This document shows, piece by piece, positions 1-47,518 of a stretch of 47,518 nucleotides of DNA. Made by a program: the position numbers and the translations under genes. Positions within the stretch are counted from its first letter, which is position 1. Each line of letters starts with the position of its first letter. Source of the stretch: an uncultured Methanomicrobiales archaeon (GTDB lineage Archaea; Halobacteriota; Methanomicrobia; Methanomicrobiales; Methanospirillaceae). The stretch is from NCBI GenBank assembly GCA_903926075.1, contig CAIYHQ010000037.1, positions 1 to 47,518 of the forward strand, given 5' to 3'. The notes under the pieces are model-generated. The model saw nothing but the letters and a program-made list of their open reading frames with translations. It had not been told where the DNA came from and searched no databases.

Positions 1-14
1 AAGGCAGGAAGAAC

Positions 15-49
15 TTTAAATATGAAAAGAGAAGCATATGTTATATAAC
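15..49 (+). promoter_or_regulatory. Candidate promoter of first PEGA gene
   Basis: A/T-rich stretch with two TATA-like elements: TTTAAATA at 15-22 and the palindrome GTTATATAAC at 40-49. Either could serve the gene starting at 110, giving a leader of roughly 40-65 bases. A strong ribosome binding site, GGAGGT at 99-104, sits five bases before the ATG. Which TATA element is used cannot be decided from sequence. Confidence 0.35.
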
Positions 50-109
50 TCGTGATTCCCGCCAAAATCTCGATAATATACCAGACGGTGGGGAAGGCGG
101 AGGTCAATA

Positions 110-2422
110 ATGAAGCTTCCATTACATGAAAGGAGATATCTCCTCATACTTCTCGCCCTCGTAATCTGCATTAGCTGTGTGCACGCAGCAAATGTAGTGG
201 TGGGCAGTGGACAGATCGCGTCCGTTGGTCAGACGACTACTATTAATGTAACTCTTGATTCAGCACCGCAGGGACTTCGTTTTTATGCAATGAACTTTAC
301 TGTTTCAAATCCTGCTATTGCAAATATCACTGGAGTTACATTCCCTTCATGGGCCTCCCTTAATAATTATTCATCACTTCCAGGTTCAACTGTCTCAATT
401 CGAGCAGGTGACCTGGGGGGCCATATAGTTGCCGGATCAACAAATGTAAACCTTGTCAATCTTACTCTGACTGGCCTCGCACCAGGTAGTTCAAACCTGA
501 TAATATCCTCAAATGCTGATATGGAGGATTTAAATGGTAATAAGATAACTGCGACAAGTGAATATGGAGTAATTACTGTCAGTGGTAGTTCTCCTGGATC
601 TGACTTTGGTTATTTCGTCATGCTTGTCAATGTCGATGGGTCCGCAGTTACTCTTCAAGGTGCTGACTTAAAAGATTACTATGCAGGTGTGACAAAAAAC
701 GGAGGCATCAAGATAAAAGTCTCAACGACAGCAATACAATTTATAGCTTATTCAGTAACCCATGACGGGTATCAACCTTTTTCAGATAGTATCGCATCAA
801 TGCCTTTGGCAAATCAAACAATAACATACAATGTTACCCTGGTTCCTGGGACTGCAACTCCTACTTCAACAACCACTGGCACATCTACTCCGACAACCTC
901 ACCTACAGTAACCACTACTACCACAGTTCCAACTCTAACCCCGACGGTACCAGCACCTGGTGGAGGGGGCCTTGCGGTTACATCATTACCACTCGACGCA
1001 ACAGTCAGTGTTGATGGAAATGTGATGGGAGTAACCCCGCTATATGTTAAAGCACTCACTCGCGGAGCCCATACGGTGGAGATATCAAAATCTGGATATT
1101 ATTCGTGGCAACAGTATGTAGTTATCAATTCAAACAGGATAACCCGTATTCCAATGGTCCTTCTCAAACCTTCTTACAAGCCGGGTCCGAATCCGACACA
1201 GGGAAAAGGAACAATTGTGGTCTCAAGCAGCCCAATGGGTGCTGATGTTTTTGTTGACGGAGTCTTTCAGGGACTTACACCCATTGGAGTTGGAAATCTT
1301 GCACCCGGAGTCCACTTTATTCAGGTAAAAAAAGACGGGTATAATGAATATTCCTCCCCTGCAGTAATTCAGTACAGCGGAAGTATCATTTATTTCCCCC
1401 TTATTGTCCTGTCACCTACCACTAGTGGATCGTTCATTACCTCCTCATTCGGGACTCAATCACTCCAGTTATCCAGTGATCCTTCGGGTGCGGACATCTC
1501 AATGGACGGGGAACCTGCGGGTAAAACACCCATCACGGTCAATGGACTTGGACAAGGTCCTCATATAATCCAGTTCCATGAATCCGGATATAATGACCAG
1601 TCTTCAGTTGCCTTTGTTAATGGAAACGATACAACAATAATAAATCCTGTAAAACTCGTCCCTGCAGACAATGGAACTGTAAATTCACGTTCAGACCTGC
1701 TTTATGTGGATTCATTACCACAGGGGGCCCTTGTATCGTTTGATGCTCTTCCAAGAGGCGAAAGTCCCCTGAATATTGAAGGAATTTTACCAGGGCCACA
1801 TACTCTCACATTCAAGCTTCCAGGATACGAGGATTATGAAACACTCGTCATTGTAAAAGAGGGTCAGGTTCCTGAAATACCGATTGTTGTCCTGACTCCA
1901 AATGTGATAAACGGTACGCATTTGGCCCAGAGTGCAGTCGCAGTCAATTCAAAACCTGAAGGGGCAGAGGTCTACCTGAATGGAACAAAACTCGGCGAAA
2001 CTCCCCTGTTAATTGACGGATTTGCCGATGGAAGCCACCCGCTGCAATTGAAACTTGAGGGTTATCTCGATTATAATGCAACAATAGAAAAGAACGACGG
2101 AGTGTCTGAGGACATACCAACAATGATGCTCATTCCCTCACCTGACCGGGATGCAACGCCAGGAATGGATTTCACTACAGTTAAATCGATGCCGTCCGGT
2201 GCAAACGTATTCCTTGACGGACTAATGGCAGGCACTACCCCGGTTTTATTACAAAACCTCACCCCTGGGACTCATTATCTCGAAGTAAAACTGGATGGCT
2301 ATAATGACTATACAGGAATGCTTGATGTAAAAGAGGGATCAACACCTGATGTTCCCCTCATATTACTCATCCCGTCAGGGACTCAGGGGTCAGAAATGAC
2401 CTATTCTATCCTGAACAGTTAA
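110..2422 (+). CDS. Secreted cohesin-like/PEGA-repeat surface protein (six PEGA repeats)
   Basis: A 770-residue exported protein. Residues 1-26 are a signal peptide (charged start, hydrophobic core, AHA-like end). Residues about 27-155 form a cohesin-like beta domain. A linker around residue 200 leads to a Thr/Ser/Pro-rich low-complexity segment (about 245-285), probably glycosylated. Six PEGA repeats of about 80 residues follow, starting near 287, 368, 450, 530, 608 and 688; each has an S.P.GA.V..DG...G.TPL core ending in a GY..Y motif. There is no C-terminal membrane anchor or sorting signal, so attachment to the cell may depend on other proteins. PEGA domains occur in archaeal surface proteins, but the ligand is unknown. 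The start is fixed by GGAGGT five bases upstream. The next gene is a paralogue. Confidence 0.85.
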   Translation: MKLPLHERRYLLILLALVICISCVHAANVVVGSGQIASVGQTTTINVTLDSAPQGLRFYAMNFTVSNPAIANITGVTFPSWASLNNYSSLPGSTVSIRAGDLGGHIVAGSTNVNLVNLTLTGLAPGSSNLIISSNADMEDLNGNKITATSEYGVITVSGSSPGSDFGYFVMLVNVDGSAVTLQGADLKDYYAGVTKNGGIKIKVSTTAIQFIAYSVTHDGYQPFSDSIASMPLANQTITYNVTLVPGTATPTSTTTGTSTPTTSPTVTTTTTVPTLTPTVPAPGGGGLAVTSLPLDATVSVDGNVMGVTPLYVKALTRGAHTVEISKSGYYSWQQYVVINSNRITRIPMVLLKPSYKPGPNPTQGKGTIVVSSSPMGADVFVDGVFQGLTPIGVGNLAPGVHFIQVKKDGYNEYSSPAVIQYSGSIIYFPLIVLSPTTSGSFITSSFGTQSLQLSSDPSGADISMDGEPAGKTPITVNGLGQGPHIIQFHESGYNDQSSVAFVNGNDTTIINPVKLVPADNGTVNSRSDLLYVDSLPQGALVSFDALPRGESPLNIEGILPGPHTLTFKLPGYEDYETLVIVKEGQVPEIPIVVLTPNVINGTHLAQSAVAVNSKPEGAEVYLNGTKLGETPLLIDGFADGSHPLQLKLEGYLDYNATIEKNDGVSEDIPTMMLIPSPDRDATPGMDFTTVKSMPSGANVFLDGLMAGTTPVLLQNLTPGTHYLEVKLDGYNDYTGMLDVKEGSTPDVPLILLIPSGTQGSEMTYSILNS

Positions 2423-2433
2423 TGAATAAATTC

Positions 2434-2442
2434 TTTTTTTTT
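2434..2442 (+). terminator. T-rich terminator
   Basis: A run of nine T lies 12 bases after the stop of the first PEGA gene, with no strong hairpin. This fits the oligo-T termination of archaeal RNA polymerase. Read-through into the paralogue at 2464 is possible because only 41 bases separate the genes. Confidence 0.4.
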
Positions 2443-2463
2443 CAATAAATCACGGTGAATATT

Positions 2464-3876
2464 ATGAAAATTAAAAACAGCCTTTGGTACAAAATTTTTA
2501 TTCTAACTGGGATGATCGCAATAGCGTGTATGTCAACAATCGCCACTGCAGCGATTGTCATCGAAAACGCCCAGATACCAGCTCCAGGAGGGGAGGTCCA
2601 TGTATCTGTCGTGGAGGGCACAGATACTGGTTATGGGATATCAGGCTATGATTTCATCGTCTCACTTTCAGATCCATCAGTCGCTGAAATTAAAGATGTA
2701 ATATTTCCAGAATGGGCTTCACTAACAACAAAGGGAGTCAGCAGTCCTGGTTCCCTGCGTGTGAGTGCTGTTGATCTGACAAACCAGGTAAAAGGGACCA
2801 ACACTAATGTTCCACTCCTTACTCTGGTAATACGTGGAAAAGCTCCAGGGAGCAGCATGATCAACCTTGATGTGAAGAAAATTGATGACGATTCAGGGAA
2901 CCCACTTGAGAAGGATTATACACCAGGTATGATTAAGGTGGGTGGTGAGGTCGTTACCGAAAAACCAACTACACTGCCACAATTTACTACACAAGCCGAA
3001 ACTACTTTAACAGATTTAACTCCTTCTCAATCTCCTGCTCCGGATGTAACACTACAGGAAGTAACACCACTTATTGCGGTAACCCCGACTTATACAATGG
3101 AAATTAACTTTACCACACCAGAAATAACAAATATAACAACAATCATTCCCACAACAGTGGAGACGGCAAAGATTGAAGAAACAGGGACTGTATCTACTAA
3201 TGTAACAGAAAATTTAACATCTCATTCTACACCCTTGACACCTGTTCCAACAACTCCAAATACGTTTTCTATAGCTGGAATCTTCCCTTTTTCTCTATTA
3301 CTTCCAAATATAACACCACAGACAGAAACAACACAGGTAATTTTCAATACTACGACTCCGGCAGTTACAGTTACTTCGAATGTGACGCCCGAAATTCAGG
3401 TAACTGAAACTACAACAAAGACAGATAATGAGACCGGAGGACAGTTTGTTTTAAGCTCACTCCCATCAACAGCAGAAGTATATATTGAGGGCAGTTTTAT
3501 TGGTATAACTCCTCTCAAGGCGACCAATATCAGTCCCGGGTCACATGAAATCCTTGTGAAGATGGAAGGATATGATGATTATAAATTATCAGCGTTTGCA
3601 AATCCAGGAAAAATCACGCAGGTTCCGCTTGTTATATTAAAACCGAAATCTGGGGATACTGCAGGCCTTATAGTCTCATCCCTCCCGCCTGATGCAGATA
3701 TCTATCTGAATGGAAACTATTTTGGCAGGACTCCAATAACCTTAAAAGATCTGCCTGCCGGAAAGACAGAGATACTCCTGAATAAACCAGGTTACAGGGA
3801 TGCAATACAGGGAATAACCCTAATAGCAGGTGTTACATCCAGGGTCGCAGATATTCCACTTTACCCATCTTCATAA
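2464..3876 (+). CDS. Secreted cohesin-like/PEGA-repeat surface protein (two PEGA repeats)
   Basis: A protein of about 470 residues and a paralogue of the gene before it. It has a signal peptide (residues 1-30), then a cohesin-like domain sharing the sequence pattern FP.WASL and a later APGSS motif with the neighbour. A long Thr/Pro/Glu-rich linker (about 160-320) follows, then two PEGA repeats (from about 325 and 400) that run to the C terminus. No membrane anchor is visible. I chose ATG 2464 over GTG 2455 because GGTGA at 2454-2458 is spaced five bases from the ATG and would overlap the GTG. The gene converges on hypF, with only four bases between the stop codons. The function is unknown; a cell-surface adhesion or scaffold role is inferred. 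Confidence 0.8.
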   Translation: MKIKNSLWYKIFILTGMIAIACMSTIATAAIVIENAQIPAPGGEVHVSVVEGTDTGYGISGYDFIVSLSDPSVAEIKDVIFPEWASLTTKGVSSPGSLRVSAVDLTNQVKGTNTNVPLLTLVIRGKAPGSSMINLDVKKIDDDSGNPLEKDYTPGMIKVGGEVVTEKPTTLPQFTTQAETTLTDLTPSQSPAPDVTLQEVTPLIAVTPTYTMEINFTTPEITNITTIIPTTVETAKIEETGTVSTNVTENLTSHSTPLTPVPTTPNTFSIAGIFPFSLLLPNITPQTETTQVIFNTTTPAVTVTSNVTPEIQVTETTTKTDNETGGQFVLSSLPSTAEVYIEGSFIGITPLKATNISPGSHEILVKMEGYDDYKLSAFANPGKITQVPLVILKPKSGDTAGLIVSSLPPDADIYLNGNYFGRTPITLKDLPAGKTEILLNKPGYRDAIQGITLIAGVTSRVADIPLYPSS

Positions 3877-3880
3877 AATT

Positions 3881-6100
3881 TTATTTCTGCAGGGTTCCCG
3901 CATAACGGCACTGACCAAACGAGATGCAACCGTCTCCCAGGGGATATTCAAAATTAAAGAGACATTCCATCCCTGCAGTTTTCAATACCGAGAGGAGAGT
4001 CTTACGGATTATCTGGTTGTATAATACACCACCACTCATCGCAATGGTATTAGTACCAAAATCATCCGCTGCATTGAGTGCAAGAGAGGCTACGCCTTTT
4101 GCAAGGTTGTACTGAAAGGAAGAGGCTATTTTTGCAATGGGTTCTATTCTTCCGGGTTGAGAGACGCGAAGATATGCCTCCCTGCAAAGTGCTTTTGTGG
4201 AAAAAACATCCATGTTCCCATCTTTCAGATAGACCCTCTCCCAGTCATCAGGTTCTATTCCGAATCCAGCTGATTCAAGTTTCATTGCAGGTTCGCCGTC
4301 ATAGGCCCTCTCCCTGCATATGCCAAGAAGTGCAGAAACAGCATCAAGTACGCGACCGGTGCTGCTCGTATATGCAACATTAACTCCCTTCCTGACCTGG
4401 TTTGCGATGACTGAACACTCAGTCTCTGAAATACCACGTTCTTTCATAAGAGTGAGAATTTCCTCACTCTGTAGAATTCCGTAAAGCATCCTCTCGGGAT
4501 AACGGGTTGCAAGGTCACCCCCGGGCATTGGTACAACTTCGAGGTGGGCGACTCTCTTAAAATCAGGAAGTTCTCCTGAAAATATCTCCCCTCCCCAGAC
4601 GGTCCCGTCATCACCATACCCGACTCCGTCAAGTGCGATACCAATACATGGTTTATCAGTAACAGCTGCGATATGGGCATGGTGGTGCTGGACTGGTACG
4701 AGTTCTGCGCCAAGACCGTCTGCGATTTCATAACTATAACGGGTTGATAAAAATCTAGGATGTGCATCATGTGCTATTGTCTGGAATCCCGATCCCAGAA
4801 GTTCACGCATCTTTTCTATAGTCTCTTTAAGATAGCTGTATGTTGAAGGATTTGAAACATTCCCGATATGTGGTGATGTAGTACAGAAGCCGTCCTTGTA
4901 AATAGTGATATTAGAATTCAGTTCAGGGCCTGCCCCCAGGATACATTTTGGACCTAAATCGATCCTTTTTCGCTTTGGAGTGTAACCCCTTGAAAGTCTT
5001 ATTATAAAACCATCACGGATGACTGAATCATCGCAACGGTTTGCAATGGGCCTGTTGTGGGTGAGAAAGTAATCGGCCTTTCCATGAAGTTTTTCAACTG
5101 CCTGCTTTGTTCCTGTAATCATAGGGTGTCCGGGAACATTTGCACTCGTCATGATAAGGAACGGATGTGAAATATATGAAAATAGCAGGTGGTGAAAGCC
5201 AGTATACGGCAGCATACAACCGATAGTGTGAAGGTTGCTCACATTACTGTGTGATGCAGGATTACGTTTTTTTAGAACTACAATCGGTCTTTTAGGAGAA
5301 TAGAGTGATTTTTTTTCATATTGTGAAATTTCTGCGAGCTCTTTAAGATAATCAGGCCTTGCCATAATTGCAAAGGCCTGTTCAGATCTCCCAAGTCTCG
5401 CCTTGAGGGTCGGGACCATCTCTTCAGAACAGGCAATGTGAAAACCACCAACACCCTTCAAGGCAACTATCATACCTTCATCAAGGAGCTTTGCAGTCTC
5501 CTTTAATGGGTCACTGCAATCTATTGAGGATCCGTCCATATCCAGGAGACTAAGTTCAGGACCGCAGACTTCGCACGCAATAGTCTGGGCATGGTGACGC
5601 CGGGACTGTGGGTTCCCATATTCACATCCACAGGACTCACATACCTGAAAACTCTTCATGGTCGTTCTTTCTCTATCGTAAGGGATGGAATTGATAATTG
5701 AGTATCGGGGACCACAATCTACACATGAGGTGGCCCAGTATCCCTGGTAGCGGCTGCCTTTAGTATGTATATCATCTATGCAGGCGGCACAGGTCGCGAT
5801 ATCCGGTGGAATACTTCCTGACCTTACTCCCTCCTCACTTGGAATAATTTTAAACCCGTCAAAAGGAGAAGATGTCAGGTCTTCAATTATCACATCTTCT
5901 ATGCGTGCTCTTAGTGGTCCCTGTGAAACAAGCGCGATAAACTCAGAAAGTTTTTCACCTGATGCGATTATCAAAACCTCGCTACCAAGGTTTTGCACTG
6001 TTCCTGATATCCCCAGTTCGCTCGCAGTTTTATAAACGAAGGGCCTGTAACCTACTCCCTGGACTATTCCCCTGACCCTTATCCTAGCAGCTGCCGCCAA
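3881..6100 (-). CDS. hypF: Carbamoyltransferase HypF, [NiFe]-hydrogenase maturation
   Basis: Uses carbamoyl phosphate and ATP to make the carbamoyl adenylate and transfers the carbamoyl group to the C-terminal cysteine of HypE. This group becomes the cyanide ligands of [NiFe]-hydrogenases such as the methanogen Frh, Mvh and Ech enzymes. All four parts are visible: an N-terminal acylphosphatase domain (1-90, with GIVQGVGYRPF), a double zinc finger with paired CxxC motifs (about 104-185), a YrdC-like domain (about 190-380), and a Kae1-like domain with the metal-binding HHHAHIAA motif near residue 470. Length 739 is normal. The start is TTG, preceded by GAGGGG. It is isolated: no other hyp or hydrogenase gene lies in the window. 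Confidence 0.95.
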   Translation of the reverse strand: MAAAARIRVRGIVQGVGYRPFVYKTASELGISGTVQNLGSEVLIIASGEKLSEFIALVSQGPLRARIEDVIIEDLTSSPFDGFKIIPSEEGVRSGSIPPDIATCAACIDDIHTKGSRYQGYWATSCVDCGPRYSIINSIPYDRERTTMKSFQVCESCGCEYGNPQSRRHHAQTIACEVCGPELSLLDMDGSSIDCSDPLKETAKLLDEGMIVALKGVGGFHIACSEEMVPTLKARLGRSEQAFAIMARPDYLKELAEISQYEKKSLYSPKRPIVVLKKRNPASHSNVSNLHTIGCMLPYTGFHHLLFSYISHPFLIMTSANVPGHPMITGTKQAVEKLHGKADYFLTHNRPIANRCDDSVIRDGFIIRLSRGYTPKRKRIDLGPKCILGAGPELNSNITIYKDGFCTTSPHIGNVSNPSTYSYLKETIEKMRELLGSGFQTIAHDAHPRFLSTRYSYEIADGLGAELVPVQHHHAHIAAVTDKPCIGIALDGVGYGDDGTVWGGEIFSGELPDFKRVAHLEVVPMPGGDLATRYPERMLYGILQSEEILTLMKERGISETECSVIANQVRKGVNVAYTSSTGRVLDAVSALLGICRERAYDGEPAMKLESAGFGIEPDDWERVYLKDGNMDVFSTKALCREAYLRVSQPGRIEPIAKIASSFQYNLAKGVASLALNAADDFGTNTIAMSGGVLYNQIIRKTLLSVLKTAGMECLFNFEYPLGDGCISFGQCRYAGTLQK

Positions 6101-6156
6101 GTGCCCCTCACAAATATTTATTGATTTTCCTCGCGATATATTGATAGGTTTTTGTC
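6101..6156. promoter_or_regulatory. Divergent promoter region between hypF and the wHTH gene
   Basis: A 56-base A/T-rich gap between two divergent TTG-start genes. Read on the minus strand, AATAAATATTTG is a TATA candidate for hypF, followed by GAGGGG as its ribosome site. Read on the plus strand, GATATATTGAT at about 6135-6145 is a TATA candidate placed so close to TTG 6157 that the regulator transcript would have little or no leader. No Shine-Dalgarno sequence precedes the plus-strand start. Confidence 0.4.
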
Positions 6157-6669
6157 TTGACTGGCCACATCAGGATTATCAATGATCCAGTAGAGCTGGT
6201 CCCCCTGCTGATCACATTTAACGATAATGATTACAAAAAGGTTTATGACCTCCTTTCGAGGATGTGGATGACTGAAGAAGAGATCTCAAAAGAACTGGGG
6301 CCCGAAGGTGTGGGTGACTGTCTGGGGATACTCAAAAAGGGTAATCTTATCGAGGAACAATGGAGGATGCCGGAGCCCGGTAAGAAGCCAATTAGAGAAT
6401 TCAGGGCTACTTACAGTAAGTTCCGTGCGAATTTTCAGTGCAATTTCTCTGACTTTTCTGAGATCCTCTATATTTCGTCGACAAACGATGAGCAGGTGCG
6501 GACACTGGTTGAACAGATAGATAAGGAGATAGATTCAGGGAATACGTCCATCAATGACATTGCGAGAAAATATAGTGTAAGTCCTGTCATTGTGAGAGGA
6601 CTTGCAAAAAGGATCCCGCACCTCGATGTCAAGGGACAGGGGCTGGTGCGGCTTGAACGGACCGGATAA
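6157..6669 (+). CDS. ArsR-like winged-helix transcriptional regulator
   Basis: A 170-residue predicted DNA-binding protein. Residues about 20-85 fit an ArsR-type winged helix (YDLLSRMWMTEEEISKEL, then a wing with basic residues). Residues 130-160 hold a second helix-turn-helix-like segment (INDIARKYSVSPVIVRGLAK). No metal-binding cysteine pair like that of SmtB or ArsR is present, so metal sensing is unlikely. TTG 6157 is the only start after the upstream in-frame stop at 6145. Its 3' end overlaps the start of a second regulator, and both precede a helicase, suggesting one transcript. Target genes are unknown; autoregulation or control of the divergent hypF are possibilities only. Confidence 0.7.
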   Translation: MTGHIRIINDPVELVPLLITFNDNDYKKVYDLLSRMWMTEEEISKELGPEGVGDCLGILKKGNLIEEQWRMPEPGKKPIREFRATYSKFRANFQCNFSDFSEILYISSTNDEQVRTLVEQIDKEIDSGNTSINDIARKYSVSPVIVRGLAKRIPHLDVKGQGLVRLERTG

Positions 6670-7462
6670 GAAATTAATCTCCCCTATTCTTAGAAGTAAA
6701 CGAGATATTACAAGGTTCCAGATTATCACCGAGATAGCAGAACATCAGCCTGCAGTCCGGCAGCAGGAGGTTGCAAAGAAACTTGGGATCACTCCTCAGG
6801 CAGTTTCTGATTATATCAGGGAACTCGTTGAGGAGGGTATGGTTAGTACAAACGGCAGGGGGAGGTATGAAGTAACAAAGGAGGGCATAGAGTGGGTCAC
6901 TACACATGCAGAACTCCTAGAAGCTTATGCACGCCACATAAGACGCGATATTATTCAGCAGGTCTCTGTCTGGACCGCGATTGCAGCGGTCGATTTAAGA
7001 GAGGGAGATGAAGTCGGGGCATACATGCAGGACGGATTTCTCTATGCCGGCCTGACTCCGAGAACTGCAATAGGTACAGCCCTCGCAGGTGTAAAAGAGG
7101 GCGAAGATGTAGGAGTTGCCCGCCTGAATGGTATTATAGATCATAAAGAGGGTGTAATTCATGTATGCAAGGTCCCAAGAGTCCAGCGGGGTGGGTCAAG
7201 AAAGGTCGATATTGACCATCTTTCCGGGATAATTAAAGATATACGTCTAGTTGGTGCGATTGGAGTAGAGGCCTACATCTCTCTTTTAAAAGCTAAAAGA
7301 GAACCAGACATGTTCTTCGGGGCGAGGGAAGGTGCAATCGAAGCTGCATTCCATGGACTTGAAGTAGCGGTTGTCATTGTAGACGAGGAGTTCACTGACT
7401 TCCTTAAGCGTCTTGAGAGTGTCTCTCTAACCTATGTTATCCATGACCTGAGTACTCCATGA
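6653..7462 (+). CDS. Archaeal winged-helix regulator with C-terminal effector domain
   Basis: About 269 residues. After a short lead (ISPILRSKRDITRFQ) comes a MarR-like winged helix (about 20-80) with the recognition segment QQEVAKKLGITPQAVSDYIR. A second domain of about 180 residues, rich in Gly and Val, resembles an effector or dimerisation domain found only in euryarchaeal regulators. I chose TTG 6653 because homologous regulators, as I recall them, start just before the ISP..RSKRD motif; the longer reading from 6602 would overlap the upstream gene by 68 bases. The start overlaps the upstream regulator by 17 bases, and the stop overlaps the helicase start (ATGA). Such coupling points to a conserved three-gene unit. 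The ligand is unknown. Confidence 0.7.
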   Translation: MNGPDKKLISPILRSKRDITRFQIITEIAEHQPAVRQQEVAKKLGITPQAVSDYIRELVEEGMVSTNGRGRYEVTKEGIEWVTTHAELLEAYARHIRRDIIQQVSVWTAIAAVDLREGDEVGAYMQDGFLYAGLTPRTAIGTALAGVKEGEDVGVARLNGIIDHKEGVIHVCKVPRVQRGGSRKVDIDHLSGIIKDIRLVGAIGVEAYISLLKAKREPDMFFGAREGAIEAAFHGLEVAVVIVDEEFTDFLKRLESVSLTYVIHDLSTP

Positions 7463-9570
7463 AGATAATAATAGAACCACAAAAATCGAATTATAAAATA
7501 ATCTTCACAGACGGGATGCATATTGAAGGAGTAGGATTTCTCTCGCTTTCAGAGACAAAGAAAGGTATGAGGCCGGATCATTACCGGGTACGCTTCGGCA
7601 CACGGAAACAATTCAAGAATTCACCCCCAAAAGACCTTATAGCCCAGTTACGGCACAGCAAGGTCTCTCTTACAAAACATGACGGCCCGTTCTCTTCGTT
7701 TCTTGCAGACCTCCAGATACCGTTCACAATTGCTGATGTATGCCGTCTCTGCATGCTTGAAGATCGTCTGACACCATTGGACCCGCGTTCAAGGGTCAGG
7801 TTTGTCAGGGATGAGTATATCTGCATGTTCTGTGCAAAACGTGAACTCAGGCGTGAACTTTCCCATTTAAGCAGACTCGGGAAGAGAACTGCCCTATATT
7901 TTGAGAGACTGCTAGAAAAAGAGCGGGACCTGGAAAGGGTCACGGCAACCATAGAGCCACCTGAACCTGGTTCACCCCCCTCACTTTTCGATAAAATAGA
8001 GGTAGTCAGGGTCACCAAAAAAACGTCCATCGATGAACTGCCATTGCCAAGATCTTTTGTCGACCGTTCTCGCGTTAAAGACCTGATGCCAGTGCAGGAA
8101 CTCGCAGTCGATTCCGGACTTTTATATGGAAAAGACCTTCTTGTCGTATCAGCGACAGCGAGTGGCAAGACATTTATCGGAGAGATGGCAGGAATCAAAA
8201 ACTTCCTTGAGGGACACGGCAGAATGCTCTTTCTTGTCCCGCTTGTTGCGCTCGCAAACCAGAAATATGAGCGGTTCACAGAGCGTTATAGCGATATAGC
8301 AAAGGTGGGGATCCTGATTGGAAAATCAAGAATCAATATTCCGGAAAACAGGAAGATTGGTGACCACAATATTCACTCACCAATTGTTGTAGGTACTTAC
8401 GAGGGAGTAGACCATTTCATCAGGTGCGGAAACCCCCTGTCAGGTATCGGGACAGTAGTTATTGACGAGGTCCAGATGCTTGAGGACAAGGAAAGAGGCC
8501 ACAGGCTTGACGGCCTGATTGCAAGGCTGAAACACCTCTTTCCAAAAGCACAGTTTCTCTATATGAGTGCGACTATTGGAATCCCTCAGTCCCTTGCAAA
8601 GAAACTTAATGCAAAACTTGTCAGATATGATGAGAGACCTGTCCCGCTTGAACGTTACTTAATGTTTCTTGAAAGAAAAGAGAAAATTCCTACAATTAAA
8701 GACCTGGTCCGCAGGGAATTCAAAATGAAATCTAATAAGGGATATCACGGTCAGACTATAATCTTTACAAATTCACGCGCGCGCTGTCATATCATATCTG
8801 ATTCAATAGGTCAGGGTTCCTCACCATACCATGCCGGCCTTACCTCGGAAGAACGCAGAAAGGTTGAAAATGATTTTGAAAAGGGAAAGATATCTGCTGT
8901 TGTTACAACGGCTGCCCTTGCTGCCGGAGTGGACTTCCCTGCATCCCTCGTTATATTTGATTCACTTGCCATGGGACTTGACTGGCTCTCGGTTCAGGAG
9001 TTCAGCCAGATGTCAGGGAGAGCAGGCAGACCTGATTATCATGACCTTGGAAAGGTTTTCATACTCGCTGAACCAGGCGGTTCATATAAACGAGGTTCAA
9101 AGGTGACGGAAGAAGAAGTTGCGCTTGCCCTTCTGCAGGGGGACATGGAGGAAGTGAACCCGGTTCATGATATTGAGATGAGTTCTGAAGAGTTTATTGC
9201 AAATGCCGTCATTTGCAGAGGTTCACTGCCATGCACAAAATCTGTAACAAACACGATGGTAGGTGAAGTTGAGGATGTCCTTCCCCTCCTTCTGAAGAAC
9301 GGTTTTATTAATATACAGGATGACAAAATCAGAATTTCTGAATTTGCCCATGTAATGGCTGAACACTTTATCGGAATTGAACGTCTCCTCCTAATAATGA
9401 AGATGGTCCGTGATAGTGATGACCCGCTCGAAATCCTTTCCGAACTCGAGTGCATGGATGAAAGTGGTCTGCGGGAAATAGGGGAAAGGAAGGGAGCATC
9501 AGAGAGAAAAGTGAGGACCCGCCCTGAAAGGTTTAAAAAAAGAGGGACCGGTCACCCTGAAATATTTTGA
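7459..9570 (+). CDS. Archaea-specific superfamily II DEAD/DEAH-type helicase (DUF5814 family)
   Basis: A 703-residue ATP-dependent helicase. Residues 1-90 form an N-terminal domain typical of this archaeal family. A zinc ribbon follows (CRLC near 95, CMFC near 123). RecA domain 1 has Walker A ATASGKT near 232, a DEVQ box near 336 and motif III SAT near 370. RecA domain 2 contains AALAAGVDFPA and the motif VI QMSGRAGRPD near 517. Ski2-like architecture suggests work on structured RNA or branched DNA. The gene overlaps the upstream regulator by four bases. The basic C-terminal tail ends abruptly within the 3' end of a minus-strand gene (19-base antisense overlap). Relatives, as I remember them, extend further, so a shortened C terminus is possible. 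Confidence 0.85.
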   Translation: MKIIIEPQKSNYKIIFTDGMHIEGVGFLSLSETKKGMRPDHYRVRFGTRKQFKNSPPKDLIAQLRHSKVSLTKHDGPFSSFLADLQIPFTIADVCRLCMLEDRLTPLDPRSRVRFVRDEYICMFCAKRELRRELSHLSRLGKRTALYFERLLEKERDLERVTATIEPPEPGSPPSLFDKIEVVRVTKKTSIDELPLPRSFVDRSRVKDLMPVQELAVDSGLLYGKDLLVVSATASGKTFIGEMAGIKNFLEGHGRMLFLVPLVALANQKYERFTERYSDIAKVGILIGKSRINIPENRKIGDHNIHSPIVVGTYEGVDHFIRCGNPLSGIGTVVIDEVQMLEDKERGHRLDGLIARLKHLFPKAQFLYMSATIGIPQSLAKKLNAKLVRYDERPVPLERYLMFLERKEKIPTIKDLVRREFKMKSNKGYHGQTIIFTNSRARCHIISDSIGQGSSPYHAGLTSEERRKVENDFEKGKISAVVTTAALAAGVDFPASLVIFDSLAMGLDWLSVQEFSQMSGRAGRPDYHDLGKVFILAEPGGSYKRGSKVTEEEVALALLQGDMEEVNPVHDIEMSSEEFIANAVICRGSLPCTKSVTNTMVGEVEDVLPLLLKNGFINIQDDKIRISEFAHVMAEHFIGIERLLLIMKMVRDSDDPLEILSELECMDESGLREIGERKGASERKVRTRPERFKKRGTGHPEIF

Positions 9571-10433
9571 ACTTTTGTGATATTAGAAGTATTTTTTACT
9601 TTTAAAGGTGTGACAACAGGAAGCTGTACTACCTTTTCACCTGACCTGACAAGGTTTGCAACTAAGTAGATTGTTTTATTGGGGATGACTCTCACAGCTT
9701 TTTCCCAGATATTGTAATTCTTCTTTATGAGTGATATATCGTATTCACCTTTCTGGAGTGTAAGTGCGAGTGGAGTACTACCATAATATTCATCATTGAT
9801 GAACACTGTGGCTTTGTCAGGAGAAGAGGAAACGGCTACAGTTCCAGGAGATGAAGCACCTGGTGCGGGTGTCGGCTCTGCATCCATCTCTCCTGTATCC
9901 AGGTTTACCCTGACCTGTGCAGGTGTCCCGCTCTTTACTACAACATGGGCTGTATAATCCGGTTTTGCCGGATATGTAACAACGACGACATGTTCACCCT
10001 CTGGCACATTCTCAATCGTTGTTGGAGCTGTTCCCTTGAATCGTCCGTCAAGATAGACCGTGCCACCATATGGCTCGGTAATCACGATAATCATCCCGGT
10101 GGGACCAATACTCGTAGGGATAGGAGAAAATAAAGTGGGTATCATATATGCTACGACGTTGGTTACTCCCCCTGATGGAACTCCTGCAAGGCCGTACCAG
10201 TCAAAGTACCCCTCATCTGTTATTTTTATGTCCCTCCCTCCCGGCGCAACATTAGGAAGAGTAAGGGGTGTCACACCTGCATAAACACCGTCAACATAGA
10301 TTTTTGCTCCACTTGGACTTGAATAAAACTGGATGGTCCCCCCGAGTTGCGTATCATCAGCAGAACAGGGAATTAAGATAAGAATACTGAGTAATAGAAC
10401 GAAAATTAAACTGATTAATATAGGGACTTTCAC
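9552..10433 (-). CDS. Secreted PEGA-domain protein (three PEGA repeats)
   Basis: About 293 residues. The signal peptide (residues 1-25, hydrophobic ILISLIFVLLLSILILI then a small residue) is followed directly by three PEGA repeats starting near 30, 110 and 195, without the cohesin-like head of the two proteins at 110-3876. A Pro/Ala-rich linker separates repeats two and three. No membrane anchor is seen at the C terminus, which is Val/Thr/Asn-rich. GTG 10433 is preferred over GTG 10442 because GAGGTG is spaced six bases before it. TATAAAG about 25 bases further upstream gives the gene its own promoter. It is the third PEGA gene within 10 kb. Function at the cell surface is inferred only from the export signal. 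Confidence 0.8.
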   Translation of the reverse strand: MKVPILISLIFVLLLSILILIPCSADDTQLGGTIQFYSSPSGAKIYVDGVYAGVTPLTLPNVAPGGRDIKITDEGYFDWYGLAGVPSGGVTNVVAYMIPTLFSPIPTSIGPTGMIIVITEPYGGTVYLDGRFKGTAPTTIENVPEGEHVVVVTYPAKPDYTAHVVVKSGTPAQVRVNLDTGEMDAEPTPAPGASSPGTVAVSSSPDKATVFINDEYYGSTPLALTLQKGEYDISLIKKNYNIWEKAVRVIPNKTIYLVANLVRSGEKVVQLPVVTPLKVKNTSNITKVQNISG

Positions 10434-10487
10434 ATTTAACACCTCTTAATTCTTTATAGTCTCATCATGAGCTCCCAAAAATCCTTC

Positions 10488-12308
10488 TCACATCTCAACA
10501 CGTGTTACTACACCATGGATTTTATGGGGGGGTAATTTATAGTATTCTACAAATGAAGGACATATTTTTTTTATTCCATAAAATATCTTCCATACGAGAT
10601 TATCTGTTACTATCTCTTCCATTCCATAGAAGATAGTTTTTTCATGAATCTCGGCATTCCTGATTATCTCCATCAGATCAATAACTTCCATGTAACCATA
10701 TCTTATTGTAAAGACGTATAGACCAGTTCCTATCTCATTTTGTCTGAAATCCCAGTTCAATCCAAAAGGACTCCTGAGAATCTCAATGGATATGAGGATA
10801 TTTTTCTCATAGATTATAGTATTATTAAAAATAGTGTGGGTGATGTATGCAGGTACCCTCTGCCTGTCCCTTGCAAAGAAGAGCGCTGTACCTGATATCT
10901 TCTGGTTCTCGGCATAGGATTTGTTATATCTCTTGATAAATTCGTCATATTCCATCAGGTGAAGTTTCTCATAAAGTCGTTTCTGGCCGTTAATATAGAT
11001 AATTATGACTCCAAACGGTATTGCTGCAATTATTAGGGAAAGATATGCACCATGAGGAATTTTAGAGAGGCACGCAAAGAAAAAACTGAAATCGATGATG
11101 GTTGTAAAAAAAGCAAGGGAACTCCTAAAGTACTGATGACGTTTGAAGAATATCACGGTCATAAGGATACCGGTAATAAGCATAGTCCCGGTTACTGCGA
11201 GACCGTATGCACTCGCCAGACGTTCTGAATACTCAAACAGGAAAAGTACCAGGAGAACGGATATGCATAGCATCCAGTTTACAAAATTAATGTAGATCTG
11301 ATTGCGCATTACTATCGAGGTATAATCAATTTTAAGAGGCGGGAGCATATGAGTAGTTATCGCCTGATAAACTACTGAAAAAATGCCGCTAATAACGGCC
11401 TGAGATGCAATTACTGTTGAGATAATTGCTAATATTAAAAATGGGATATAAATTAACTGAAACTCAGTATTTACCATCCCAAAAAGAACGTTTTTTGTCC
11501 CGATATGTGTGAGTAGAAATGCACCCTGACCCAGATAAGACAGGATGAGAGCAATAAAGACAAAGAACCATGCCCTTCGAATGGGTTCTTTTCCCAGGTG
11601 GCCCATATCGGCATAAAGAGCTTCACCTCCGGTTGCACAGAGAATGACATCAGAAAGGATAAAAAAACTTATAATACCATTTGAAATTAAAAAATGAATT
11701 GCATACATAGGGTTTAATGCAACAATTATACCTGGAGAATTCAATAGCGAAACAGCCCCGGTTATTGCGAGAACAGAAAACCAGACAAGCATTACAGGTG
11801 CAAACGTCTTTGCAACCCTTTCACTTCCGCGTCTCTGGAAGAAGAATAGAGCTATAGTGATTATAGCTGCAACAATTAACAGCAAGGATTGGGATACATC
11901 TGAAAAGGCCGGGATGAGCCTGAATCCCTCTACTGCTGAAAGGATACTTATGGCAGGAGTTATAACACAATCACCTATCATAAGGGAAACACCTGCAACT
12001 GCAAGGAGTGAAACAATCGTTGCACCTTTTGCCGTCTTTGTCAGTTGAAGCAGAGTCTCTTTCAGGACAATTGTGCCCCCTTCGCCATTATGGTCGAGCT
12101 GCATTGCAAGAAATGCATACTGTACTGTTACGAGGAGAATCAGGGTCCAGGTTATCAGAGAAAGGACCCCCAGAATATTTTCCAGAGTCGGGATGATAAA
12201 TATGAAAAGTACGGTAAGGGTATAGATAGGACTTGTCCCTATATCGCCAAAAACGAGGCCCATGGATTTTATTATCTCAACAGGGGGAACACTCATACCC
12301 TTTTTCAT
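10488..12308 (-). CDS. kup: KUP-family potassium uptake protein
   Basis: About 606 residues with 12 predicted membrane segments in the N-terminal 430 residues and a soluble C-terminal domain, the usual plan of Kup/HAK K+/H+ symporters. The family signature GDIGTSPIYTL lies at the first membrane helix, and GDCVITPAIS and GGEALYADMGHLG are further family motifs. It imports K+, the main osmolyte counter-ion in methanogens. The start is uncertain: ATG 12308, ATG 12296 and TTG 12332 are all in frame and none has a good ribosome site. It is transcribed in the same direction as rubrerythrin upstream, but two T-runs lie in the gap, so it probably has its own promoter (AATAATAT near 12340). Confidence 0.93.
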   Translation of the reverse strand: MKKGMSVPPVEIIKSMGLVFGDIGTSPIYTLTVLFIFIIPTLENILGVLSLITWTLILLVTVQYAFLAMQLDHNGEGGTIVLKETLLQLTKTAKGATIVSLLAVAGVSLMIGDCVITPAISILSAVEGFRLIPAFSDVSQSLLLIVAAIITIALFFFQRRGSERVAKTFAPVMLVWFSVLAITGAVSLLNSPGIIVALNPMYAIHFLISNGIISFFILSDVILCATGGEALYADMGHLGKEPIRRAWFFVFIALILSYLGQGAFLLTHIGTKNVLFGMVNTEFQLIYIPFLILAIISTVIASQAVISGIFSVVYQAITTHMLPPLKIDYTSIVMRNQIYINFVNWMLCISVLLVLFLFEYSERLASAYGLAVTGTMLITGILMTVIFFKRHQYFRSSLAFFTTIIDFSFFFACLSKIPHGAYLSLIIAAIPFGVIIIYINGQKRLYEKLHLMEYDEFIKRYNKSYAENQKISGTALFFARDRQRVPAYITHTIFNNTIIYEKNILISIEILRSPFGLNWDFRQNEIGTGLYVFTIRYGYMEVIDLMEIIRNAEIHEKTIFYGMEEIVTDNLVWKIFYGIKKICPSFVEYYKLPPHKIHGVVTRVEM

Positions 12309-12396
12309 GGAGAAAGAGATCTTGACCTTCAAGGATATTATTCATTCGAAAAAAAGAAGAGGATATTCGTAAGTATGAAAAAAAGGTTGTTGAGAC

Positions 12397-12900
12397 TTAC
12401 TTTATCTCCCGCCAGAGTTTTCCCATGGCGCCACAAATAGGACACTTTTCCGGGGGCGAACCTGCACGCACAACATTTCCACATACCGGACAGAGCCAGA
12501 CATTTGAGTCCCCAAGGTCTTTCCCACCAGATACGACAGATTCTGCCTCTTTGTAAAGCCCTGCGTGGACCTCTTCTGCTTTCATTGCATGATTAAAAGC
12601 AATGACTGCATCGTTACGCTTTTCTGATTCTGCTTCTTTGATAAATGAAGGATACATCTCAGTAAACTCGTGTGTTTCACCTTTGATTGACCCTTTAAGG
12701 TTCTCTACGGTGCTGCCAACTGCGGATAATACCTTAAGCAATTTTTTTGCATGAATCGCTTCTGCTTCTGAAGCCGCACGGAAAATCCTGGCTACGTTTT
12801 TAAAGCCTTCCTCCTCGGCTTTCTCTGCAAAATTTGCATATTTCCTATTCGCCTGAGATTCTCCTGCAAATGCGTCCCATGCATTCTTTTCTGTCGACAT
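12397..12900 (-). CDS. rbr: Rubrerythrin
   Basis: A 167-residue non-haem diiron peroxidase that reduces H2O2 to water with electrons from rubredoxin or a flavoprotein, protecting anaerobes from oxygen. The four-helix ferritin-like domain (1-130) carries the expected carboxylate and His ligands (AGESQANRKY, EAEAIHA, MKAEEVHAGLY). The C-terminal rubredoxin-like domain has CPVC and CPIC. The order diiron domain then rubredoxin domain is the classical type. It opens a redox island running to 17.1 kb, and its upstream region has operator-like repeats. The start is ATG 12900. Confidence 0.95.
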   Translation of the reverse strand: MSTEKNAWDAFAGESQANRKYANFAEKAEEEGFKNVARIFRAASEAEAIHAKKLLKVLSAVGSTVENLKGSIKGETHEFTEMYPSFIKEAESEKRNDAVIAFNHAMKAEEVHAGLYKEAESVVSGGKDLGDSNVWLCPVCGNVVRAGSPPEKCPICGAMGKLWREIK

Positions 12901-12967
12901 AATTGTAATCTATAGGAATCTGCTCAATTAAACCTTGCTTAAGCGGCATCCACTTACAATTTAAGCG
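12901..12967. promoter_or_regulatory. Operator-like repeats upstream of rubrerythrin
   Basis: The palindrome GCTTAAGC lies at 12937-12944. The heptamer TTAAGCG occurs twice, at 12939-12945 and 12961-12967, start points 22 bases apart (about two helical turns). An 8-base inverted repeat, AATTGTAA at 12901-12908 and TTACAATT at 12954-12961, frames the region. On the minus strand the palindrome lies just upstream of a weak TATA candidate (GGTTTAATT), where a repressor would block the rubrerythrin promoter. No bound protein is known. Confidence 0.4.
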
Positions 12968-13070
12968 ATTTTGTATTGAGATATGTTTTTTGGCATAATA
13001 TTACCCCTCACTTTTAGGGTGGATGAAAAACAGACAATACTGAAAGATAAACTGGAGTTATACAAGGCAG

Positions 13071-13757
13071 ATGAGATGGAATCTGACAATGAAGCAGATC
13101 AATGAACTGAATAGTATTGACCGGCCAAGGGAACGAATTGCTCATGGGGACGTTGAATCCCTTACAACAAGTGAACTTATTGCGGCTGTAATCGGCAAGG
13201 GCATAAAAGGGAAGACCGTCGCAGATATTTCAAACGATATTGCATTATTCATGGAGAGTAAAGGCCCAGCCCTCTCATATTCAGAACTTATTAGTATCAA
13301 GGGTATTGGTCCGTCCAGGTCTGCCCAGATTACAGCTGCTCTCGAACTCGGAAAAAGGTTTTACACACAGAAAGAGAAGGCTGCAATAAGAATAATTTGT
13401 CCGGCAGACGTATTACCACTTGTTAATGAAATAAGAACAAAACGGCAGGAGCACTTTGTCGTGATAACTCTCAATGGCGCGGGAGAGGTGATTAATGTGA
13501 GAACGATAACAGTCGGGACATTAAACCAAAGCCTTGTCCACCCAAGAGAAGTATTTGCAGATGCGATTCTGGACAGGGCTGCCTCGGTTCTTTGTGTCCA
13601 TAATCACCCATCTGGATCAGTAACTCCAAGCACACAGGATATTGAGGTCACTATACAACTGGAAAAAGCAGGAGATATACTGGGAATAAGACTGATTGAT
13701 CATATTATTGTTACAAGTGAAAATTATGTCAGTTTAAAGGAAAGGGGAGACATCTAA
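13071..13757 (+). CDS. radC: RadC/JAB-domain protein
   Basis: A 228-residue RadC-family protein, common in bacteria and patchy in archaea. Residues 1-100 hold helix-hairpin-helix elements (ISIKGIGPSRSAQITAALEL) for DNA binding. Residues 105-228 form a JAMM/MPN metalloprotease-like domain with the zinc motif HNHPSG followed by TPSTQD, and the upstream glutamate around EHFVV. Despite the name, a DNA-repair role has not held up in bacteria, and the biochemical activity is not established. The start may be ATG 13071 or ATG 13089; neither has a clear ribosome site. It converges on the flavoprotein gene at 13771 and is divergent from rubrerythrin. Confidence 0.88.
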   Translation: MRWNLTMKQINELNSIDRPRERIAHGDVESLTTSELIAAVIGKGIKGKTVADISNDIALFMESKGPALSYSELISIKGIGPSRSAQITAALELGKRFYTQKEKAAIRIICPADVLPLVNEIRTKRQEHFVVITLNGAGEVINVRTITVGTLNQSLVHPREVFADAILDRAASVLCVHNHPSGSVTPSTQDIEVTIQLEKAGDILGIRLIDHIIVTSENYVSLKERGDI

Positions 13758-13771
13758 AAAACCTGGTTTTT
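13757..13771. terminator. Bidirectional terminator between convergent genes
   Basis: AAAAACC (13757-13763), T, GGTTTTT (13765-13771) is a perfect inverted repeat overlapping both stop codons. Either strand is read as A-run, CC, GG, T-run, so it could end transcription from both radC and the flavoprotein gene. The loop is too tight for a stable hairpin, so the T-run may be the real signal. Confidence 0.45.
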
Positions 13772-14370
13772 CAGACACAGTCTTCTTTCAAAGCTATGGC
13801 AAGCGACTTTCCTTTCTCATATGCTGCATCAATAATTTCCGGGAATTTTTTCAGATCCATCTTATTATCCATTCCTGGAACAAGGAGCTCCCCGACATAC
13901 TCCACATCAATGATGTCATAAAAAGCTCTTAACGTAAGGATTACACCGTCAAATACATAGGGAACTTCCATGCCTGATATTGCAATAAAAGCCCCTTTTC
14001 TCTTTTTTTGTTTCTCTTTCGGAACAAGTGGACTCTTTCTTACATATTTAGCCATAAAAAAGACCTGAAAACGGTCCATGAAAGATTTAAGTTTTCCAGG
14101 TATTCCCATTGTCATAACCGGTGTCGCTATAATAACACCGTCTGTTTCTCTGAATTTCTCGTAAACTGCAATCATATCATCCTGCATTTTGCAGGTGGGA
14201 TTTTCCTTGCAGTGCATAATCTCCATGCATGCCTGGAAATTCATGAAGGGCACAATGAGAATTTCAGTAGTACAACCTTCGTCTTCTGCCCCCTTCAGTG
14301 CTTTTTCCAACAGTAAAGCAGTATTCCCGTTTCGAAGGGGACTTCCAAGGACTCCGATGACATGCTGCAT
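13771..14370 (-). CDS. Iron-sulfur flavoprotein-like FMN reductase with three-cysteine motif
   Basis: A 199-residue flavodoxin-fold protein. The FMN phosphate loop is GSPLRNGNT (residues 9-17). The cysteine region reads C-x5-C-x5-C near residues 48-60. Aligned without gaps to the canonical Isf motif C-x2-C-x2-C-x5-C of the two paralogues at 15895 and 16506, the second cysteine is replaced by Ile. Isf proteins carry FMN and [4Fe-4S] and in Methanosarcina reduce O2 and H2O2. The missing ligand suggests a [3Fe-4S] cluster, a non-cysteine ligand, or loss of the cluster. It is divergent from the small zinc-ribbon gene across a shared A/T-rich promoter. Confidence 0.8.
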   Translation of the reverse strand: MQHVIGVLGSPLRNGNTALLLEKALKGAEDEGCTTEILIVPFMNFQACMEIMHCKENPTCKMQDDMIAVYEKFRETDGVIIATPVMTMGIPGKLKSFMDRFQVFFMAKYVRKSPLVPKEKQKKRKGAFIAISGMEVPYVFDGVILTLRAFYDIIDVEYVGELLVPGMDNKMDLKKFPEIIDAAYEKGKSLAIALKEDCV

Positions 14371-14377
14371 ACAAAAG

Positions 14378-14390
14378 TCATATATATCTT
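14378..14390. promoter_or_regulatory. Shared divergent TATA element
   Basis: The symmetrical ATATATAT at 14380-14387 lies between two divergent starts (14370 minus, 14421 plus). For the plus-strand zinc-ribbon gene it would give a leader of about 14 bases containing GGTGA. For the minus-strand flavoprotein it lies only about 10-17 bases from the ATG, implying a leaderless transcript or another TATA element. Confidence 0.4.
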
Positions 14391-14420
14391 TCAGGAGTAG
14401 AAAATTGTTTGGTGATTGTT

Positions 14421-14654
14421 TTGACAGAATCCCATGAAAAAATAAAAGCCGGCGGAAAAGTCGGCCCAGGTAAGTATGTATGTCTTGACTGTGGAAAGGA
14501 ATATACGCTTGACGCTGTCGAGCAGGACCTTAGGAAGTGCCCTGCGTGTTCATGTGAGGAGTACCAGTGCCTGCCTATGACACATATCAGACCTGATATC
14601 AAGAATTCTGATGATGTGTTGAACCCTCCAAAGCGTGGAAAGAGTAACCAGTAA
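14421..14654 (+). CDS. Small zinc-ribbon (rubredoxin-like) protein
   Basis: About 77 residues with two CxxC pairs (CLDCGKEY near 22-29 and CPACSCEEY near 41-49), a compact zinc-ribbon or rubredoxin-like site binding one Zn or Fe. The spacing and the placement among rubrerythrin, peroxiredoxin and flavoproteins suggest an electron carrier, but the usual rubredoxin aromatic residues are not all present, so a purely structural zinc site is equally likely. TTG 14421 is chosen because GGTGA at 14411-14415 is five bases away; GTG 14412 would overlap that ribosome site. Confidence 0.65.
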   Translation: MTESHEKIKAGGKVGPGKYVCLDCGKEYTLDAVEQDLRKCPACSCEEYQCLPMTHIRPDIKNSDDVLNPPKRGKSNQ

Positions 14655-14737
14655 TTCTCTTTCTCCTTAATTATCCGGAGTCAAGGTTAATTTTTAGATT
14701 AAAAAAAGCGTATTTAGATTTTAAAGGTGTTTTAAAA

Positions 14738-14866
14738 ATGGTTAATGTTTCAAGTGAAGGACAGGTTTTTGAGTGTTCTATCTGTGGCAATGTTGTTACT
14801 GTGAACGAAGTTGGCGGTGGAGAACTTATCTGCTGTGGTGAACCCATGACCCTTCAGAGTGGGTGA
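14738..14866 (+). CDS. Desulforedoxin-like mini-protein (42 residues)
   Basis: A 42-residue gene that falls below usual size cutoffs. The sequence starts MVNVSSEGQVFECSICGN and has CxxC (residues 13 and 16) then adjacent Cys-Cys (32 and 33) followed by GEPM. This is the Fe(Cys)4 pattern of desulforedoxin and of the N-terminal domain of desulfoferrodoxin. AAAGGTG at 14722-14728 precedes the ATG by nine bases. Its stop is only seven bases before the AhpD-like gene, so the two are translationally close. A free-standing rubredoxin-type donor for rubrerythrin, peroxiredoxin or the flavoproteins is the simplest role (inference). Confidence 0.8.
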   Translation: MVNVSSEGQVFECSICGNVVTVNEVGGGELICCGEPMTLQSG

Positions 14867-14873
14867 TCAGGAT

Positions 14874-15218
14874 ATGAGCCAGCATGAGGACTCAGAACTT
14901 GAAAAAAAGATAGGAAAAGTCCCGCGTTTTTTCAGGGAACTTGCAAAAAATGATCCCCAGATGTACGAGATGGTCATGAAACTGGAGTCTCATATCTGGG
15001 ATGACGGTGCACTCAGCCGGCAGACAAAGAAACTTATTGCTATTGCCATTGCTGCTGCACTTCGCGACCAGCATGCGGTAAGGGCACAAATAAGCGGGGC
15101 AGAGAAACTTGGTATTTCAAAAGGCGAAGTAGAAGAAGCATTAAGAGTAGCGTTCCTGCTTGCGGGTATGCCTGCTTATGTGTATGGAAAAGCCCAGCTT
15201 GACGAAGTGATGAAATAA
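14874..15218 (+). CDS. Carboxymuconolactone decarboxylase/AhpD-family protein lacking CxxC
   Basis: About 114 residues of all-helical AhpD/CMD fold. The helix that carries the catalytic CxxC...H in AhpD reads ALRDQHAVRAQ here; the relative at 41439 has LRCQHCTSYH at the same place. Both cysteines are therefore replaced (Asp and Ala) and the trailing His is lost. It cannot act as a dithiol peroxidase or as a disulfide reductant for peroxiredoxin, although it sits directly upstream of one. A decarboxylase-like or structural role is possible. ATG 14874 is chosen with GGTGA at 14862-14866 seven bases away; GTG 14859 would overlap the small gene before it. Confidence 0.75.
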   Translation: MSQHEDSELEKKIGKVPRFFRELAKNDPQMYEMVMKLESHIWDDGALSRQTKKLIAIAIAAALRDQHAVRAQISGAEKLGISKGEVEEALRVAFLLAGMPAYVYGKAQLDEVMK

Positions 15219-15231
15219 GGAGTTCGATTTT

Positions 15232-15876
15232 ATGTGTGGAGAATTTGACAGAAGGCTCCCATCGATTGGAGAACCAGCGCCTGAGTTCGAGGCGGATACA
15301 ACGATGGGGAGAAAGAAATTATCTGATTACCTTGGGAAGTGGGTAGTTCTATTTTCACACCCAGCTGATTTTACCCCGGTGTGTACTACTGAATTTCTGG
15401 CTTTTTCTGAAGCTTATTCAGAAATAGAAGGACTGAATGCACAACTCATAGGACTTTCAATAGACAGTGTTCCATCCCACCTTGCCTGGGTCAAGAATAT
15501 TGAAGAGAAGATGGGAGTTAAGGTACCGTTCCCTGTTATTTCAGACCTTACAATGTCGATTGCTAAAAAATACGGGATGCTCCATCCAGGTCAGAGTACA
15601 ACTGCAACTGTCCGTTGTGTCTTTTTTATTGATGATAAAGGTATTATGCGGGCAATGATCTATTACCCTCTCACAAATGGCAGGTTCATACCTGAAATTA
15701 TCAGGCTTCTGAAAGCTCTTCAGACAACTGACAAACATGGTGTTGCAACTCCGGCAAACTGGCAGCCTGGTGACAAAGTGGTCGTTCCTGCTCCAAAAAC
15801 CGCAGCCGAGATGGAAAATCGCCTGAAAGAAGGATACGAATGCAAGGACTGGTACCTCTGCTTTAAAAGCGTATGA
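15232..15876 (+). CDS. Peroxiredoxin, archaeal Prx6 type
   Basis: A 214-residue thiol peroxidase reducing H2O2 and organic hydroperoxides. The peroxidatic Cys51 is in the motif DFTPVCTTE, with the conserved Arg further on (ATVRCVFF). The C-terminal pair C204-x5-C210 (CKDWYLC) matches the arrangement known from the Aeropyrum peroxiredoxin, which uses these residues in disulfide relay. Length and the long C-terminal arm are typical of the decameric archaeal type. It follows the AhpD-like gene after 13 bases and is probably co-transcribed with the small iron protein. A T-run right after the stop may end the transcript. Confidence 0.94.
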   Translation: MCGEFDRRLPSIGEPAPEFEADTTMGRKKLSDYLGKWVVLFSHPADFTPVCTTEFLAFSEAYSEIEGLNAQLIGLSIDSVPSHLAWVKNIEEKMGVKVPFPVISDLTMSIAKKYGMLHPGQSTTATVRCVFFIDDKGIMRAMIYYPLTNGRFIPEIIRLLKALQTTDKHGVATPANWQPGDKVVVPAPKTAAEMENRLKEGYECKDWYLCFKSV

Positions 15877-15884
15877 GGTATTCA

Positions 15885-15894
15885 TTTTTTTTTT
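15885..15894 (+). terminator. Ten-T tract before flavoprotein start
   Basis: Ten consecutive T lie between the peroxiredoxin stop (15876) and the ATG at 15895. This resembles an archaeal oligo-T terminator and touches the next start codon, so no ribosome site fits within normal spacing. Partial termination here would separate peroxide defence from the two flavoprotein genes. Confidence 0.5.
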
Positions 15895-16506
15895 ATGTCG
15901 TTAAAGGTGCTTGCGCTTGCCGGGAGCCCCAGACGTCACGGCAATTCAGAAACGCTGCTTGAGTGGGTTATCGGTGGAATGTGGGACCCGAATTATGTTG
16001 AGATTGAGAAGATCGCTCTCGATGACGCAGATATAAACCAGTGCAAAGGCTGCAATGCCTGTGAAAAACTAAATAAATGTGTTCAGAGGGACGGGATGGA
16101 CATTCTGCATGATAAACTTATAGCTGCAGACTGTATCGTACTATCTTCACCCATCTACTGCATGGGACTCTGCGCCCAGGTTAAAGCTCTTGTGGATAGG
16201 GCCCAGGTCTTTCGTTCACGAAAATATGTCCTTAAACTTCCTGTTGTACCAGCAGAAAAAAAAGGCAAGAGGATCGGCATTTTTCTTTCATCTGCGGGTC
16301 AGAACTGGGATTATGTCTTTGATGCAGCAGTACCTTCAATAAAATGTTTTTACCATGTCCTTGATGTCAGGGATAAAGATATTCGTTACCTGATGGTGAA
16401 TGGAGTTGATGGGAAGGGCGCTATAGAGCACCACCCGACAGCAAAAAAAGATGCAGAGAAACTAGGGGTAAGTGTAATTGCTGACCTGCGTGAGAGGATT
16501 AATTAA
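15895..16506 (+). CDS. Iron-sulfur flavoprotein (Isf family)
   Basis: A 203-residue flavodoxin-fold protein. FMN loop GSPRRHGNSE at residues 11-20. The compact cluster motif C-x2-C-x2-C-x5-C (CKGCNACEKLNKC) near residues 57-69 is the canonical Isf [4Fe-4S] ligand set. SSPIYCMGLCAQVKALVDR matches the FMN ring-binding region. Known Isf proteins accept electrons from ferredoxin and reduce O2 and peroxide. It overlaps the next paralogue by one base (TAATG), so the two are surely co-translated and may form a heteromer. The start has no ribosome site because of the T-run before it; an in-frame GTG at 15907 with AAAGG just upstream is an alternative. Confidence 0.88.
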   Translation: MSLKVLALAGSPRRHGNSETLLEWVIGGMWDPNYVEIEKIALDDADINQCKGCNACEKLNKCVQRDGMDILHDKLIAADCIVLSSPIYCMGLCAQVKALVDRAQVFRSRKYVLKLPVVPAEKKGKRIGIFLSSAGQNWDYVFDAAVPSIKCFYHVLDVRDKDIRYLMVNGVDGKGAIEHHPTAKKDAEKLGVSVIADLRERIN

Positions 16507-17111
16507 TGAACAGGTCTGATATCACTGTTCTTGGCATTTCAGGGAGTCCCCGCCGCCATGGAAATACAGAGACCCTTCTCGATGAATTTCTTAAGGGAGC
16601 TCTTGAGGCAGGAGGGAAAACTGAAAAGATTGTCCTGAAATCTGCTAAATTTGAACCCTGCAGAGGTTGCAATGCCTGTCATAAGACCGGGAGCTGCATT
16701 GTAAATGACGATGCAGTCAAAATCCTTGAAAGTGCAATAAATTCCGATATTCTTGCTGTTTCGTCACCTATCTACAGCATGGGAATTACTGCTGAACTCA
16801 AAGGACTTATCGACAGGGGACAGTATATCTGGGCCCAGAAATTCATAAGGAAGACACGTTTCTATACTAATGAACACATCAGTCACCATAAGGGAGTGTT
16901 TATATCAACCGCAGGTACTGGCTGGGATAAAGTCTTTGACGCGGCTTTTCCAATGATTACTGCATTTTTTAATACTCTTGGTTTTGAGTATTTTGACAAT
17001 GTAATTGCGAATGACATGGACCGCTGGGGTGGAGTGAAAGGACACCCATCGGCTCTATCAGACGCACTTATAACAGGTCAAAACTTGGTTACAAAATTAA
17101 AAAAAATTTAA
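16506..17111 (+). CDS. Iron-sulfur flavoprotein (Isf family), second copy
   Basis: A 201-residue paralogue of the gene before it: FMN loop GSPRRHGNTE, cluster motif C-x2-C-x2-C-x5-C (CRGCNACHKTGSC) near residues 53-65, and SSPIYSMGITAELKGLIDR. All four cluster cysteines are kept. The start codon shares one base with the stop of the upstream gene, implying translational coupling. Having two closely coupled but diverged copies suggests either a heterodimer or two electron acceptors. The transcript may continue into the phosphoglycerate mutase gene 32 bases downstream. Confidence 0.88.
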   Translation: MNRSDITVLGISGSPRRHGNTETLLDEFLKGALEAGGKTEKIVLKSAKFEPCRGCNACHKTGSCIVNDDAVKILESAINSDILAVSSPIYSMGITAELKGLIDRGQYIWAQKFIRKTRFYTNEHISHHKGVFISTAGTGWDKVFDAAFPMITAFFNTLGFEYFDNVIANDMDRWGGVKGHPSALSDALITGQNLVTKLKKI

Positions 17112-17143
17112 AGTAAATTTTAGAGAAAGAAAAGGGATTTATC

Positions 17144-17893
17144 ATGATAAAACTCGTCCTGTTAAGACATGGAGAGAGCCTCTGGAACAGAGAGAACCGA
17201 TTTACAGGCTGGACAGATATTGATCTTTCTGAAAAGGGAAAAGAAGAGGCAATTGATGCAGCAAACCTCCTTATGGATGCTGGTTTTACATTTGACATCG
17301 CATTTACTTCTGTTCTGAAGCGCGCGATAAGAACTCTCTGGATTGTCCTTGACGAAATGGACCTCATGTGGTTACCTGTCCACCATACCTGGAGACTGAA
17401 TGAACGTCACTATGGCTCACTTCAGGGGCTTAACAAGGTGGAGACCGCCCTGAAATATGGTGAAGAACAGGTCCATATATGGCGGAGGAGTTATGATATC
17501 CCGCCCCCGGAATTAAAACCCGGAGATCCGCGTCTTACTCTTACAGACCCCAGATATAGTGAAATACGGGAAGGAGAATTTCCATTTACTGAGAGCCTTA
17601 AAGAGACAGTAAAACGCTTTGTCCCATATTGGGAGTCAACTCTGAAACCTGAACTAAAAAATGGAAAAAAAGTGATCATCGCGGCTCACGGAAACAGTAT
17701 CCGGGCCCTTGTGAAACACCTGGATTCAGTTCCGGACGATAAGATTGTTGGGATAAATATTCCAACAGGTATACCCCTGATTTATGAGATGGATAATACC
17801 CTGAAGCCGATACGCTCGTACTATCTGGGTGACCAGGACAAAGTTAAGGCAGCAATTGAAGGTGTAGCAAACCAGGGGAGATCTTCCAGGTGA
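17144..17893 (+). CDS. gpmA: 2,3-bisphosphoglycerate-dependent phosphoglycerate mutase
   Basis: A 249-residue enzyme interconverting 3- and 2-phosphoglycerate through a phosphohistidine. The phosphate-binding motif [10 protein letters not shown] (residues 6-15), [21 protein letters not shown] and the second catalytic His in [10 protein letters not shown] are all present. Length equals the E. coli enzyme. Most archaea use the unrelated cofactor-independent enzyme, so a bacterial-type mutase here suggests past transfer or a spare enzyme. Given its place after the flavoproteins it may be part of the same transcript. AAAGGG precedes the ATG by about seven bases. Confidence 0.93.
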
Positions 17894-17979
17894 TCTGAAT
17901 TTTTGCATTTCCTAAAAATAAGATGCAACAGTGAGAAAATTATTCAGTTTTTAAAACAAAGAGACGGTGATGACTTGTC

Positions 17980-18375
17980 ATGGCTGAAAAAAAGATGTTC
18001 TGGGCTTCGACAAAAAGAGATGAGATAATTAACCGCGCCGATAGATTAACCCTTGATGCAGATATTGCTGCATTTGAAGACAGGTACGAAGATGCGGTCT
18101 CACTTTATGACAAGGCAATAGAAATAATGCCAAAAAATGCCGATCTCTGGGCATTCAAAGCTATAACCCTGAAAGGAGGACTTAATCGGGATGGAGAGGC
18201 GATGGACGCATGGAACAGGGCAATAGAACTTGACCCTGTCCTTACCGATGCTGTAGATCTAAAAGAGGCAGAGAACCCGCTAAAAAATTTCGAGGAGATT
18301 ATGAAGTCATCCAACGATGAGAGCTGCAGGATAAAGCTCGCCAAGTTCTTCAGAAAACAGGAGAATGAGAGATAG
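17980..18375 (+). CDS. Small TPR-repeat protein
   Basis: A 131-residue soluble protein with two tetratricopeptide repeats (about residues 30-100), including the typical YEDAVSLYDKAIEIMPKNAD and AMDAWNRAIELDP segments. The N terminus is basic and has no signal peptide. The C-terminal 30 residues are charged and helical. A protein-protein adaptor role is general for the family; the partner is unknown. GGTGATG lies eight bases before the ATG, and TTTTTAAAA upstream may be its TATA box. It converges on the membrane protease, with seven bases between the stops. Confidence 0.75.
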   Translation: MAEKKMFWASTKRDEIINRADRLTLDADIAAFEDRYEDAVSLYDKAIEIMPKNADLWAFKAITLKGGLNRDGEAMDAWNRAIELDPVLTDAVDLKEAENPLKNFEEIMKSSNDESCRIKLAKFFRKQENER

Positions 18376-18382
18376 TTTCTCT

Positions 18383-18997
18383 TCATAAAAATGATGGGTA
18401 ATAAGAGAGTATAACCATCCCGAAAGCAACTGCGATAATTATTATAAATACAGCAGGATTCCATGCAAGCACTTTTCTACCATCAAGAACTGAAACCGGG
18501 ATCATATTAAATGCCGCAATCATTGCATTTACTGAAAAACCCACCGTACCTATAAGTGTTACGAGTGTCCCGTTTCCTCCAAAGAAAATCATCCCGATAA
18601 AAGGGAGACATAGGAGAATATTTGTTATGGGCCCTGCTGCAGATATAAGCCCGTTCTCCCGCCTTGTAGTGTTGCCATATATCATTGTAGCACCAGGTGC
18701 TGCAAAAACGACACCAACAAGGGCCGCAAGAGCTATTGCTACGACAAGCATGGTACTATCTTTTTTGAATTCTGCCCAGTAACCAAAATGCATCGCAGTA
18801 AATTTATGAGCCATCTCATGGAGGACTATGCCAATTCCTACTGTGATTAGGGAGACAAAGAGGAATAGCATAAAGAGTAAAGGATCAATTCGGGTACGGA
18901 CAAATATGAATGTAAAAGCTATAGATATCGCAACCCATGCAATAACCAGGTCACGCCATTCTCGGACCGGTATAAGACTTTGTTTTTGCATATTCAT
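18383..18997 (-). CDS. Membrane metalloprotease, site-2 protease (M50) family
   Basis: A 204-residue membrane protein with about six hydrophobic segments. The zinc motif HEMAH is in the second segment (VLHEMAHKFTAMHFG), and the third zinc ligand is expected in the segment MIPVSVLDGRKVLAWN, which matches the NPxPxxxLDG motif of M50 proteases with the Asp-Gly kept. Such enzymes cut substrates within the membrane. No PDZ or CBS domain is fused, making it a minimal form. The Ala-rich region ALAALVGVVFAAPGATM forms a loop between helices. The substrate is unknown. Confidence 0.85.
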   Translation of the reverse strand: MNMQKQSLIPVREWRDLVIAWVAISIAFTFIFVRTRIDPLLFMLFLFVSLITVGIGIVLHEMAHKFTAMHFGYWAEFKKDSTMLVVAIALAALVGVVFAAPGATMIYGNTTRRENGLISAAGPITNILLCLPFIGMIFFGGNGTLVTLIGTVGFSVNAMIAAFNMIPVSVLDGRKVLAWNPAVFIIIIAVAFGMVILSYYPSFL

Positions 18998-19102
18998 GAT
19001 AAATTTATCATTGTCAATTCTTATGCTCTCGTATTGTCCTACGAACGCAGGATGACATCGAAGAGAGATGATTTATTTCTTTACTCCAATTTAATTATTG
19101 AT

Positions 19103-19387
19103 ATGGAGATAACCGGATTCCGCAAGCAGATTGACAAAATTGATCAGCAGATAATTGAACTCATAGCAAAGCGTCAGAAAATCGCAACCGAGATAGCTCA
19201 CTGGAAATTTCAGAAAGGGGCCCCGATACATGACGAAACGCGTATGAAAGAGATACTTGCGCAGGTCTTTGATTCAGCAGTTGAACATAACATTGACCCA
19301 GTCTTTATTCAGAAAATTTTTGAGATCCTGATTGCAATGAGCGAAGAGCGTCAAAAAGAGTCATCAGGTGAGGGAAATCTCCCCTGA
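19103..19387 (+). CDS. Chorismate mutase, AroQ type
   Basis: A 94-residue all-helical enzyme converting chorismate to prephenate for Phe and Tyr synthesis. The N-terminal helix FRKQIDKIDQQIIELIAKR carries the active-site Arg, and the following IATEIAHWKF and DETRMKEIL segments match AroQ domains. Length is normal for a free-standing mutase. I chose ATG 19103 although longer in-frame readings exist (from ATG 19052 or 18980), because the family starts just before the first helix. No ribosome site is present, so the mRNA may be leaderless. Confidence 0.88.
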   Translation: MEITGFRKQIDKIDQQIIELIAKRQKIATEIAHWKFQKGAPIHDETRMKEILAQVFDSAVEHNIDPVFIQKIFEILIAMSEERQKESSGEGNLP

Positions 19388-19396
19388 TGAGCCAAT

Positions 19397-20269
19397 TTAA
19401 TTTGAAGAGACCATAGTCCCGACTCCGGAGTCGGTAAATAACTCCAGTATCAGGTTATGGGTAATATTTCCATTAATTATATGGGCAAACTGCACTCCCT
19501 GCCTTACAGCCTCCATAACTGACCTCACTTTTGGAATCATTCCCTCACTTACAATACCCTCCTTAATCATTTCTTCAAGATTTGCTAAAGAGAGCCTTCT
19601 AAAGACATGGGTCCGTTCCTTGTCCATGACACCGTCAACATCAGTCATGTTGATGAGTTTATGTGCACTTAGCGCCACTGCAATATCACCTGCTGCGGTA
19701 TCTGCATTGATATTGAGGCTGTTACCGTTACGATCAATTGCTATTGGTGAGACTACTGGGATATAAAAATTTGAAAGAAGCATCTCGAGAATTGAGGGGT
19801 CAACCTCTTCTGTCTCTCCCACATGACCAAGATCAACCTCTCTCAGTTCATCGCCAATCTTTACGACCTGAAGATCCATTTTTTTTGCAACAAGCAGGTT
19901 CCCATCCTTCCCTGACAGCCCTATTCCCCTCGCTCCTGATTTTGCAATAAGGGATACTATACCGCTATTTATCTTACCTTCGAGCACCATCTGGGCAATT
20001 TCAAGGGTTTCATGGTCAGTAATTCTTAGGCCGCCCACAAATTTCGGCTCTTTTCCCATCTGCTGCATCTTCTCAGTGATCTCTGGACCTCCACCATGCA
20101 CCAAAACAACACGGATTCCAACAAAGTGAAGGAGGGTCACGTCCTTTATGGCATTCTCCAGGACCGCGCTTTCGACCATTGCATGGCCACCGAGCTTAAT
20201 GACGATTGTCTTCCCATAAAAACGGCGGATATATGGAAGTGCTTCCATTAGGACGTCTTCCCTTTTCAT
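19397..20269 (-). CDS. argB: Acetylglutamate kinase
   Basis: A 290-residue amino-acid kinase phosphorylating N-acetyl-L-glutamate, the second step of arginine synthesis. VIKLGGHAM (ATP-binding Lys), LVHGGGPEI and the ADTAAGDIA motif are conserved. The N-terminal helix ([17 protein letters not shown]) is of the kind seen in arginine-inhibited hexameric forms, so feedback inhibition is likely. It is last in the operon argC-CBS-argJ-argB, overlapping argJ by four bases (ATGA). It converges on chorismate mutase. Confidence 0.96.
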
Positions 20270-21417
20270 GTCGTATACCTCCCGTTAATCTCGACATATT
20301 TTTCGGTGAGGTCACAACCCCAGGCAATTGCATGAGCGTCACCTTCTGCAAGATCAAGTGAAAATACTACCTTCTTTCCGGCCATAGCCTTCTTTGCCAA
20401 ATTAAGGTCGACGACAATCTCTCCTTCCCTGACAAGTTCATTAACAGTTTCTCCCTCGCCTATCGTAAGTGAGACTCTGTCTGGATCAAAATTAACCCCT
20501 GCACGCCCGGCTGCTGCTACTACCCTGCCCCAGTTTGGGTCTTCACCGTAAACTGCAGTCTTTACAAGCGGAGATTCAGCAATGGTCTTTGCAACTTTTT
20601 CTGCAGAACTCTCATCAGGAGCTCCAGTCACCTCTATCTCAATTAATTTCGTAGCCCCTTCACCGTCTATTGCTATCTGAATTGCAAGGGACCTGCAACA
20701 TTCCAATAGCGCACTCTCGAGATCTTTTTGATTAGTTTTTCCTGCAGCTCCAGTGGCAGTGCATATTGCTATATCATTGGTGCTCGTATCACCATCGACT
20801 ACAACCCTGTTGAATGTACGATTCGATGCAGACTTCAAGGAGGTCTTAAGAGAGGAAGGCTCTACTTCTGCATCAGTATAAATGAATGCTAGCATTGTTG
20901 CCATATTAGGGGCAATCATACCACTCCCTTTTGCAATTCCTGCAACAGAGAACCCATCTCTTTGAACAAGCGCATGTTTTGCAAATGTGTCTGTGGTCAT
21001 TATTGAGTTTGCGGCGAGTTCTTCGGCCTTTGCACTGCGTTCAACAAGAGGTGCTATTGTTTCACATTGACGTTTGATAAGAGGCAGGTCGAGGTACCTC
21101 CCTATTACACCAGTACTGCCAATTCCTACAGACTCTGGATCGATTTGGAATGAATCTGCAACGTAACCTGCCATGGTGACTGAGTCCTCGTATCCTCTAT
21201 TTCCTGTATAGGCATTAGCGCACCCGCTGTTCACTATAACTGCACCAAGACTGCCCCTCTTTATTCGCTCTTCCATGAGCCTGATCGGTGGAGCCTTCAT
21301 CAGATTTGTTGTAAATACAGCTGCTGCAGTTCCCTCAGCCTGGATGAGGGTAAGACCAAACTTCCCTTCCTTTATACCCCAGGCATTTACTCCTTCAACC
21401 GCACAGATGCTCTTCAT
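20266..21417 (-). CDS. argJ: Glutamate N-acetyltransferase/amino-acid acetyltransferase ArgJ
   Basis: About 383 residues. It moves acetyl from N-acetylornithine to glutamate and so recycles the acetyl group; some forms also use acetyl-CoA. The self-cleavage site is intact: IAPNMATML with the nucleophile Thr at about residue 174, yielding alpha and beta chains. GDTSTND and [16 protein letters not shown] are conserved in the beta chain. ATG 21417 is preferred over TTG 21420; it overlaps the stop of the CBS gene (TGATG) with GAGAGAGTGGG just upstream. It shares the operon with argB downstream. Confidence 0.95.
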
Positions 21418-21911
21418 CAAGGCCCACTCTCTCTCAGTTCACCCGATTTCGCTGCAACGCCTTCTACAATATCCCTCCTTGTCACAATCCCTACAAGTTG
21501 TCCGTCACTGATTACAGGTAACCGGGATATTTTCTTTTTAAGAATTAACGCTGCAGCATCCTCTATAGAATCATCAGGTCCAATCGTGATAACAGGTGAA
21601 TGCATAACCTCCCTTACCGGTTTACCACCAAAATCGGTCAGTGCATCACGGGTTTTCTCCCAGTTAATGAATTCACGGATAGGGACTTCAATAATCTCCA
21701 GAGGGGAAGGAAGCCATAAATCCTCTGATATTCTCCCGGTCTCTAGTAGACGGAGGATATCTGATTCAGTGATAATACCCAGGACATGCCCTTTTTCTAC
21801 AACCGGGATACCACCGATATGGTACTTCTTTATAATCCCTGCAACATCCCTGAGTGTTGTTTCAGGTCCACACGTTACAGGGTTACTATTCATAACTTGG
21901 TTTACTTTCAT
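21417..21911 (-). CDS. Two-CBS-domain protein inside the arginine operon
   Basis: A 164-residue protein made almost wholly of a CBS pair (Bateman module): CBS1 about residues 1-60 (VMNSNPVTCGPETTLRDVAGII) and CBS2 about 95-157 (VREVMHSPVITIGPDDSIEDAA). There is no DNA-binding, transporter or catalytic domain. CBS pairs bind AMP, ATP, SAM or similar ligands and usually regulate a partner. It lies between argC (10-base gap) and argJ (overlapping), so it should be made in amounts similar to the Arg enzymes. Control of one of them by adenine nucleotide or SAM is inferred from position only. Confidence 0.88.
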   Translation of the reverse strand: MKVNQVMNSNPVTCGPETTLRDVAGIIKKYHIGGIPVVEKGHVLGIITESDILRLLETGRISEDLWLPSPLEIIEVPIREFINWEKTRDALTDFGGKPVREVMHSPVITIGPDDSIEDAAALILKKKISRLPVISDGQLVGIVTRRDIVEGVAAKSGELRESGP

Positions 21912-21921
21912 ATTACTGACC

Positions 21922-22908
21922 TCATGGAAGCAGTCCAGGTAGTTGTAAGCCTGTATTCTCCTTCCAGTTGCACATGATATTCATATTTTGAACCGCCTGA
22001 CCACTTGCACCCTTCATAAGATTATCTATGGCTGATACGACAACAACCCTCTTACCTTCACTCTCGCATTGGATATCACAGAAATTCGTTCCTCTGACTG
22101 CTGACAGTCTGGGCATCTGGTGACGGATAAAATACTCACCGCGATAAAATTCCTGGTACTTTCTCTCTACCTCTTCCTGACTCATTGGATCCTTTAACAG
22201 GATATGGGCGGTTGTAAGGATCCCACGGTTTACAGGAACGAGATGAGGTGTAAAATAGCAATCAGCAGTACCGCCAAGCCATTTTATCTCCTGTTTCATC
22301 TCTGCAAGATGGCGGTGGGTCGTCCATTTATATGGGTTCACATTATCTCCTACATTTGGATAATGGGTAGACGCTGAAGGGTTGTCACCGGCACCGCTAA
22401 CACCTGTCTTTGAATCAAATATGATAGCATCCGCATCTTTTGCAAGTGGAGCCGCTGCAAGCGTAGCTCCTGTTGGGAAGCATCCCGGGTTTGCAACAAA
22501 ACTGGAACCATTTACCTCCTTGCGGTGCAGTTCAGGGATTCCATATGGAACTGGGATGAAGGCCGTATGAGGAACACCATATACTTCCTCAAAGACTTTC
22601 TGAGGGAGCCGGTAATCTGCAGAAAGGTCAACCACCTTTAAACCTCTCTCGAGAAGAGAGGGTGCAAACTGCATTGCTGCGGTATGCGGCACTGCAAGAA
22701 ACGCAAAATCTGCATCTATGTCATTTATACCAGGATTTGTGAATTGCAAATTTGTGAATCCGGAAATATGAGGATGCTCCTTTGTGACTGGTGTCCCTGC
22801 CAGAGTCCGTGATGTTGCAACTGCAACTTCTGTTTCAGGGTGGTTGAGAAGGAGCCTCATAAGTTCGCCCCCGGTGTAACCGGAGGCGCCAATGATAGCG
22901 ACACGCAT
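21922..22908 (-). CDS. argC: N-acetyl-gamma-glutamyl-phosphate reductase
   Basis: About 328 residues. The NADPH-dependent enzyme reduces N-acetylglutamyl phosphate to the semialdehyde in arginine synthesis. The Rossmann motif [17 protein letters not shown] is at the N terminus, the catalytic Cys is in [15 protein letters not shown], and [10 protein letters not shown] with an active-site His is conserved. ATG 22908 is chosen because the Rossmann strand begins there; ATG 22932 is also in frame, and neither has a convincing ribosome site. It is the first gene of the arginine operon and divergent from acs across about 235 bases. Confidence 0.95.
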
Positions 22909-23077
22909 GCGTGAGCTATCTGATCTCAACATGGTTAATTTTTTTGTCTTACTTACATCCTCGTGAATTAAGAGTGAAAATTAAAAATAAGTTGAATTTT
23001 TATTTTTTTTATAACATGACAACCCAACCGGGAAATCATAATGATTAATAATGTAGAATTATAATGTTAGAGTATAC

Positions 23078-23128
23078 CTGCTTCGATGGAAGCAGAGCAG
23101 CCCTTGCCTGTGTTCATCACAGGTTTTT
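23078..23128 (+). promoter_or_regulatory. Tandem-hairpin leader upstream of acs
   Basis: Two perfect inverted repeats lie in the acs leader. CTGCTTC (23078-23084), loop GATG, GAAGCAG (23089-23095) is a 7-bp stem. CCTGTG (23107-23112), loop TTCAT, CACAGG (23118-23123) is a 6-bp stem followed directly by TTTTT (23124-23128). The second has the look of an intrinsic terminator, ending only six bases before the AAGGAGAG ribosome site of acs. The rest of the argC-acs gap (22909-23077) is A/T-rich, with candidate TATA elements for both directions, and I see no other gene in it. Confidence 0.55.
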
Positions 23129-23143
23129 AAAAAGGAGAGTAAA

Positions 23144-25042
23144 ATGGAAGAGACATTTGATGTCAAACTTGTGGAGAATGAGAAATACTATTCGCCACCG
23201 GCGGGCTACCGCGAAGAGGCATGGACCAAGGACTATGAAACAGCTTACGCTGATTTTCTGAAAGACCCGGACGGTTTCTGGGAGAGAGTAGCAAAAGAAC
23301 TGGACTGGTTCCGGCTATGGGATAAGGTAAAAGAATGGAATTATCCCTATGCAAAATGGTTCGTGAACGCAAAACTGAATATCACACACAATTGCCTGGA
23401 CAGGCATGTAAAGAGCGACAGAAAGAATAAGGTCGCCCTTATGTGGAAAGCTGAAACCGGTGAGGAGCGGATGTACACCTACTGGCGCCTTTACCGGGAT
23501 GTGATGCGGTTTGCAAACGGACTAAAGAAACTTGGTCTGAAAAAAGGTGACCGTGTATGTATTTACATGCCACTTGTACCCGAGCAGATAATTGCAATGC
23601 TTGCATGTGCGAGGATTGGAGTGGTCCATAGTGTCGTTTTCGGTGGATTTGGCGCAAATGCACTTAATATGAGAATAAATGATGCACAAGCGAAAGTCGT
23701 CATCACGGCAGATTACACAATAAGGAGGGGAAAAAATATCCCCCTGAAGACCATCGTTGAGGAAGCTGTTGTAGGTTCCCCTTCAATTGAAAAGATAGTC
23801 GTATTATCCCGTAAGTCTGAAACTCCGGTCGACCTCATGAAAGAGATAGAAGTTGATTTCTATGGAATAATGGAAGGGGTTGACTCGTATTGTGCACCTG
23901 AAGAGATGGATGCAGAAGACCCGTTATTCATCCTTTATACGAGCGGCTCAACAGGCACTCCGAAAGGTATAGTCCACACCTGCGGTGGCTACATGGTCGG
24001 AACTTATTATACAACAAAACACGTTTTTGACCTCAAGGACAAGGACAGGTTCTGGTGTACTGCGGATACTGGCTGGATTACCGGACACAGTTATGTTGTT
24101 TACGGGCCTCTCGCAGTAGGTGCAACCGTGTTCATGGGAGAGGTTGTCCCTGATTACCCTGATCCCGGATGTTTCTGGAAACTCGTGGAAGATTACGGAA
24201 TTACAATATTCTATACCGCTCCGACTGCAATCCGGATGTTTATGAAGCTTGGTGAAGAATGGCCAAAGAAATATGATCTAAGTTCTCTGCGTATCCTCGG
24301 GTCTGTAGGAGAACCACTGAACCCGGAAGCATTCGAATGGTACTATAAAAATATTGGAGCGAGCAGGTGCCCGGTTGTTGATACCTGGTGGCAGACCGAG
24401 ACCGGCATGCATATGATAACGACAATGATCGGGGAGAAGATGCGCCCGGGATTTGCAGGAAAAGCAGTGCCTGGAGTTAAAGTGGACGTGGTCGACAAAG
24501 ATGGAAAACCGGTGCCGATCGGGACTGGTGGTCTGCTTGTGATACAGGAACCATGGCCGTCGATGTTGCGGACAGTCTATGGTAACGACGCACGCTACAG
24601 GCAGTACTGGGAGACAGTAGAGGGGAATTATTCTGCAGGTGACCTCGCGGTTAAAGGGAAAGACGGGTACATCATGGTTATCGGCCGTTCTGATGACATT
24701 ATCATTGTCTCAGGGCACAACATCGGGACAGCTGAGGTAGAGAGTGCTCTCGTCTCTCATCAGGCCGTGGCTGAAGCCGCCGTTATCGGAAAACCTGATG
24801 ATATGAAGGGTAACAGCATAAAAGCCTTTGTTATTTTGAGAGTAGGGAACACGCCAAGCGAAAAACTGACAAGTGATCTTATCTATCATGTCAGGATGAC
24901 TCTCGGCCCTATTGCAATACCATCAGAGATTGAATTTGTTGATAAACTACCCAAAACGCGAAGCGGCAAGATAATGCGAAGAGTCCTGAAAGCACGTGAA
25001 ATGGGATTGGACCCTGGAGATATCTCAACTCTGGAAGAGTAA
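23144..25042 (+). CDS. acs: Acetyl-CoA synthetase (AMP-forming)
   Basis: A 632-residue adenylate-forming enzyme making acetyl-CoA from acetate, ATP and CoA. It supplies cell carbon in methanogens that need acetate. The ATP-binding loop YTSGSTGTPKGI (near 266), the W..TETG motif (DTWWQTETGMH), and the C-terminal catalytic lysine in KTRSGKIMRRVLKA are intact; that Lys is the one acetylated in regulated Acs enzymes. Length is slightly under the bacterial 650. GGAG in AAGGAGAG sits eight bases before ATG, a strong ribosome site. A structured leader precedes it and a transporter follows 15 bases after the stop, so the two probably share one mRNA. Confidence 0.96.
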   Translation: MEETFDVKLVENEKYYSPPAGYREEAWTKDYETAYADFLKDPDGFWERVAKELDWFRLWDKVKEWNYPYAKWFVNAKLNITHNCLDRHVKSDRKNKVALMWKAETGEERMYTYWRLYRDVMRFANGLKKLGLKKGDRVCIYMPLVPEQIIAMLACARIGVVHSVVFGGFGANALNMRINDAQAKVVITADYTIRRGKNIPLKTIVEEAVVGSPSIEKIVVLSRKSETPVDLMKEIEVDFYGIMEGVDSYCAPEEMDAEDPLFILYTSGSTGTPKGIVHTCGGYMVGTYYTTKHVFDLKDKDRFWCTADTGWITGHSYVVYGPLAVGATVFMGEVVPDYPDPGCFWKLVEDYGITIFYTAPTAIRMFMKLGEEWPKKYDLSSLRILGSVGEPLNPEAFEWYYKNIGASRCPVVDTWWQTETGMHMITTMIGEKMRPGFAGKAVPGVKVDVVDKDGKPVPIGTGGLLVIQEPWPSMLRTVYGNDARYRQYWETVEGNYSAGDLAVKGKDGYIMVIGRSDDIIIVSGHNIGTAEVESALVSHQAVAEAAVIGKPDDMKGNSIKAFVILRVGNTPSEKLTSDLIYHVRMTLGPIAIPSEIEFVDKLPKTRSGKIMRRVLKAREMGLDPGDISTLEE

Positions 25043-25057
25043 AAAGAGGGAATTAAA

Positions 25058-26341
25058 ATGGATACAAACACGAAAGAACAGCCATCCAACCTCTTGGTAT
25101 GTGGAATGGATCCAATGAAGGGCAGATGGATTCTTGTACTGCTAGGATTAGGTATAAACCTCTGCCTTGGGACAATCTATTCATGGAGTGTGTTTGTTAA
25201 ACCGCTCACAGATTATTTCGTAAAAAACCTGGGACAGTCAGTCACCGCAAATGACATACTTATGCCTTTCTCTGTCTTCCTGGCATTTTTTGCACTTGCA
25301 ATGCCGTTTACAGGCAAGTACCTTGAAAGGTACGGACCTAGAAACATCCTTATCATCGGTGGTGTTCTGACAGGACTTGGCTGGCTTCTTGCGTCTGTTG
25401 TGACCTCTGTACAGATGCTGTATATAGTGTATGGCATAATTGGAGGACTTGGAGTTGGAATTGCCTATGGTGCTCCTGTTGCTGTTGCAGCACGCTGGTT
25501 CCCTGACCGACGTGGACTCGCAGTGGGGCTCACACTACTGGGCTTTGGGTTCTCTGCATTCCTAACTGCTAATATTGCAGGCGCGATGATCGCTTCAATG
25601 AATGTGATGAATACCTTCAGGATCTTTGGTGTCGCTTTTATCGTACTTACAATACTGTTTGCGCTACCGCAGAGATTTCCACCTGCCGGATGGAGCCCTG
25701 CTGGATATTCACCAGTGGCAAAATCCGGAAACACTTCCTCGCGTGAACTGAATAGAGGAGAAATGGTAAAATCAAAATCGTTCTATGCACTTTGGTTCTG
25801 CTTTTTCATAGCCTGCCTTGCCGGCCTCATGGCAATATCATTCGCAAAACCAGTAGGAACCGAGGTTGTCAATATTGAGTCAGGTCTCGCCACACTTCTT
25901 GTTGGATTTTTCGCAATATTCAATGGATTCGGCCGCCCGGTTTTCGGGGCGCTTACCGACAGGATAGGATCACAAAAGACTGCAATACTCTCGTTTGTAA
26001 TAATTGCGCTTGCTTCTTTTGTAATGTTAACAATACCATCAGTTCCGGTTTACATCATTGCCTTTGCAGCACTGTGGGGTTGCCTAGGTGGTTGGCTTGC
26101 AATTGCTCCGACTACGACGGGGGCATTCTATGGTGTGGGAGATTATCCACGCTGCTATGGTCTTGTATTCCTTGCTTACGGCGCAGGGGCAATTGTAGGT
26201 CCACAACTGGCGGGATATATAAAAACAATATCAGGAAGTTATTTAGGAGTATTCGCTTACGTTACCGCTCTTGCAATAATTGGGATTATTATTGCGGCTT
26301 TACTTCTAAAACCTCCGGCAATCTCTGCGAAGACGAACTAA
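25058..26341 (+). CDS. OFA-family MFS transporter, probable monocarboxylate carrier
   Basis: A 427-residue major facilitator protein with 12 membrane helices. The start (GRWILVLLGLGINLCLGTIYSWSVF) and LAVGLTLLGFGFSAF fit the oxalate/formate antiporter family. Loop 2-3 has the MFS-type motif around KYLERYGPRN, and GALTDRIGSQK is its repeat in the second half. It lies 15 bases after acs and is likely co-transcribed, so acetate (or formate) import is a reasonable but untested substrate. It converges on the SRAP gene with a strong terminator between them. Confidence 0.82.
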   Translation: MDTNTKEQPSNLLVCGMDPMKGRWILVLLGLGINLCLGTIYSWSVFVKPLTDYFVKNLGQSVTANDILMPFSVFLAFFALAMPFTGKYLERYGPRNILIIGGVLTGLGWLLASVVTSVQMLYIVYGIIGGLGVGIAYGAPVAVAARWFPDRRGLAVGLTLLGFGFSAFLTANIAGAMIASMNVMNTFRIFGVAFIVLTILFALPQRFPPAGWSPAGYSPVAKSGNTSSRELNRGEMVKSKSFYALWFCFFIACLAGLMAISFAKPVGTEVVNIESGLATLLVGFFAIFNGFGRPVFGALTDRIGSQKTAILSFVIIALASFVMLTIPSVPVYIIAFAALWGCLGGWLAIAPTTTGAFYGVGDYPRCYGLVFLAYGAGAIVGPQLAGYIKTISGSYLGVFAYVTALAIIGIIIAALLLKPPAISAKTN

Positions 26342-26343
26342 TC

Positions 26344-26367
26344 ACCTTTTTTTATGTGAAAAAAGGT
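26344..26367. terminator. Bidirectional hairpin terminator
   Basis: ACCTTTTTT (26344-26352), loop TATGTG, AAAAAAGGT (26359-26367) is a perfect 9-bp inverted repeat. It lies right after the transporter stop and overlaps the stop of the convergent SRAP gene. Each strand presents a T-run, so it can serve both. Confidence 0.6.
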
Positions 26368-27014
26368 TTAAGCGGCTGTATTAAATCCTCCCGGTCGTTT
26401 AATGGATTATTTACCTCGTCACTAACCTGGTACATCACCAGGGTTTCTTCGGGAAAAGGAGAGAGAAAGGGTGACAATTTTTTCCAGTCATCTCCAGAGA
26501 TCCATGTATTTTCGGTTTCTTTTTTAAGTATGACTGGCATTCTGTTATGAACCCGGGCAACCAATTTGTTGGGATTCGTGGTAATTATCGCAAAAGTCCC
26601 GCTGTAATGCGATGAAGAGAGATCCGGATAATATATCCCGGCAAAAGCAATAAACTGGTCATCACTCCTTTTTATAAGGAAAGGGATCTTCTTCCTGCCC
26701 TCCCTCTTCCATTCATAAAATCCTGTTGCAGGAACGAGGCAGCGATACCTGGTAAATGCATCCCGAAAGAGCGGGTGGAACTCTATTCCTTCAGATCGCA
26801 CGTTGAACGGGTGAATGCCAGATTTAATCTTAAATGGAAGAGAGAGCCCCCATTTCATCAATACTATTTGCCGGTCCCTGTTGGTTTTTATTATTATCGG
26901 GACATCATGAGAGGGAGCTATGTTATACATCGGTTGAATTTGAGATTCCGGGTCTTGTACTTTAAATCGTTCATAAAGCCCAATCGTTGTAGAAATCGTA
27001 AACCTGCCACACAC
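26352..27014 (-). CDS. SRAP/HMCES-type abasic-site protein (YedK family)
   Basis: A 220-residue protein starting MCGRF after GTG; Met removal exposes Cys2, which forms a thiazolidine crosslink with abasic sites in single-stranded DNA. Active-site features match: an Asn in the segment YNIAPSHDVP or nearby (FNVRSEG), the Glu in GFYEWKREG, and the catalytic His in VHNRMPVIL. The family shields abasic sites during replication. GGAGGGGGT lies seven bases before the GTG. The gene stands between a convergent transporter and a cupin gene transcribed in the same direction. Confidence 0.93.
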   Translation of the reverse strand: MCGRFTISTTIGLYERFKVQDPESQIQPMYNIAPSHDVPIIIKTNRDRQIVLMKWGLSLPFKIKSGIHPFNVRSEGIEFHPLFRDAFTRYRCLVPATGFYEWKREGRKKIPFLIKRSDDQFIAFAGIYYPDLSSSHYSGTFAIITTNPNKLVARVHNRMPVILKKETENTWISGDDWKKLSPFLSPFPEETLVMYQVSDEVNNPLNDREDLIQPLKPFFT

Positions 27015-27052
27015 AATTACTACCCCCTCCCTTCTATTGTCGGAGCCCTGCC

Positions 27053-27388
27053 TTAATCATGAATCATTACGAGCATCATTTTCAATCGGGATAATGGTTT
27101 TACTGCATGTGGGATTTTTGCGGGCATCAAAATTGCATATCCCTCCTGAAGTGTCTGTTCTTCCTCTCCAATTGTCACACAAACATTTCCCTCAAGAACA
27201 ATGAGAAGTGCATCAAATGGAGCTGTATGCGCTGAGAGTCCTTCACCTTCATCAAATGCAAATAATGTGACGTTCCCGGATTTTTTATTTAAAAGCATTT
27301 TTGAGACAATTGAGCCTTCTTCATATGAAACAATATCGGGAGGCCGGAAGACTTTCCCAACAAATCCTGGATTCTTCTCGTGAGTCAT
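27053..27388 (-). CDS. Small cupin-domain protein
   Basis: About 111 residues forming a single cupin beta barrel. Motif 1 (G..L..HTAPFDALLIVLEG) has the usual first His, and motif 2 (YAILMPAKIPHAV) has the last His; Asp and Glu could complete a metal site. The family is functionally diverse (isomerases, dioxygenases, sensors), so no reaction can be assigned. ATG 27388 is chosen over ATG 27442 because the longer form adds a stretch without cupin character. Neither start has a clear ribosome site. Confidence 0.78.
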   Translation of the reverse strand: MTHEKNPGFVGKVFRPPDIVSYEEGSIVSKMLLNKKSGNVTLFAFDEGEGLSAHTAPFDALLIVLEGNVCVTIGEEEQTLQEGYAILMPAKIPHAVKPLSRLKMMLVMIHD

Positions 27389-27483
27389 AGGTTGAGAAGT
27401 AATCACTAATAGCTGATAGAATTTCCGGAGTTCACATCGCAATCTTATTTGTGATTAAAAAAAAACAATGTTCTGGTGAAAAT

Positions 27484-28311
27484 ATGAGACTCTTATTTGT
27501 TATATTTCTGATAATTGCAATCCTTTACTTTGCGGCAGTAAACGCTGCCAATACTACATCGGTAAGCACAACTACAAAAATCCCCTCAACTACTGCAAAA
27601 ACGACTACTAAGATTACGACAACTTCTACAACGAAGACTGCAACAACGACGCCGAGAATCCAGGTGACAACAAGACCAACTACAGAATATACAACGGAAG
27701 AAACGACCGAAGGCGTAACAGACACAACAGAGAGTACATCTACTCCAACAGAAACAGAAACAACAGAACCGACACCAACGCGGACCCTGCGACCAAGAAA
27801 TACTACTGCAAACACAACAATACCAACGACAACGGCAACAACAGTAACAATAGCAAAAGCACAGGCAAGTGCAGATGCATCCATGGACAACCCAGCTTAT
27901 TTCCTTGTGACTCCGGTAAAAGGGGACGTTACATTAACTACTAATGAAGGAACTGACTGGGTGGTTGAATATGTAATAATCGGGAGTACTGTGAAGAAAG
28001 TAAATGAAAAAGGGACAATAGGAACTGAAGAGGTTGATATCACATCTGATGGAACGCCCATTTACGTGAAAATTACACCGTATCTTTCAGGAATAACAAA
28101 GAATGTGATACTATATGGAGAAGGCGTCAGTAGCATAACTGCAAAGAGTGAAACACCAGGGCCTTTTAAAGTAGATGGTGCCAGTACCACTGATACTTCA
28201 GGTGTGGGTGCAACAAAGGCACCTGAAACAACAAAATCTCCAACCAGCCTTATTATTGTATTACTTTCGCTCGGAGTTGCGGGTCACCTCGTCATTTATA
28301 AACGAAGATAA
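27484..28311 (+). CDS. Thr-rich surface protein with C-terminal membrane anchor
   Basis: About 275 residues. A signal peptide (MRLLFVIFLIIAILYFAAVNA) is followed by a Thr-rich tract of about 100 residues (TTT/TET runs), probably heavily O-glycosylated. A beta-rich domain of about 100 residues (about 135-235) comes next and shows no motif I recognise. The C terminus has a hydrophobic helix (SLIIVLLSLGVAGHLVIY) and a KRR tail, the layout of an anchored archaeal surface protein. GGTGA precedes ATG 27484 by four bases. The antisense strand of the Thr tract reads as a false Val-rich protein. Confidence 0.78.
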   Translation: MRLLFVIFLIIAILYFAAVNAANTTSVSTTTKIPSTTAKTTTKITTTSTTKTATTTPRIQVTTRPTTEYTTEETTEGVTDTTESTSTPTETETTEPTPTRTLRPRNTTANTTIPTTTATTVTIAKAQASADASMDNPAYFLVTPVKGDVTLTTNEGTDWVVEYVIIGSTVKKVNEKGTIGTEEVDITSDGTPIYVKITPYLSGITKNVILYGEGVSSITAKSETPGPFKVDGASTTDTSGVGATKAPETTKSPTSLIIVLLSLGVAGHLVIYKRR

Positions 28312-28314
28312 AAT

Positions 28315-28358
28315 AGTCTGAACAGACTGGAAAAAGTTCTATTTTTTACACTTTTTCC
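28315..28358. terminator. Tandem inverted repeats after Thr-rich gene
   Basis: Two elements lie between convergent genes. AGTCT (28315-28319) GAAC AGACT (28324-28328) is a short hairpin. GGAAAAAGT (28329-28337) and ACTTTTTCC (28350-28358) make a 9-bp stem around a T-rich 12-base loop. Together they would end transcription of the Thr-rich gene, and on the other strand of the DUF4013 gene at 28420. Confidence 0.55.
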
Positions 28359-28419
28359 ATGAAGATATGGATAAATATTTTGGTTCAACGCAGAAACCAG
28401 TTAAAAGAAAAAAAGTGGA

Positions 28420-29091
28420 TCAGGTGGAAATAATCTCCCCTTCATCATAAAGCAGGGAGAGGAACCTTGCCTGAAAGATACCGACAAAAGGCGAGAGTAC
28501 CAGGCCCATGAACAATGCCAAAGGTTGAATGGAACTAATAATACATAGTATCGCACATGTAACTGATAAAATACCGATAAGTGATGCAATGTATCTTATC
28601 CAGCCTATTGTTTTAATGCGTGTGACAATCTCGCCAAATGCGAATGCCTTGGCAAATGATTCTTTTCTTGCAAAGTTTACTATCCCAATTGAGAAGAACA
28701 GGGTAATTACAAACAGTAAAATTGCAAATATAATAATTCCGATAAAAATTGTTGAGAAAAGCCCCATTAGTTCAGCCGGATGAACGAGATAGTTTACCGG
28801 CTTTTTTAATACAGGAATAAGCGGAAGGAAGAAGAAAACAAAACCAACAATAATAAGAGGGATTGAATAAATAATGCCGATAACTATCGCTTTTATCCCA
28901 TCTACGAACATATTCCACCATTTTATCAATTTTGGTGGTTCATTATCTCCTTTAAATACCCTGATAAGGTAACCGTAATAAAAAGGAAAAATTACACCCA
29001 TTACAATAAGGAGGAGCCAGGCTGCCCATCTACCCCATATTGTTCGTTTCCCGTAATCAAACGAGTCTTCAATCTTTTCAATAAAGTGCAT
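28420..29091 (-). CDS. DUF4013 multi-pass membrane protein
   Basis: A 223-residue membrane protein with about five hydrophobic helices. The N-terminal signature DSFDYGKRTIWGRWAAWLLL and a PPKLIKWWNMFVDGIKAIVIG segment match the archaeal DUF4013 family, which has no known function. There is no signal peptide or catalytic motif. It lies downstream of the MFS exporter in the same direction, but a 119-base gap with a hairpin separates them. GAGGT lies about ten bases before the ATG. Confidence 0.8.
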   Translation of the reverse strand: MHFIEKIEDSFDYGKRTIWGRWAAWLLLIVMGVIFPFYYGYLIRVFKGDNEPPKLIKWWNMFVDGIKAIVIGIIYSIPLIIVGFVFFFLPLIPVLKKPVNYLVHPAELMGLFSTIFIGIIIFAILLFVITLFFSIGIVNFARKESFAKAFAFGEIVTRIKTIGWIRYIASLIGILSVTCAILCIISSIQPLALFMGLVLSPFVGIFQARFLSLLYDEGEIIST

Positions 29092-29152
29092 GATAATAGA
29101 GACCTCATTAGTTTGTTCTTTTTCACTAACATTGATTTGTCAGTGTATAATT

Positions 29153-29180
29153 GGTATTTCTACTCTTCAGGAGAAATACC
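29153..29180. repeat. 9-bp inverted repeat between MFS and DUF4013 genes
   Basis: GGTATTTCT (29153-29161) and AGAAATACC (29172-29180) form a perfect 9-bp stem with a 10-base loop. It is 30 bases after the MFS stop and about 60 bases before the DUF4013 start on the minus strand. It has no T-run after the stem, so it may be an mRNA 3'-end stabiliser or an operator rather than a terminator. Confidence 0.45.
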
Positions 29181-29210
29181 TGATGTCCATAACCTTAAAC
29201 TATATTTTTT

Positions 29211-30617
29211 TTAGTCCAGGACTCTGACCTGGCAATTTCTGTTTCCGATATAAGATATTATAGCACCCAGTAATACCAATAACCCTGCAATATAGAGAAT
29301 ATTCGCAATAATTGAAGCGATAAAGAGCTCATCTGCCTCTATTATGTCTGTTCCCGGCCTTATAAGAAAAATCTGGAATGTTATAAGAATACTTGCAAAT
29401 GAAACACCTAGTGCCATACCAAGGTTCCTTAGTGTTGCTGTCACGCTTGAAGCAATACTTAATTTATCTGCAGATAAACTGCTCATAATCTCAACATTAT
29501 TGGGACTCTGGAACAATGCGCTTCCAAGACCGTAGATAATGAATATAAGGATTATTGCGAGAATATTCTCTGTGAATGCTGCATAACCAAGCAGCAGGAA
29601 TGATATCATGGTTATAAGGAGACCAAGTGCAGCATATTGCTCCCAGGGGTACCTGTCATAAATTAAACCGGTAACGGGAGATCCAATAACCATTACAGCT
29701 GGAACAATGAGAAATATTGTCCCTACTTGGGCGGGTGAAAAGTGCATAACCCCTTCAAAATAAAAAGGGCCGATTATCCCGAGCATGAAACTTGCAAAAA
29801 AATAAAGTATCATACTTAAATTAGGGAGTAGAAATTCTTTTTTTTGAAAAATTGAGAGATCGATAAGCGGGTCCCTGTTTTTTTTTTCATACATATAAAA
29901 AAGAGCACCCCCAATAACTGCCAGAATACCAGAAATCGCTTTAAATAGCGAGATATTAAAATCTTCTGCAAAACTCCCTAAAAACAGCATCAGGCTCACC
30001 ATAAAAACAATAAGGAGAAAAGAACCTAAAAAATCAAAAGTGCCAACATTTTTAACAGGGCTATTCTGAAGAACAGCCATTGAGATGAGCGTGAGTACTA
30101 CTCCAATTGGAACATTAATCAGAAAGATATATTCCCAACCCAGTGACTGGACAAGAAACCCTCCGAGAACCGGGCCCGCTATGCTTCCTGAAGCAACCAC
30201 TGCACCAATTAAACCCATCGCCCGGCCTCTCTCATTAGGCTCTGAAGTGGAAAAGATCATCGCGGCGCTGATAGAAAAGAGCATGGCTGCACCTATTCCC
30301 TGAATTACCCTCATTAAAATAAGCATGGGCAGACCTGTTGACAACCCGCAGAGAAGCGAACTGAGTGTAAATACAAATGAGCCGAATATAAATACCCTTG
30401 AATTACCTAAAAATTCGGAAATCCTCCCAAATATCAGGAGAAAACTTGTCATTGATATAAGGTATGCAGTAATAGTCCACTGGGAGTTCGCGAGAGTGGT
30501 ATGGAAAAATCGTGTAATTGTTGGGAGTGCAATCGAGACAACATTGCCGTCAACGACTGCCATAAAGATGCTCACAAGGACGAGAGCCTGAATTAAGTTG
30601 CGCCGGCTTTTATCCAT
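29211..30617 (-). CDS. MFS transporter, DHA2 (14-helix) drug/metabolite exporter
   Basis: A 468-residue proton-driven transporter with 14 predicted membrane helices. The N-terminal VSIFMAVVDGNVVSIALPTI matches motif D1 (DxTIVNxALP-like), GRISEFLGNSR matches the loop 2-3 motif, and GSIAGPVLGGFLV is antiporter motif C of exporters. Substrate is unknown. It starts six bases after the dapF stop and is the last gene of a four-gene run with R15P isomerase, RuBisCO and dapF. Whether this is functional or chance operon joining cannot be told. Confidence 0.86.
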   Translation of the reverse strand: MDKSRRNLIQALVLVSIFMAVVDGNVVSIALPTITRFFHTTLANSQWTITAYLISMTSFLLIFGRISEFLGNSRVFIFGSFVFTLSSLLCGLSTGLPMLILMRVIQGIGAAMLFSISAAMIFSTSEPNERGRAMGLIGAVVASGSIAGPVLGGFLVQSLGWEYIFLINVPIGVVLTLISMAVLQNSPVKNVGTFDFLGSFLLIVFMVSLMLFLGSFAEDFNISLFKAISGILAVIGGALFYMYEKKNRDPLIDLSIFQKKEFLLPNLSMILYFFASFMLGIIGPFYFEGVMHFSPAQVGTIFLIVPAVMVIGSPVTGLIYDRYPWEQYAALGLLITMISFLLLGYAAFTENILAIILIFIIYGLGSALFQSPNNVEIMSSLSADKLSIASSVTATLRNLGMALGVSFASILITFQIFLIRPGTDIIEADELFIASIIANILYIAGLLVLLGAIISYIGNRNCQVRVLD

Positions 30618-30623
30618 AAACAG

Positions 30624-31448
30624 TTATTCGAGTTCGATAATTCCCCAGTATACAGACGCTGCCGGGCCCTGCATCCGGGTCATTTCACCAAATTCAATAA
30701 TAAGGGGTCCGCCTGCGGTCTCAACATTTACTTTCCTGCCAACCTGACCCAGATGATGCAGGACTGCAGCTGAAGCGGTAGCTCCTGTGCCACAGGAGAG
30801 TGTCTCATCCTCAACACCACGTTCATAGGTCCTGATTTTTAATGCATCAATTCCTGTCTTCTCAACAAAGTTAACATTTGCACCTTTTAGGAAGGAGGCA
30901 TGGTTCCTGATGACAGGGCCTATCTCATTTATCATTATTGAATCGACTGATTCAACAATCACTACTGCATGAGGGACTCCGGTATTTACTGCATAAACAG
31001 TGAACCCACATATTTCTTCCTTGTATTCACCATTTCCTTTTGCAGGTATCTTTTCGCGTTCAAATTCCGGGGTAGGCATGTCAACACATGCTTCATAATC
31101 CCCATCTGAATCAAGAATGGAATTAACAAATATCACACCTGCGGGTGTAATTATCTGGCCTGTCGAGCCGGTATATCCAACATCATGGGCATACTTGGCA
31201 AAGCAGCGTATTCCATTTCCACACATATCTGCCTCACTTGCATCTGGCTGGAAAAGTCGCATTTTTAGGGAGCCTCCACCTGGATTTGAAAGGAAAAGCA
31301 CTCCGTCGGCACCGATTCCATAACGTCGGTCGCAGTAGATTCGGGCAAATTCACCTTTCAGTTCTTCAGGGATAAGGACTCCCTCATATTCATCAATGAG
31401 AATAAAATCATTCCCGTTTCCTTGTAATTTTATAAAACGAAGTTTCAA
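30624..31448 (-). CDS. dapF: Diaminopimelate epimerase
   Basis: A 274-residue cofactor-independent racemase converting LL- to meso-diaminopimelate, the second-last step of lysine synthesis. Both catalytic cysteines are present: MCGNGIRCFA (near 75) and LSCGTGATAS (near 218). QGNGNDF at the N terminus is conserved. The TTG start is strongly supported by GGAGGTGA six bases upstream; this ribosome site contains the stop codon of the RuBisCO gene. As methanogens lack peptidoglycan, the product feeds lysine only. Confidence 0.96.
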   Translation of the reverse strand: MKLRFIKLQGNGNDFILIDEYEGVLIPEELKGEFARIYCDRRYGIGADGVLFLSNPGGGSLKMRLFQPDASEADMCGNGIRCFAKYAHDVGYTGSTGQIITPAGVIFVNSILDSDGDYEACVDMPTPEFEREKIPAKGNGEYKEEICGFTVYAVNTGVPHAVVIVESVDSIMINEIGPVIRNHASFLKGANVNFVEKTGIDALKIRTYERGVEDETLSCGTGATASAAVLHHLGQVGRKVNVETAGGPLIIEFGEMTRMQGPAASVYWGIIELE

Positions 31449-31454
31449 TATGTG

Positions 31455-32657
31455 TCACCTCCGGACTCCCCATTGTTTGAGTGCCCGTTCAAGTTCGTAA
31501 TGATCATGTGCATATTCATGGAGAGGTATCGATTCCAGTGTCGCATCAACAGCCTGCCGCATGGCCCGTGCTCCGGCTGCAGTTCCATCCGGGTGACCAT
31601 GGATACCTCCTCCTGCCTGCAGAACAATATCAGTCCCAAGAGTCTTTATCTCATTTGGGACGAGTCCTGGATGAAGACCTCCACTTACAACGGGGAATGT
31701 CTGCTTAAGACCATAAAAACTGCCCTTCAAAGCTTCATTGTCGGCAACAACTTCCTCTGAAATGTGACTCATCTTTCCTCCTGCCGTTCCGGTGTGGAGT
31801 TGATCGCCCCCTATCATACGCACAAGTCTTGCAAGTGGGCGCATTGCGATTCCATGTTCAGGGTTTCGTGTAAAGGCAGCATGCATGGTCCTATGCACGT
31901 GGATTGGCACCTTTATACTATGATCTTCAGCGAGGGCCTGAACCGCTCCGAATCCTGCAGTAAATACATCAACCATCAACATATTCGCGCCCAGTTCAAT
32001 TGCCTTCTGTCCTGCTTCAACTATTTTATCAGGCCTTGTGGTTACATTTACTGCATATAAAACCATATGACCTGTTTCACTCCTTGCCGAGTCAAGTTTG
32101 TCCATTACCTTTTGGAGGCGCTCGTGTAATGGGCAGAACTGTTGATTTGTGAGGGTCTCATCGTCCTTTATAAGGTCAACTCCCCCAAGTGCAGCTTCAT
32201 ATGCAACAGCAGCAGTATCTGCTGGAGTCAGTCCGACTTTCGGTTTGATTATAGTCCCGACATGTGGCCGTTTAGTAGTCCCGATAAGTCTCCTGACGCC
32301 AGTAATCCCAAATTTGGGGCCTTTGAATGGAACCAGTTCTTCCGGAATGTTGATGTCAAGAAGCCTGACTGCATTGAGACTTTTTAGTCCAAAAAGGTTT
32401 CCGGCGATTACTGATAAGTATTGTGCAATATTTCCACTCTCAAAGATCTCTCCCGGGTACCGGATTGTCGCAATATAACCTTCTTTTTCTGGTTTTATTT
32501 CATCAACTACTCCATCAAGGCGTTTAATATAGGACTGACGTGTTGATATTCCGGTCCATGTACCTGTGGTCTCTTCTTCACAGATAGCTTCTGCAGCCCG
32601 GGACGGAGTTGTATCCTCCCTGGGTTTGAAATAATAGTAAGCAATGAGGTCGCCCAT
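31455..32657 (-). CDS. rbcL: Form III ribulose-bisphosphate carboxylase
   Basis: A 400-residue archaeal RuBisCO. Catalytic features are complete: IIKPKVGL, the carbamylated Lys in LIKDDET, HRTMHAAFTR, GTAGGKM (loop region Lys), VVSGGLHPG and LQAGGGIHGHPDGTAAGA. Sequence type is form III, which works with ribose-1,5-bisphosphate isomerase in AMP salvage; in some Methanomicrobiales a RuBisCO acts in a reductive hexulose-phosphate route together with phosphoribulokinase. ATG 32657 is chosen because GGAGTGA lies five bases before it; GTG 32666 overlaps the stop of the isomerase. No small subunit is expected. Confidence 0.95.
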   Translation of the reverse strand: MGDLIAYYYFKPREDTTPSRAAEAICEEETTGTWTGISTRQSYIKRLDGVVDEIKPEKEGYIATIRYPGEIFESGNIAQYLSVIAGNLFGLKSLNAVRLLDINIPEELVPFKGPKFGITGVRRLIGTTKRPHVGTIIKPKVGLTPADTAAVAYEAALGGVDLIKDDETLTNQQFCPLHERLQKVMDKLDSARSETGHMVLYAVNVTTRPDKIVEAGQKAIELGANMLMVDVFTAGFGAVQALAEDHSIKVPIHVHRTMHAAFTRNPEHGIAMRPLARLVRMIGGDQLHTGTAGGKMSHISEEVVADNEALKGSFYGLKQTFPVVSGGLHPGLVPNEIKTLGTDIVLQAGGGIHGHPDGTAAGARAMRQAVDATLESIPLHEYAHDHYELERALKQWGVRR

Positions 32658-32662
32658 CCAGT

Positions 32663-33625
32663 TCACTCCATATTATCATGAAAGACTCCAGCTTCTCTCT
32701 GGAACTCAATAATATCCCACCCTAAGTAATCCCTGATAATTACATATGCCATTGCCGGAGGTATTGCACCTTCCTCTGTGACAATGAGATCAATGTATTC
32801 CGAGGGTGTCACATCAAAGACCGGGTTTCTCACGGTAACAGAAGGGAGGTCCTTTGCAATTTCGTAAGGAAGGACTTCAAGCGGAGATCGTTCCTCAATC
32901 TCGATAAGTTCTCCGACAAGTGTCCGGGGTGCAAATTTATACGTCTCAGCTGCAACGATAAATGGTGTCCGCGCTTCACGGGCAGCGAGTGCAATCTGCG
33001 ATGTCCCGATTTTGTTGACAACTGCCCCATTAACGACGACTGCATCGGCCCCTACGATAACAAGGTCAACTTTGTTCATGAAAAACCGTACTGCAGAGTC
33101 TACAATGTATTCTGTCCGGATTCCAGCACCACCTAATGTCTTTATTGTCAGGAGACCCTGATTACCGGGCCTGACTTCGGTTGCAATAACAGAAAAACGT
33201 CTGCCCTCTTTTTTGGCGGTAAGAATGCAGGCAAGTGCTGCTTCAGAATTGCAGTGAGTGAGGACAACATCGCCATCCCTGATATGTTTTGAACCAATCT
33301 CCCCTATCCTTTCAACAGCAGAAAGAGAGGACCTAACAAACGCGCGAGACCTCTCCCTGACCATCCTGATGCCTTCATCCCTTGATCCTGCCTTTTTCAC
33401 AACTCTTTCAATAAGGTGAACTGCATTCGGGAGTGACACTGCAGTAGGCCGGGTTGCAATTAAACGGGCCGCAGCTGTCATCATCCCTTGTTGCCAGGTC
33501 ACGAGGTCAGAGGGCGGTAAAGTATCTGCAAATTCACAAAGAGCGGAAACCGCAGCCCTTGCAATGCGCCCTGCACCTCTAATTTCCATTTTTTCGATGG
33601 ATGTGATCGTATCCTGAAATGACAT
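32663..33625 (-). CDS. Ribose-1,5-bisphosphate isomerase
   Basis: A 320-residue member of the eIF2B-like family that makes ribulose-1,5-bisphosphate from ribose-1,5-bisphosphate, the substrate of form III RuBisCO. The catalytic Cys in VVLTHCNSEAAL and the catalytic Asp in VIVGADAVVVNG separate it from non-enzymatic eIF2B subunits. Adjacent RuBisCO, with its ribosome site over the stop of this gene, makes the assignment firm. The third pathway enzyme, AMP phosphorylase (deoA-like), is not in the window. It is divergent from the HAD gene across 58 bases. Confidence 0.94.
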   Translation of the reverse strand: MSFQDTITSIEKMEIRGAGRIARAAVSALCEFADTLPPSDLVTWQQGMMTAAARLIATRPTAVSLPNAVHLIERVVKKAGSRDEGIRMVRERSRAFVRSSLSAVERIGEIGSKHIRDGDVVLTHCNSEAALACILTAKKEGRRFSVIATEVRPGNQGLLTIKTLGGAGIRTEYIVDSAVRFFMNKVDLVIVGADAVVVNGAVVNKIGTSQIALAAREARTPFIVAAETYKFAPRTLVGELIEIEERSPLEVLPYEIAKDLPSVTVRNPVFDVTPSEYIDLIVTEEGAIPPAMAYVIIRDYLGWDIIEFQREAGVFHDNME

Positions 33626-33683
33626 GCTCTTATTGATTAAGGTGTGTGAATGAGTACTTAGAGCTTATGGGCTGATTGAAAAA

Positions 33684-34499
33684 ATGTCGGTCGCAGTGGT
33701 TTTTGACAGTGCCGGTACCCTCCTTTTCACCCGGCGGGTAGCAAAAGATGTACTGAAAGGCGAAATTCTTCCTGAAATTGAGAGTACTATACTCACTTTT
33801 TCATCACCTGACAGAGTGCTTGTTGTACTGCACGCAACAACGAGGGATTTTATTGACGCTGATCCCGAAAAAAACCTGTCAGAGTATTTGAAAGAACATT
33901 CCATCGGATTTGGGATAAGTTGCACACGGAGGGTAATTACCTCAGACGAAGTAGCTGAGATCCTGTACAATGACGGCACCGCAAAACTTGGTGATGTCCA
34001 GGAGTGTATCAGGGACGTGTGGGATGCAGTAAAAAATGAACCGATCCTTTCCCTTAACACCGGAGTCATTCTGAATGTAATGATTCCAGGTATTGAATTT
34101 ACTATTACAACTGGAGGAGTACCATTTGAAGGAGCCCGCGATACCATAACAGATCTTCATAAAATGGGGGTTCCGACTTACATCGCATCGGGAGACCGTT
34201 TAGAGAAACTTGAAAGGATGGCAGATCACCTTGGGATCCCTCGAGACAGGGTATATGGTATTGCGACACCCTTGATGAAAGCAAAGATAGTAGAGGATTT
34301 AAAAGAACAGTATAACACTGTGGTTATGGTAGGGGATAGCGTAAATGACATCTATGCTTTGAGAAAGGCAGATGTCGCAATTCTCACCCTGCAACAGACC
34401 GGAGAGCGCCCGCTTGAACTTATTAAGGCTGCTAATTATAAAGTAAAAAGTATTAGAGAAGTGCTCACAATTGTGAAAAAACTTGATAATTTGAGTTGA
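33684..34499 (+). CDS. HAD-superfamily phosphatase (soluble P-type-ATPase-like)
   Basis: A 271-residue HAD fold enzyme. Motif I is AVVFDSAGTLL; the second motif position is Ser in place of the usual second Asp (DxD to DSA), motif II is TYIASGD, and motif III has Lys in KAKIVEDL, then MVGDSVNDIYALRKADVAI, the GDGxND-type signature of P-type ATPase relatives. Residues about 60-130 form an insertion (cap). The changed second acid is unusual for a phosphatase that uses it as general acid. It lies 70 bases before atwA on the same strand; a link to MCR activation is inferred from position only. Confidence 0.75.
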   Translation: MSVAVVFDSAGTLLFTRRVAKDVLKGEILPEIESTILTFSSPDRVLVVLHATTRDFIDADPEKNLSEYLKEHSIGFGISCTRRVITSDEVAEILYNDGTAKLGDVQECIRDVWDAVKNEPILSLNTGVILNVMIPGIEFTITTGGVPFEGARDTITDLHKMGVPTYIASGDRLEKLERMADHLGIPRDRVYGIATPLMKAKIVEDLKEQYNTVVMVGDSVNDIYALRKADVAILTLQQTGERPLELIKAANYKVKSIREVLTIVKKLDNLS

Positions 34500-34522
34500 A
34501 CTGTCAGATGAAATCACGAGAG

Positions 34523-34556
34523 ACATATAAAAAGTAATATGTGACAACTTCCACAT
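34523..34556 (+). promoter_or_regulatory. Promoter with inverted repeats before atwA operon
   Basis: ATATAAAAA at 34525-34533 is a good TATA box, with start expected near 34553 and a leader of about 15-20 bases. Two inverted repeats overlap it: ACATAT (34523-34528) with ATATGT (34537-34542), and ATGTG (34539-34543) with CACAT (34552-34556). The latter would lie at the transcription start, a usual place for repressors in archaea. Confidence 0.5.
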
Positions 34557-34569
34557 TAGGTAATAGAGA

Positions 34570-36192
34570 ATGAAAATGACCCCACTTATCACAATTGAGA
34601 ACCTTTGCAAGGACTTTAATGGAAAAAGAGTCCTAAATAATATTTCTTTTCAGATTTCAGAGGGAGACAACGTAGGAATTATAGGTAGGAGCGGTGCAGG
34701 GAAAACTGTCCTTATGCACCTTATAAGAGGAGTTGATGACCCACCTTCAAGCGGGAAGATAATATATCATATTGCGGCATGTGACACCTGTGAATACATC
34801 GAAACCCGGAGTGAATCGGGAAAAAAATGCCCACGATGCGAGGGGACTCTGGTTTCTGCCGATATTGACCTGTGGGACCCGAATAATGATTTGATGAAAC
34901 GCAGGGTAATGCAAAGAACTGCAATAATGTTTCAAAGGACTTTTGCATTATACGGAAACGACAGGGTCATTGAAAATGTGTTAAAGGCACTTGATGAGAC
35001 TGGTTACCCACAGGAGCGATCAATTGGCCGGGCAGCCGACCTGCTTGACGAAGTAAAATTGTCTCATAGAATGATGCACATAGCCCGTGATCTATCCGGA
35101 GGAGAGAAACAGAGGGTCGTACTCGCCCGTCAGCTGGCGAAAGAACCTTTTTTCCTCTTTGCTGACGAGCCGACAGGAACCCTTGACCCGAACACTGCGA
35201 AAATTGTCCATTCTTCACTATCAGATGCATCTAAGCAGAACAAGATGGGGATGCTTATCACCTCCCACTTTTCGCAGGTAATAGAAGATGTAACCGACAG
35301 GGCAATCCTGCTTGTTGATGGTGAAATCGAGAAAGTAGGGAGCCCTAATGAAGTAGTCCACCATTTCATGAAAGATTTCCATGATGACGAAACCTATGAT
35401 ATCCCTCCTTTTGGGGACACCCTGCTCTCATCCCACGATATTATAAAACGTTATATTTCCATGGACAGGGGTGTAGTCAAAGCAGTAAACGGGGTCTCGT
35501 TTGATGTTGCGACAAAAGAGATCTTTGGAATAATCGGGAAGAGTGGAGCTGGCAAAACAACCCTTTCGAGGATAATTTCAGGTATAATTGAACCCACAAG
35601 CGGGGAAATGAACATGAAGATAGGGGACGAATGGGTTGACATGACCAAACCTGGAATTGAGAACAGGGGTCGTGCAAAAGGATACATCGGACTCCTTCAC
35701 CAGGAGTATGACCTCTTTCCACATCGAACAGTTCTCGATAACCTTACCGATTCAATTGGTCTTGAATTTCCAAAGGAACTTGCTATCCGGAAGGCAGTAA
35801 TAACACTCCGAATGTCAGGTTATACTGAAAGTAAGGCGAGAGAGATCCTGAACAGGTACCCGGGACAACTTTCAGAAGGTGAACGTCACCGTGTAGCACT
35901 GGCCCAAGTTCTTATTCGCGAGCCAAGACTTGTGATACTGGACGAACCTACAGGGACTATGGACCCGATTACAAAGATAGATGTTAAACACTCCATCCTG
36001 CACGCACGCGATGAGATGGAGGAGACATTTATTCTTGTGTCACATGACATGGAGTTTGTACGTGAGGTATGTGACCGGTGTGCACTTATGAGAGGGGGAA
36101 AGATAATTGAAATAGGGAATACCCACGATGTTCTCGCCCATCTAGACGAAGAAGAGAAAAATGCGAGCGGAGGGGTCGGTGTCAAGGGGTGA
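34570..36192 (+). CDS. atwA: MCR activation ATPase, component A2
   Basis: A 540-residue twin ABC ATPase needed for ATP-dependent reductive activation of methyl-coenzyme M reductase (component A2). Domain 1: Walker A GRSGAGKTVL near 40, a zinc-ribbon-like insert with CDTC and CPRC (about 71-90), signature LSGGEKQR near 176 and Walker B FADEPTG near 200. Domain 2: Walker A GKSGAGKTTL near 323, signature LSEGERHR near 434, Walker B ILDEPTG near 456. No membrane segment is present, so it is a soluble ABC protein. It overlaps the next gene (mmp3), or lies six bases before it if TTG is used there. Confidence 0.95.
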   Translation: MKMTPLITIENLCKDFNGKRVLNNISFQISEGDNVGIIGRSGAGKTVLMHLIRGVDDPPSSGKIIYHIAACDTCEYIETRSESGKKCPRCEGTLVSADIDLWDPNNDLMKRRVMQRTAIMFQRTFALYGNDRVIENVLKALDETGYPQERSIGRAADLLDEVKLSHRMMHIARDLSGGEKQRVVLARQLAKEPFFLFADEPTGTLDPNTAKIVHSSLSDASKQNKMGMLITSHFSQVIEDVTDRAILLVDGEIEKVGSPNEVVHHFMKDFHDDETYDIPPFGDTLLSSHDIIKRYISMDRGVVKAVNGVSFDVATKEIFGIIGKSGAGKTTLSRIISGIIEPTSGEMNMKIGDEWVDMTKPGIENRGRAKGYIGLLHQEYDLFPHRTVLDNLTDSIGLEFPKELAIRKAVITLRMSGYTESKAREILNRYPGQLSEGERHRVALAQVLIREPRLVILDEPTGTMDPITKIDVKHSILHARDEMEETFILVSHDMEFVREVCDRCALMRGGKIIEIGNTHDVLAHLDEEEKNASGGVGVKG

Positions 36193-36197
36193 CTCCG

Positions 36198-37715
36198 TTG
36201 AAGGTCCTCTTTAACGGGGAACAGTTAACTGTCGCAGATGGGGCAGTACTTGGGGATATCCTTCACGAACATGATAGTGAATGTTCTGTTGCACTCATTA
36301 GACCAACTACTACAGAAGAGAAGGATACAAAAGCACTTGAAGTAAAAACAACAGGGGGCCCTGTAACCGTTGAACTTAACCAGTCTGCCGCTGGGATATT
36401 GGGGGTACTTCATGCACCACTTTTCGTCAGATGGGAAGACAGGTATGGTATCGCTTTTGGTGCATTCCGGGCAGACTTTAAACCATCCCGTACTCCTTTC
36501 CTTTATGAGAGGGGAGACTTGGTCCTTGGATGTGCAGGATATAACCCGGATCAATCATTTCTGTTCTTTTCACGTGAACGCCATTCTGCAGACCATGGGT
36601 CTCAAAAAGAGGGTGGTGTAATCGGGAAAGTTGTCAGGGGCAGGGGTATACTTGACCGTTTCCATTCTGGAGATGTTATAGAGAGTATAACTCCGCTTCT
36701 TGCAATTGCTGATACGACCCATGCGTTTACTACTAAAGATTTCACTTTTCCTCTGGAAAACGGGATGTCAATAATAAGCAAAGTTGTAATTTTTGGTCAT
36801 GGTTTTACAAGGGATTCAATTGACATCACAAATTCAGAGATAGTCGAGCACCTCCTTATGGGACTTGAAAAAAAGAGTTTTATTGTTGGCAGATCTTCCT
36901 CGACCCATATCAGGGACGATCACCTTATCAATACTGATTTGGCTGGAGGAAAAAGCCTTCCCAGAAGGGAGGGTTCAGTCACAATCAGGACAAAAGGGAG
37001 GTCAGCGGGAGCAATTTACATAAACACAACAGACCTCCCAAGGACTACATCGCATGCATCAGCCGGACAGGTGATTCAGGGAATTGAACTTGCACAGATA
37101 GCAAAGGCCGGTGAATTATTCGAAGTAAAACTGGAACCTAAACGCTTTGACCTTGTAGGGCTCCCGGTAACTGATGCAAAAGAAAGATCGGTAGACAGGG
37201 GAATTGAATTTAATTTTGATAATATTGAAACAGACAGGGTAGTTGTTTATCAGGAACCTGGAACGACTCTTGAAGTGCTCGCAGAAGGCAAAGTAAAACT
37301 TGTTACAGCATCCTATTCAGAGGTTGTTGATATCATGCTTGATGATAGCAGTTCGCCGGATACCTGTGCAATTTTCCGGAAAATTACCGGGCTCTCGCTT
37401 CATGCAGTTGGGAAAATTCCATTTTTCTTTGGGTTTGATGACGTTTACCTCTTCAAACCCAAAATTCCAACCGGCATCCAGATAATTCCAGAAAATACTC
37501 CGAACGATGTTGTCCCGGCAAATACCCTCGCAATGACCAATGAATCGCGAAAGGGCGTGGGGCTTGTAGGTGTCAGGCTAACTGACAATAGTGAATTCGG
37601 ACCAACCTCTGAGCCTTTTGAGGGTACAAACATCATAGGTAAACTGCTTAACCCTGATAAACTAACAGGGCTAAAGGAGAATTCAATAATTTTTATCAGG
37701 GAAGTGGTGAAATGA
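36198..37715 (+). CDS. mmp3: Methanogenesis marker protein 3
   Basis: About 505 residues, a protein found almost only in methanogens and methanotrophic archaea. It has been identified with the MCR activation complex (component A3a) in earlier biochemical work. A cyclophilin-like beta-barrel region around residues 60-180 has been predicted for the family, and RTKGRSAGAIYINTTD marks a second domain. TTG 36198 is supported by GGGGTGA five bases upstream; GTG 36189, overlapping the atwA stop, is the alternative. The stop overlaps mmp6 (ATGA). Confidence 0.9.
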   Translation: MKVLFNGEQLTVADGAVLGDILHEHDSECSVALIRPTTTEEKDTKALEVKTTGGPVTVELNQSAAGILGVLHAPLFVRWEDRYGIAFGAFRADFKPSRTPFLYERGDLVLGCAGYNPDQSFLFFSRERHSADHGSQKEGGVIGKVVRGRGILDRFHSGDVIESITPLLAIADTTHAFTTKDFTFPLENGMSIISKVVIFGHGFTRDSIDITNSEIVEHLLMGLEKKSFIVGRSSSTHIRDDHLINTDLAGGKSLPRREGSVTIRTKGRSAGAIYINTTDLPRTTSHASAGQVIQGIELAQIAKAGELFEVKLEPKRFDLVGLPVTDAKERSVDRGIEFNFDNIETDRVVVYQEPGTTLEVLAEGKVKLVTASYSEVVDIMLDDSSSPDTCAIFRKITGLSLHAVGKIPFFFGFDDVYLFKPKIPTGIQIIPENTPNDVVPANTLAMTNESRKGVGLVGVRLTDNSEFGPTSEPFEGTNIIGKLLNPDKLTGLKENSIIFIREVVK

Positions 37716-38173
37716 AAGAATATAATCCGGTTTGTAAAGGGAGTGTCACAAAATATGTATTTGTTGAATCTCCATCCTTCACACCATCTGATCTTGCAAT
37801 AAAGGCATACGAAGTATCGCAGGGTGTAATGATAAAAGAGACCTGCTTTGGACTTCAGATAACAGGGAATGAAAACGAGATCGAGACAATTGTAGAACTT
37901 CTGCGAAAGCTAGACCCTCTTCACATCTTTGTTAAGGACCGTGGATTTCCACCTGGTGACAACCGCAGGTGCAGGTCAAACCTCGGAGGTGCACGGCCAG
38001 GTTACTTTGGTCATGAATTCGAGATGGGGCTCCTCCATTTTATCTCTTATGGATTAAAATCGCTGGATAGTTCTTCAACTCCTGATAATGAGCCACTTCA
38101 AAGAAAAATGATTGAAAAAATTCCACTTCCTCTGGAAAAACTCAGACAAATAATTGATTCCGAGGTGAATTAG
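37712..38173 (+). CDS. mmp6: Methanogenesis marker protein 6
   Basis: A 153-residue methanogen-specific protein, reported in the MCR activation (A3a) complex. Three cysteines (residues about 8, 45 and 87) and a conserved basic region RGFPPGDNRRCRSNLGGA in the centre are seen, without any known catalytic motif. It overlaps mmp3 by four bases and lies two bases before mmp5. Function within the complex is not known to me. Confidence 0.9.
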   Translation: MKEYNPVCKGSVTKYVFVESPSFTPSDLAIKAYEVSQGVMIKETCFGLQITGNENEIETIVELLRKLDPLHIFVKDRGFPPGDNRRCRSNLGGARPGYFGHEFEMGLLHFISYGLKSLDSSSTPDNEPLQRKMIEKIPLPLEKLRQIIDSEVN

Positions 38174-38175
38174 CA

Positions 38176-38625
38176 ATGGCTAAGGTTTTTATATACCCTG
38201 CAACAAGTCTCATGCTCTCTGACCTAGTTGCCAGATTCGGACATAAACCACTTGGTTCAGCGATATCAGTCCGGGATCATATCCAGACGGCTGGTTTTGA
38301 GTCACCTCCACTCCAGATGACACCGGATGATCCAAAGAAGGGGCTTAAATATGCCGCGGTTGAGGTCCCTTCCGGTGTCAGGGGCAGAATGTCACTTTAT
38401 GGTCCTCTTATTGAAGATGCAGATGCCGCAATTATAGTAAACGATTCAGACTACGCATTTGGCTGTATGGGGTGTGCCAGAACAAACGAACTTGTAAAAT
38501 TCCTTATTAAGGAGCGAAAAATGCCAATTATTGAATTACTTTATCCCTCGACAGAAGAGGAGGGAGTTACATTTGTACGCTCCATCCGGTCATTTCTTGA
38601 TTCACTAAAGGATGGTTCCCCATGA
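38176..38625 (+). CDS. mmp5: Methanogenesis marker protein 5, dehydratase-like fold
   Basis: A 149-residue methanogen-specific protein. It has a CxxC (FGCMGCA, Cys97 and Cys100) followed by [19 protein letters not shown], a TEEE, and an R..R.FLDSL end. This order (cysteines, helix, P-I-I/V strand, then R and a terminal helix) resembles the last 60 residues of 2-hydroxyacyl-CoA dehydratase/double-cubane subunits and also the N-terminal extension of Mmp15, encoded next. GAGGTGA lies upstream of the ATG and the stop overlaps mmp15 by four bases. Role unknown; a cluster-binding partner of Mmp15 is my inference. Confidence 0.88.
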
Positions 38626-39860
38626 CTGTTCCGGTCCGGATAGCACAACTATCCTGCGGTCCCGAATATAGCGGTGTCCAGAATGAGATAAATGAAGCTG
38701 CAAGGATGGTCGATGCAGAAGTCTTCTATCCTGATATCAAACTTTCAGAATTAAGACGGGATTTCGATTCATTTGGACTGGACGTGAGAAGCCCGGACCT
38801 CAAACTTGCAATTGCCCGTGCAAAAGCCCTTGTTGACGGCAGAGTAAATGCAGACGCAGTTTTTATTGCTTCCTGTTTCAGATGTGCCGAAGCTGCAATT
38901 GTAAGAAACGAGCTCCGGAGGTTTATCCATGAAAATTCAAGACTGCCGGTGGTAAGTTATTCATTTACAGAAAGAACAACTGCGGCAACGCTTCTTACCC
39001 GTATGGAAGCCCTGACAACAATAGCGAGAAGGAGAGCACTCCTTGCACGGGAAGTCCAGGAAGGAATAACAATGGGTGTAGACAGCGGTTCAAGCACCAC
39101 AAAGGCAATCGTCATGAAAGATAACGTTGTGGTCGGAACTGGCTGGAAACCTACAACCGAAGTTATGAAAAGTGCAGAGGATGTTATTACAACTGCACTT
39201 GAAGAAGCTGGGTTACATATGGAAGACCTGGATGCGGTAGGTACCACCGGATATGGAAGATTTCTTGTCGGAAAGAAAATTGGTGCAGACCTTATCCAGG
39301 AAGAACTTACAGTCAACTCAAAGGGAGCAGTATACCTTGCTGACTGTCAACACGGTCCTTCCACAGTCCTTGATATCGGTGGGATGGATAACAAGGCAAT
39401 AAGTGTTCAGGACGGGATCCCCGGGACTTTCACAATGGGTGGGATCTGTGCCGGTGCAAGTGGCAGATTCCTTGAAATGACTTCAAAGAGACTTGGTGTT
39501 GAGATAACTGAACTTGGGCCACTTGCTATGAATGGTAAATGGGATAAAGTCGCCATGAACAGCTATTGTATTGTCTTTGGCACCCAAAGCCTCGTTAATG
39601 CACTTGCCGCAGGAAGTTTCCGTGAGGATGTCGCCGCAGCGGCGTGTCACAGCGTTGCTGAACAGGTCTTTGAACAACAGCTTCAGGAAGTGGATATCAA
39701 GGAACCCGTTATCATGGTTGGCGGAACCTCCCTGATAACCGGGCTTGTCCATGCAATGGGTGAACTTTTACAGACAAATATTGTTGTCCCACGCTATTCA
39801 CAATATATTGGTGCAGTTGGATCAGCCCTTCTTGCATCAGGTTTTATCAAAGGAGAATAG
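38622..39860 (+). CDS. mmp15: Methanogenesis marker protein 15, ASKHA activase-type ATPase
   Basis: A 412-residue protein. Residues about 149-412 are a BadF/BadG/HgdC-type ASKHA ATPase: phosphate loops [12 protein letters not shown] and [10 protein letters not shown], plus VGGTSLITG and [11 protein letters not shown]. The two cysteines that hold the inter-subunit [4Fe-4S] cluster in HgdC activases are kept: [10 protein letters not shown] (Cys276) and [10 protein letters not shown] (Cys316), 40 residues apart. Residues 1-145 are an extension with Cys12, and Cys85-x2-Cys88 (ASCFRCAEA), similar to Mmp5. Activases inject low-potential electrons using ATP. Predicted job: energising electrons in MCR activation or its metal clusters (inference). 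Confidence 0.9.
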
Positions 39861-40442
39861 ATGCTCTCGATAGAGTATTTCCAGGTCGAATGTTATGACG
39901 AGACAGGGAGAGAATACTATGAGCAACTGGCAGAAGTCGTGCTTCTCGACCACAATATGCTCAGAGTCGTTCATAAACTGCATATATTCATCGATCCACG
40001 AATCCCGATATTTGTTGCCACAGGTGTAACAAAGACCATTCATTCACATATAACGGTAAATGATTTTGCAAACGTCCAGATAGAGGGCGGGAAAGTTACA
40101 ATTGCAATCGGAGAGGAGACTTACCTATCAGAACTTCTCCGGATTCTGTGGGAAAAATTCGGAAAAGACCATGTAGATCAACCGGACCGGTTTACAATAA
40201 TTCTAAATCTGACAAAAGAAGAGGCACAGAAAATAGCCGATATGGTAGTTGTTGACCCGAGTGAAAACCTTTACCGGGATCTTATCTATGCCCTGCAGGT
40301 CATTGCACCTGAGGGATTCAAAGTCAGGCGCCAGTACTATGGAAAAGAGAGATTCTACTACATCGCAAGTGAAAATACACTTACAGAATCAGCAGATGTC
40401 CTTATCAGGGAGAAATTTGCCCTGATGGGAGAATCATTATGA
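39861..40442 (+). CDS. mmp17: Methanogenesis marker protein 17
   Basis: A 193-residue methanogen-specific protein with alternating beta and helix, only one cysteine and no known motif. Members of the family were found in the ATP-driven MCR activation complex with McrC, Mmp3 and Mmp7, where they have structural roles. Its ATG directly follows the stop of mmp15, and its stop overlaps the mmp7 start (ATGA), so expression is tightly coupled. Confidence 0.9.
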   Translation: MLSIEYFQVECYDETGREYYEQLAEVVLLDHNMLRVVHKLHIFIDPRIPIFVATGVTKTIHSHITVNDFANVQIEGGKVTIAIGEETYLSELLRILWEKFGKDHVDQPDRFTIILNLTKEEAQKIADMVVVDPSENLYRDLIYALQVIAPEGFKVRRQYYGKERFYYIASENTLTESADVLIREKFALMGESL

Positions 40443-41377
40443 TTCTCGTACCTATTACGTACAAAGGCGGAGTTTTCCGGCACGACGAGATAGTTGACCT
40501 AATTGAAGACCTGGGCGGTTATATCATACAGAAACATATGATAGCCCAGGAAGTCGTAATTCAGGCGATAGTCCCGAAAGACGATATAGAACTCATCCAG
40601 AAGATAGGAAAACCTCTGACCGGAGACGTGACTCCGTCCCCTCTTGTAGGTACTGAGATTGCTGTGGTGAGCATGAGCCTTGAGATTCATCACCTCCCTC
40701 ATGCATCCTGTGATCTTGCTGAGTATATCAGGAGATCAGGTGCAAAGAGCAACATGGTAGGTCTCTCGCGCGGATTTGGAAAAAGAATATCACAGATGAA
40801 CGACGAGGAGAGGGATGTCATCAATGAGCATGACTGCGCTGTATATCTTTTTGGAAATTTTGAAACCTGTATTGAATATAAAATCCCGGTATTAAGAAGG
40901 GGGATTACTGTCCCGATTATAGTCTGTGGCGCTCCTTCACGTGAAAGACTTATCGAGATAATTAACCCGCCTGTTGCTGGATATGTTGGTCACGTAGGAA
41001 GGTTTATGCACCGCACGAAGGAGTCAGAAGAGATTTCAGTCCTTGATGATGTGATTGCAGAGGTGACAAGAGTTCTGGATGAAAAAAGAGAGGAGATAGC
41101 AAAAGATCCACTTTCAGTCTCACCAGCAAGGCTTATGGACCTCATTCATGAACAGGTCCAGGAGATCCATGAAGTAACGTCTCCAACCCCGGTAACAGTC
41201 CAGATTGCGGGATTAAGGGTGAAACTTCCGTACGACTTCTTTGCAGAAAAAATAAGGGATATAATAGTGGAAGAGGGCATTCTTTTACGAAAAATTGCGG
41301 ATATACTCCCCTCACGCATGAGGGATTATATTTTAATCAGGATTCACCCTTTTTCTGAATCCAACTTGCTTTTATAG
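40439..41377 (+). CDS. mmp7: Methanogenesis marker protein 7
   Basis: A 312-residue protein unique to methanogenic and related archaea and part of the MCR activation complex. Cysteines near residues 91, 133, 144 and 163 (ASCDLAEY, HDCAVYLF, ETCIEYK, IVCGAP) are candidate metal-cluster ligands; recent structural work on this complex described nitrogenase-type iron-sulfur clusters in it. The C-terminal 90 residues are helical and charged. It is the last gene of the operon; a T-run follows the stop. mcrC itself is not in the window and is presumably with the mcr operon. Confidence 0.92.
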   Translation: MILVPITYKGGVFRHDEIVDLIEDLGGYIIQKHMIAQEVVIQAIVPKDDIELIQKIGKPLTGDVTPSPLVGTEIAVVSMSLEIHHLPHASCDLAEYIRRSGAKSNMVGLSRGFGKRISQMNDEERDVINEHDCAVYLFGNFETCIEYKIPVLRRGITVPIIVCGAPSRERLIEIINPPVAGYVGHVGRFMHRTKESEEISVLDDVIAEVTRVLDEKREEIAKDPLSVSPARLMDLIHEQVQEIHEVTSPTPVTVQIAGLRVKLPYDFFAEKIRDIIVEEGILLRKIADILPSRMRDYILIRIHPFSESNLLL

Positions 41378-41382
41378 AGTTA

Positions 41383-41390
41383 TTTTTTTT
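41383..41390 (+). terminator. T-rich terminator after mmp7
   Basis: Eight T lie six bases after the mmp7 stop, without a hairpin, at the end of the atwA-mmp operon. This fits oligo-T termination of archaeal RNA polymerase. Confidence 0.5.
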
Positions 41391-41438
41391 CACCCGACTC
41401 CAATTCCTTTAATAACAAACTTTTCTAAACTGATCTGT

Positions 41439-41858
41439 ATGCCGGAATTTGAAGAGAAACTAGATAAGATAGTTGAAAAAGGCGTCGAAGTTACAGCTGA
41501 AGAGTGGATGGCTTTAATCGAAAAAGAGTTCGGACGAACACCGCTAATCTTCCAGAGAATGGCTGAGCGCCCTGAGGTCCTGATTTCTCATCTGCTGTAT
41601 AAAGAAGCTGTAGCAAAAACGAGTACTCTGGACCCTAAATATGTCGAACTCGTATGTCTCGCAGTCGGTGCGACCTTACGTTGCCAGCACTGTACATCAT
41701 ACCACATGTCAGCCGCTTTGAAAAAAGGGGCTACCCGCGAAGAGATCCTTGAAGTAATTCTGATTGCGGGACTCATCTCAAATTCATCAGTACTCGCAAA
41801 TGCGTACAGGATAATTGATGAGAAGCTGGAGCGGTGTATCCCGTGTACAAATGATTAA
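41439..41858 (+). CDS. Carboxymuconolactone decarboxylase/AhpD-family protein with CxxC
   Basis: A 139-residue all-helical protein. LRCQHCTSYHMSAALK carries the AhpD-type redox motif CxxC followed by His, so this copy can do dithiol chemistry, unlike the relative at 14874. An N-terminal helical extension of about 55 residues precedes the core. The C-terminal CIPC is a second CxxC and may bind metal or join the relay. It has no ribosome site and may be leaderless, with CTTTAATAA about 25 bases upstream as TATA box. Physiological partner unknown. Confidence 0.85.
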   Translation: MPEFEEKLDKIVEKGVEVTAEEWMALIEKEFGRTPLIFQRMAERPEVLISHLLYKEAVAKTSTLDPKYVELVCLAVGATLRCQHCTSYHMSAALKKGATREEILEVILIAGLISNSSVLANAYRIIDEKLERCIPCTND

Positions 41859-41935
41859 GTACGCCTTGATGCAGATGGAGAGACTGATAATAGAGAAACA
41901 AGTAAATAATATTGTTATTGAATGATCTTGTATCT

Positions 41936-42502
41936 ATGAAGCTACTGGCATTATTCACAACTCTTACCTGCATGCTCCTGGTCGTCTCATTTGTCCAGGC
42001 TGCAGATACGACCGTCCCAACTATTCCATTCCCCTGGCCAACTCAGAATAAAGTGACTGTTACAGTAAGTGTGGCACCTCCTTTAGTGACTGTCCCGCAG
42101 AAACCTGTGATTGTTATACCGAGTTCACCTGCTAAATTAAATATAACTACTCTCGCAGTTCTCGTTATCAGCCTGCCTACCGTTGCCGGACCAAAGATTA
42201 CAGTTCCGGCCGCTCCGGTTATACCCATACCAACACGTGGAGCAACTCCTGTTATTCCTACCCTTGCTCCTCTTAACCTTACATTGCCCAAGGTAGCAAC
42301 TCCTTCGATAACTATCCCGGCAGTCCCGACAATTCCTCTCCCGGGTACTATTGCAAATCCACAGATTACTACACCTGCAAACCCGTCAATCAGTGTTCCA
42401 GCTGCACTTGCAACTCCGAATGTTCAAGTATCTGTTGCGACCCCGGCTGTAACAGTCCCAGCAATCCCGACACTGCCGCAGCCGACCTATAGTTCAACCT
42501 AA
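41936..42502 (+). CDS. Secreted Val/Pro/Ile-repeat protein
   Basis: About 188 residues. A signal peptide (MKLLALFTTLTCMLLVVSFVQA) is followed by nothing but low-complexity sequence made of Val, Ile, Pro, Thr and Ala. The motif [V/I]P.[A/I/V]P.[I/L]P.P recurs (VPTIPFPWP, VPAAPVIPIP, IPAVPTIPLP, VPAIPTLPQP) among TVTV/ITVP strands. It has almost no charged residues, no cysteine after the signal and no membrane anchor. It resembles hydrophobic, elastic or beta-spiral repeats, but I know no family for it. ATG 41936 is preferred over TTG 41912 because the signal peptide begins there. Codon use looks native. Confidence 0.7.
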   Translation: MKLLALFTTLTCMLLVVSFVQAADTTVPTIPFPWPTQNKVTVTVSVAPPLVTVPQKPVIVIPSSPAKLNITTLAVLVISLPTVAGPKITVPAAPVIPIPTRGATPVIPTLAPLNLTLPKVATPSITIPAVPTIPLPGTIANPQITTPANPSISVPAALATPNVQVSVATPAVTVPAIPTLPQPTYSST

Positions 42503-42553
42503 AATTATTTTTTTCCTATAAGATGTGGTGATTTTCAGGTAAAGAGGCTATAT

Positions 42554-44347
42554 TCACTTTTTTCTCTTTCTTCTATCCGGGATTAAACAGTTACGTGTAT
42601 TCCCGATAAGGTCTCTCCTTTTGGAACTTTCAAGCGCTTCTCTTACAAGAGTGTATTTCCCTGGGTCCCGATAATGAATTATCGCCCTCTGTAATATTTT
42701 TTCATGGCCCCGGGGGATATATATCTGTTCATCACCTGAAAGGGTAAGACCTGTATGATACATAGTGGTTGAAGCAGTCATTGGGGTAGGTGTGAAGTCC
42801 TGTACCTGTTCAACATAGATTGATTTGTCCCTCATGTATTCAGCCAGGATAATCATGTCTTCCATCGTCGTGCCCGGGTGGCCGGATATAAAGTAAGGCA
42901 GAAGGTACTGTCTTTTTTCTTTTCCACTCCAGGTATCTTCAAAACTTTTCCTGAATTTTTCAAATTCATCTGCACCGGGTTTATTCATAAGGGCAAGTAC
43001 GTGTGGCACGATATGTTCGGGTGCAACTTTGAGGTGGCCCGATATATGCCGGGTAAGGCGTTTTAAAACCTTCTTCTCATGCCCTGGGAACAGATCATAC
43101 CGCAGACCCGAACTAATAAAGACTTTTTTCACGCCCTCTATTTCCTCAAGCCTGTCGAGAAGATCAAGATATCTTTCCTGGGAAATATCAAGATGCGGAC
43201 ATTCCGGCGAGCATTTCTTTTCAAAACACGGACCTGTTTTCCACCATTTGTGGCAGTATGCCCCGTACATGTTTGCAGTAGGACCACCGACATCGGTAAC
43301 AGTACCCCTGAACAAAGGGTCATGTGTCAATCTTGTTACCTCTTCAACTATGGAATCTTCTCCCCTGCTCTGAATGATCCTTCCCTGATGAAGACTTATT
43401 GCACAAAAAGAACATTCACCGAAACACCCTCTGTGACTCGTCACAGAAAACCTGATTGGATCTAATGCCGGGATAACTGCATGGTACGCAGGGTGTGACC
43501 TCCTCGTAAATGGGAGTAGATAGAGTTTATCCAGTTCTCCCGGGTTTAATGGCATTGTCGGCCGGTTTGCAACTATCACACATTTTGGATGAGTTTGTGC
43601 AAGCCTTTTTCCAAGAAACGGGTTCATTTCATTGTGGATAGTGTTGAATGCACTAATATAGTGTTTAGGGGACAACCTCACCTCTTCAAATGAGGGGATA
43701 ATGATTTGCGAGTCATCAGGCTCCCATATCTTTTTTGAAATTTTACATGCAGTGCCAGGAATATCACTAAGGTCAAAACGACCTTTACTTAGCCTTTCAG
43801 CTACCTCACATATCTGGGTCTCTCCCATTCCAAATATTAAAAGGTCTGCAGGTGCATCTGCAAGAACTGACTGCCTTACCGAGTCTGACCAATAGTCATA
43901 GTGAGCAAATCTTCGGAGACTGGCCTCGATGCCACCTATGATAATGGGTGTATCAGGGAACAGGGCATGCAGACGGTCAGTATATACACTTACTGAACGC
44001 GGGGGGCGCAGTTTATTGCCAGAAGGCGAATAAAGATCTTTTTCTCTATGCTTCAAGGCGGGAGTAAACTCGTTGACCATTGAATCCACATTACCTGACG
44101 AGACTGAAAAGAAGAGATTTGGACGGCCTAACTTTGTAAAGTCGTCATTTTTTCGCCAGTCCGGTTGGGATATAATTCCAACCGTAAACCCTTTCTCCCA
44201 CAATAACCGGCCAAGAAGAGCGGTGCCAAAAGAGGGGTGATCTACGTATGCATCACCCGTAACAAGAATGATATCAAATATTTCAATATCGTACCTTTCT
44301 TTATCTTCCTGCAACAGCGGAAGAAATTTCGGCTGATAGTTCGTCAT
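42554..44347 (-). CDS. YgiQ-family radical SAM protein
   Basis: A 597-residue radical SAM enzyme of the UPF0313/YgiQ family. The N-terminal 280 residues contain a B12-binding-like alpha/beta domain (DIILVTGDAYVDHPSFG). The cluster motif CFGECSFCAIS (C-x3-C-x2-C) is near 308. Further Cys motifs include CHKWWKTGPCFEKKCSPEC, typical of this family. The reaction is unknown. It is the last gene of a minus-strand run lemA-DUF2207-PPC-ygiQ, 16 bases after the PPC stop. Confidence 0.93.
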   Translation of the reverse strand: MTNYQPKFLPLLQEDKERYDIEIFDIILVTGDAYVDHPSFGTALLGRLLWEKGFTVGIISQPDWRKNDDFTKLGRPNLFFSVSSGNVDSMVNEFTPALKHREKDLYSPSGNKLRPPRSVSVYTDRLHALFPDTPIIIGGIEASLRRFAHYDYWSDSVRQSVLADAPADLLIFGMGETQICEVAERLSKGRFDLSDIPGTACKISKKIWEPDDSQIIIPSFEEVRLSPKHYISAFNTIHNEMNPFLGKRLAQTHPKCVIVANRPTMPLNPGELDKLYLLPFTRRSHPAYHAVIPALDPIRFSVTSHRGCFGECSFCAISLHQGRIIQSRGEDSIVEEVTRLTHDPLFRGTVTDVGGPTANMYGAYCHKWWKTGPCFEKKCSPECPHLDISQERYLDLLDRLEEIEGVKKVFISSGLRYDLFPGHEKKVLKRLTRHISGHLKVAPEHIVPHVLALMNKPGADEFEKFRKSFEDTWSGKEKRQYLLPYFISGHPGTTMEDMIILAEYMRDKSIYVEQVQDFTPTPMTASTTMYHTGLTLSGDEQIYIPRGHEKILQRAIIHYRDPGKYTLVREALESSKRRDLIGNTRNCLIPDRRKRKK

Positions 44348-44363
44348 AAAGATTAGTTTTATT

Positions 44364-44825
44364 TTATCTCTCTACATCTTCTGATTTTAGAAAAAAAGGG
44401 AGTATCTGACCTGTCAATGGGTCATCACGCCTTATTGAATTTATACCGGTAAATTCTGTGATCACTGCTTCAATTACCAGATAAACTTCAGCACTTTCAC
44501 GGATACAACCGGTATATGATTCATTTCCCTTGCCGACTGAGCCATGAAGATGAAGAAACGGACCATCAGAAGAAGAAGATATAGTTCCAAACCCGACTAC
44601 GTCCCAGGCCCCTTTGAGATTAAGTTTGTTTGTAACTGTAGGAATAACGGGTTCTAGTGCCCCTGCAACGAGAATTGGGTTTTTAAGCGCCCCGAGATAG
44701 GAGATTATACCAGTTTTAACTTCATTCTCCCTTATAATCCGCTTAAGTTCTGCTATGAGGTCATCGCCATGGTCTATCCTTATTGTAAATATCCGCCCTT
44801 TTTTTACTTCAGCAGTCTGTGACAT
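44364..44825 (-). CDS. PPC-domain (DUF296) protein
   Basis: A 153-residue single-domain protein of the PPC/DUF296 fold, known from AT-hook proteins of plants and from free-standing archaeal and bacterial trimers. RIDHGDDLIAELKRII, SYLGALKNP, LHLHGSVGKG and EVYLVIEAVI are typical. The two His in the LHLHGS motif could bind metal. There is no AT-hook, so DNA binding cannot be assumed. It starts one base after the DUF2207 stop, with GGAGAT as ribosome site inside that gene. Confidence 0.85.
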   Translation of the reverse strand: MSQTAEVKKGRIFTIRIDHGDDLIAELKRIIRENEVKTGIISYLGALKNPILVAGALEPVIPTVTNKLNLKGAWDVVGFGTISSSSDGPFLHLHGSVGKGNESYTGCIRESAEVYLVIEAVITEFTGINSIRRDDPLTGQILPFFLKSEDVER

Positions 44826-46586
44826 TTAAAATCTCCGAAGATCGATATCTCCTGCCCCACGTGGAGTATAATCCATGACAGAGAGGAATATCAAAGGGAT
44901 CATTTTTAGGATATGTAGATCACTTGAAAGATCTATATCAAGATGCCTGATAGCTTCCTCCATTTTCTCTCCTATTCCCATCGCATTGCCATATGCAAGC
45001 CACTCACTCCAGATAGAAGGGTCAAAAGGAGAATTCTCCCGAATCATCTTTATGTCAGAAAGAAAATGCCCAAATGCTTCCCATTCAAGTTTCTCCCTAT
45101 AAGCATCTCCCTTCCATCTTCCAAAGAGAGTTTCGGGCATCATATATGCAATTATTGTTTCTACCAGCGCAAATATCCAGAATATCATTCCACTTATTAA
45201 AGTACTCACAAAAACCGGAGTGACAAGAAGAAGAATTACGGTTAATGCAAATCCAGCTACTGACAATAGGATAAGTGGAGTGATATGCCATCTGCCTTTG
45301 AAAATATATTGACTGATGAGATCTTCATCCGTCCATTCATTTAGATCTTCAAGTAAGCTCCTGTATTGAAGTATTCTTTTTTCTGATTCTTTATTTCTTG
45401 AAGCTTCCTCTACAAGGGAGTTAAGATTTTTGTTATTGAACTCGTCACCGGGAGCAAAAATCCGAATCAGCTTCACAACCTGTTCCTCGTATGAATCGAG
45501 TTCGTGGTCATCCTGCACTTTAATACAAATCTCTCTTCCTTCTTGTTTTACAGAAATTGTAATAATTCCCCTTCTATGAAGATCAAAAAGGGTTGCATTA
45601 AACCCGTCTTCATCAAAGTCCACTGCATCATTCTTAAAGATCAGGTTTACCTGCCATGGTTTTAAAGACCTGTCAGGAGTAAGACATACAAATTCTGGAA
45701 CTGTAACAGGTTTCTCCTTTCCAAATCGTCTATATATAATAATGAATAAAAATGGCAGTGCAATAAGCCAGATAATGCCTAAGTATAATAATAAAGTTGA
45801 AAGAGGACGCGGTATTGCATTGTAAAAAGGATAAGATGCGTCTTTGAGGATATAAACACCCGGTGTATATATTGCATAACCTGGAAGACTTTTTAATACC
45901 TGATTATTAAACAGAATATCGACTCCGAGCTCTTCATCCGCAAGAACGTCTCCAGTTACTTCAAATCCCCCATTAATTCTTTTTACAACCAGATTCGGAG
46001 GCCGGGCACGTACTTTTGTGATGTTCGCTCCTGTAAACGTAAGGTTAATATTTCTGAATCTGACGTGTGTATCACTGATATCAAGGTTTAGATGCGCATA
46101 TTTATCGTCAAATTCTATCAATGGGAAAATCCTGAAGAGATACCCGACAGTGGTCTCACCTCCTGGAAATTTATCTCTATTAAATACACCCGCTGAATTT
46201 TTCAGGCGGTAAAGCCCTGCAAAAACTGTTTCATCTTCTTTAGTACCCCTGAGAATAGTCGTATTACCGCCATTATCGTTAAAAAATCCTACTGAACCCG
46301 GAGGCGTCGCTATTCCCAGTATCTGTACATATGTCTTATTTTCAAGTGGGGTGGCGGAAAGAGGGATATTCCAGTCTCTCGTCAGTATCCAGACAGAATC
46401 CGGTTTAGAGATTGAATACCTATATATCTCCATCAGAGTTCCATTTTCATGAAAGACGAGAGAGTAATTAGTAACTTCAACATTTTCCGGAGAAAAAGGA
46501 GAGACTTCCTGATAAATTGTAAACCCGGCAATAATTGTGAGGACGCAGAGCCCGATTAAGAGCCCAATAAGAGTTTTTTCCTTCAT
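44826..46586 (-). CDS. DUF2207 membrane protein
   Basis: A 586-residue membrane protein. One helix at residues 7-27 anchors a beta-rich extracellular domain (about 30-250; VYILKDASYPFYN before the membrane). A second helix lies near 260-285, then a cytoplasmic domain (about 290-420, with KPWQVNLIFKNDAVDFDEDG), two further helices near 425-475, and a C-terminal helical domain. The C terminus lacks the Gly/Ser-rich tail many relatives have. DUF2207 proteins commonly sit beside LemA, as here (14-base gap), and are thought to be envelope proteins, function unknown. Confidence 0.85.
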   Translation of the reverse strand: MKEKTLIGLLIGLCVLTIIAGFTIYQEVSPFSPENVEVTNYSLVFHENGTLMEIYRYSISKPDSVWILTRDWNIPLSATPLENKTYVQILGIATPPGSVGFFNDNGGNTTILRGTKEDETVFAGLYRLKNSAGVFNRDKFPGGETTVGYLFRIFPLIEFDDKYAHLNLDISDTHVRFRNINLTFTGANITKVRARPPNLVVKRINGGFEVTGDVLADEELGVDILFNNQVLKSLPGYAIYTPGVYILKDASYPFYNAIPRPLSTLLLYLGIIWLIALPFLFIIIYRRFGKEKPVTVPEFVCLTPDRSLKPWQVNLIFKNDAVDFDEDGFNATLFDLHRRGIITISVKQEGREICIKVQDDHELDSYEEQVVKLIRIFAPGDEFNNKNLNSLVEEASRNKESEKRILQYRSLLEDLNEWTDEDLISQYIFKGRWHITPLILLSVAGFALTVILLLVTPVFVSTLISGMIFWIFALVETIIAYMMPETLFGRWKGDAYREKLEWEAFGHFLSDIKMIRENSPFDPSIWSEWLAYGNAMGIGEKMEEAIRHLDIDLSSDLHILKMIPLIFLSVMDYTPRGAGDIDLRRF

Positions 46587-46600
46587 TAGAACCTTATTTT

Positions 46601-47170
46601 CTAAAACTCTATTTTAGGTGGAGTTGTTATTTCGGACTCAAATTCCAGGTATTCGATCTTTCTCATTTTTATTATTCTCGCAATAAAATTCGAGGGAATT
46701 GTGTCGCACAATGTGTTAAATTCCTGACCGATATTGTTGTAAGTATAACGCTGCCTTGCGATTTCATCTTCAACTCCTTTAATCGAATTCATAAGGTTTG
46801 TAACTGTTTCACTGGTCTTTAGGACCGGATAGTTTTCAAAGACCGCCAAAAGACGACCCATAAGTGAACGGGACTCATTTTCTACTTGCGTAAGATCTCC
46901 GGGCCCGGCAGTTGTGACCTTCGATCGCATTGAAGTGACGCGCTCAAATGTCTCACGCTCAAATGCAGCATAACTCTTAACTGCACCAAGAAGCTCCTGG
47001 ATCATATCCAGTCTCTTTTTCAATGCTACTTTTATCTGACCAAGAGTTGCTTGCGCAGAATTTTTCAGTGCCATAAAACGGTTATAAAGTAAAAAAATGT
47101 ATCCTATTAACCCAATAATAATCAAAACGAGTATAACCGGGAGGAGCCAGCTAAATATCCCTTCAAACAT
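46601..47170 (-). CDS. LemA-family membrane protein
   Basis: A 189-residue protein with one N-terminal membrane helix (WLLPVILVLIIIGLIGYIF) and a long antiparallel coiled coil facing the inside. FMALKNSAQATLGQIKVALKK is the family N-terminal coil and RQRYTYNNIGQEFNTLCDTIPSN matches the conserved LemA C-terminal motif. Function is unknown, but it pairs with DUF2207. ATG 47170 is preferred over TTG 47173, with GTGA six bases upstream. It is the first gene of the minus-strand operon and divergent from the sensor at 47276. Confidence 0.92.
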   Translation of the reverse strand: MFEGIFSWLLPVILVLIIIGLIGYIFLLYNRFMALKNSAQATLGQIKVALKKRLDMIQELLGAVKSYAAFERETFERVTSMRSKVTTAGPGDLTQVENESRSLMGRLLAVFENYPVLKTSETVTNLMNSIKGVEDEIARQRYTYNNIGQEFNTLCDTIPSNFIARIIKMRKIEYLEFESEITTPPKIEF

Positions 47171-47275
47171 CAAGAATCACTATTTCAATGATTGAACTCT
47201 GCAGTATATATCTTTCTTTGCAACTGAAATAGAAAGGATATCCTATTTACCATAACCTTACAAACATTTGAATTG

Positions 47276-47518
47276 ATGGAGCCAACCATTTTCCAGATCT
47301 CGATAAAGCTTCTCGAGATGATCTCACTTATTATCGTTTTTGCTTACCTCTTCTCGCGAAGTCGCTTTTTTATTGAAGTACTGGAAAACCGTCCCCTTTT
47401 ATCAACCCGTATTTTGCTTATTATTATATTTGGTCTCCTTTCAATGTATGGACTTAATAGTGGAATTACAATTTCGGGGGCAGTATTAAATGTCAGGGAC
47501 CTTGGTCCTATTCTTGCA
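47276..47518 (+). CDS. Partial: LytS-type 5TM receptor sensor, N terminus only
   Basis: 81 residues open to the window edge with no stop. Three hydrophobic helices are seen, ending ISGAVLNVRDLGPILA, the signature of the 5TM receptor domain of LytS/YhcK sensors. In methanogens this domain is usually fused to PAS and histidine-kinase domains, which would lie beyond the window. The helix order and the SRSRFFIEVLENRP loop fit the family start. It is divergent from lemA across about 105 bases of A/T-rich sequence. Confidence 0.8.
   Translation, partial: MEPTIFQISIKLLEMISLIIVFAYLFSRSRFFIEVLENRPLLSTRILLIIIFGLLSMYGLNSGITISGAVLNVRDLGPILA

Follow-up and report, generated by a model that had tools for sequence, protein, structure and literature searches.

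Methanogenesis marker 15 (Mmp15) clearly contains, in its residues 148–412, a genuine HgdC/BcrAD-type activase, and this is preceded by an N-terminal domain (Mmp15N) whose homology to the C-terminal domain of 2-hydroxyacyl-CoA dehydratase subunits (HGD-D, PF06050) is well supported by profile comparison; homology of the neighboring marker 5 protein (Mmp5) to the same domain is supported by the same approach, in part through its CxxC motif. Together with Mmp6, the two proteins constitute a candidate dedicated ATP-driven redox module that, judged from sequence, accompanies MCR across the phylum sampled. The mmp operon is already known, its gene cluster at least since the phylogenetic profiling list of 2011 (PMC3226654), as is the activase annotation of Mmp15; in the literature searched, which covered few subscription papers, we found neither the dehydratase C-domain homology of Mmp15N and Mmp5, nor a measured mmp5–mmp15 pairing and co-occurrence with McrA, nor the Mmp6–Mmp5 fusion and the Mmp15 duplication described below. 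These findings bear on the in vivo reduction of F430 to Ni(I) in methanogens, for which the purified activation complex is inefficient and depends on Ti(III) citrate; Mmp15 and Mmp5 are well-placed candidates for the natural electron source that is still missing from MCR activation. Mmp15, Mmp5, and Mmp6 make up a short list of proteins for an in vitro activation assay, with a bearing also on the heterologous production of active MCR, on blocking methane production, and on how electron pumps of the benzoyl-CoA-reductase and nitrogenase types met in one old pathway.

The activation operon and the activase domain of Mmp15

The window, that is, the whole stretch of 47,518 nucleotides that was analyzed, from an uncultured Methanomicrobiales archaeon, carries on its plus strand, between positions 34570 and 41377, the genes A2–mmp3–mmp6–mmp5–mmp15–mmp17–mmp7, with overlaps of 4 bases or near-contact between neighboring ORFs and with all of them scoring over their own NCBIfam cut-offs. 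A2/AtwA, the ABC ATPase (34570–36192; 856 bits, cut-off 517), Mmp3 (36189–37715), Mmp17 (39861–40442), and Mmp7, the subunit with the FeSIII ligands (40439–41377), form together with McrC the MCR activation complex, the structure of which was published in 2025 (PMC12176620). In the window's Mmp7, His85, Cys91, and Cys144 are invariant and correspond, with an offset of one residue, to H84, C90, and C143 of the M. maripaludis structure, in which H84 and C143 are FeSIII ligands and C90 lies nearby (PMC12176620). The genes mmp6 (marker 6; 37712–38173, 153 residues), mmp5 (marker 5, DUF2112; 38176–38625, 149 residues; NCBIfam 228.9 bits, cut-off 140), and mmp15 (38622–39860; 733 bits, cut-off 456) stand between mmp3 and mmp17, with mmp5 directly 5′ of mmp15 and sharing 4 bases with it, the latter two ORFs lying where the sequence-only reading that preceded this analysis had placed them. 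The paper on the activation complex does not name Mmp5, Mmp6, or Mmp15, and its authors presume that more Mmp proteins of the locus are required (PMC12176620). Elsewhere in the window, a type III RuBisCO-like ORF was recognized by eye beside a ribose-1,5-bisphosphate isomerase-like ORF (31455–33625), and two ORFs of low complexity, rich in Thr and Pro and opening with signal-peptide-like sequences, occur at 27451–28311 and 41912–42502, the second of them just 3′ of the mmp operon.

The activase (ASKHA) domain of Mmp15 (39063–39860) matches both PF01869 (BcrAD_BadFG; 240.4 bits, cut-off 31.5) and TIGR00241 (CoA_E_activ; 313.7 bits, cut-off 125.4). Its Cys276 (39447–39449) and Cys316 (39567–39569), with exactly the spacing of 40 residues that had been read from the sequence, align with the first and second [4Fe-4S] cysteines of the HgdC-type activators 1hux and 4eht, and these two cysteines and the ASKHA loops ([14 protein letters not shown]367-368) are invariant or nearly so among the 79 Mmp15 sequences, as is GGMDNK, which stands where the solved activators have a GGQD loop; the ASKHA loops and other motifs quoted earlier are all present in the ORFs. 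Six cysteines of Mmp15 (12, 85, 88, 276, 316, and 342) are invariant in this alignment, among them Cys342 (39645–39647), which belongs to the activase domain. The AlphaFold model of Mmp15 has a mean pLDDT of 91, and a search of the PDB with the N-terminal and activase domains together gave the matches 9gai_D, 4eht, and 1hux (TM 0.87–0.94 on the target), the best being MbdQ of 3-methylbenzoyl-CoA reductase and the activators of hydroxyisocaproyl- and hydroxyglutaryl-CoA dehydratase.

The N-terminal domain of Mmp15 and its relation to Mmp5

The extra region at the Mmp15 N-terminus, earlier put at 145 residues, is a domain of 147 residues (38622–39062). That it and Mmp5 resemble dehydratase and double-cubane subunits at their C-terminal end was borne out by profile–profile comparison. 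Profiles were built from 79 Mmp15, 71 Mmp5, and 51 HGD-D sequences, and among the 36 pairs that nine profiles give in hhalign only three exceed a P of 5.8. HGD-D is matched by Mmp15N at P 89.5 (E 2e-6) and by Mmp5 at P 75.6 (E 2.4e-5), while Mmp15N and Mmp5 match each other at P 40.7 (E 3e-4). The aligned part comprises only the C-terminal ~75–120 columns of HGD-D, and the homologous stretch of Mmp5, itself a single α/β domain, runs from about residue 69 to 144; the invariant third cysteine of HGD-D pairs with Cys88 of Mmp15 and Cys97 of Mmp5. The scores against HGD-D (46.2 for Mmp15N and 39.8 for Mmp5) were reached by none of 100 column permutations each, the maxima of which were 29.2 and 27.3, respectively. 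Masking the cysteines lowered the Mmp15N score to 44.5 and that of Mmp5 to 30.5, slightly over its permutation maximum. When 52 unsupervised families from neighboring loci, 50 of them unrelated controls, were compared with HGD-D, Mmp15 (30.5) and Mmp5 (30.3) came out on top, followed by a third family at 24.2.

In the AlphaFold models the order of strands and helices is the same in Mmp5 and Mmp15N, with a CxxC after strand 3 in both. A fold search of the PDB with Mmp5 gave no significant match, so that its structural case consists of topology and profile, and neither Mmp5 nor Mmp15 matches the full-length Pfam family PF06050 even at E ≤ 1. The N-terminal cysteine pair of HGD-D, Cys50 and Cys80, has no counterpart in Mmp15N or Mmp5. 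What the two proteins do carry is Cys12 at the end of strand 1 (38655–38657) and the CxxC of Cys85 and Cys88 (38874–38885) in Mmp15N, as placed by alignment and model, and the CxxC of Cys97 and Cys100 in Mmp5 (38464–38475), candidate cluster ligands that are invariant in 71 sequences. Mmp15N and Mmp5 thus have five invariant cysteines together; a double cubane normally has six. The invariance extends to Archaeoglobi and to divergent lineages with alkyl-CoM-reductase-like McrA, and since the cysteines are kept in every lineage sampled, their non-conservation, which the sequence-only reading had named as grounds for giving it up, can no longer be held against it. The idea of an activase fused to part of its acceptor is likewise upheld, in that Mmp15N is homologous to the C-terminal domain of the acceptor family.

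Other relationships of these domains were considered. A visual likeness around the cysteines had suggested Mmp5 or Mmp15N as relatives of Mmp7 and McrC, and this was rejected (P 0.7–0.8). Mmp15N might also handle sulfur, by transfer or removal, on a three-cysteine [4Fe-4S] cluster with an open site that the activase resets, in the manner of the 4-thiouridine desulfidase TudS (PF04463), which is related to the BCR/HAD family, consists of one domain, and has a [4Fe-5S]-type cluster (PMC11971306); Mmp15N likewise consists of one domain, with three invariant cysteines. TudS, however, works without an activase, and its profile gave P 0.5 with Mmp15N and P 0.3 with Mmp5, although this profile is shallow (13 sequences) and missed HGD-D as well. 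With no similarity to this profile, TudS as the closer kin was rejected, and a sulfur-handling role appears quite improbable.

Occurrence with MCR, pairing, and duplication

Among 197 Halobacteriota genomes, Mmp5 was found in 122, Mmp15 over its cut-off in 123, McrA in 120, and PF04609 (McrC/Mmp7) in 123. Of the 197, 117 have Mmp5 as well as McrA and 72 have neither, with 5 genomes having Mmp5 alone and 3 McrA alone (Fisher P 1e-43, a figure that ignores relatedness among the genomes). Incomplete assemblies or a spurious match account for the discordant genomes: in G054 a true absence was rejected in favor of what looks like an assembly gap at the mmp5 site, because one contig begins inside mmp6 and another stops just past mmp17; the weak McrA match of G137 (E 2e-4) is probably false; and G112 is probably an incomplete genome. 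An informative case is the Archaeoglobi-like family f9, all McrA-positive genomes of which have the mmp5–mmp15 pair, whereas none of the listed McrA-negative genomes does. The wide contig scan returned Methanomicrobiales-type genomes only, and other phyla are therefore represented by the M. jannaschii control alone, which is positive for both Mmp5 and McrA. This almost perfect tracking of McrA, together with the placement in the operon of the known complex, bears out the earlier assignment of mmp5 and mmp15 to the MCR activation genes.

Could Mmp15 nevertheless be an ordinary activase that serves another methanogen reductase, its place in the operon reflecting co-regulation only? The genome of the window has a separate canonical HgdB-like/HgdC-like pair (L170:5508-7618, G000:C69), so that the cell does possess activase chemistry, but this pair has its own activase. 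PF06050 proteins occur in 23 of 120 genomes and were found neither in at least 19 listed Mmp15-positive genomes nor in the M. acetivorans control; with HGD-D missing from so many of its hosts, Mmp15 cannot rely on a dehydratase subunit of the canonical kind and needs another acceptor. Mmp15 moreover follows MCR, down to a copy (L153:2805-8010, family f24) that is transcribed divergently from an mcrBGA-like (alkyl-CoM reductase) operon some 160 bases away. Service to an unrelated reductase is accordingly highly improbable.

The two genes are adjacent in 118 of the 122 genomes with mmp5, and they stay together where the remaining operon is dispersed (L160 of family f18 and L157 of f10). In those Archaeoglobi-like genomes that carry mcr, a single ORF encodes an Mmp6–Mmp5 fusion (L151:5669-6496, L152:6337-7167, and L249:6945-7745), which links Mmp6 to Mmp5 and Mmp15. 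The mmp6 gene of the window lies immediately 5′ of mmp5, and its product has two cysteines that are invariant, Cys45 and Cys87; these together with the fusion make a trio of Mmp6, Mmp5, and Mmp15 the more likely functional unit, leaving doubtful the description of Mmp5 and Mmp15 as a "minimal" pair. Two f24 genomes have a TGA in frame in mmp6, for which selenocysteine was considered and rejected, this TGA being the ordinary stop codon. Mmp15 itself is duplicated in families f10 and f24, which from their McrA sets are probably ANME-1 and Alkanophagales, with 28 genomes concerned in all (L156, L157, L153, and L154 among the loci). The copies fall into two clades older than the f10/f24 split, and all six cysteines are present in the copies that were aligned. 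Of the two f10 copies, one adjoins mmp5 and the other stands alone. With two Mmp15 to one Mmp5 in these families, Mmp15 may act without Mmp5.

A proposed role in MCR activation and comparison with known systems

In class I benzoyl-CoA reductases, ATP hydrolysis by the activase can in principle bring ferredoxin electrons to about −1 V, and the electrons are stored on an [8Fe-9S] double cubane in the acceptor subunit (PMC11971306). Free F430 needs about −650 mV, and the purified MCR activation complex needs Ti(III) citrate in vitro, which DTT fails to replace (PMC12176620). From the homologies, cysteine conservation, operon, pairing, and co-occurrence described above, we infer a scheme of clusters, protein contact, ATP use, electron direction, and target, as follows. 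Mmp15, probably a homodimer, would be an ATP-driven Fe–S reductase of the HgdC/BcrAD type, with one [4Fe-4S] cluster presumably held by Cys276 and Cys316 of both protomers; its N-terminal domain would derive from the acceptor side, with Cys12, Cys85, and Cys88 placed for a putative second cluster; and Mmp5, as a second copy of the acceptor domain type with two invariant cysteines, would be the partner of Mmp15 and probably also of Mmp6. Electrons from ferredoxin, powered by ATP, would then be delivered at very low potential to the complex of A2, Mmp3, Mmp7, Mmp17, and McrC, the 8Fe clusters of which would hand them on to Ni(II)-F430. That Mmp15 and Mmp5, probably with Mmp6, are the ATP-driven low-potential electron donor for MCR activation, in the place of Ti(III) citrate, is a tentative proposal, which we consider quite possible, and the electron-injector interpretation of the sequence-only reading is in this sense partly supported. 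More doubtful is the specific version in which the Mmp6–Mmp5–Mmp15 trio drives electrons from ferredoxin into FeSIII, the surface 8Fe cluster of Mmp7/Mmp17, at potentials below about −600 mV. If the trio reading is true, the ATP engine and half of the acceptor would sit in one chain, the other half being Mmp5, and benzoyl-CoA-reductase machinery would be joined to MCR/nitrogenase cluster machinery in one pathway.

Several observations weigh against electron injection. Mmp5 has no significant PDB match and a Cys-masked profile score near the control margin; f10 and f24 have two Mmp15 but one Mmp5; and any role dedicated to MCR is compatible with the co-occurrence. Activases of the HgdC type often bind only transiently, but it still counts against injection that Mmp5 and Mmp15 are not stable subunits of the activation complex, both being absent among the proteins co-purified with McrC (PMC12176620). 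The in vitro ATP need is, furthermore, already explained by A2, and AMP-PNP also supports some activation (PMC12176620). Another ATP-driven donor has in fact been suggested, namely a nitrogenase Fe-protein homologue in fraction A3a, to which A2 would carry ATP according to a review of the A2/A3a work (PMC7581889); no such homologue was among the proteins purified with McrC (PMC12176620), however, and the mmp operon of the window has no gene for one, so that we regard this donor as improbable in the place of Mmp15, although both could act.

The weightiest alternative, which we consider somewhat less probable than electron injection, is that Mmp15 and Mmp5, with Mmp6, mature, reduce, or insert the [8Fe-9S-C]-like clusters of McrC/Mmp7 after NifB and donate no electrons to F430. 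To our knowledge, HgdC-type activases are electron donors and not cluster builders, which counts against such a role, as, less directly, does the Pfam scan of Mmp5 and Mmp15, which reported no NifX, NafY, or NifEN family. The spare CxxC pairs of Mmp5 and Mmp15N and the two cysteines of Mmp6 would nonetheless suit a cluster carrier, and absence from the purified active complex would suit a maturation factor. The complex does hold three 8Fe clusters, which NifB is thought to supply (PMC12176620), and NifB-like matches (E ≤ 0.001) occur in 15 of the 16 genomes checked, two of the 15 having only fragments or weak matches and the exception being the McrA-negative G042. A distribution that follows MCR, a place in the operon, and invariant cysteines are expected of cluster assembly and electron injection alike, and the genomic data thus do not separate the two.

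Compared with known systems, Mmp15 resembles the HgdC/HadI-type activators (1hux, 4eht; TIGR00241, PF01869) in its ASKHA nucleotide loops, its cluster cysteines about 40 residues apart, and its fold, but differs from them in the 147-residue acceptor-type N-terminal domain with three invariant cysteines, in having GGMDNK where they have GGQDxK, and in the extra invariant Cys342, which aligns with a non-cysteine residue in 4eht and 1hux. With the subunits of 2-hydroxyacyl-CoA dehydratases, class I benzoyl-CoA reductases, and double-cubane proteins (PF06050), Mmp15N and Mmp5 share the C-terminal domain, its invariant cysteine, and a TRIEAF-like end, while they lack the N-terminal domain, with its two cysteines, of these two-α/β-domain subunits; to TudS they have no detectable sequence similarity by its shallow 13-sequence profile. 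As for the McrC–Mmp7–Mmp17–Mmp3–A2 activation complex, Mmp5, Mmp6, and Mmp15 are outside it as purified, whereas Mmp5 and Mmp15 share with A2, Mmp3, Mmp17, and Mmp7 one operon and one set of genomes, and the window's Mmp7 keeps the cluster ligands of the complex.
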